35,976 nucleotides of DNA from Sedimenticola sp. (GTDB lineage: Bacteria > Pseudomonadota > Gammaproteobacteria > Chromatiales > Chromatiaceae), in NCBI GenBank assembly GCA_026992075.1, contig JALXAM010000069.1:1-35976 (forward strand), given 5' to 3'. Positions within the stretch are counted from its first letter, which is position 1. Each line of letters begins with the position of its first letter. A model generated the notes under the pieces. It was not told the DNA's origin, ran no database searches, and worked only from the letters and a program-made list of their open reading frames with translations. Shown piece by piece: positions 1-35,976 of the stretch. The translations under genes were made by a program, and so were the position numbers.

Positions 1-305
1 GCCCCCGCCCCCTGCCAAGGCGGCTGCAACAATTCCAGCGGGAACCGGAAATCACCCTGGTCCAGGAAACCGAGGATCGTCAGGTACGGTTACGGATCCG
101 CAGCATCGACCGGCCAGGATTGCTGTCGCTCATCGCCCAGGCCATGGCCGATCTGGAAGTTAGGCTGCTGCAGGCGAAGATCACCACCATCGGCGCCGAA
201 GTGGACGATCTCTTCACCATCGCCGACAAGAACGGCCTGCCGCTGGATGATCCCGAACGGCTGGAAGCGCTGGTGAAACGGTTACGGCAACAGCTCTCCC
301 GCTGA
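1..305 (+). CDS. glnD: GlnD, C-terminal fragment (bifunctional PII uridylyltransferase/uridylyl-removing enzyme)
   Basis: This is the 3' end of a gene that begins upstream of the window; the reading frame is open from base 3 to the TGA at 303-305. GlnD uridylylates and deuridylylates the PII nitrogen-signalling proteins in response to glutamine. What is visible is the last ACT domain, the glutamine-sensing module. It shows the PRRLQQF-type linker, the IRSIDRPGLLSLIAQAMADL stretch typical of an ACT domain start, then a LLQAKITTIGAEVDDLF strand and a VKRLRQQL end helix. Its last 24 bases overlap the end of the convergent tsaB gene. The identification rests on the ACT sequence only, since the nucleotidyltransferase and HD domains are off the window. 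Confidence 0.9.
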   Translation, partial: PRPLPRRLQQFQREPEITLVQETEDRQVRLRIRSIDRPGLLSLIAQAMADLEVRLLQAKITTIGAEVDDLFTIADKNGLPLDDPERLEALVKRLRQQLSR

Positions 306-968
306 CTTCTTCGCCACCTGATTGCGCAGATAGACCGGCTGCGCCGCCTCCACCGGCACGGCGCCCCCGGCCGCCAGCAGGGCGGCACCCACGGTCGCCA
401 CATCCGTGGCCCGGATACGCCACCGGTGCAACACCCGCCGCGGCCGGAAACGGGGCGCCAAGGCCTCCAGGTGGGCATCCCAGCCACTGCCCACCCCCAC
501 CCAGTCATCACGGCTGGGGGCTTCCGCCCTTGGGGGCGGCACCACTCTTTCGTCCGACAGCAGGATCGGACCATCGTCACCTATCTCCACCGCCGCCCAG
601 TAGAGTTCCCCCATGCGGGCGTCCAGGGCTGGCAACAGGTGCCGGGCGCCGGTCTCGGCGAATCCCCCCTGGGACAGGGCCAGCAAGGTGGACACCGGCA
701 CCAGGGGTAGACCGGCCCCAAGGGCCAGTCCCTGGGCCACGGCGGTGGCGATACGAACTCCGGTGAAAGAGCCCGGCCCCCGGGAAAAGGCGATGGCGTC
801 CAGGTCTCGCAGCTCCAGCCCCGCCTCGGCCAGCACCTCCGACACCATGGGCAACACCAGGGCGCTGTGCTGCCGGGGTGCGTCTCGAAAGCGGGAGAGA
901 CATTCCTCCTCCAGCCGCAACGCCACGGAGCAGGCGGTCTCGGTGGTATCCAGGGCAAGCAGCTTCAC
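282..968 (-). CDS. tsaB: TsaB, tRNA threonylcarbamoyladenosine biosynthesis protein
   Basis: TsaB is the ASKHA-fold partner of TsaD. With TsaE and TsaC it makes the t6A modification at position 37 of ANN-decoding tRNAs in the cytoplasm. The 228-residue product matches the usual bacterial length. It opens with LALDTTETACSVAL, the first ASKHA phosphate-binding-like strand, and carries the hallmark SRGPGSFTGVRIATAVAQGLA near residues 63-84. The start is a GTG (966-968) with a GGAT stretch upstream. It lies 18 bases downstream of the small gene ending at 987, so the two are probably cotranscribed. Its 3' end runs 24 bases into glnD on the opposite strand. TsaB lacks the catalytic metal site of TsaD and acts as a dimerisation scaffold (family knowledge). 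Confidence 0.95.
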   Translation of the reverse strand: MKLLALDTTETACSVALRLEEECLSRFRDAPRQHSALVLPMVSEVLAEAGLELRDLDAIAFSRGPGSFTGVRIATAVAQGLALGAGLPLVPVSTLLALSQGGFAETGARHLLPALDARMGELYWAAVEIGDDGPILLSDERVVPPPRAEAPSRDDWVGVGSGWDAHLEALAPRFRPRRVLHRWRIRATDVATVGAALLAAGGAVPVEAAQPVYLRNQVAKKSAGELLP

Positions 969-986
969 TCGAAAGATCCGGACGGC

Positions 987-1226
987 TCAGGCGCTGAACT
1001 TTTCCATCCTTTCGCGGGCCTCCTGCCGGGCGGCCTCCAGCCGCTCCCGCAGCGCCCGCTCCAGGGTGCGGTAGACGCGGATCTCGGCACGCTGGTAGAC
1101 CGTTTCCGGGATCTGCCCGGCGAAGGTGATGAGCGCATTGCAGAAGGCCACATCCGCCTCCAGGGAGGAGATCTGGATCTTGAACCGGGCCGGCAATGGT
1201 CGTTTGCGTGCTGCCATCCGTGCCAT
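987..1226 (-). CDS. small hypothetical protein, 79 residues
   Basis: I do not recognise this protein. It is basic at the N-terminus (MARMAARKRPLPARF), then has a short alternating segment (KIQISSLEADVAF) and a long charged helix ending in RERLEAARQEARERMEKF, which looks amphipathic or coiled-coil. There is no signal peptide and no membrane segment. It starts with ATG at 1224-1226 and its stop lies 18 bases before the tsaB start, which suggests one transcript. A CTTACC/GGTAAG imperfect palindrome sits directly before the start codon. The codon usage looks like that of its neighbours and a second frame over the same bases gives no recognisable product, so this frame is preferred. Function unknown. 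Confidence 0.6.
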   Translation of the reverse strand: MARMAARKRPLPARFKIQISSLEADVAFCNALITFAGQIPETVYQRAEIRVYRTLERALRERLEAARQEARERMEKFSA

Positions 1227-1263
1227 CTTACCAAGGTAAGGACGGGCGAATCATGAAGCAGGC

Positions 1264-2034
1264 CTAATCCGACAACATTTCCCGCAGATGGGACGGCATG
1301 TTCTCCACCTCGCGGAAAATGGCCTCCTCCACATCCGCGTTGACGAAGCGGGAATCTGCCAGGTCTGTATGATCGAAACGGGCGCCGGCGAGGTGCGCGC
1401 CGTTGAGGAGGCTGTGCGTCACTTCCGCCTCCGTGAAGTTCGCCCCCTCCAGGGAGGCTCCGGTCAGGGTGGCGTTGTGGAACAGTGCGCCACGGAAGTT
1501 GGAACCTATGGCCACGGCCCGTTGCATGAAGGACTCCCAGAACAGCGCGCCACTGAATTCCCCCTCTTCCATGGCGATGTCTTTCATGTAAGCAGAAGAG
1601 AAGTTGGCCTCCCGGGCCTCCACTTCGTTGACATTGGCGCCGAACAGATTGGTCTTCACGAAACGGGCATGCGACAGGCGGGCTCCATCCAGCGTCACGT
1701 GAAAGAGGTCTGCTTCAGAGAAATCGGCCAGCTGCGCATTGCATTCGGCAAGATTGGCCCACTTGAGATCCGCGCCCCTGAGGCTGGCTCCGGTGAGATC
1801 GCAGCCGGGCATTTTGGTGTTGGAGAGATCCACTCCGTCGAGCAGGCTGCCCCGCAGGGCCACCCCACTGAGATCCCTGCCTGAAAAATCACAATGGCGC
1901 AGGTCGGTGAAGGGTGCCGGCATCTCGCAATCCCCCCGCTGCAATTCCGCAACAGCCCCCTGCGCCCAGATCAGGAACAACATCGTCAATGCAATGGCTT
2001 TCATTGCCCAGAGACCCGTTTTTTGTACATTCAT
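1264..2034 (-). CDS. exported pentapeptide-repeat protein
   Basis: A 256-residue protein built of an N-terminal signal peptide (hydrophobic core ALTMLFLIWAQGAVA, likely cleaved after AVA) followed by about 40 tandem A(D/N)LXX-type pentapeptide repeats, such as DFSGRDLSGVALRGSLLDGV and ANLAECNAQLADFSEADLF. Such repeats fold as a right-handed quadrilateral beta-helix. The start is set at 2034 because a GGGAGG Shine-Dalgarno lies 11 bases upstream; ATG 2004 is an alternative that keeps the signal peptide. It is transcribed divergently from sucA. Cytoplasmic pentapeptide proteins can mimic DNA and protect gyrase (Qnr/MfpA), but the signal peptide argues against that role here, and its function is unknown. 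Confidence 0.85.
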   Translation of the reverse strand: MNVQKTGLWAMKAIALTMLFLIWAQGAVAELQRGDCEMPAPFTDLRHCDFSGRDLSGVALRGSLLDGVDLSNTKMPGCDLTGASLRGADLKWANLAECNAQLADFSEADLFHVTLDGARLSHARFVKTNLFGANVNEVEAREANFSSAYMKDIAMEEGEFSGALFWESFMQRAVAIGSNFRGALFHNATLTGASLEGANFTEAEVTHSLLNGAHLAGARFDHTDLADSRFVNADVEEAIFREVENMPSHLREMLSD

Positions 2035-2160
2035 ACGATACGCCGCCTCCCGGCCCTGTGCTAGACTCCAACTTGGGTGCCAAACCAAAAAGTTCCGACC
2101 GGATCGGATGATTCAACACCCTTCGGGCAACAGAAATCAAACTGGACGAATGTCATAATC

Positions 2161-5018
2161 ATGCCCAAACCACTGGAATCCTGGCGCCGTTCATCACCAT
2201 TTTTCGATGGTAACGCTCCCTTCATCGAAAGTCTCTATGAATCCTGGCTGCGGGATCCCGCCAGTGTGCCGGAAAACTGGCGACGACAGTTCGAGCAGCT
2301 GCCCCAGGTGGACGGCCATCGCGGGCAGGAGCCATCCCACCTGGAGATCCAGCGGAATTTCCGGCGCCTGGCGCAGGAGCGTCGCCCCTGTCAGGCCGGC
2401 GGCGACGAGACCCTGGCCGCCGTGGCCGCGGCCAAACAGGCCTCGGTCCTGCGACTGATCAACGCCTACCGGGTGCGGGGGCACCAGAACGCGGACCTGG
2501 ATCCCTTGCACCTCACCGAAGTGGAGCCCCTGCCGGAACTGAGCCTGGCTTACCACAACCTCGGCGAGGAGGATCTCGACCGGGTGTTCAACACCGGCTC
2601 CCTGTTCGCCCCCGAACGACTTCCCCTGCGGGAGATCCTGGAGCTGCTGCAGAAGGTCTACACCGGCACCGTCGGCTCGGAATACATGCACATCACCGAC
2701 ACGGTGGAAAAACGCTGGATCCAACAACGCCTGGAGACCTACCGTACCCGCCCCGAGCTGGAACCCGAGGGCAAGCGCTGGATCCTGCGCATGCTCACCG
2801 CCGCCGAAGGGCTGGAGAAATACCTCCACACCCGCTTCGTCGGCCAGAAGCGCTTTTCCCTCGAAGGGGGTGAATCCCTCATCCCGCTGCTGGACGAGCT
2901 GATCCAGCGCGCCGGCCGTGACGGCCTGCAGGAGATCGTCATCGGCATGACCCACCGTGGCCGGATCAACGTTCTCACCAACATCTTGGGCAAACCGCCG
3001 GAAGAGATCTACGACGAATTCCAGGACCGCGGCCGTCATCACGGCGTCATGACCACCGGCGACGTGAAATACCACCAGGGTTTCTCCAGCAGCCTGGAGA
3101 CCCCCGGCGGCATCATCCACGTGGCGCTGGGATTCAACCCCTCGCACCTGGAGATCATCGACCCGGTGATCGAGGGTTCGGTACGCGCCCGCCAGCGGCG
3201 CCGGGGTGACCATGCCGGGGAGCAGGTGCTACCGGTACTGCTCCACGGCGACGCCGCCTTCGCCGGCCAGGGGGTGGTGCAGGAGACCTTCAACCTCTCC
3301 CAGGCCGAGGGCTTCACCACCGGCGGCACCGTCCACATCGTGGTCAACAACCAGATTGGCTTCACCACCTCCGACCCGCTCAACAGCCGCTCCACCACCT
3401 ATTGCACCGACGTGGCCAAGATGGTCCAGGCGCCCATCTTCCACGTCAACGGCGACGATCCGGAGGCGGTGATCTTCGTCACCCGGTTGGCCCTGGACTA
3501 TCGTAATCACTTCCACAAGGACGTGGTCATCGACCTGGTCTGCTACCGCCGCCAGGGCCACAATGAGGCCGATGAGCCGGCGGTGACCCAGCCCATCATG
3601 TACCAGAAGATCCGCATGCACCCCACCACCCGCACTTTGTATGCCGAACGGCTGGTGGCCGAGGGGATCATCACGCCGGAAGAGGCCCAGGCGATGGTGG
3701 ACCACTACCGGGAGCAGCTGGACAAGGGGGAGATCGTCAGCCGGCCGGTGCTGTGCGAGGTAAACAACCCCTACCGGGTGGACTGGCACCCTTACCTGAA
3801 GGGCAAATGGAACGATCCGGTGGATACCGCCATCCCACTGGAGGAGATCCAGCGCCTGGGAGAACGGTTGACCACCTTTCCCGATGGTTTCAAGCTCCAC
3901 CCGCGGGTGGAGCGCATCATGGAGGCCCGCCGCAGCATGACCCAGGGCAAGCAGCTGGCCGACTGGGGTTTCGGCGAGAACCTGGCCTACGCCTCCCTGG
4001 TGGACCAGGGCATACCGGTGCGGCTCTCCGGACAGGACTGTCGCCGCGGCACCTTTTTTCACCGCCATGCCATGGTGGTGGACCAGGAACATGGCGCCAA
4101 GTATCTGCCGTTGCAGCACATTCGGCGTGACCAGGCCCCCTTCATCGCCATCGACTCACCCTTGTCGGAAGAGGCTGTACTCGGTTTCGAATATGGCTAC
4201 GCCACCGCGGAGCCCCGGACCCTCACCATCTGGGAGGCCCAGTTCGGCGATTTCGCCAATGGCGCGCAGGTGGTCATCGACCAGTTCATCACTTCCGCCG
4301 GAGCCAAATGGGGGCTGCTGTGCGGCCTCACACTCTTCCTGCCCCATGGGCTGGAGGGCCAGGGCCCCGAGCACTCCTCGGCCCGCATCGAGCGCTGGAT
4401 GCAACTCTGCGCGGAGCAGAACATCCAGGTCTGCATACCCAGCACGCCGGCGCAGATGTTCCACCTGCTGCGCCGCCAGATGCTGCGCAAGTACCGTCGC
4501 CCCCTGGTGGTGATGACCCCCAAGAGCCTGCTGCGCCATCCACTGGCCACCTCCCCCCTGGACGCCTTCACTCAGGGCGCATTCCAGCCCGTCATCGGCG
4601 AACAGGATCCCCTCGATCCCGAACAGGTGGAGCAGGTGATCATGTGCAGCGGCAAGATCTACTATGAACTACTGGAAGCGCGCCGTGCCCGTGGTCTGGA
4701 GAAGGTGGCCATCGTCCGTATCGAGCAGCTCTACCCCTTTCCGAGAAAGGATTTCGACGCCATGGTCGCCTCCTTCCCCATAGCCCATACATTCATCTGG
4801 TGCCAGGAGGAGCCCCAGAACCAGGGCGCCTGGGACCAGATCAAGCACCGCTTCTCGCGCATGGTGAAGGCCGGCAAGTGGGTCTTCTACGTGGGCCGCC
4901 GGGCCGCCGCCGCCCCTGCCACCGGCTACCACAGCGTCCACGTGCAAGAGCAGCAGAAGATCATCGACGACGCCCTCAGTGGCCGTTTCGACCCTGAACT
5001 GAACCAGAGGATGTTCTG

Positions 5019-5019
<1 letters not shown>
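2161..5019 (+). CDS. sucA: 2-oxoglutarate dehydrogenase E1 component
   Basis: The thiamine-diphosphate-dependent decarboxylase of the 2-oxoglutarate dehydrogenase complex converts 2-oxoglutarate to CO2 and a succinyl group carried on E2 lipoate, in the cytoplasmic TCA cycle. The product from ATG 2161 is 952 residues (E. coli SucA is 933) and begins with the E2-binding N-terminal segment [20 protein letters not shown]. The family's [14 protein letters not shown] appears near residue 110, and the ThDP/Mg site GDAAFAGQG ending in [10 protein letters not shown] lies near residues 363-400. The frame stays open upstream to a GTG at 2077, but the internal ATG fits the family start; its Shine-Dalgarno is weak (GGACGA). 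The stop overlaps the sucB start as TGATG. Confidence 0.97.
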
Positions 5020-6269
<1,250 letters not shown>

Positions 6270-6284
6270 GGAAGCGGCAACCCA

Positions 6285-6694
6285 ATGCCCACCATTCTGC
6301 TACTCTTTGGCTGGAGGCTGTTTTTCTACGCCAACGAAGGTAACGAACCCATCCATGGGGATCTCGAAAAATTGCCGTCCAAGCAATTTTTCTCCAAGCA
6401 AACCGAAAACGCGGTTTCCGGTTTGCTTCATTTTCAATCACTTGCGTGATTGAAAATGGCGGGACTTCCATATCCCGCACGGGCACCTCGAATTTTTCGA
6501 GGTGCCCCCATGTTCATTGCCAAAAAGGCGACATGGAATGCAAATTCTGGCTCAACACGGAAACATTCGATATCGAAGAAGCCTACGCCTACGGCTTGAC
6601 ACCCAAAGCCCGGAAACAGATACGGCGCATCATTTTTGAACACTTCGATTACATTGTTGAGCAGTGGGAAGTTTTTCAGGCAAGTCAGTCATGA
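6285..6694 (+). pseudogene. DUF4160 family gene split by a hairpin-array insertion
   Basis: The N-terminal part starts at ATG 6285 (MPTILLLFGWRLFFYANEGN, then EPIH) and the C-terminal part resumes at 6509 (HVHCQKGDMECKFWL and on to the TGA at 6692-6694). Joined at the repeated CAT codon (6354-6356 and 6509-6511) they give one ordinary DUF4160 protein of about 85 residues with the family's NEGNEP-x-HVH motif. The 155 bases between are not a multiple of three and bring a TGA at 6447-6449, so the full protein cannot be made. A GTG at 6446 opens an 82-codon frame that reads the C-terminal half and ends in a four-base ATGA overlap with the next gene. DUF4160 genes often sit beside DUF2442 genes in putative toxin-antitoxin-like pairs (family knowledge; function unproven). 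Confidence 0.85.
6357..6511. mobile_element. 155-base MITE-like insertion made of five consecutive hairpins
   Basis: The segment interrupts the DUF4160 gene between two CAT triplets, which could be a 3-base target duplication. Its ends are imperfect inverted repeats: 6357-6373 (GGGGATCTCGAAAAATT) and the reverse complement of 6491-6508 (GGGGCACCTCGAAAAATT), differing by one gap and one mismatch. Inside are five back-to-back perfect or near-perfect stems: 6366-6375/6383-6392 (10 bp); 6396-6405/6419-6428 (10 bp, plus an inner 4-bp stem); 6429-6441/6446-6458 (13 bp, TTGC loop); 6459-6464/6473-6478 (6 bp); and 6481-6492/6496-6507 (12 bp). There is no coding capacity. Mobility is inferred from the clean interruption and end repeats; no transposase source is visible in the window. 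Confidence 0.75.
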
Positions 6695-6948
6695 AAAAAT
6701 ATCATTTCGTAAAAGATATTCACTTCAAAGACGGCATGATCCACCTGGTGGTGGATGGTAAAAGCATCAGCCGGAAACTTTCCGAACTCTCCCACAAACT
6801 GGCAGAAGCGTCGGAAAAAGAACTTCTGGATTTTGAAATCTCGCCTTCCGGTTACGGAATACACTGGCCTGCCCTGGATGAAGACATCTCCATCGACGGT
6901 TTGCTCGGCATCACCCACATGCCTGGCTTCAGTCGAAAAAGCGCATAA
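6691..6948 (+). CDS. DUF2442 family protein
   Basis: An 85-residue protein beginning MKKYHFVKDIHFKDGMIHLV, with a DGKSISRKLSEL segment and the family-typical ending GYGIHWPALDEDISIDGLLG. DUF2442 proteins are small alpha/beta proteins, commonly the second gene after DUF4160, and have been proposed as partners in toxin-antitoxin-like modules; the biochemical role is not established. The ATG overlaps the stop of the DUF4160 frame (ATGA at 6691-6694), so translation was probably coupled to the upstream gene. The gene is AT-richer than its neighbours (AAAAAATATCATTTCGTAAA at the start), which fits horizontal acquisition. It ends 11 bases before the fumarase start. Confidence 0.85.
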   Translation: MKKYHFVKDIHFKDGMIHLVVDGKSISRKLSELSHKLAEASEKELLDFEISPSGYGIHWPALDEDISIDGLLGITHMPGFSRKSA

Positions 6949-6959
6949 AACGAGGTTAC

Positions 6960-8474
6960 ATGAGCGTCATTCGCACCGCTGATTTCATCCAGAGCATCGC
7001 CGACGCGCTGCAGTTCATCTCCTGTTACCACCCGCTGGACTTCATCCAGGCGGTGGGCCGTGCCTGGGAGAAGGAGCGGTCGCCGGCGGCGAAGGACGCC
7101 CTGGCCCAGATCCTGGTGAACTCGCGCATGGCCGCCGAGGGAAGGCGCCCGGTCTGCCAGGACACCGGCATCGTGGTGGCCTTCCTGGAGCTGGGCAGCG
7201 AGGTGCGCTTCGAGGCGGGTGCCGACCTGGAGAACATGGTCAACGAAGGGGTGCGCCGCGCCTACACCGACCCCGACAACCCCCTGCGCGCCTCCATCGT
7301 GGCGCCGCCCTATGGCCAGCGGAAGAACACCGGCGACAACACCCCAGCGGTGATCCACACCCGCCTGGTGCCTGGCGACAAGGTGACCATCAAGCTGGCG
7401 GCCAAGGGGGGCGGCTCGGAAAACAAGGCGCGCTTCGCCATGCTCAACCCCGCCACCAACCTGGTGCAGTGGGTGGTGGAGACCCTCCCCACCTTGGGCG
7501 CCGGCTGGTGCCCACCCGGCATCCTGGGCATCGGCATCGGCGGCACCGCCGAGAAGGCAATGCTGCTGGCCAAGGAGTCGCTCATGGCGCCGGTGGACAT
7601 CCAAGCGTTGATGGAACGCGGTCCCGCCGACTGGAAGGAGGAGCTGCGCCTGGAAATCTACGAGAAGGTCAACGCCCTGGGCATCGGTGCCCAGGGACTG
7701 GGCGGGGTGACCACGGTGGTGGACGTGAAGATCCTCGACTACCCCACCCACGCCGCATCGCTGCCGGTGGCACTCATCCCCAACTGCGCCGCCACCCGCC
7801 ACATCGAGTTCGAGCTGGACGGCAGCGGCCCCGCCGGGTTCACTCCACCCTCCCCTGACGACTGGCCCGCCGTAACTTGGCAGCCCGACAGCAACGCCAT
7901 CCCGGTGAATCTCGACCAGATCACCCGTGAGGAGATCACCCGCTGGAAGCCCGGCGACCGGCTGCTGCTCTCCGGCAGGATGCTCACCGGCCGCGACGCC
8001 GCCCACCGCCGCATCCAGGAGATGCTGGAGCGCGGCGAACCCCTGCCGGTGGATTTTCGCGACCGCTTCATCTACTACGTGGGACCGGTGGACCCGGTGG
8101 GCGACGAGGTGGTGGGCCCCGCCGGCCCCACCACCGCCACCCGCATGGACAGGTACACCGAGATGATGCTGGGCGAGCTGGGACTCATGGGCATGATCGG
8201 CAAGGCCGAACGCGGCCCCGAGGCCATCGAGGCGATCAAGCGCCACAAGGCGGTCTATCTCATCGCCGTGGGGGGCGCCGCCTACCTGGTCTCCAAAGCG
8301 ATCCGCCGAGCGAAGGTGGTGGCCTTCGAGGACCTGGGCATGGAGGCGATCTACGAGTTCGAGGTGGATAAGATGCCGGTGATGGTGGCGGTGGATAGCG
8401 AAGGCCACTCGGTGCACCAGCAGGGACCGGCGGAATGGCGCATCCGGCTCTCCGAAATCGGTGGACGATCATGA
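6960..8474 (+). CDS. fumA: class I (iron-sulfur) fumarate hydratase
   Basis: This oxygen-sensitive [4Fe-4S] hydratase interconverts fumarate and malate in the TCA cycle. The single-chain 504-residue protein joins the N-terminal lyase domain and the C-terminal beta/alpha domain, as in FumA/FumB. Likely cluster cysteines are C66 (VCQDTG), C184 (GWCPPG) and C276 (PNCAATRH); their spacing matches that known for E. coli FumA. The C-terminal domain carries VGPAGPTTATRMDRY and AVGGAAYLVSKAI. A GAGG Shine-Dalgarno lies five bases before the ATG. Placement downstream of sucAB suggests TCA-linked expression, although the DUF4160/DUF2442 insertion now separates them. The stop overlaps the next gene (ATGA). 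Confidence 0.96.
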   Translation: MSVIRTADFIQSIADALQFISCYHPLDFIQAVGRAWEKERSPAAKDALAQILVNSRMAAEGRRPVCQDTGIVVAFLELGSEVRFEAGADLENMVNEGVRRAYTDPDNPLRASIVAPPYGQRKNTGDNTPAVIHTRLVPGDKVTIKLAAKGGGSENKARFAMLNPATNLVQWVVETLPTLGAGWCPPGILGIGIGGTAEKAMLLAKESLMAPVDIQALMERGPADWKEELRLEIYEKVNALGIGAQGLGGVTTVVDVKILDYPTHAASLPVALIPNCAATRHIEFELDGSGPAGFTPPSPDDWPAVTWQPDSNAIPVNLDQITREEITRWKPGDRLLLSGRMLTGRDAAHRRIQEMLERGEPLPVDFRDRFIYYVGPVDPVGDEVVGPAGPTTATRMDRYTEMMLGELGLMGMIGKAERGPEAIEAIKRHKAVYLIAVGGAAYLVSKAIRRAKVVAFEDLGMEAIYEFEVDKMPVMVAVDSEGHSVHQQGPAEWRIRLSEIGGRS

Positions 8475-8836
8475 GCAGGCTCACGGCTCTCTGGCTGGCA
8501 CTGGCCACCCTACCCGCCTGGAGCGGTGAAGCCGACGTGCTGGACGTCAAGGTGTTGCCGGGAAGCAATGGCTGGAACTTCCAGGTGAGCGTGCGCCATG
8601 ACGATCAGGGCTGGGGCCACTACGCAGACGCCTGGGAGATCCTGACGCCGGACGGCAGGCTCGTTGCCCGCCGCGTTCTCTATCACCCTCACGTGGAGGA
8701 GCAGCCCTTCACCCGCAGCTTGAGCCACGTGCAGGTTCCAAAAGGGGTGGAGGCGGTGGTGATCCGCGCGCACGACAAGGTGCACGGCTATGGCGGAAAG
8801 ACCGTCACCCTGCCCTGGCCACCCGCACAGCACTGA
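8471..8836 (+). CDS. small exported protein coupled to fumarase, function unknown
   Basis: A 121-residue protein with a clear signal peptide (MSRLTALWLALATLPAWSGE) and a mature domain of about 100 residues rich in beta-forming stretches. These include VLDVKVLPGSNGWNFQVSV, HYADAWEILTPDGRLVARRV and VVIRAHDKVHGYGGKTVTL. It has no cysteine after the signal sequence and no membrane helix, so a soluble periplasmic location is likely. The ATG overlaps the fumarase stop by four bases (ATGA), which implies translational coupling. I do not recognise a named family; the pattern looks like a compact immunoglobulin-like or beta-sandwich domain, which is inference. The gene ends 27 bases before the convergent META-domain gene. 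Confidence 0.75.
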   Translation: MSRLTALWLALATLPAWSGEADVLDVKVLPGSNGWNFQVSVRHDDQGWGHYADAWEILTPDGRLVARRVLYHPHVEEQPFTRSLSHVQVPKGVEAVVIRAHDKVHGYGGKTVTLPWPPAQH

Positions 8837-8863
8837 GAAAACCGGCTCCCCACACCATCCCGG

Positions 8864-9541
8864 TCAGGGATTCCCGGTGGCAAACCGGGCGATGCGGTTA
8901 CCCGATTCGTCGAAGAGATCAAGCAGTTTGCCCCGCTGCTTCCATCCCACAGCCTTCTGCAGCATCGACTGGTAGGCGGTCTCCAGTTCATAGCCCGATT
9001 CACAGTGCATGCGGGTGCTGCCCGCGGGCCCGAAACTCAGCCGGTCACCCTCCAGGGTATAGGGCGCCATGAAGTGGTTGCAGCCGGAGAATCCGGCAGC
9101 CTTACCGGTGCTGGGCTGCAACACCAGGTAGGCATCCCGCCGCTTGCCCGATGGTACACGCCGCCCCTGCAGCTCCACCAGCACCCAATGGGTGCCCTCC
9201 AGCGGCACCTTTGGCAGGGCATCGCATTTGCGCACGGCGCTATCGAGCACCTTGGTCACCACGAAGACCGTTCTCCGTTTGCCAGCGACAAGATCGAGCC
9301 TATGCTTCAGCTCCCCTTCCACCTTCACCCACAACGGCTCACCAGCCTTCTGCTTTTCCAGGTAGATCCGCTCCAGCTCTGCATTGGCTGCCTGCTGGGC
9401 CACCGGCCAGCGATCTCCGCTGACGCAATCCTCGAACAGCCCTGCATCGGCCAGATAACGAAACTGGCCGGTATACACCTTGGGAGCGGCTTCTCCCACC
9501 GTCACCAGAAGTCCCAACAGGACCGGCAGCAACAAACGCAT
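8864..9541 (-). CDS. META/HslJ-domain exported protein
   Basis: A 225-residue protein with signal peptide MRLLLPVLLGLLVTVGEAA. The middle part (about residues 20-110, YTGQFRYLADAGLFEDCVSG onward) resembles the NlpE-like beta-barrel seen in front of META domains. The C-terminal half is a META domain of the HslJ type, with EGTHWVLVELQGRRVP, FSGCNHFMAPYTLEGDRLSF and STRMHCESG. In E. coli, HslJ is a heat-inducible outer-membrane lipoprotein linked to novobiocin resistance; META domains are otherwise of unknown role in the envelope. No lipobox is visible, so this one is probably periplasmic. Its start codon shares one base with the stop of the upstream bolA-family gene, so the two form an operon. 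Confidence 0.85.
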   Translation of the reverse strand: MRLLLPVLLGLLVTVGEAAPKVYTGQFRYLADAGLFEDCVSGDRWPVAQQAANAELERIYLEKQKAGEPLWVKVEGELKHRLDLVAGKRRTVFVVTKVLDSAVRKCDALPKVPLEGTHWVLVELQGRRVPSGKRRDAYLVLQPSTGKAAGFSGCNHFMAPYTLEGDRLSFGPAGSTRMHCESGYELETAYQSMLQKAVGWKQRGKLLDLFDESGNRIARFATGNP

Positions 9542-9777
9542 CAGCCCGCCGCCTCTTCGGGGGTCCTGGTGCTCTTGATGGAGAGGGCGTGGAGTTCATC
9601 GGAAGCCACCTGCTCCTTCACCGTCTCCATCACCATGCGGTGGCGCTGGATCAGGCTCTTGCCCTCGAAGGCGGGACTCACCACCTCCACCTCGAAATGG
9701 CGGCCATCACCGGACACCTTCACCTCGGCGTCGGGCAGGCCCGCCTTGATCAGTGCTTCGACCTGGCTGTTTTCCAT
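9541..9777 (-). CDS. BolA family protein
   Basis: A 78-residue BolA/IbaG-type protein. It shows the class II KH-like fold sequence: VEALIKAGLPDAEVKVSGDG, the strand HFEVEVVSPAFEGKSLIQRH with its conserved histidine, and the helix and closing strand ELHALSIKSTRTPEEA. BolA-like proteins form [2Fe-2S]-bridged complexes with monothiol glutaredoxins and influence iron-sulfur trafficking and envelope or acid stress. The sequence is intermediate between BolA and IbaG, so no gene symbol is assigned. An AGGAG Shine-Dalgarno lies about eight bases before the ATG. The gene is followed without a gap by the META-domain gene, and the 5' region (9778-9961) is filled with REP-like palindromes. Confidence 0.9.
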   Translation of the reverse strand: MENSQVEALIKAGLPDAEVKVSGDGRHFEVEVVSPAFEGKSLIQRHRMVMETVKEQVASDELHALSIKSTRTPEEAAG

Positions 9778-9790
9778 TCTTTTTCTCCTG

Positions 9791-9886
9791 TTTCGCGGCG
9801 GGGACGCCGCTCCTCCGTACTGTCTGGTAGGTCGGGCTTCAGCCCGACATCCCCTGGTTGCGTTGTCGGGCTGAAGCCCGACCTAC
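9791..9886. repeat. REP-like palindromes (two families) upstream of the bolA-family gene
   Basis: The stretch holds a half element of the CGCGGCGGGGACGCCGCTCC family (9794-9813). Next comes a paired, inverted element of the GTAGGTCGGGCTTCAGCCC family: one arm at 9827-9850, a short spacer, and the inverted arm at 9865-9886 ending in CGACCTAC. Each arm is itself palindromic (GTCGGGCTTCAGCCCGAC). This is the layout of REP pairs (BIMEs), which in Gammaproteobacteria are mobilised by RAYT transposases. No RAYT gene is seen in the window. Confidence 0.85.
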
Positions 9887-9921
9887 AGACGAACAGCGAA
9901 TTTTCAAAGTATAACGCCTTA

Positions 9922-9960
9922 TCCCCTCACCCCCGGCCCCTCTCCCGCCGGGAGAGGGGA
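9922..9960. repeat. CTCACCCC-type hairpin repeat at the 3' end of prfC
   Basis: A perfect 10-base stem (9937-9946, CCCCTCTCCC, with 9950-9959) around a GCC loop follows a CCCCTCACCCCC lead. It ends two bases beyond the prfC stop and could act as a 3' stabiliser or a weak terminator. Related copies lie at 29064-29101 and 35912-35976. Confidence 0.75.
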
Positions 9961-9961
9961 G

Positions 9962-11545
9962 TTACAACTCGCGGGTGGCGAGGAAACGGATCTCGGGCCA
10001 ACGCTCCTGGGTGAGGTTGAGGTTGACCCGGGTGGGCGCCAGGTAGACCAGCCGGTCGTCACCGTCCAGCGCCAGGTTGTCATAGGCCTTTTCACGGAAG
10101 CGCTTGAGGAGCTGCTCGTCGTCGCTCTCCACCCAGCGGGCGGTGTATACCTCCACCGGCTCCACCACCGCCTCCACGCCATACTCAGCCTTGAGGCGCG
10201 CCGCAGCCACCTCGAACTGGAGCACCCCCACCGCACCCAGGATCAGGTCGTTGTTGCGCAGGGGGCGGAACACCTGGGTGGCCCCCTCCTCGCACAGCTG
10301 CAGCACCCCCTTGTGCAGCGCCTTGGCCTTGAGGGGATCCTTCAGCACCACCCGGCGGAACAGCTCGGGGGCGAAATAGGGGATGCCCTCGTATTTGAGC
10401 TCCTCGCCCTCGGTGAAGGTGTCGCCGATCTGGATGGTGCCGTGGTTGTGCAGGCCGATGATGTCGCCGGGGAAGGCCTCCTCCACCTGGCGCCGCTGGT
10501 CGGCCTGGAAGGTGATGGCGTTGGAAACCTGCACCGTCTTGCCGATGCGCACATGCTTCATCTTCATCCCCTTGCGGTAGCGGCCCGAGCAGACCCGCAG
10601 GAAGGCGATGCGGTCGCGGTGGGCCGGGTCCATGTTGGCCTGGATCTTGAAAACGAAGCCGGTGAACTTCTCCTCGGTGGGCGCCACCACCCGCTGCACC
10701 GCCTCCCGCGGGCGCGGCGGCGGCGCGTACTCCACGAAGGCGTCGAGCAGCTCCTTCACACCGAAGTTGTTGATGGCCGAGCCGAAGAAGACCGGCGTCT
10801 GTTCACCCCGCAGGTAGGCGTCGATGTCCAGCTCGTGGCTGGCGCCCTGCACCAACTCGATCTCCTCGCGCAGCGCCTCCACCTCGCTCCCGCCGAGGGC
10901 CTCCACCAGCCCGGGATTGTCCAGGCCGACGAGGGTGGTGCCCTCCTGCACCCGCGAGCCGTCCCTGGAGCTGAACAGGTAGGTGGTCTGGTTGCGCAGG
11001 TCGAACACCCCCCGCAGCCGTTTGCCCATGCCGATGGGCCAGGTGACCGGCGCGCAGGCGATGCCCAGCACCTCCTCGATCTCGTCCAGGATCTCGATGG
11101 GCTCGCGCCCCTCGCGGTCGAGCTTGTTGACGAAGGTGAGAATGGGGGTGTCGCGCAACCGGCACACCTCCATCAGCTTGATGGTGCGCTCCTCCACCCC
11201 CTTGGCCACGTCGATCACCATGAGCGCCGAGTCCACGGCGGTGAGCACCCGGTAGGTGTCCTCGGAGAAATCCTCGTGGCCGGGCGTGTCCAGCAGGTTG
11301 ACGATGCGGTCGCGGTAGGGGAACTGCATCACCGAGGCGGTCACCGAGATGCCCCGCTCCTTCTCCATCTCCATCCAGTCGGAGGTGGCATGGCGCGCCG
11401 CCTTGCGCCCCTTCACCGTGCCGGCGAGCTGGATGGCCCCACCGAAGAGCAGCAGCTTCTCGGTGAGGGTGGTCTTGCCGGCGTCGGGATGGGAGATGAT
11501 GGCGAAGGTGCGGCGCCGTTCGATTTCACGAGAGAGATCAGCCAT
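9962..11545 (-). CDS. prfC: peptide chain release factor 3 (RF3)
   Basis: RF3 is the translational GTPase that recycles RF1/RF2 from the terminating ribosome. The 527-residue protein matches the E. coli length of 529. GTPase motifs are visible: P-loop [15 protein letters not shown] (G1, about residues 18-32), [15 protein letters not shown] (G3) and [10 protein letters not shown] (G4). The RF3-specific second and third domains follow ([12 protein letters not shown], then the C-terminal [20 protein letters not shown] region). It is divergent from the cytochrome c gene, and an extended -10 sequence lies just upstream. The Shine-Dalgarno is weak (CAGG). The gene ends immediately beside a hairpin repeat. 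Confidence 0.97.
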
Positions 11546-11575
11546 GGCCTGGTGATGGTTCAGAAAAGGGCGGCG

Positions 11576-11584
11576 ATTATATCA
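11576..11584 (-). promoter_or_regulatory. extended -10 promoter element for prfC
   Basis: Read on the minus strand this is TGATATAAT, a perfect extended -10 (TG-n-TATAAT) about 30 bases upstream of the prfC ATG. No good -35 is visible, as is common for extended -10 promoters. The call rests on sequence match and position alone. Confidence 0.5.
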
Positions 11585-11608
11585 GGCTCCGTGGAACGGC
11601 TTTGAGCG

Positions 11609-11617
11609 TGGTATATT
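11609..11617 (+). promoter_or_regulatory. extended -10 promoter element for the cytochrome c gene
   Basis: TGGTATATT fits TG-n-TATAAT with one mismatch and lies 36 bases upstream of the cytochrome ATG. It faces away from the prfC -10 only 25 bases away, so both promoters would share one short divergent region. Confidence 0.4.
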
Positions 11618-11653
11618 TTTCGACGTCACCAAGATTTCGGGGAGTGAAACATC

Positions 11654-12274
11654 ATGAAAAAGATCTCTCTTGCCATCTCTTTACTGTTGTGTGGTAGCGC
11701 TTGGGGCGCGAACATCGAACTGGCCAAGCCCATCGTTCAAGAAAAGTGCCGCCTCTGTCACGGCGAGCAGGGGGAGGCCTCCAGCGCCATCTATCCCCGT
11801 CTGGCCGGCCAAAACAAGAATTATTTGATCAAACAGCTCAAGAACTTCCGCGACGGCAAGCGCAAGAGCGACACCATGAACGAGATGGCCAAAGGCCTCA
11901 CCGACGAGCAGATCGAAGCCTTGGCCGAATATTTCAGTTCCAAACCCGCCAAGAGCCACCGGGTGCGCGACAAGGCCCTGGCAGCAGTGGGCGCCTACAT
12001 CTTCCACAAGGGCAACAAATTTTCCGGCATTCCGGCCTGCGCCTCCTGCCACGGCGAACAAGGGCTGGGCACCGACAAGCTTCCGCGTCTCGCCGGCCAG
12101 CACAAGCGCTATGTGGCCGACCAGCTGCACGCCTTCAACGAGCGCGCGCGCACCAACGACAACGCCGTGATGCACACCATCGCCAGCAAGCTCACCGAGC
12201 TGGAGATCGAGGCGGTGGCGCTCTACGTGAGCGGCCTGAAGGAAAAACCGAAAGAGGCGGAATCGGAACAATAG
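11654..12274 (+). CDS. dihaem cytochrome c, c4 type
   Basis: A 206-residue periplasmic electron carrier with signal peptide MKKISLAISLLLCGSAWGA and two CXXCH haem c sites: CRLCH at residues 32-36 and CASCH near 133. The two halves repeat the same pattern, YPRLAGQNKNYLIKQLKNF and LPRLAGQHKRYVADQLHAF. Each is followed by a methionine that probably acts as the sixth haem ligand (DTMNEMAKGL and NAVMHTIASKL). This internal duplication is diagnostic of cytochrome c4, which typically passes electrons to terminal oxidases such as cbb3. A GGGAG Shine-Dalgarno precedes the ATG. It is monocistronic and convergent with sdhE. Confidence 0.93.
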   Translation: MKKISLAISLLLCGSAWGANIELAKPIVQEKCRLCHGEQGEASSAIYPRLAGQNKNYLIKQLKNFRDGKRKSDTMNEMAKGLTDEQIEALAEYFSSKPAKSHRVRDKALAAVGAYIFHKGNKFSGIPACASCHGEQGLGTDKLPRLAGQHKRYVADQLHAFNERARTNDNAVMHTIASKLTELEIEAVALYVSGLKEKPKEAESEQ

Positions 12275-12292
12275 GCCAGCCTTTGCGCCACT

Positions 12293-12314
12293 ATTCGCCG
12301 CGCACGCGGCGAAT
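12293..12314. terminator. hairpin between convergent cytochrome c and sdhE genes
   Basis: A perfect nine-base stem (ATTCGCCGC at 12293-12301, paired with 12306-12314) with a GCAC loop lies 19 bases after the cytochrome stop. There is no U-run, so it is only a candidate for bidirectional termination or 3'-end stabilisation. Confidence 0.45.
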
Positions 12315-12362
12315 CAGTACCCGGTATTCGGGAGGGGCCTGAGCGGGAGTTGCGAAAAGTTT

Positions 12363-12421
12363 CGTAGGTTGGGCAAAGCAAAGCGTGCCCAACGAAACTT
12401 GTCGGGCTTACGGCCGGCCTA
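12363..12421. repeat. REP-like palindromes downstream of sdhE
   Basis: 12363-12394 is a copy of the GTAGGTTGGGCAAAGC family, with the inverted arm GCGTGCCCAAC. Right after it, 12401-12421 (GTCGGGCTTACGGCCGGCC) is a degenerate half of the GTCGGGCTTCAGCCC family. The sequence ends at the sdhE stop codon. Confidence 0.7.
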
Positions 12422-12673
12422 GGATGTGATTCCCCTGCTTTCCCGGATTCTCGCCACCAGCGGCGCATAGCGCTCCGGCGCCTGGCCGGGCGCTTCAAAC
12501 AGCCAGGTGAAGAGATCGGTATCCCCTTCCTGCAAAAACTGGCGAAAAGCCGCCTTCAGCTCCTCGTTCAGGGCCGGGTACTCCTGCTCCAGAAAGGCCC
12601 CCAGCAGCTCGTCCAGCTCCAGCATCCCGCGCCGGCACTGCCAGGCCAACCGCCGCAACGCTTCGTCACTCAT
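12419..12673 (-). CDS. sdhE: SdhE, FAD assembly factor for succinate dehydrogenase
   Basis: SdhE promotes covalent attachment of FAD to SdhA. The 84-residue protein shows the family signature CRRGMLELDELLGAFLE (RGxxE motif, about residues 13-29) and the DTDLFTWLFE segment. This is the usual length for the all-helical family. The ATG overlaps the sdhB stop by four bases, so it is the last gene of the sdhCDAB-E operon. This arrangement, with the flavinylation factor directly after sdhB, is seen in several gammaproteobacteria. Confidence 0.95.
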   Translation of the reverse strand: MSDEALRRLAWQCRRGMLELDELLGAFLEQEYPALNEELKAAFRQFLQEGDTDLFTWLFEAPGQAPERYAPLVARIRESRGITS

Positions 12674-13362
12674 ACCGACTTCTTCAACATCAGTTCACGG
12701 ATGTGGCCGATGGCGCGGGTGGGATTGAGGTGCTTGGGGCAGGCGTCGACGCAGTTCATGATGGTGTGGCAGCGGAACAGCCTGTAGGGCCCATCCAGGG
12801 CATCGAGGCGCGCTTCCTGTGCCTGGTCGCGGCTGTCGGCGAGGAAGCGCCAGGCGGCCAGCAGCGCCTGGGGGCCGAGGAACTTGTCGGGGTTCCACCA
12901 GAAGGAGGGGCAGGAGGTGGAGCAGCAGCCGCAGAGGATGCACTCCCACAAGCCGTCGAGCCGGGCCCGCTCCTCCGGGCTTTGCAGGATCTCCTTTTCC
13001 GGATCCGGATCTTTTCGCTGCAGCCAGGGCTCCACCGCCTCGTACTGGCGGTAGAACCGGCTCATGTCCACCACCAGGTCGCGGATCACCGGCCGCCCCG
13101 GCAGGGGACGCACCACCACGGGCGCCTTCAGCTCGGCCAGGGGTGTGATACAGGCCAGGCGGTTGCGACCGTTGACGTTCACCGCGTCGGAGCCGCACAC
13201 CCCCTCGCCGCAGGAGTGGCGGAAGGCGAAGGACTCGTCGCGCCGCTTGATCTCCAGCAGGGCGTCGCGCAGCATCATGCCGCGCGCGGTTTCGATCTGG
13301 TGGGACTCCATGCGCGGCTTGGCGTCGCGCTCGGGATCGTAGCGCCAGATTCGGAACTCCAT
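12670..13362 (-). CDS. sdhB: succinate dehydrogenase iron-sulfur subunit
   Basis: SdhB carries electrons from the SdhA flavin to ubiquinone through three clusters on the cytoplasmic face of the inner membrane. The [2Fe-2S] ligands are C51, C56 and C71, with D59 in CGSDAV as the probable fourth, as in E. coli (SCGEGVCGSD, RNRLAC). The [4Fe-4S] motif is CILCGCCSTSCP near 141-152, and the [3Fe-4S] site is CHTIMNCVDACPKHLNP near residues 198-214. Length is 230 residues against 238 in E. coli. A GGAGG Shine-Dalgarno lies eight bases before the ATG. Unlike the other junctions of the operon, which overlap, it is separated from sdhA by 115 bases holding a REP pair. Confidence 0.97.
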   Translation of the reverse strand: MEFRIWRYDPERDAKPRMESHQIETARGMMLRDALLEIKRRDESFAFRHSCGEGVCGSDAVNVNGRNRLACITPLAELKAPVVVRPLPGRPVIRDLVVDMSRFYRQYEAVEPWLQRKDPDPEKEILQSPEERARLDGLWECILCGCCSTSCPSFWWNPDKFLGPQALLAAWRFLADSRDQAQEARLDALDGPYRLFRCHTIMNCVDACPKHLNPTRAIGHIRELMLKKSV

Positions 13363-13398
13363 CAGCCTGCCTCCCGCGAATACAAGGTTTCCCGCCCC

Positions 13399-13457
13399 GT
13401 AGGTCGGACTTCAGCCCGACATATGGGGCGCCATCGTCGGGCTGAAGCCCGACCTAC
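13399..13457. repeat. REP pair inside the sdh operon
   Basis: Two inverted copies of the GTAGGTCGGRCTTCAGCCC family lie between sdhA and sdhB: 13399-13422, and the inverse at 13433-13457 ending in CGACCTAC. Each copy is self-complementary, so the transcript could fold into strong hairpins between the two coding regions. Confidence 0.88.
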
Positions 13458-13477
13458 ATCTCCGAGGGCGCCACCGT

Positions 13478-15241
13478 TCAATAGACCCTCTCCTTCGGCG
13501 GAATGGACTCCACCGTGAGCGGCCGGGTGCGCACCGGCTTGTAGTCGAGGCGGTCCCCCTCGCGGAAATAGAGGGTGTGGCGCAGCCAGTTGCGGTCGTC
13601 CCGCTCGGGGTAATCGGGCCGCGAATGGGCGCCGCGGCTCTCGCGCCGCGCCAGGGCGGAGAGGATCATCGACATGCCGGTGCCGATGAGGTTCTCCAGC
13701 TCGAAGGCCTCCACCCGCGCGGTGTTGAAGACCCGGCTGGTGTCGCGCAGGCGCACCTCGTCGAGCCGCTCGCGAATGGCCTTCACCTTCTCCACCCCCT
13801 CGGCCATGATCTCCTCGGTGCGGAAGACCCCGGCGTGCTCCTCCATCACCTTGCGGAACTCGGCACGCAGCTCGGCCACGCTGATGCCGTCGCCGCCGCG
13901 GTCGAAACGCTGGAAGCGGGCCATGGCGCGCTCCTCCGAGGCGCTGTCGGTCACCCGCGCGTGGGGGTTCTCGCGCAAGTACGCCAGGATCTCCAGCCCC
14001 GAGAGGCGGCCGAACACCAGGATGTCGAGCAGCGAGTTGCCCCCCAGCCGGTTGGCGCCGTGGACCGAGACGCAGGCACACTCGCCGGCGGCGTAGAGTC
14101 CGGGTACCGCCTCCTCCGGCCCGTGGCGCGCCGGCACCACCACCCGGCCGAAGCGGTCGGTGGGAATGCCGCCCATGAGGTAGTGGGCGGTGGGATAGAC
14201 CGGGATGGGCTCGAACGCGGGATCAATGCCGAGAAAGATCTTCGAGGTCTCGCGGATCCCCGGCAGCCGCTCGGCCACCACCTTTTCGCCCAGGTGGTCC
14301 ACCTTGAGCAGCACATGGTCCTTTTCCGGGCCGCAGCCGCGCCCTTCCTTGATCTCGGTGACGATGGCGCGCGCCACCACGTCGCGGCTGGCCAGATCCT
14401 TGGCGTGGGGCGCATAGCGCTCCATGAAGCGTTCGCCTTCGCTGTTGATGAGATAGCCGCCCTCGCCGCGCGCCCCCTCGGTGATGAGCATGCCGCGCCC
14501 GGCCACGCCGGTGGGATGGAACTGGAAGAACTCCATGTCCTGGAGCGGAAAACCGGCCCGCAGCACCATCGCCAGGCCGTCGCCGGTGTTGATGTGGGCG
14601 TTGGAGGTGGTGCGGAACACCTGGCCGCAGCCGCCGGTGGCCAGCAGGGTGGCGCGGGCGTAGAGCAGCAGGGGCCGGCCGCTGGCGATCTCCATCACCA
14701 GGGCGCCGGTCACCGCGCCCTCGGCGTCCTGCAAAAGGTCGATGGCGAAATACTCGCTGAAGAAGTGGCTGCGCGCCTTCAGGCTCTGCTGGTAGAGGGT
14801 GTGCAGAATGGCATGGCCGGTGCGGTCGGCGGCGGCACAGGTGCGGGCCGCCTGCTCCTTGCCGAAATGGCGGCTCTGGCCGCCGAAAGGGCGCTGGTAG
14901 ATGCGGCCGTTCTCCAGGCGCGAGAAGGGCACTCCCTTGTGCTCCAGCTCGTAGACTGTGGGAATGGCCTCGCGGCACATGAACTCGATGGCGTCCTGGT
15001 CGCCCAGCCAGTCCGAGCCCTTCACCGTGTCGTACATGTGCCAGTGCCAGTGGTCGCTCTCCACGTTGCCCAGGGCCGCGTTGACCCCGCCCTGGGCGGC
15101 CACCGTGTGGGAGCGGGTGGGAAAGACCTTGGAGACCACTGCCACCTTCATGCCGCTGCCGGCGAGCTGCACCGCGGCGTTGAGCCCGGCCCCGCCGGCG
15201 CCGATGATGAGCACGTCGAAATGGCGCTTCTCGGGTTTCAT
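13478..15241 (-). CDS. sdhA: succinate dehydrogenase flavoprotein subunit
   Basis: SdhA oxidises succinate to fumarate using covalently bound FAD. From ATG 15241 it has 587 residues (E. coli 588). It contains the Rossmann FAD motif [18 protein letters not shown] (residues 10-27), the flavin-attachment histidine H45 in [12 protein letters not shown], the HPTGV and RGEGGYLIN active-site segments, and the C-terminal [16 protein letters not shown]. The ATG overlaps the sdhD stop (GGATGA) with GGAGGTGG just upstream, which fixes the start; a further in-frame codon upstream is not needed. SdhE encoded two genes on supports the flavinylation role. It is followed by an unusual 115-base spacer with a REP pair. 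Confidence 0.97.
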
Positions 15242-15573
15242 CCCACCTCCAGCAGAACACGGGCCAGCCACAAGCCGTTGGCCAGCAAGTAGAGCAGCAC
15301 CAGCCCCAGCAGCGCCACCCGCAGGCGCGGCGGCTTGACGTAATCGAGCAGCACGTCACGCACCCCGATCCAGGCGTGGAGCAGCAGGGCCAGCCCCAAA
15401 ATGGCCACCCCCGTCCAGACCGCCGGCCCGCCCAACCAGGCGCGCAAGGCATCAACATCTGCCGGCGGCGCCGCCAGGAAGTGCCAGACCAGATAGAGGG
15501 TGAACAGCCCCACATAGACCGCCGTGGCCCGCTGCCACAGCCAGGCGCGAAAGCCCGACAGTCCCCGGCTCAT
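15238..15573 (-). CDS. sdhD: succinate dehydrogenase membrane anchor subunit SdhD
   Basis: A 111-residue integral membrane protein with three predicted helices (about residues 15-34, 50-70 and 85-105). It carries the family motif [19 protein letters not shown], whose histidine is the haem b ligand (H71 in E. coli), and the Asp-Tyr pair near the quinone site. With SdhC it anchors SdhAB and forms the ubiquinone pocket. Its start overlaps sdhC by four bases and its end overlaps sdhA by four bases, a tightly coupled operon. Confidence 0.93.
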
Positions 15574-15950
15574 GGCGCCAGCCCCACCAGCAGCAGGGCC
15601 GCCACCACGGGCGCGGCCAGCAGCACCAGCCAGGCGCTGCGGCGGTAGCCCGGCGCCTGTACCCCAAGGTCGAGGTCGATGAACAGATAGCGGATGCCAG
15701 CCAGCAGGTGGTGGGCCAGCGCCCAGAGCAGCAGGAACAGGATGACCTGAACGATGGGAGCTGAAAGCAGTCCTCTCGCCCGCTCGAAACCCGCTGCACC
15801 CGACAGCCCCAGCTCCAGCAGGCCGATGGCAAACGGCAGCGCCAGGAAGAGCACCACGCCGCTGACGCGGTGGGCGATGGAGAGGATCCCCGGAACCGGA
15901 AGGCGGATATGAAGGAGATTGAGGAAGACGGGACGGGGGTCGGTTTGCAT
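15570..15950 (-). CDS. sdhC: succinate dehydrogenase cytochrome b556 subunit SdhC
   Basis: A 126-residue membrane protein, first gene of the sdhCDAB-E operon. The N-terminus RPVFLNLLHIRLPVPGILSI leads into the HRVSG quinone-site motif (the Ser and Arg are conserved). Three hydrophobic helices follow, the second ending in ALAHHLLAGIRYLFID with the haem b histidine. The Shine-Dalgarno upstream of ATG 15950 is poor (CCTGG). The upstream 250 bases hold a possible promoter and a REP pair but no gene. Confidence 0.95.
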   Translation of the reverse strand: MQTDPRPVFLNLLHIRLPVPGILSIAHRVSGVVLFLALPFAIGLLELGLSGAAGFERARGLLSAPIVQVILFLLLWALAHHLLAGIRYLFIDLDLGVQAPGYRRSAWLVLLAAPVVAALLLVGLAP

Positions 15951-15982
15951 CCAGGTTGTGGTTCTTGTTTCAGCTACCGGTA

Positions 15983-16012
15983 AAGTTAGCAGATCGGCGG
16001 AATCCTGCTCAA
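15983..16012 (-). promoter_or_regulatory. possible promoter of the sdhCDAB-E operon
   Basis: On the minus strand a TTGAGC hexamer is followed 18 bases later by TAACTT, about 35 bases upstream of the sdhC ATG. Both hexamers match the sigma-70 consensus only partly, so this is a weak, position-supported call. Confidence 0.3.
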
Positions 16013-16085
16013 TGAAGCTTCGCCAATTCCACCGAGCGTGGATTCATCCTCTCGGGATTCATCCCAGGTCAGAAAAAAGACCTAC

Positions 16086-16194
16086 GTAGGAGCGGCGTCC
16101 CCGCCGCGAAACAGAAATGGCGGGAATCCCATCGTCGTTCGGCGCGAGGACGTGGCTCCTACAGTTGAATGCTCTGTGTCCTCTGTGGTGATTT
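16086..16194. repeat. REP pair plus CACAGAG-type dispersed repeat, left of darP
   Basis: 16086-16110 (GTAGGAGCGGCGTCCCCGCC) and 16138-16162 (inverse, ending GTGGCTCCTAC) form a REP pair of the third family seen here. They are followed by 16172-16194 (CTCTGTGTCCTCTGTGGTGA). An inverted copy of that last repeat lies at 16754-16784 on the other side of darP, and a half REP lies at 16827-16851. Confidence 0.8.
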
Positions 16195-16199
16195 CTACA

Positions 16200-16700
16200 T
16201 CAATCATTTTCACGAAGGAACTGGAACAGCTTCCTGCCGGCGCCCGCGGGCTTGCCCGTCTCCCGCTCCTTCCTGGCGGCCCGCACCAGTTGCCGGAGCT
16301 GCTGGCGGTCGGTCTGGGGATGCCCGGCCAGGTAATCACCTAGCGCTGCATCCCCCTCCCCCACCAACCGCTCTCGCCACTGTTCCAGCTGGTTAAAGCG
16401 GCGCTGCTCCTCCGCTCTGCGTTGATCGCGCTGTTCGATCCACTGGCGCGCCGCTTCCAGGCCCTCCTGCTGCAGCAGACGGGCGATGAACTTGATCTGC
16501 CGGTTGCGTGCTCCCGAAGCCTTCATGCCACGCGCCAGCCGCAGCTCTTTTTGCAGCGGCTCGCCCAGCCCCATCCGGCTCCACTCTTCCTCCGGGCAGT
16601 CGAGCAACGCCGTCACCAGCGCCCTCACCCGCGCCTGCTCGCGCTTGAGCGCGCTCTTGTTGGGGCGAATGGCAAAGCCCTCTTCGTCTACCTCTCTCAT
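16200..16700 (-). CDS. darP: DarP (YjgA), ribosome biogenesis factor
   Basis: DarP (DUF615) promotes a late step of 50S subunit assembly, binding near the peptidyl transferase centre. The 166-residue product shows the family pattern: PNKSALKREQARVRALVTAL, the central KASGARNRQIKFIARLLQQE, and the C-terminal TDRQQLRQLVRAARKERETG with KLFQFLRE, closely following E. coli YjgA. The start is placed at ATG 16700 with a purine-rich GGGGGAGGG immediately upstream. A frame extending to 16793 reads through a dispersed repeat and should not be annotated. The gene stands alone, bracketed by inverted repeats on both sides. Confidence 0.92.
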   Translation of the reverse strand: MREVDEEGFAIRPNKSALKREQARVRALVTALLDCPEEEWSRMGLGEPLQKELRLARGMKASGARNRQIKFIARLLQQEGLEAARQWIEQRDQRRAEEQRRFNQLEQWRERLVGEGDAALGDYLAGHPQTDRQQLRQLVRAARKERETGKPAGAGRKLFQFLREND

Positions 16701-16753
16701 CCCTCCCCCGTCACAAAGGCCCAAAAAAGAGACGACTCCCGCGTCATCTTGGA

Positions 16754-16851
16754 AAATCACCACAGAGGCGCAGAGAACACAGAGAAACGGCATAAAAACC
16801 TGCTGCCATGGAACGATACCCCCGCATTCGCGGCGGGGACACCGCTTCTAC
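16754..16851. repeat. CACAGAG-type repeat and half REP, right of darP
   Basis: 16754-16784 (AAATCACCACAGAGGCGCAG and on to ACACAGAG) is the inverted counterpart of 16172-16194. 16827-16851 (TTCGCGGCGGGGACACCGCT) is a single arm of the GGAGCGGCGTCCCCGCCGCG family. No gene is seen between them and vapC. Confidence 0.75.
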
Positions 16852-16884
16852 ACGATGATTTCTCAAGGCCTGGGAATTCCCCGT

Positions 16885-17256
16885 TCACGAAAGTGGATTC
16901 CATGCCAAGTCCAGCTCCTTGGCAATGTTGTGTAACCGCTTGTCCCTGGTCCAAAGACGCATGTTTCCGTCGAGCGCCACGGCAGCCAGCAGATGTACAT
17001 CGATAAAACCGATCCCTTTACCCATCAACGCACGTTGTTCGATGAAATGCAGCGCCTCTTCATGGGTGGCTACAGGGCTCTGGGGCAGATTACGAAACAA
17101 GCGGAGCAAGGCATCTCGATTCTGCAAGTTGCCACAGGCCAACTCTCCAGTAACGAATGGATGCATGACCACTCGACTGCTGTTGAGCAACGCCGCCAGC
17201 CTGTCATCTCCCTTGCGCAGATGTTCGATCCAGACCGACGTATCGACCAGGATCAT
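16885..17256 (-). CDS. vapC: VapC-family PIN-domain toxin ribonuclease
   Basis: A 123-residue PIN-domain endoribonuclease, the toxin of a type II VapBC module; VapC enzymes usually cut tRNA or rRNA. Acidic metal-binding residues are visible: D5 in ILVDTSVWIEH, the Glu of VTGELACGN (about 38), the Asp of GIGFIDVHLLAAV (about 90) and the Asp of LWTRDKRLHNIA (about 106). It ends with LDLAWNP. The ATG overlaps the vapB stop by four bases, the usual coupling of antitoxin and toxin. All active-site residues are present, so the toxin is probably functional. Confidence 0.93.
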   Translation of the reverse strand: MILVDTSVWIEHLRKGDDRLAALLNSSRVVMHPFVTGELACGNLQNRDALLRLFRNLPQSPVATHEEALHFIEQRALMGKGIGFIDVHLLAAVALDGNMRLWTRDKRLHNIAKELDLAWNPLS

Positions 17257-17450
17257 CGGGAATCGGATCGACGCCGTGGAATAGGTTTCAACTGGGGTTC
17301 GCTGCCACCCAACTTCGCCAGCCTGCGGGCGCTTTCACGCTCGATGAGGGCGCGCAAACCCTCCCGCACCAAGGCCACTTTCTCGGACAACCCGGTCAAT
17401 CGTTGCGCCTCCTCCAGCAACTTGTCATCGATATTCAGTGTCGTACGCAT
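17253..17450 (-). CDS. vapB: VapB-family antitoxin
   Basis: A 65-residue antitoxin that should neutralise the VapC encoded just downstream and autoregulate the operon. The N-terminal MRTTLNIDDKLLEEAQRLTG is a ribbon-helix-helix DNA-binding segment of the DUF2191/VapB type, followed by a basic C-terminal tail for toxin binding. ATG 17450 is chosen because it begins the conserved MRTTLNID; a TTG seven codons upstream is possible. The Shine-Dalgarno is poor. An imperfect palindrome lies 24-63 bases upstream. Confidence 0.9.
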   Translation of the reverse strand: MRTTLNIDDKLLEEAQRLTGLSEKVALVREGLRALIERESARRLAKLGGSEPQLKPIPRRRSDSR

Positions 17451-17473
17451 GAGGTTCGTCCAGCAAGACAACA

Positions 17474-17513
17474 GGCATCAGTTACATCATCATATGGTGA
17501 TGATAATGATGCC
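17474..17513. promoter_or_regulatory. operator-like palindrome upstream of vapBC
   Basis: GGCATCA (17474-17480) and TGATGCC (17507-17513) are outer inverted arms. Nested inside are ATCATCA (17486-17492) and TGATGAT (17498-17504). Placement just upstream of vapB fits an autoregulatory VapBC binding site; this is inferred from position and symmetry. Confidence 0.55.
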
Positions 17514-17539
17514 TAATGACGGTTCCTGTCAAACCACCA

Positions 17540-18541
17540 TCAACCCGCGCGATAGGCGCTGGGCGCCACCCCCGCCCAGCGCTTGAAGGCACGGGAAAAG
17601 GCGCTCAACTCCGAAAAGCCCAGCAGGTAGGAGATCTCCGACAGCGAGTAGCGCCCGTCCCGGAGATAGTGGGTCGCCAGCTCGTGGCGTACCTCCGTGA
17701 GCAGGGACTTGAAGGTGGTGCCCCTCTCCTTCAGGCGCCGCTGCAGGGTGCGCGGGGTCATGAAGAGCTCATGCGCCACCTTGGCATCGGTCACCTGGCC
17801 TGATGGCAGCAGCTCCACGATGACCGCCTTGACCTTTTCCGCCAGGTCACTGCTCTCCATGCCGGCCAGGTAGTCCAGCATCAACTGGTCGTGGAGCTGC
17901 GCGAGCTGTGCGGGAACCGGCGCAAGAGGAGCATCGGCCACCTCCGCGGCAATGGAGAAGCGGCACCGGGGCGCGCCGAACCGCACCGGGCACTGGAACA
18001 GGGCGAACCAGGGACCGCTCTCCTCCGGCGTGGTGTGGGCCAGGGTCACCTCCAGCGGATGGAAATCCCGCCCGGCCAGGGCCTGACACATGGCCAGCAG
18101 GAGCGCCTGGGTTCCGCTCATACGCAAACGTGGCGCCCGCTCCGGTTCATGGAAACCGAGTTCAAGGGAAACCGCCGGCGTCTCCATGACCGTCCCCTCC
18201 ACCACGGCCACGCCCACTCCCTCGGTAACAATCCGGCTGAACCGCGCCAGCCGCTCGAAGGCCGAGCGCAACGAAGGACTGGTGAGCCAGCCGTGGCCCA
18301 GCACACCCAGGGCGTTGGGGTTCCATACCCCGTGCAACTCCAGTGGCGCATTTTCCGGCAGCTTCGCCTCCAGGGCAGCCTGCAGGGCGATCACCTGCTC
18401 GATACGAAGCCGGTAATCCGGATCCTCGATACGCGCCGGATCGATGGCCAGGTCACGCAACAGCGGTGTCGGCTCCACCCCGTTGCGGCGGGCCACCTCC
18501 AGCACCATCGTCAGCGCCGGCGCGAGGTAGGTCAGAGCCAT
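17540..18541 (-). CDS. AraC-family transcriptional regulator
   Basis: A 333-residue regulator. The N-terminal two thirds match the arabinose-binding-like domain found in OruR/ArgR-type regulators (LTYLAPALTMVLEVARRNGV, VWNPNALGVLGHGWLTSPSL, PRLRMSGTQALLLAMCQAL). The C-terminal third (about 235-333) carries two helix-turn-helix motifs: TDAKVAHELFMTPRTLQRRL, then YSLSEISYLLGFSELSAFSR with FKRWAGVAPSAYR. It is cytoplasmic. The effector cannot be deduced. It is divergent from a small unknown gene, and phased TGTC repeats lie in the intergenic space, which would suit autoregulation or control of the neighbour. Confidence 0.93.
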   Translation of the reverse strand: MALTYLAPALTMVLEVARRNGVEPTPLLRDLAIDPARIEDPDYRLRIEQVIALQAALEAKLPENAPLELHGVWNPNALGVLGHGWLTSPSLRSAFERLARFSRIVTEGVGVAVVEGTVMETPAVSLELGFHEPERAPRLRMSGTQALLLAMCQALAGRDFHPLEVTLAHTTPEESGPWFALFQCPVRFGAPRCRFSIAAEVADAPLAPVPAQLAQLHDQLMLDYLAGMESSDLAEKVKAVIVELLPSGQVTDAKVAHELFMTPRTLQRRLKERGTTFKSLLTEVRHELATHYLRDGRYSLSEISYLLGFSELSAFSRAFKRWAGVAPSAYRAG

Positions 18542-18594
18542 GAAACGCCTCCTTGTTCACCAAACGGCTTCCAGCTTTCCATGCTGGAGTATCC

Positions 18595-18622
18595 ATGTCA
18601 AACGGTTGTCGCTTTATGTCAA
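18595..18622 (+). promoter_or_regulatory. phased TGTC repeats, possible AraC-type binding site
   Basis: ATGTCAA occurs at 18595-18601 and again at 18616-18622, a start-to-start distance of 21 bases (two helical turns), with TTGTCGC between them at 18606-18612. TGTC therefore recurs at 18596, 18607 and 18617. AraC-family proteins typically bind direct repeats spaced by about two turns. Confidence 0.45.
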
Positions 18623-18650
18623 GACCTTCCCGGTATCCCGGCCTAGAGTG

Positions 18651-18872
18651 ATGCCCATGGATCAGAGGCTGGAAAAACACCAAAACGCCGAGACGCTGGA
18701 GCTGATCGAAGCGGAGATCGCCTTCTGGCGCGATTTCGTGCGCAGCAACCACCGGGTGGGTGACTTGGAGATGGTCGTCAAGGGTCAGCAGGCATTGGCG
18801 AGGACACTCAGGAGGCGGGAGGTAATATTAGAGAAAGCTGCCTCTAACCTGATTCCTTTCCCCAAGGTGTAG
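18651..18872 (+). CDS. small hypothetical protein
   Basis: A 73-residue (or 71, from ATG 18657) charged protein: MPMDQRLEKHQNAETLELIE, then EIAFWRDFVRSNHRVG and a helix QQALARTLRRREVILEKA, ending NLIPFPKV. It is predicted to be helical, soluble and cytoplasmic. I do not recognise a family. It is transcribed divergently from the AraC-family regulator and may be its target; no clear Shine-Dalgarno is seen, which lowers confidence in the exact start. Confidence 0.5.
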   Translation: MPMDQRLEKHQNAETLELIEAEIAFWRDFVRSNHRVGDLEMVVKGQQALARTLRRREVILEKAASNLIPFPKV

Positions 18873-18912
18873 GCGTGTACATGATTTCCACGACTCAAAA
18901 GGCAAGACCTCG

Positions 18913-19060
18913 GGAACGGGGTCAGGTCTTAAGTTTTGCATTGCATGGCACTACATTCGCCAACATGCCGCACGTTACCAGACGGGCCTCTAAGCTGGGC
19001 AGTCATGCGAAGCGCTAGTCCTGACCCCTCCTGACTTAGCTCCTTAATGTGACCCCTCCT
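18913..19060. repeat. GGGGTCAGGTCTT-type repeat and adjacent TGACCCCTCCT direct repeats
   Basis: 18913-18950 reads GGAACGGGGTCAGGTCTTAA followed by a GTTTTGCATTGCAT core. Downstream, TGACCCCTCCT occurs twice, at 19022-19032 and 19050-19060. The stretch from 18873 to 19129 shows no gene. An inverted, diverged relative of the first motif lies at 22898-22930, and a palindromic version at 19770-19797. Similar GGTCAGGTCTT motifs are often seen around REP-associated transposase loci, but no transposase of that kind remains here. Confidence 0.65.
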
Positions 19061-19129
19061 TAGAGGCCGTGGTATTGACTGTGACCAGCGGCCATTATGC
19101 GATACCACCGATTCCAGGATACTCTGCGC

Positions 19130-19732
19130 ATGACCGACCTGTTCAAAGAAAAGGCCCAGAACTGGGACAGGCGAGAGCTGGTACGGCAGCTCTCCGCGGC
19201 GGTGGGCCGCGCCATGCGCGAGCGGCTGCCGCTCAGCGATGACATGACGATCATGGACTTCTGCGCCGGGACCGGGCTCATCACCGGCCAGTTGGCCGAC
19301 CGGGTGCGGCAGGTGGTCGCCGTGGACACCTCTCCGGCCATGTTGGAGAAGCTCCAGGCCAAGCCGGAACTGCATGGCCGGGTGACGGCCCGGTGCCAGG
19401 ACATCCTCGCCCAGCCCCTGGATCAGCAGTTCGACTGCATCGTCAGCGCCATGGCCATGCACCACGTGCAGGACACCGAACGCCTGATCCGGGTCCTGGT
19501 CGACCACCTGAAGCCCGGTGGCCACCTGGCGCTGGCCGATCTCGACACCGAGGATGGCCATTTCCATCCGGAAGGCGCACAGGGCGTGTATCACCATGGC
19601 TTCGACCGGGACGCCCTGGCAGCCCTGATGGAACGCCAGGGCCTGGCCGACATCCAGTTCATCACTGCCCACAAAGTCGAACGCGAGAACGGCGTCTACC
19701 CGGTGTTCCTGGCCACCGCCATCAAGCCGTAG
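19130..19732 (+). CDS. class I SAM-dependent methyltransferase, copy A
   Basis: A 200-residue methyltransferase of the Rossmann fold. Motif I is DFCAGTGLITGQLADRV (residues 43-59), followed by VVAVDTSPAMLEKL (SAM ribose-binding Asp), the post-motif CQDILAQPLDQQFDCIVSAM with AMHHV, and HLKPGGHLALADLD. The substrate is unknown. ATG 19130 matches the family start MTDLFKEKA. It differs from copy B (22253-22855) at about 15 of 200 residues, including C45 where copy B and the family have Gly in the SAM-binding loop (TGC against GGC). Homology between the copies runs from about 19063 to just before the stop. Confidence 0.88.
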   Translation: MTDLFKEKAQNWDRRELVRQLSAAVGRAMRERLPLSDDMTIMDFCAGTGLITGQLADRVRQVVAVDTSPAMLEKLQAKPELHGRVTARCQDILAQPLDQQFDCIVSAMAMHHVQDTERLIRVLVDHLKPGGHLALADLDTEDGHFHPEGAQGVYHHGFDRDALAALMERQGLADIQFITAHKVERENGVYPVFLATAIKP

Positions 19733-19769
19733 GCCATCATCGGCAGCAGAAATGGGTCACAAAGAAAGG

Positions 19770-19797
19770 GGGGTCAGGTCTTACAAGACCTGACCCC
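19770..19797. terminator. 28-base palindrome between convergent genes
   Basis: GGGGTCAGGTCTT (19770-19782) and its exact complement at 19785-19797 flank a two-base centre. It lies between methyltransferase copy A and the lipoprotein gene, which converge, so it could stop or protect both transcripts. It belongs to the same repeat family as 18913-18930. Confidence 0.55.
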
Positions 19798-19812
19798 AAG
19801 TCCCTCAAGCTC

Positions 19813-20274
19813 CTACTGATCAAGAATATTAGCCTGCTCTTTCTCCATCTTCTCCTTTGCCTCAGCTTTCGCTTTTTCCCTCTCCATACGCGCCATCTTT
19901 AGCTGCTCGGCAATGGAGCATTTCTTCTGGATAGCAGCACTTTCCAGTGCGTCGTATTCCCCTTTCAACCGCGCTAATTCGGCGGAATGATCGTCCCCGG
20001 CGAGAAAAAACAAGGCCGGCCAGAAAAGAACCAACCCCACACCCATAGCAACCGCATCCTTGTCTGCTTCTTTCTGCTGCGCGCCCGTCACTTCAATTAC
20101 TCTGCGGTTGACCCTCTGAAGTTCCATGCCAATCTGCCCGCAATCATATGAGCTGTACTGCAGCGGCGACACGTAGGCGGCAGAGATTTTATCCGGCGGT
20201 GTGGAACACCCCGCTATGCCCAGCGCGCCTGCTGCCACTGCAGCGATTGCCATCTGCAAAACTGGCTTACTCAT
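19813..20274 (-). CDS. small lipoprotein, function unknown
   Basis: A 153-residue putative lipoprotein. MSKPVLQMAIAAVAAGALGI is followed by AGC, giving a lipobox IAGC with Cys23 as the acylation site. The mature part has YVSPLQYSSYDCGQIGMELQ and VNRRVIEVTGAQQKEADKD, one hydrophobic helix (AMGVGLVLFWPALFFLAG, about 108-125), then a charged helix LARLKGEYDALESAAIQKKC and a Lys/Glu-rich coiled-coil tail. Lipoproteins of this pattern occur in many proteobacterial genomes without a defined role. GAGGAG lies about ten bases before the ATG. A GACCTTC/GAAGGTC stem-loop is in the leader at 20306-20322. Confidence 0.8.
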   Translation of the reverse strand: MSKPVLQMAIAAVAAGALGIAGCSTPPDKISAAYVSPLQYSSYDCGQIGMELQRVNRRVIEVTGAQQKEADKDAVAMGVGLVLFWPALFFLAGDDHSAELARLKGEYDALESAAIQKKCSIAEQLKMARMEREKAKAEAKEKMEKEQANILDQ

Positions 20275-20626
20275 GTATGAAAATCTCCTCAATTTGCCGT
20301 TCATCCAGTCGATCGACCTTCGGTGAAGGTCTTTTTGGACAGCAAAACCGTTCGGGCACCTTCCCGTTTTCGCATGGCAGACACAGGGCTTGCCTAAAAC
20401 TGACCTAACCAGCCTCTGGCGTCGTTTTTTTTCTCGAATGGCTAGCGGTGGCCTGTCCACGGCGAATAATTTAGATCCTTTATGATCATTAGTCTAGACC
20501 AATCACGACATTTATTTGACCCATAAACCAAGCGGGGAACTGCTGGGAGTAAAAGAGGGAGCATGGGAGGGAAGTGATAGGAAATGCAAAGGAATAGGGG
20601 GCTTTTCAACAATTACCAGGCGTATT
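20275..20626. other. AT-richer spacer without a recognised gene
   Basis: The 352 bases between the lipoprotein start and the left end of the IS element hold the lipoprotein leader, a GACCTTC/GAAGGTC hairpin (20306-20322) and an AT-rich segment near 20465-20520. No reading frame here resembles a known protein, and in particular the missing 5' part of the parE gene found right of the IS is not present. Confidence 0.6.
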
Positions 20627-22022
20627 AGAGCTATGGTCAAATCTGGTGTACGCCATGATCAGGCGGCGTCCCTGTTGTCGTCGGTGTTGCTGCTCACTTC
20701 GATTCCATCTTTGAACCTCACCCCCTCGATGACCTTGGCCAAGTAGGGGAATCCACGAATCCTGCGCCAGCGCTTTTCCACGCTCATCCCCAGCTTGTAG
20801 ATCATCGCCAGCATGGTGTTCCGGCTCACGCATCCTTTGGCTCGACCCGTCCGGTGGCGAACCGTGGCAAAGGTTGACTCAATCGGGTTCGTTGTCCGGA
20901 TGTGCATCCAGTGCTCTGCCGGGAAATCGTATAAAGCCAGCAGGGCCTCCCGGTCCTTCTCCAGGCAAGCCACCGCCTTCGGGTACTTGGCCTGGTACGC
21001 CTGCACAAAGTGATCAAGGGCCTTGTGGGCCGAGGCCCGGTCTTCGGCCATCCAGATCTCCTGCAGCGCTTTTTCGCCTTGGGCTGAACAGCCTTGGGCA
21101 GGTAGTTCAGCACGTTCGCCCTCTTGTGCACCCAGCAGCGCTGGTGGCGGGTCTCGGGGTACACTTCATCCAGCGCCGACCAGAACCCTAGAGCCCCATC
21201 GCCCACCGCCAGCTTTGGCGACACCTTGAGCCCACGCCGCTTCAAGCATAGCAGCACTTCCCGCCAGCTCTGGGTCAACTCCCGAACCCCATCCTCGATG
21301 GCCAGAAAGTGCTTCTCGCCCCGCTCGTTCACGCCGATGATCACCAGTACACAAAGCTTCTGGTGGTCCGCTCTCAGGCCGCTGTAGATGCCGTCCGCCC
21401 ACAGATAGACCCAACGGTCTCGACCCACGTCCCGGCGGCACCATTCGGCATACTCCGCCTCCCTTTCCCGCTTCAGGCGACTGATAACCGAAGACGACAG
21501 CCCTTTCGCCTCCGGGCCTACCAACACCTCCAGCGCCTCCAGCATCTGTCCCGTGGCGATACCCTTCGGGTACAGCCAAGGCAGGACCGCTTCCACGCGA
21601 CGAGCTTTCCTCACGTACGGCGGCACCAAGGAGGAGCGAAACAAGACCGGCTCCCCCCGCCCGGCTGCGAACCTTGGGCACCTTCACCGGTACCGGGCCT
21701 ACGCCGGTCAGGATCTCCCGCTCCGGCAGGTGCCCGTTACGGACCACTGCTCTGCGGCCTCGTTCGTCCACTCGCCCCGCATACCGCTCCAGCAGCTCGG
21801 CCAGCTCCGCCTCGACCGCCTGCTGAATCAGTTGCCTGGCACCCTTGCGCAGCAGCTCCGTCAATGAATCCTCGATGCCCTCTGGTGACCGAATGGCAAC
21901 CACGGTATCTTTGCTCGTGGTGGCCTACCTCCTCTGCTGTTCAGAGGTTCGGCAAAACCGATTTCAGCAGGGTACGCCGCCTTCTTCAATCACATCCGTA
22001 CACCAGATTCGAGCATAGCTCT
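20627..22022 (-). mobile_element. IS256-family insertion sequence, 1396 bases
   Basis: The boundaries are set by 26-base terminal inverted repeats at 20627-20652 and 21997-22022; both begin AGAGCTATG and end AATCTGGTGTACG, with two mismatches between them. The only gene inside is a transposase read on the minus strand (20659-21903), broken by two frameshifts. No matching 8-9 base target duplication flanks the element (left flank GGCGTATT, right flank TGCTGGTC). Only the right flank continues a recognisable gene, a parE remnant. Confidence 0.88.
20659..21903 (-). pseudogene. IS256-family (Transposase_mut) transposase, frameshifted
   Basis: Three frames together give one mutator-type DDE transposase of about 414 residues. 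Frame 1 (21903 to about 21655) has LTELLRKGARQLIQQAVEAE and VKVPKVRSR. Frame 2 (about 21650 to 21075) carries VYLWADGIYSGLR (first Asp), KLAVGDGALGFW (second Asp) and ETRHQRCWVHKRANVLNYLP. Frame 3 (21051-20659) carries HWMHIRTTNPIESTFATVRH (catalytic Glu) and ends at the left inverted repeat. The first break is one extra base in the six-C run 21653-21658, the second one missing base in the five-T run 21070-21074. Both lie in homopolymers, so sequencing error must be excluded before calling it dead. The start codon would be GTG. Confidence 0.88.
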
Positions 22023-22166
22023 TGCTGGTCGGTGAAACATTTCCCCTACCTGATCTTCTACGTCGAACGGGAAGATCACATCGATGTCTGGCGGCTGCTG
22101 CATGGCCGACGAGACATTCCAGCCTGGTTGGGAGAAGCGAACGAGGAAAATCGCCCGGGAAGTTGA
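22023..22166 (+). pseudogene. C-terminal remnant of a ParE/RelE-family toxin
   Basis: Directly after the right IS end an open frame gives 47 codons: VKHFPYLIFYVEREDHIDVW, then RLLHGRRDIPAWLGE, and the TGA at 22164-22166. The strand FPYLIFY and the ending VLHGxRDIPAWL are the C-terminal hallmark of ParE toxins, which usually have about 95-100 residues. The N-terminal half is absent, both inside the IS and to its left, and no parD antitoxin is visible. It is therefore a fragment left by IS insertion followed by loss or rearrangement of the left side. Confidence 0.7.
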
Positions 22167-22252
22167 ATTACGTTGCAGTCGGTTAGCGTCCCCAGTATTG
22201 ACCAGGACCAGCGGCCATTGTGCGGCGCCGCCGGTTCCAGGATACTCTACGC

Positions 22253-22855
22253 ATGACCGACCTGTTCAAGGAAAAGGCCCGGGACTGGGACACCCGGGAG
22301 CTGGTACGACAGCTCTCAGCGGCGGTGGGCAGCGCCATGCGCGAGCGGCTGCCGCTCAGCGAGGACATGACGATCATGGACTTCGGCGCCGGGACCGGGC
22401 TCATCACCGGCCAGTTGGCCGACCGGGTGCGGCAGGTGGTCGCCGTGGACACCTTTCCGGCCATGCTGGAGAAGCTCCAGGCCAAGCCGGAACTGCATGG
22501 CCGGGTGACGGCCCGGTGCCAGGACATCCTCGCCCAGCCCCTGGATCAGCAGTTCGACTGCATCGTCAGCGCCATGGCCATGCACCACGTGCAGGACACC
22601 GAACGCCTGATCCGGATCCTGGTCGACCACCTGAAGCCCGGTGGCCACCTGGCGCTGGCCAATCTCGACACCGAGGATGGCCATTTCCATCCGGAAGGGG
22701 CACAGGGCGTGTATCACCATGGCTTCGACCGGGACGCCCTGGCAGCCCTGATGGAACGCCAGGGCCTGGCCGAGATCCGGTTCGTCACCGCCCACCGGGT
22801 CGAACGCGAGAACGGCGTCTACCCGGTGTTCCTGGCCACTGCGGTCAAGCTGTAG
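22253..22855 (+). CDS. class I SAM-dependent methyltransferase, copy B
   Basis: A paralogue of copy A, 200 residues long and about 92% identical by hand comparison (about 15 differences). Motif I is the canonical DFGAGTG (residues 43-49), with VVAVDTFPAMLEKL and HLKPGGHLALANLD following. The homology with copy A starts near 22195, upstream of the gene, and ends at the stop codon. Because the flanks differ on both sides and the copies have drifted, the duplication is not recent. Substrate unknown; the MTDLFKEKA start and HFHPEGAQGVYHHGFDR segment are shared by both copies. Confidence 0.88.
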   Translation: MTDLFKEKARDWDTRELVRQLSAAVGSAMRERLPLSEDMTIMDFGAGTGLITGQLADRVRQVVAVDTFPAMLEKLQAKPELHGRVTARCQDILAQPLDQQFDCIVSAMAMHHVQDTERLIRILVDHLKPGGHLALANLDTEDGHFHPEGAQGVYHHGFDRDALAALMERQGLAEIRFVTAHRVERENGVYPVFLATAVKL

Positions 22856-22897
22856 GTCCCGGTGGCAGAGGGGTACCCCCTTTACCCCAAGCCCGGT

Positions 22898-22930
22898 GCC
22901 AGCATGCAAAAGTCAAGATCTGACCGTTCC
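22898..22930. repeat. diverged inverted copy of the GGTCAGGTCTT-type repeat
   Basis: The reverse complement of this stretch, GGAACGGTCAGATCTTGACT followed by TTTGCATGCTGGCA, aligns with 18913-18950 apart from small gaps. It overlaps the last codons and stop of the DUF2283 gene, so that gene's C-terminus is encoded within the repeat. Confidence 0.6.
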
Positions 22931-23119
22931 AAGCCGCTGAAATGCGAGTTCGGACATGTCAGCCTGCTCCGATGCGTGTTCTATGGTCAGGCTCACCACT
23001 TTTCCGTGACGATCCAGATCGACCAGAACGTTTTCATTGATCTCCCTCGTCTCCGCCACTTCGTTCGACGACAATTCAACCAGCGCGGTATCGGTGTCCT
23101 CAAAATACTTGATCTTCAT
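22913..23119 (-). CDS. DUF2283 family protein
   Basis: A 68-residue protein beginning MKIKYFEDTDTALVELSSNE, followed by VAETREINENVLVDLDRHGK and a VVSLTIEHASEQ segment, the DUF2283 pattern of a small beta-meander protein. DUF2283 genes are small, mobile and often adjacent to DUF4258 or other toxin-like genes; the role is unknown and no partner is seen here. ATG 23119 is preferred to upstream in-frame codons because it begins the conserved MKIKYDxExD-like start, with GGAG and AAGG upstream. Its last residues fall inside a dispersed repeat. Confidence 0.8.
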   Translation of the reverse strand: MKIKYFEDTDTALVELSSNEVAETREINENVLVDLDRHGKVVSLTIEHASEQADMSELAFQRLGTVRS

Positions 23120-23150
23120 TACCTTGAACTCCTCTGGCGGGGCGTGGATC

Positions 23151-24872
23151 TCACCTTTCCACCTCCATGTGAACCACCTGAAGTTGCGCAGAAATGGTGC
23201 CACGAAACTCATTCCGCTCCAACCGATAGACCAGCCGCATGCGGGAGGGGAGCGGGTCGGGGAACTGGTCGGCGAGGTTGAAGGCGATGGCGTCGATGAG
23301 GGTGTCGCCGCCGGTGGGGCGGACCACGAGCTTCCAGTGTTTCTCTTTCAGCAGCCGCTGCTGCACCACCTCGAACTCGCCGTGGAAGAGGGGCTCGGGG
23401 AAGCCCTGGCCCCAGGGGCCGGCGGCGGCGAGGACGTCGGCCAGCTCCAGGCCCAGGTGGTGGGGCTCGATCTCGCCGTCGGTGAGGATCACCGGCTGCA
23501 AATCTTCCGGCTGAAGGCGGCGGCGCACCACCTGGTCGAAGGCTTCGGCGAAGGTCTCGAAGTGCCCGGACTCCAGGGTGAGCCCCGCGGCCATGGCGTG
23601 GCCGCCGAACTTCTTCACAAGCCCCGGGCGGGAGGCGGCCACTTCGTCCAGGGCGTCGCGCACGTGGAGACCGCCGATGGAGCGGGCCGAGCCTTTCAGC
23701 TCCCCCTCCCCGCCCGGGGCGAAGGCGATCACCGGCCGCTGGTAGCGCTCCTTGACGCGGGAGGCGAGGATGCCGATGCCCCCCTGGTGCCAGTCGTCGT
23801 GGTAGAGGCAGAGCCCCCAGGGGAGCGCCGCCTCTTCCAGCGACAGCTTCTCCAGGTGGGCCTCGGCCTGGCGTTTCATCTCCTCTTCGATGCGGCGCCG
23901 TTCTCGGTTGTGGCTGTCCAGCTCGGCGGCCAGGGGGCGGGCGGCATCCAGGCTGTCGGCCAGCAGGCACTCGATCCCCACCGAGATGTCGTCCAGCCGC
24001 CCGGCGGCGTTGATGCGCGGCCCGAGCACGAAGCCCAGGTCCTGGGCGCGGACGGTGCGGTGGTCCCGCCCGGCCACCTCCAGCAGCGCCAGGATGCCTG
24101 GCCGGCAGCGACCGGCGTTGATGCGCCGCAGCCCCTGGTGGACCAGGATGCGGTTGTTGTGCTCCAGGGGTACCACGTCGGCCACGGTACCCAGAGCCAC
24201 CAGGTCCAGCCACTCGGCCATGTTGGGCTCGGGCCGGTTGTCGAACCAGCCCCGCCGGCGCAGCTCGGCGCGCACCGCCAGCAGCAGGTAGAAGGCCACC
24301 CCCACGCCGGCGGTGGATTTGGCCGGGAACGGATCCCCCGGCAGATTGGGGTTGACCAGGGCATCGGCCTCGGGGAGCCGTTCACCGGGCAGGTGGTGAT
24401 CGGTGACCACCACCTGGATGCCGAGTTCACGCGCCCGCGCCACCCCCTCGATGCTGGAGACGCCATTGTCCACGGTGAGGATCAGGTGGGGGTCGCGCTC
24501 GCGCGCCAGCTCCACGATCTCAGGCGTGAGGCCGTAGCCGTAGTCGAAGCGGTTGGGCACCAGGTAGTCCACTTCCGCCGCTCCCATGGCGCGCAGGGCC
24601 AGCAGCACCAGGGCGCTGCTGGTGGCGCCGTCGCAGTCGAAATCGCCCACCACCAGGATCCGCCGCCCCGCTTCCACCGCGTCGGCCAGCAGCCCGGCGG
24701 CCTTCCTCGCGCCGCCCAGCCCGTCAGGCGGCAACAATCCTTGCAGGCCGTAATCCAGCTCGTCGGCCGAGGAGACGCCGCGGGCGGCCAGCACCCGCTG
24801 CAGCACGGGGTGGAGGCCGGCCAGGGAGGACGGCAGGGATGGCACCGGGCGGGTTAGAATGGTTTTTTGCAT
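23151..24872 (-). CDS. recJ: single-stranded-DNA-specific exonuclease RecJ
   Basis: RecJ is a 5'-3' single-strand exonuclease used in recombination, mismatch and base-excision repair. The 573-residue product (E. coli 577) shows DHH phosphoesterase motifs: VVGDFDCDGATSS (D77, D79, D81), LTVDNGVSSIEG, and VVTDHHLPGE. Further on are NPNLPGDPFPAKSTAGVGVA, the GPRINAAGRLDD region, the DHHA1 motif KFGGHAMAAGLTLE, and the C-terminal OB domain. ATG 24872 has AAGGAG seven bases upstream; the frame is open further upstream but that part overlaps the divergent phosphopantetheinyl transferase gene and is not coding. Only 33 bases separate the two divergent start codons. Confidence 0.96.
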   Translation of the reverse strand: MQKTILTRPVPSLPSSLAGLHPVLQRVLAARGVSSADELDYGLQGLLPPDGLGGARKAAGLLADAVEAGRRILVVGDFDCDGATSSALVLLALRAMGAAEVDYLVPNRFDYGYGLTPEIVELARERDPHLILTVDNGVSSIEGVARARELGIQVVVTDHHLPGERLPEADALVNPNLPGDPFPAKSTAGVGVAFYLLLAVRAELRRRGWFDNRPEPNMAEWLDLVALGTVADVVPLEHNNRILVHQGLRRINAGRCRPGILALLEVAGRDHRTVRAQDLGFVLGPRINAAGRLDDISVGIECLLADSLDAARPLAAELDSHNRERRRIEEEMKRQAEAHLEKLSLEEAALPWGLCLYHDDWHQGGIGILASRVKERYQRPVIAFAPGGEGELKGSARSIGGLHVRDALDEVAASRPGLVKKFGGHAMAAGLTLESGHFETFAEAFDQVVRRRLQPEDLQPVILTDGEIEPHHLGLELADVLAAAGPWGQGFPEPLFHGEFEVVQQRLLKEKHWKLVVRPTGGDTLIDAIAFNLADQFPDPLPSRMRLVYRLERNEFRGTISAQLQVVHMEVER

Positions 24873-24905
24873 CCGTTTCTCCTTCCGACCGGCGAAGCAT
24901 ACCCC

Positions 24906-25556
24906 ATGCACGATCCTTCCGTGCCCGACTGGCGCCGCTGCGACAAGCCTGAGCTGCCACCAGCAGCCATCCACCTGTGGCGCCTGCCGCTGGACCGGCT
25001 GGAGTTGCCGGCCACTCTGCTCTCGCCGGAGGAGCAGCGCCGGCTGGCGCGCCTGGGCGGGCGCGACCACCGCTGGCGCAACGCCCATGCCGGCTTGCGG
25101 CTGGTGCTGGCGCGCTACCTCGGGGCGCCGGCCGAATCGCTGCGGTTCCAGCAGCAGCCGGGTGGCAAGCCCTGTCTCGCCGACCAGCCACTGCAGTTCA
25201 ACCTCAGCCACGCCGGTGAGCTGGCACTGGTGGCGGTGGCCCGCCAGATGGCAGTGGGGGTGGACCTGGAGAGGATCCGTCCGGTGGGCCACCACCAGCG
25301 CATCGCCCGGCGCCTGTTCGGCCCCGGGGTGGCGGCGGAACTGGCGGCCCTGCCGGAAGAAGCAGCTCGGGAGCGCTTCTTCGAGGAGTGGACCCTGCTG
25401 GAGGCGCGTCAGAAGTGCTCCGGCAACGGTCTGTTCGGCCGGCGCGCCGCCGTTGGAGGCAGCCTATCCTTCGAACCGGCGGCGGGTTTCAAGGCGGCAC
25501 TCGCCTGGGAGGCGGGCCCGGAGCTGGAGATCCGTTTTTTCCAATTCGCGCCTTGA
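24906..25556 (+). CDS. 4'-phosphopantetheinyl transferase superfamily protein (Sfp type)
   Basis: A 216-residue Sfp/Gsp-like enzyme that would transfer 4'-phosphopantetheine from CoA to a carrier-protein serine. Motifs in order are LRLVLARYLG, GGKPCLADQPLQFNLSHAGE, VGVDLERIRP (the Mg-binding Asp and Glu) and FFEEWTLLEARQKCSG. In the last, the usual W(T/S)xKEA has Leu in place of the Lys. The start at ATG 24906 is followed by HDPSVPDWRR; an upstream TTG at 24867 would overlap recJ. No polyketide or peptide synthase is nearby, so the target carrier protein is unknown; fatty-acid-like or secondary metabolism targets are possible. Confidence 0.85.
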   Translation: MHDPSVPDWRRCDKPELPPAAIHLWRLPLDRLELPATLLSPEEQRRLARLGGRDHRWRNAHAGLRLVLARYLGAPAESLRFQQQPGGKPCLADQPLQFNLSHAGELALVAVARQMAVGVDLERIRPVGHHQRIARRLFGPGVAAELAALPEEAARERFFEEWTLLEARQKCSGNGLFGRRAAVGGSLSFEPAAGFKAALAWEAGPELEIRFFQFAP

Positions 25557-25614
25557 TACCCCCAAGCCCGGGCCGCCCCCCGGATCACGAAAAAACCCGG
25601 TGTTGGTGGGCACC

Positions 25615-25686
25615 GTAGGGTGGGCAAAGCGGAGCGTGCCCACTGCAGATCGATGGGCACGGCCTGACGGCCTTTGCCCATCCTAC
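25615..25686. repeat. REP pair between the phosphopantetheinyl transferase and uppP genes
   Basis: GTAGGGTGGGCAAAGCGGAG runs from 25615 and its arm closes with GCGTGCCCAC at 25643. The second, inverted element is 25652-25686 (GATGGGCACGGCCTGACGGC ending TGCCCATCCTAC). The same pair occurs in inverse orientation at 29335-29400. Confidence 0.82.
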
Positions 25687-25765
25687 CGTTCGGCCTCCTT
25701 TTTTTCCAATTCACGCCCTGAGCCGTTACCATTCCCCTCTTTTCCAGGAACGGAAACTTCCCTTC

Positions 25766-26566
25766 ATGACCCTGACCCAGATCATCGTCCTGGCGCTGCT
25801 GCAGGGCTTCACCGAGTTTCTGCCCATCTCCAGCTCGGCCCACCTGATTCTCACCCCCCACGTGCTCGGTTTCAGCGACCAGGGGCTGGCCTTCGACCTG
25901 GCGGTGCATCTGGGCACCCTGCTGGCGGTGGTGCTCTATTTCCGCCACCTGATCTGGGAGGTGTTGCGCGACTGGCTCGCCTCCCTCGCCCCATCGGGCC
26001 AGGCCACAAAAAACAGCCGCCTGGGCTGGCAGATCATTCTCGCCACCCTGCCGGTGATGGTGGTGGGGGTGCTGATCAAGGATCTGGTGGAGCACCAGCT
26101 GCGCGCGCCCCTGGTGATCGCTGCCACCACCATTCTCTTCGGTGCCGCGCTCTGGTGGGCCGACAAGGGGTTCCGCCACCACCGTGAGATGAGCACCATG
26201 AGCTGGCGCGACGCCCTGCTGGTGGGCCTGGCCCAGGCGCTGGCGCTGGTGCCGGGCACCTCCCGCTCCGGCATCACCATGACCGCCGCCCTGATGCTGG
26301 GCTATTCGCGCAAGGCGGCGGCCCGTTTCTCTTTCCTGCTGGCGGTGCCCACCATCCTCGCCTCGGTGATCTGGGTGGGCAAGGACCTGGTGGGCACGAC
26401 GGAGCCCGTGGCCTGGGGCGATCTGGGGCTGGGGGTGCTCTTCTCCTTCGGCGCCGCCATCACCACCATCCATTTCTTCCTGCGCTACATCGAGCGCGTG
26501 GGTATGGCGCCCTTCGCCTGGTACCGCTTTGCCCTGGGCGCCGTCATCCTGCTGCTCGCCATCTGA
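25766..26566 (+). CDS. uppP: undecaprenyl-diphosphatase UppP (BacA)
   Basis: This integral inner-membrane phosphatase recycles undecaprenyl diphosphate to the monophosphate carrier for peptidoglycan and other envelope polymers. The 266-residue protein has about eight membrane segments and both signature motifs: QGFTEFLPISSSAHL (residues 13-27, with catalytic Glu) and ALVPGTSRSGITMT near residue 165, containing the essential Arg and Ser. High levels give bacitracin resistance in E. coli. It is followed 14 bases later by the EI24/CysZ-like gene, so cotranscription is likely. Confidence 0.96.
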   Translation: MTLTQIIVLALLQGFTEFLPISSSAHLILTPHVLGFSDQGLAFDLAVHLGTLLAVVLYFRHLIWEVLRDWLASLAPSGQATKNSRLGWQIILATLPVMVVGVLIKDLVEHQLRAPLVIAATTILFGAALWWADKGFRHHREMSTMSWRDALLVGLAQALALVPGTSRSGITMTAALMLGYSRKAAARFSFLLAVPTILASVIWVGKDLVGTTEPVAWGDLGLGVLFSFGAAITTIHFFLRYIERVGMAPFAWYRFALGAVILLLAI

Positions 26567-26580
26567 GAAAGGGAACTGCC

Positions 26581-27309
26581 ATGTTGTCTCTGCTCAACAC
26601 CTTCTTCCTGCCGCTACGCGGCCTGGGGCTGGTCTTCTCTCCCGGGCTGCGCCGCTACGTCATCCTGCCTCTGCTGGTGAACGTGCTGGTGTTCGCCCTC
26701 ACCGCCTGGATCGGCGCCCACTATTTCGCGCAGTTCATCGACTGGGCCCTGCCGCAGGAAAGCTGGTGGCACTACCTGGAGTGGCTGCTGTGGCCGCTGT
26801 TCGTGCTCGCCTACCTGCTGCTCGCCTTCTACGGCTTCACCATCGTCGCCAACCTCATTGCCTCCCCTTTCAACGGCATCCTGGCGGCGCGGGTGGAGGA
26901 GAAGCTCACCGGCCGCCTGCCGCCCGACTCGCCCACCGGGATCATGGCCGAGATCCTGCCGGCCATCAGCGGGGAGATCGGCAAGCTCTGGTATTTCATC
27001 AAGTGGGCGGTGCCGGTGCTCATCCTGATGGTGATCCCCGGCATCAACGTGGTGGGTTCCGCCCTCTGGCTGCTGCTCGGCTTCTGGTTCCTGGCCCTGG
27101 AGTACATGGACTACCCCATGGGCAACCACCACCTGAAGCCGAAGGAGCAGCGCCAGCGGCTGCGCCGCCACCCCTTCCGCGCCTGGGCCTTCGGCGCCGG
27201 GGCCAACTTGCTGATGATGATCCCGGTGGTCAATCTCGCCGCCATGCCGGCATCGGTGGCCGGCGCCACCCGATGGTGGCTGGAGGATTACTCCGGGAAG
27301 GAAAACTGA
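26581..27309 (+). CDS. cysZ: CysZ/EI24-family membrane protein
   Basis: A 242-residue membrane protein of the EI24 (PF07264) family, which includes the E. coli sulfate permease CysZ (253 residues). It begins LLNTFFLPLRGLGLVFSPGL and RRYVILPLLVNVLVFAL, then has FYGFTIVANLIASPFNGILA, the GKLWYFIKWAVPVLILMVIP helix, and the loop LALEYMDYPMGNHHLKPKEQ, typical of CysZ. No cysteine-biosynthesis gene is close, so a sulfate role is inferred from family alone. It ends 37 bases before the convergent channel gene. Confidence 0.88.
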   Translation: MLSLLNTFFLPLRGLGLVFSPGLRRYVILPLLVNVLVFALTAWIGAHYFAQFIDWALPQESWWHYLEWLLWPLFVLAYLLLAFYGFTIVANLIASPFNGILAARVEEKLTGRLPPDSPTGIMAEILPAISGEIGKLWYFIKWAVPVLILMVIPGINVVGSALWLLLGFWFLALEYMDYPMGNHHLKPKEQRQRLRRHPFRAWAFGAGANLLMMIPVVNLAAMPASVAGATRWWLEDYSGKEN

Positions 27310-27324
27310 AGTGAGGGCATGCCG

Positions 27325-27345
27325 CCTGGCGACGGCTCCGCCAGG
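27325..27345. terminator. hairpin between convergent cysZ-like and mscS-like genes
   Basis: CCTGGCG (27325-27331) pairs with CGCCAGG (27339-27345) around a seven-base loop in a 37-base convergent gap. There is no U-run, so bidirectional termination is only a possibility. Confidence 0.4.
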
Positions 27346-27346
27346 A

Positions 27347-29050
27347 TCAGGTGGCGGCCATCCCACCCTCCCGGGCGATGCGACGCGCCACCTCCCGCGC
27401 CTCCTCCAATGAAGGCACCGCCTCCTGGTCGCCGGAAGGCTCCTCCTGGTAGAGGTGGATGGTCTGGGTGGGGAAGGCGAACTCCACCCCCAGGGCGTCG
27501 GCCAGCCGCATGGCGTCGAGGAGAAAACGATGGCGCTCGCGCAGCTCGGTGGTCCAGTCGGGGGTCTCCCAGAATACGTAGATGAGAATCTCCAGCGCGC
27601 TCGCCCCCAGGTCGTTGAACCAGATCTGGAAGTAGTCCTTGCGCATGTAGGGGTGCTGGCGCACGATCTCGCGCAATCCCTCGCAGAAGGCCTCGATCTT
27701 CTCCGGCGGGGTGTCGTAGGTGAGCCCGAACTTCTGCTTGTAGCGGCGGTAGCGCCGCGCCCCCATGTTGTCCACCTCCGCGGTGATGAAGCGGGAGTTG
27801 GGGATGGTCACCAGGGAGTTGTAGAAGGTGCGGATGCGGGTGCTGCGAAAGCCCATGTCCTCCACCGTGCCCTCGATGTCGCCCACGATGATCCAGTCCC
27901 CCACGGTGAAGGTGCGGTCCATGAGCACGGTGATGGAGCCGAAGAAGTTCTGCACCAGGTCCTTGGCCGCCAGGGCGAAGGCCAAGCCGCCGAGGCCGAG
28001 GCCGGCGATGAGACCGGTAACGTCGATGTTGAGGTTGTCGGCCACGAAGACGATGCCGCCCACGGCGATGAAGATCTTGAGGGTGCGCGCCACCAGCGGG
28101 ATCAGCACGTCGTCCACCCGGTTGTCGGTGGTGGCCGCTTTCTCCGCCAGCAGGGCCGAGATCACGTCCACCAGCCGCCAGGCGACCCAGACGGCGGCGA
28201 TGCTGGCCAGCAGCTTCACCGCCACCAGCAGCACCAGCAGTACCGGTTCGGGCAGCCCCAGCAGCAGAATGCCCAGCCACCAGATGGCCGCCATCAGCAT
28301 CAGCCCGAGGGGACGCAACCGCTGGTCGGCGTCCCGGATGCGGTGCGCCACCTGCGGGAAACGTTTCAGCCAGCGCCGCATGGCAAAGCGGGCCAGCAGC
28401 TGGGCGATGCGGTCCACCACCACCCCCAGGCCGATGACCAGCAGCAGCCCCAGCCACTGCCAGTTCTGCAGGATGAGGGTTTTCTGCGTGAGCCACTCGG
28501 GTAACTGCTGCCGCAGGCGGATATGGAGCGGCAGCCACTTGGCGTTGCCGGGACCGCCCACCTTGGTCTCGCGCCGCGCCACCTCCTCGAGGATGGCCGG
28601 CAGCGCGGCGACGGTCTCCCGGTCGAACAGCCAGCGGCCATCTTGGGTGCGGCTGATGCGAACCTCGCCATTGCGATACCGTTCGAACACCCAGGGCTCC
28701 CCTTCCTTGCGGTCGGGGACGGTGTCCAGATCCACCAGGCGGGTCTTGTCCAACACCTCCAGCAGCATCCAGGCGAGATCCTGACCCCGTTCGTTGCGCA
28801 CCAGCGAGCTGACGTCGCTGAGGTCCAGCGTCTCGATGGCATCCTCGATGCGTTCCGGCTTGCCGCGCTTGGCATCGTTCATGGCGTGGAGGAAGGTGGC
28901 CATGGTGGCGCGCGGACTCTGCAGTGTCTTGGGGACCGCAGGAGGCTGCTTTGTCTCAGCGGTCTCGTCCGGGGGATCATCGGCCAGGACGCTGCCGGCG
29001 AACAGCAAGAAAAGCAGGAACAACAGCAGATGCAGTGGTCGTTTCATCAT
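27347..29050 (-). CDS. MscS-family mechanosensitive ion channel
   Basis: A 567-residue small-conductance mechanosensitive channel-like protein with signal peptide MMKRPLHLLLFLLFLLFAGSV and a periplasmic N-terminal domain of about 150 residues. Several transmembrane helices follow (LILQNWQWLGLLLVIGLGVV, LMLMAAIWWLGILLLGL, VLLVLLVAVKLLASIAAVWV). The pore-lining TM3 is GLIAGLGLGGLAFALAAKDL and leads into the beta domain NFFGSITVLMDRTFTVGDWI and a C-terminal alpha/beta domain. Such channels open under hypo-osmotic shock. It is downstream of slyX on the same strand; the 63 bases between hold a strong hairpin repeat. Confidence 0.93.
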   Translation of the reverse strand: MMKRPLHLLLFLLFLLFAGSVLADDPPDETAETKQPPAVPKTLQSPRATMATFLHAMNDAKRGKPERIEDAIETLDLSDVSSLVRNERGQDLAWMLLEVLDKTRLVDLDTVPDRKEGEPWVFERYRNGEVRISRTQDGRWLFDRETVAALPAILEEVARRETKVGGPGNAKWLPLHIRLRQQLPEWLTQKTLILQNWQWLGLLLVIGLGVVVDRIAQLLARFAMRRWLKRFPQVAHRIRDADQRLRPLGLMLMAAIWWLGILLLGLPEPVLLVLLVAVKLLASIAAVWVAWRLVDVISALLAEKAATTDNRVDDVLIPLVARTLKIFIAVGGIVFVADNLNIDVTGLIAGLGLGGLAFALAAKDLVQNFFGSITVLMDRTFTVGDWIIVGDIEGTVEDMGFRSTRIRTFYNSLVTIPNSRFITAEVDNMGARRYRRYKQKFGLTYDTPPEKIEAFCEGLREIVRQHPYMRKDYFQIWFNDLGASALEILIYVFWETPDWTTELRERHRFLLDAMRLADALGVEFAFPTQTIHLYQEEPSGDQEAVPSLEEAREVARRIAREGGMAAT

Positions 29051-29063
29051 TGCGGGACTTTGT

Positions 29064-29101
29064 CACCCCCTCCCCAGCCCTCCCCCGCAAGCGGGGGAGG
29101 G
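29064..29101. repeat. CTCACCCC-type hairpin repeat between slyX and the mscS-like gene
   Basis: CCCTCCCCCGC (29078-29088) pairs perfectly with 29091-29101 across an AA loop. It is preceded by CACCCCCTCCCCAG, the same lead as the copies at 9922-9960 and 35912-35976. Confidence 0.75.
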
Positions 29102-29113
29102 GGTATCGGTAAA

Positions 29114-29314
29114 TCAGTAGTGAGGCGGCACCTCGGCTTCGGGCGGATTGGCCGGCTGTTTGCGCTCCAGTTCCTGCAGGCGCTGCTGCAGCTGCTCGAT
29201 GGCCCGTTCCAGTTCGGCCACCCGCCGTTCCTGGCGCAGCAGGGTACGGGTCAGTTCCTCGATGGAGGCCTCCTGCCAGGCGATCCTTTCCTGCAGCGTT
29301 TCAACGGGATCCAT
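29114..29314 (-). CDS. slyX: SlyX protein
   Basis: A 66-residue coiled-coil protein of the SlyX family. Almost the entire length is heptad-like (ERIAWQEASIEELTRTLLRQ, AELERAIEQLQQRLQELERK) and it ends with the family's characteristic PPHY tail (EAEVPPHY). SlyX is widespread in Gammaproteobacteria; its function is unknown. It stands between ligA and the mscS-like gene on the same strand, with a repeat-filled 197-base spacer upstream. Confidence 0.93.
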   Translation of the reverse strand: MDPVETLQERIAWQEASIEELTRTLLRQERRVAELERAIEQLQQRLQELERKQPANPPEAEVPPHY

Positions 29315-29334
29315 GCATCTCCTCCGGGAGCAGG

Positions 29335-29503
29335 ATAGGCAAAGGCCACCAGGCCGTGCCCATCAGCCCATGGCGGGCACGCTGCGCTTTGCCCACCCTA
29401 AGGCGGCTAAATGCGCCCACCCCCTGCAGGAGCGGCGTCCCCGCCGCGAACCCGGAACGACATGGAATGCTTTCCTTGTTCGGCGCGAGGGCGCGCCTCC
29501 TAC
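29335..29503. repeat. two REP pairs of different families between ligA and slyX
   Basis: 29335-29400 is the inverse of the 25615-25686 pair (TAGGCAAAGGCCACCAGGCC and GCTGCGCTTTGCCCACCC). 29426-29451 (GCAGGAGCGGCGTCCCCGCC) and 29479-29503 (TTCGGCGCGAGGGCGCGCCT) form the same third-family pair as 16086-16162. Together they fill nearly the whole 197-base gap. Confidence 0.82.
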
Positions 29504-29511
29504 GGCTTCCA

Positions 29512-32384
<2,873 letters not shown>

Positions 32385-32466
32385 CGTTCTCGTCTCTCCC
32401 GCACGGATTTTCCGGATTCTACCCCTTGAGCCGCCCCAAGGGTATCAGGAATGCCCCTAGAAACCG

Positions 32467-35247
32467 CTACTCCTTGGTTTTGAATCGGTTGCCTGCGGAC
32501 CAGGCCACCAGTTCCCTCGGCTGCTGTTGCAGCCGCTCATGGTAGAAACGCAGCAGTTCCTCCCGGCTCACCGCCTCCACCGCATCGGCCAGGCGACGGC
32601 GGTAGTCGAAGGTATAGCGCTCCCGGTCCAGGTTGTCCATGTAGCGCAGCGACCGCTCCAGCAGGTTGCGGTCCTTCTTGCGCAGGTCGGCCACCAGGCC
32701 GGCCTTGAAAGCGGCGAAATCCTGGTCACTCATGCCGGAGAGGCGTGCATCCACACTATCGATGAATTGCCGGATGCGTTTCTCCACTTCTGCGGCCGGG
32801 GCCGCCGAGGACTGCACCAGGAAGATCATGCCCGGCAGCCGCTCCTTTTCCCAGTAGGCGGTGGCCACCACATAGCCTAGCTGCTGCTCGGTGCGCAGGG
32901 CGCTGTAGAAATCGTTGCGCAGCACCTGCACCAGCAGCCGCCAGCGCGCCTTCTCCGGCAGCGAGCGGTCGGCCCCCTGGAAGTAGTCCACCACCACCGA
33001 ATCGGGATGGTCCACCGGGTATTCCAGCCGCTCCTGCCGACCGGGAGGCAGCCGTTTCACCACCGGGTCGGGCACGGGCTCCAGCCTGCTGCGGGCCAGC
33101 AGGGCCTCTTTCAGCTGCCGTTCCATGGCCTTCGCCTCCTTGGGCGTGTAGTTGCCGTGGGCCAGCACCTTCAGCTCCGCCCGGTCGAAGAGATGGCTCG
33201 CATAGGATTCCAGTTTTTCCAGGGTGAGGGGCCGGAGCGCCGCCAGCTGCTGTTCCGGGCTCCAGGAGGGCTTCACCAGCGCCCGGTCCAGCGCCTCCAG
33301 CACCTGGCGGAAGGGCCGCTCCAGCTTCTTGTTGGCCAGCTCCCGCGCCAGCTTGTGCTTGAGCACCTGGAAACGGTCGGCCGGAATCCGCGGCCTGGCC
33401 AGGGCTTCGATCACCTTGGTCAGCAACAGCGGTTGTTTGTCGTCATACCCGTAGACCATGAGCACCAGCCCCTTGTTGGTGCGGGTGAGCGAATAGCCCA
33501 GCCCGGTCACCTGCGCAGGGTAGGCGTAGGCGTTGAGACGGTCGTTCACCAGGTCCAGCAGCAGCTGCAGCGCCACCGCATGCTCAGCGCTGTCATTGGC
33601 CATTGGCAGTTCCAGGCTGGCGACGAAGGTGCCCCGGGGAACCCCGAATTCGTCATCCTGGCGGAACCAGAGACTCTCCCCTTTCGATTCCTCCAGGCGG
33701 CGGGGAATCGGGGTGGGCGCCACCACCGGTTTGAGTTCAACCCGTTCCGGCAGGAAGGGGTTGGGTCTGGGCAGGGCCAGCTCGGCCAGCCAGGGCAGGG
33801 GCTGCTTTTCCTCCGGCAGCTCGGGTTTGCCCAGCGAATAGCGCACCTGGTACCAGCGTTCCACCCGATCGGTCTGCAGATTCTGGTCCACCAGGGTCAC
33901 CGCCATCGACTCGGGGCGCAGGCGGTCCAGCATGCTACGGATCAGCTCCGGGTCGTAGCGCTGCAACAGGGTGCCGGCAGTGAGCACCTCGGCCGGGGGA
34001 TAGTCCAGCAGCCGGGAGGAGATCTCCACCGCGTAATCGGAGGGCGCGCCCTTCTCGCGGAAACGGAAATCGAGCTGTTTCTTGCGCGCCAGCTCGTCAT
34101 AGCGCCAGGACTCCACCCCCTTTTCACGCAGCAGCTCCACGTAGGCAAAGAAGGCGCGGATGATCTCCGGAATGTGCTTCATACCCTCCTCGGTGAGGTC
34201 CATCTCCACGCTGAACAGCGCCTGCACCCGGTCCAGGCTGCTGGCGGAAGCGGTGAGGGAGGTGAGCCAGCCGCGCTTGCGCAACACTGCGTGGAGGCTG
34301 CCGGGACCTTCGTCGCCGATGAAGTGGGCCAGGTAGAAGAGCGGGCGCTCCCGGTACTTGGAGATCTCCGAAGGCATGGGGAAGCTGAGTTCCAGCTTGT
34401 GGAGCTTCTTCAGCGGCACCACCGACACCTGCTGCGGCAGCTGCGGGCGCAGGTAGATCAGTTCGTCCGGCCCGGGCTCCAGCCGCCGCGCCCGGCGGTC
34501 GGGAACCGCTGCGAACCTTTCCTCCACCCACCTGCGCAGTACCGGCAGGGGCTGGCGGCCGATCACCGCCAACCCCATGATGTTGGCCGAGTAGTGTTTT
34601 CGGTAGAACTCCAGCAGATCCTGGCGTACCGGGTGGCCGGGACGGTCGGCCAGCGTCTCCAGGTTGCCCACCGCGAAGCGGGACCAGGGGCTCCGGGGGT
34701 TGTAACCCTGGCGTTGGGCGGCGGCGATGCGGCGATTGTCGTCCTTCAGCTTGAGCTGGTACTCGGAATGGACGGCATGCTTCTCCCGCTCCACGTAGCG
34801 GGCATCCATGAGCGGCGCGATGAAGAACTGGGCGAAGCGATCCAGCGCCGGCTCCAGCGCTTCCGGTTTGATGTCGAAATAGTAGGTGGTCTGGTTGCCG
34901 CCGGTGAAGGCATTGTCCATGCCGCCATTCTTCTTGATGAAGGCCGAGTATTCGTCCACCTCCGGGTATTTCTTCGTGCCCATGAAGAGCATGTGTTCCA
35001 GGAAATGGGCCAGCCCCTCCCGTCCAGGCGGGTTGGCGGTGGAACCCACCCCCACGGTCAGGGCAGCGGCGGCCTTGTCCGCCTTGGGGTCGGAGACCAG
35101 CAGCACCTTGAGATGATTGGGCAGCTCCAGGTACTGGTACTGGCGGTCGTCGTTGGGGCTTTTCACCACCTCCACCGCGCCCGCTGCCGGACCCAGCAGC
35201 CAGAACGACACCAGCAGCCATCCGATAACGAGGTTTTTCCGGAACAT
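32467..35247 (-). CDS. M16-family metallopeptidase, pitrilysin-like
   Basis: A 926-residue exported zinc peptidase resembling pitrilysin (PtrA, 962 residues in E. coli). A signal peptide (NLVIGWLLVSFWLLGPAAG) precedes the inverted zinc motif HFLEH (H81, E84, H85). The third ligand is E162 in the segment REKHAVHSEYQ, at the same spacing as in pitrilysin. TGGNQTTYYFDIKPEALEPA and two further M16 repeats follow, without the zinc motif, as expected. ATG 35247 has GGAG about ten bases upstream and gives the natural signal sequence; an in-frame upstream codon at 35337 is not favoured. It should degrade peptides in the periplasm. The symbol is withheld because paralogues exist. Confidence 0.92.
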   Translation of the reverse strand: MFRKNLVIGWLLVSFWLLGPAAGAVEVVKSPNDDRQYQYLELPNHLKVLLVSDPKADKAAAALTVGVGSTANPPGREGLAHFLEHMLFMGTKKYPEVDEYSAFIKKNGGMDNAFTGGNQTTYYFDIKPEALEPALDRFAQFFIAPLMDARYVEREKHAVHSEYQLKLKDDNRRIAAAQRQGYNPRSPWSRFAVGNLETLADRPGHPVRQDLLEFYRKHYSANIMGLAVIGRQPLPVLRRWVEERFAAVPDRRARRLEPGPDELIYLRPQLPQQVSVVPLKKLHKLELSFPMPSEISKYRERPLFYLAHFIGDEGPGSLHAVLRKRGWLTSLTASASSLDRVQALFSVEMDLTEEGMKHIPEIIRAFFAYVELLREKGVESWRYDELARKKQLDFRFREKGAPSDYAVEISSRLLDYPPAEVLTAGTLLQRYDPELIRSMLDRLRPESMAVTLVDQNLQTDRVERWYQVRYSLGKPELPEEKQPLPWLAELALPRPNPFLPERVELKPVVAPTPIPRRLEESKGESLWFRQDDEFGVPRGTFVASLELPMANDSAEHAVALQLLLDLVNDRLNAYAYPAQVTGLGYSLTRTNKGLVLMVYGYDDKQPLLLTKVIEALARPRIPADRFQVLKHKLARELANKKLERPFRQVLEALDRALVKPSWSPEQQLAALRPLTLEKLESYASHLFDRAELKVLAHGNYTPKEAKAMERQLKEALLARSRLEPVPDPVVKRLPPGRQERLEYPVDHPDSVVVDYFQGADRSLPEKARWRLLVQVLRNDFYSALRTEQQLGYVVATAYWEKERLPGMIFLVQSSAAPAAEVEKRIRQFIDSVDARLSGMSDQDFAAFKAGLVADLRKKDRNLLERSLRYMDNLDRERYTFDYRRRLADAVEAVSREELLRFYHERLQQQPRELVAWSAGNRFKTKE

Positions 35248-35346
35248 CGGGATCTCACTCCACCAGTTGTTTTTTCGATGGGATTCGGATGTCAGACCAC
35301 AAATGCAGACCCCGGTTTCATTCCCGCCGGCCAACACGCATGGGCT

Positions 35347-35407
35347 GGTAGTCGGGCTTCAGCCCGGCGGCGGGCCGGTTCGATGTCGGTTTGATGCCCG
35401 ACCTGCC
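35347..35407. repeat. degenerate REP pair between pgpA and the M16 gene
   Basis: GGTAGTCGGGCTTCAGCCC (35347-35365) and the mutated inverse at 35383-35407 (ATGTCGGTTTGATGCCCGAC and CTGCC) form an older-looking pair of the 9827/13399 family, lying within the 175-base gap. Confidence 0.65.
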
Positions 35408-35422
35408 GTTGGATCCGACAGC

Positions 35423-35902
35423 TCAACCCCCAAACAAAAGGGCCCCAAGCTGGAGCACCCCCCAGGCAAACGACCCCGCCAGCAGATCGTCCAACATGAT
35501 CCCCAATCCCCCTTTCACCCGGCGGTCCAGCCAGCCGATGGGCCAGGGCTTGAGGATGTCGAACAGGCGAAAGAGCCCGAAACCCGCCACCAGCCAGAAC
35601 CAACCGGGCGGAGCCGCAATCATGGTGACGAAAAAACCGGCGAACTCGTCCCAGACGATACCGGGGTGGTCGTGGACGCCGAGATCCCGCGAGGTACGGC
35701 CGCAGATCCAGATGCCGGCCAGGATCACCACCGCCAGCACGGCCAGATAGACCTCGAGCGGCAGACGCGCCATCAACAGGTAGAAAGGCACCGCCGCCAG
35801 GGTGCCGAAGGTTCCCGGTGCCACCGGCGCCAGGCCCGAGCCGAAGCCGAAGGCAAGGAGGTGGATGGGGTTGGTGAGGTTGGGGGTGGAGGTTTTGGTC
35901 AT
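35423..35902 (-). CDS. pgpA: phosphatidylglycerophosphatase A
   Basis: PgpA dephosphorylates phosphatidylglycerol phosphate to phosphatidylglycerol in the inner membrane. The 159-residue protein (E. coli 172) shows the family pattern: FGSGLAPVAPGTFGTLAAVP near residue 20, DHPGIVWDEFAGFFVTM with its acidic metal-binding residues, FRLFDILKPWPIGWLD and a closing GLGIMLDDLLAG. About four membrane segments are present. In many gammaproteobacteria it follows thiL; the upstream gene lies beyond the window edge. A hairpin repeat begins ten bases upstream. Confidence 0.95.
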   Translation of the reverse strand: MTKTSTPNLTNPIHLLAFGFGSGLAPVAPGTFGTLAAVPFYLLMARLPLEVYLAVLAVVILAGIWICGRTSRDLGVHDHPGIVWDEFAGFFVTMIAAPPGWFWLVAGFGLFRLFDILKPWPIGWLDRRVKGGLGIMLDDLLAGSFAWGVLQLGALLFGG

Positions 35903-35911
35903 TTTTTGGAT

Positions 35912-35976
35912 CCCCTCACCCCAACCCTCTCCCGGAGGGAGAGGGGGTTGTTGACCTCACCCCATCCCTCCAGGGA
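35912..35976. repeat. CTCACCCC-type hairpin repeats at the window edge
   Basis: CCCTCTCCC (35925-35933) pairs with GGGAGAGGG (35937-35945) after a CCCCTCACCCCAA lead. A second unit (CCTCACCCCATCCCTCCAGG) starts at 35954 and runs off the window, so this is at least a tandem pair of the family found at 9922 and 29064. Confidence 0.7.

Follow-up and report, generated by a model that had tools for sequence, protein, structure and literature searches.

Introduction

In many bacteria, metabolism, motility and biofilm formation are under the global control of the Csr/Rsm switch. Its sponge RNAs CsrB/CsrC and RsmX/Y/Z are promoter-driven host genes; the origin of these fast-changing RNAs is, to our knowledge, unclear. 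Repeats of the REP/RAYT, ERIC, BOX and bcr1 types are dispersed, hairpin-forming and mostly intergenic, as is the element described here, and we know of no covarying four-hairpin fold or CsrA loops that they have in common with it.

CsrA/RsmE is described as recognizing an ANGGAX hexaloop seated directly on a stem, with N and X free, and affinity is lower where the N is missing from the loop (PMC4005645); the CsrA SELEX consensus is given as RUACARGGAUGU (PMC7652899). Pseudomonas aeruginosa makes an sRNA, RsmW, that binds RsmA with a Kd of 11.5 nM; it is processed out of a 3' UTR, goes unexpressed without the promoter of the upstream gene, and is reported to be conserved in that species but not in other pseudomonads (PMC4950607). 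The QMITE1 and QMITE2 elements of Coxiella burnetii are MITEs that yield expressed sRNAs; according to that report, the QMITE1 RNA is a very long palindrome, the small QMITE2 forms are REP elements, the duplications measure 2-3 nt and 7-9 bp, and the term 'csr' is absent from the main text (PMC5896051). The element analysed below would likewise be a MITE serving as a source of sRNA, and the QMITEs, as described there, differ from it in their palindrome and REP forms and in the lengths of their duplications. Our literature search, judged from the search results alone, found no mobile CsrA-binding element in print.

Results

An insert of 151 bp splits a DUF4160 gene

The window, by which we mean the whole stretch of DNA analysed (35,976 nucleotides), is contig C69 of a Sedimenticola sp. 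genome of 2.73 Mb in 76 contigs. At window positions 6357-6507 it carries a 151-bp element of the family that we call A, flanked on each side by the 4-bp duplication CCAT (Table 1). The original prediction had placed a 155-base insert at 6357-6511 with CAT on both sides; the insert and the duplication are indeed there, and both need enlarging or trimming by a few bases, since 6508-6511 is the second copy of a repeat that reads CCAT in full (the first lies at 6353-6356). Its ends GGGGATCTCGAAAAATT and GGGCACCTCGAAAAATT, both read inwards, are the related inverted repeats described earlier, and the five adjacent stems lie where they had been reported, with 116 of 151 bases paired in our recount against about 110 of 155 before. 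The folding lies far beyond chance both as DNA (-53.9 kcal/mol against -20.9 +- 3.1 in 200 shuffles) and as RNA (-80 against -40.0 +- 4.2 for shuffles), with no shuffle as good in either case. The chain of hairpins had been seen on the plus strand; the hairpins stand, and the strand does not, the selected molecule being the minus strand (see below), which also folds better in the window element (-85.7 against -76.6 kcal/mol). Read on that strand, the order is P1 (the right end), P2, P3, P4 and P5. The window copy is slightly decayed, in that a U.G pair closes both of its CsrA-type loops and its P5 loop is without the A.

Table 1. Features of the interrupted gene and of the element, in window coordinates
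Feature	Position	Strand	Remarks
DUF4160 gene, 5' part	6285..6356	+	by reading
Left target-site duplication copy	6353..6356	none	CCAT
Element, family A	6357..6507	minus (RNA strand)	151 bp
Left terminal inverted repeat	6357..6373	+	GGGGATCTCGAAAAATT
Hairpin P5	6359..6395	-	second predicted CsrA-type site; A-tract/U-tract stem
P5 loop, window copy	6377-6381	-	UGGAC; U.G closing pair; leading A absent
Hairpin P4	6396..6428	-	tip AAAC-CGC-GTTT (6407-6417) well conserved
Hairpin P3	6429..6458	-	
Hairpin P2	6459..6478	-	predicted CsrA-type site; loop AUGGAA (6466-6471); U.G closing pair
Hairpin P1	6481..6507	-	formed by the right inverted repeat pairing with its own complement
Right terminal inverted repeat	6491..6507	-	GGGCACCTCGAAAAATT; matches an IS5-type IS of the same genome (C70:98088) at 16/17 bases of its left end
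Right target-site duplication copy	6508..6511	none	CCAT
DUF4160 gene, 3' part (PF13711)	6512..6694	+	Pfam hit

That the insert has split a DUF4160 gene is borne out by the piece after it, which matches positions 15-65 of the PF13711 profile (E 7.6e-12); the piece before it (54 aa, including residues coded by the element) gave no Pfam hit. The next gene is a DUF2442 gene with a full Pfam hit (the two together span window 6285-6948), and DUF4160 and DUF2442 side by side are a frequent pair. Upstream of the element lie two large genes that, judged by eye, resemble sucA and sucB. An uninterrupted allele, for which a comparison with sister strains had been suggested, did not appear: a 731-bp stretch searched against the other 14 genomes of the genus gave, down to E ~2.6e-4, matches to the element, with no flank match among the matches listed.

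A multi-copy element with IS5-type ends

Searches of its own genome recovered 35 BLAST matches to the element and 41 matches to a covariance model of its structure, some of them cut by contig ends. Seven contigs (C9, C12, C58, C59, C63, C66 and C68) break inside element copies, so the true copy number is probably above the count. Across the genus, 14 of 15 genomes, this one included, have element matches. Three families can be told apart by their ends, and the own genome contains all of them: family A has GGGGATCTCGAAAAATT/GGGCACCTCGAAAAATT, family B GGAAGCTCTGATAAAA/GGAAGGTCTGAAAAATT and family C CAGGATGTTGAAAAAG/CAGGCTGTTGAAAA.

For quantification we assembled a first set from the own genome, same-genus genomes and pattern matches in named genomes (it includes at least three records from genomes outside the genus: G096, G064 and G277); of its 76 elements, six truncated or rearranged ones were dropped, leaving 70 full-length copies, 41 of which were kept as non-redundant. 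An exact 4-bp duplication stands at the fixed boundary in 40/70, where 4.7/70 would be expected with the right flanks shuffled and 7.2 with shuffling within families. The left flank reads YTAR in 26/33 copies of family C, 4/10 of family B and 5/27 of family A; thus family C prefers YTAR, family A shows no such preference, and family B is unclear. One pair of copies stands in tandem with TTAG between them, and elsewhere one copy each of families B and A adjoin at a distance of about five bases (G000:C36 ~132923-133223, L023). Plasmids yielded no match to the two element types searched, and viral contigs none to the one exact pattern searched.

The element is thus short, multi-copy, bounded by terminal inverted repeats and flanked by target-site duplications, as MITEs are, and there is no transposase gene within its 151 bp. 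The family A end pattern led to a candidate helper: it occurs at 28 sites in the own genome, all of them in copies or fragments of the element bar one, at C70:98088, which belongs to an IS5-family transposase gene (domains PF05598 and PF01609; product 60.1% identical over 263 aa to WP_238823616.1, annotated as 'IS5 family transposase'). Compared with the right end of family A, this IS matches in 16/17 positions at its left end (GGGCACCTCTAAAAATT) and 14/17 at its right end (GGGCGCCTCTAAAAATG). A family A copy sits inside the transposase gene itself, with the duplication CACA. Because a copy lies within an IS5-family gene whose own end matches that of the element at 16/17 positions, we regard the element as almost certainly an IS5-type MITE, and an IS5-type transposase supplied in trans would account for its ends. 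It resembles IS5-group MITEs in being short, lacking a transposase gene, having inverted ends and a 4-bp duplication, sharing a host with an IS5-family transposase and, in family C, preferring YTAR; it is unlike them in having a covarying RNA core that is common to different terminal repeats and occurs in more than one class. No second copy of the helper was found in the own genome, and the one found is interrupted. Without its insert this IS (L010:633-2043, G000:C70) measures ~1.26 kb, and its own flanks are without a clean 4-bp duplication.

The many copies, their common inverted ends, the 40/70 exact duplications and the IS5-family helper candidate together uphold the earlier proposal of a mobile element. 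The alternative raised with it, a trap of palindromes inserted one by one, is refuted by the same hairpin order in all 70 full-length copies found by sequence, and likewise in those found by the model.

Distribution within and beyond the class

Among named genomes, an exact core pattern matched 34 stretches: 30 belong to Sedimenticola sp. MAGs, and the others to records labelled 'Gammaproteobacteria bacterium' (two), Chromatiales (one) and Hyphomicrobiales (one). The last is a partial copy (L095, JALVRJ010000248.1) in a MAG from the same sample series as the Sedimenticola MAGs, and it may reflect a binning error or a transfer. The structural model R1 reached further, with matches in 54/146 genomes of the host family, 69/369 genomes of the class (53/272 genera) and 45/398 genomes of a phylum-wide sample, 41 of the latter lying outside the class in six families; copy counts from these searches are lower bounds, at most 25 (family), 10 (class) and 9 (phylum) candidates having been scored per genome. 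In one genome (G173) the P2-P5 unit forms tandem arrays with a 124-bp period (L222 and L223): the first (G173:C1:2568700-2569900) carries seven CsrA-type motifs on one strand within ~370 bases, and the second (G173:C1:1594200-1595200) five. By their layout, these arrays look like a CsrB-like sponge. Two tandem units also occur on the minus strand in a genome outside the class (L224, G536:C102:11000-12000, positions 538-666).

Covariation and strand asymmetry point to a selected RNA

We examined the fold in alignments of increasing breadth. A P2-P5 structure of 45 pairs, set by hand on the family B and C sequences themselves, is paired in 93.4% of cells across 24 copies of these two families, and pairing drops to 38-51% when the partner columns are slid by 1 to 3; the same copies hold 88 double-change cells against 23 +- 4 expected. 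This alignment (A3) comprises 24 of the 27 B and C rows (L111, L091 and L092 were left out) and, like A1 and A2, was made with MAFFT without structure, so the covariation in B and C is independent of the model. An alignment of 74 wide matches (A4: 59 strong ones and 15 weak ones, with E above 1e-6 and on the other strand) is 95.7% paired, with double changes at all 45/45 pairs and 767 double-change cells against 180 +- 12 when shuffled, and 19 copies from genomes outside the class are 96.0% paired, with double changes at 37/45 pairs; both of these alignments were fitted to model R1 and hence lean towards its structure. RNAalifold, run on a mixed-family alignment, recovered 35 pairs but little of P1 and P5, since the outer hairpins of the three families do not line up with one another.

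Single mismatches within otherwise Watson-Crick helices reveal the strand. Read on the minus strand, 68 distinct first-set copies hold 112 G.U against 12 A.C, a count to which related copies and one P4 column contribute many. A further test, with one copy from each of 71 genomes outside the genus (L164 and the second L175 match were left out), gave 57 G.U against 7 A.C, and by element 38 lean one way, 2 the opposite way and 31 are even; in this test the strand was chosen by a model that itself scores G.U. Since G.T and A.C would be equal if palindromic DNA were selected, the selected molecule is RNA-like and corresponds to the minus strand; we reject a function of the plus strand on account of this asymmetry and of the better fold of the minus strand. 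The stems differ between families while the loop letters are constant. We consider it highly probable that the RNA fold is under selection.

Hairpin tips that match the CsrA recognition rule

On the minus strand the tip of P2 reads C-A-N-G-G-A-N-G. Among the 41 non-redundant copies the fixed letters are present in 38/41 (C), 41/41 (A), 40/41 (G), 39/41 (G), 41/41 (A) and 41/41 (G), while the N columns vary (A24 G14 T3 and T19 A15 C4 G3). At P5, 27/27 copies of families B and C carry CANGGANG. The family A tip reads CNGGANG; GGA is present in 14/14 of these, and the leading A is missing from 11/14. These first-set results, like those on the strand, are independent of the model.

Outside the genus we scored 72 copies from 72 genomes, namely 19 from outside the class and 53 strong matches (the 59 less five of the same genus and the second L175 match). 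P2 carries CANGGANG in 58 and GGA in 68; P5 has C(N)NGGANG in 68, the full CANGGANG in 43 and GGA in 70. The 14/72 misses at P2 comprise seven five-base CAGGANG loops, one lost closing G, four losses of GGA, and two copies (L187 and L202) in which the hexaloop is kept and the closing pair is compensated. The genomes of L145, L156 and L174 are also in the first set (L145 is the same copy as L081); each of the three fits at both loops, and without them the counts are P2 55/69 with GGA in 65, and P5 65 with GGA in 67. The 19 copies from outside the class keep CANGGANG in P2 of 16 and P5 of 18. As the model was trained on copies with GGA loops, loop and strand counts in the copies that it found are partly favoured by the search; the two eight-base loops should, by our reckoning, contribute little to scores that reach 70 bits or higher. 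For comparison, flanking DNA contains the motif at a rate of 3.6e-4 per position; P3-P4 never show it, and the antisense strands do so four times.

As these loop letters match the published rule, we predict the P2 and P5 tips to be recognition loops for CsrA/RsmA/RsmE. A(N)GGAN loops on stems are what a sponge would present, and there are two of them per unit and seven in the tandem array. We accordingly judge binding of CsrA by the element RNA to be probable from the letters of its loops. Conserved tips of another kind are found at P4 (AAA-YCRC-R-TTT) and P3 (..AAG), and CsrA does not account for them.

Relation to RsmW and other sponge RNAs

The nearest described family is RsmW (RF02809, clan CL00106), which aligns over 1-124 of its 124 positions to one of the two units in L224 (42.7 bits, E 5.6e-4 to 7.3e-4) and over the full model to another copy, L160 (44.6 bits, E 3.8e-4). 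These matches, in 2/56 sources scanned, stay below the RsmW gathering score of 52, and we have therefore filed the element as a sponge-like MITE rather than as a member of RF02809. In the printed alignment, each hairpin of L224 falls on its counterpart in RsmW, and GGA stands in the loops of the first and the last. RsmV appeared twice, weakly (E 1 and 0.48). Identity with a known Rfam family was rejected, as none reached gathering level over the element in the window or in the E-value scans of the 56 sources.

The element thus shares with RsmW four hairpins in the same order with GGA at the first and last tips, and, going by the RsmW report, a patchy spread and a dependence on an upstream promoter of the kind that a read-through element would show. 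It differs in that RsmW is a single host gene with seven GGA motifs, three of them in outer loops, and the available sections of its description do not mention mobility (PMC4950607). With CsrB/CsrC and RsmX/Y/Z it has in common a chain of hairpins with GGA in the loops, which in the G173 array amounts to seven motifs in ~370 bases; unlike them, it has two sites per unit, dispersed mobile copies and no promoter in the two stretches scanned.

Co-occurrence with csrA and prospects of transcription

Over residues 1-58 the host CsrA can be aligned to chain 1y00_A, 'Carbon storage regulator', which we take to be the E. coli protein, and the two differ at few positions. In the phylum sample csrA is present in 220/398 genomes, and carriers of the element make up 43/220 of those with csrA against 2/178 of those without (Fisher 3.6e-10, a statistic that ignores phylogeny, with most carriers coming from one family, f207, so that the 43 are not independent events). 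The two carriers without csrA (G728 and G779) are 74% and 69% complete, and two other genomes of their genus (G568 and G703) have it. In the class sample, where csrA is common (313/369), the association is not significant: a csrA hit is absent from 8/69 carriers and 48/300 others (p 0.46), or, among genomes at least 90% complete, from 3/62 (G247, G277 and G349) and 31/252 (p 0.11).

Scans of two stretches, around the window copy and in the G173 array L222, showed no promoter-like site. Given this, and given that copies show no orientation bias relative to the upstream gene (detailed below), most single copies may be silent, and a benefit to the host from each copy is unlikely, the copies not being oriented to the upstream gene. 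Selection probably acts on lineages that are still jumping or on a few transcribed copies.

Discussion

We favour, with a probability of roughly 0.7, the reading that a MITE lineage has been spreading an RsmW-like RNA predicted to bind CsrA. The element would be a non-autonomous IS5-type transposon whose interior is a conserved four-hairpin RNA (P2-P5) lying beside P1 of the right terminal repeat; an IS5-family transposase acting in trans would cut at the inverted ends and insert it with a 4-bp duplication. As neither scanned stretch holds a promoter, we propose that transcription running on from a neighbour would produce the RNA. The minus-strand transcript would fold into the chain, offer the A(N)GGAN loops at the P2 and P5 tips to CsrA, and tie it up in the manner of RsmW or CsrB, with tandem copies serving as multi-site sponges; whether such an RNA would have a net sponge effect rather than a local effect in cis appears evenly balanced on our analysis. 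A regulatory RNA was among the possibilities raised by the original prediction, and it is favoured by covariation, strand asymmetry and the conserved CsrA-type loops, that is, by comparative evidence rather than by expression. The sharing of one RNA core by families with different terminal repeats likewise argues that the RNA matters whichever transposase moves the element.

The best-surviving competitor, which we hold to be unlikely, is an RNA conserved for another partner or purpose, be it as a terminator, an insulator, a means of tuning transposition or a ligand for some protein other than CsrA; the GGA loops would then be incidental. It would account for the conservation of the P3 and P4 tips, and the A-tract/U-tract hairpin of P5 would suit it. 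The occurrence of one core with different terminal-repeat types agrees with it as well, in that the core then has a role of its own. For a terminator in particular, a single terminator-like pattern was found (P2, minus strand) against 0.9 in shuffles, which is chance level. The reading further sits poorly with two of the four loops fitting the CsrA consensus, with variable letters at just the N positions, inside and outside the class, with the end-to-end alignment of RsmW, and with csrA being present in 43/45 carriers of the phylum sample.

Less probable again is an ordinary MITE whose palindromes are kept at the DNA level, through cruciforms, protein-binding palindromes or template-switch correction without selection on RNA. 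The spread of such an element would be explained by its inverted ends, the 4-bp duplications and the candidate IS5 helper, and its outer ends need complementarity for transposition anyway; nor do the copies show an orientation bias relative to genes (45/87 with respect to the upstream gene, p 0.83, from the 39 + 48 copies with an ORF on both sides among 46 + 64 with enough flank, using a simple ORF-calling script). Double-stranded palindromes, however, are strandless, yet the wobble mismatches favour one strand by about 9 to 1, and stems that vary around loop letters constant across families are the opposite of what correction alone would leave. A single-strand transposon of the IS200/IS605 or REP/RAYT type, with the hairpins as transposase substrate, would fit a hairpin-rich and strand-specific element, and single-stranded folding had been suggested as its mode of movement, but we consider it very improbable: those elements insert without duplication, whereas the exact 4-bp duplications, the terminal inverted repeats and the resemblance of one end to that of an IS5 transposase gene of the DDE type point to a double-strand DDE transposase.

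Returning to a MITE lineage that spreads a predicted CsrA-binding RNA, the sequence evidence suggests that the element may be able to tamper with the CsrA regulator. A MITE family with CsrA-type sites in 69/369 genomes of the class would readily supply new sponges; it would turn the origin of Csr sRNAs into a testable question and be a case of a bacterial transposon acting on a global regulator that binds RNA. More generally, a selected, strand-specific RNA can lie within short hairpin repeats of the kind often dismissed as junk. We put forward only tentatively, at somewhat less than even odds, the wider proposition that a class-crossing transposon lineage persists through its own CsrA/RsmA-sequestering RNA, with terminal repeats swapped, tandem sponges formed in some hosts and host regulators such as RsmW domesticated from it; if true, the global Csr switch would have been repeatedly rewired or parasitised by jumping sponge genes.

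As a separate observation, one copy lies close to a known structured RNA: at L163:1398-1445, on the minus strand, a Guanidine-II riboswitch (RF01068, above gathering) stands ~55 bases from the element core.
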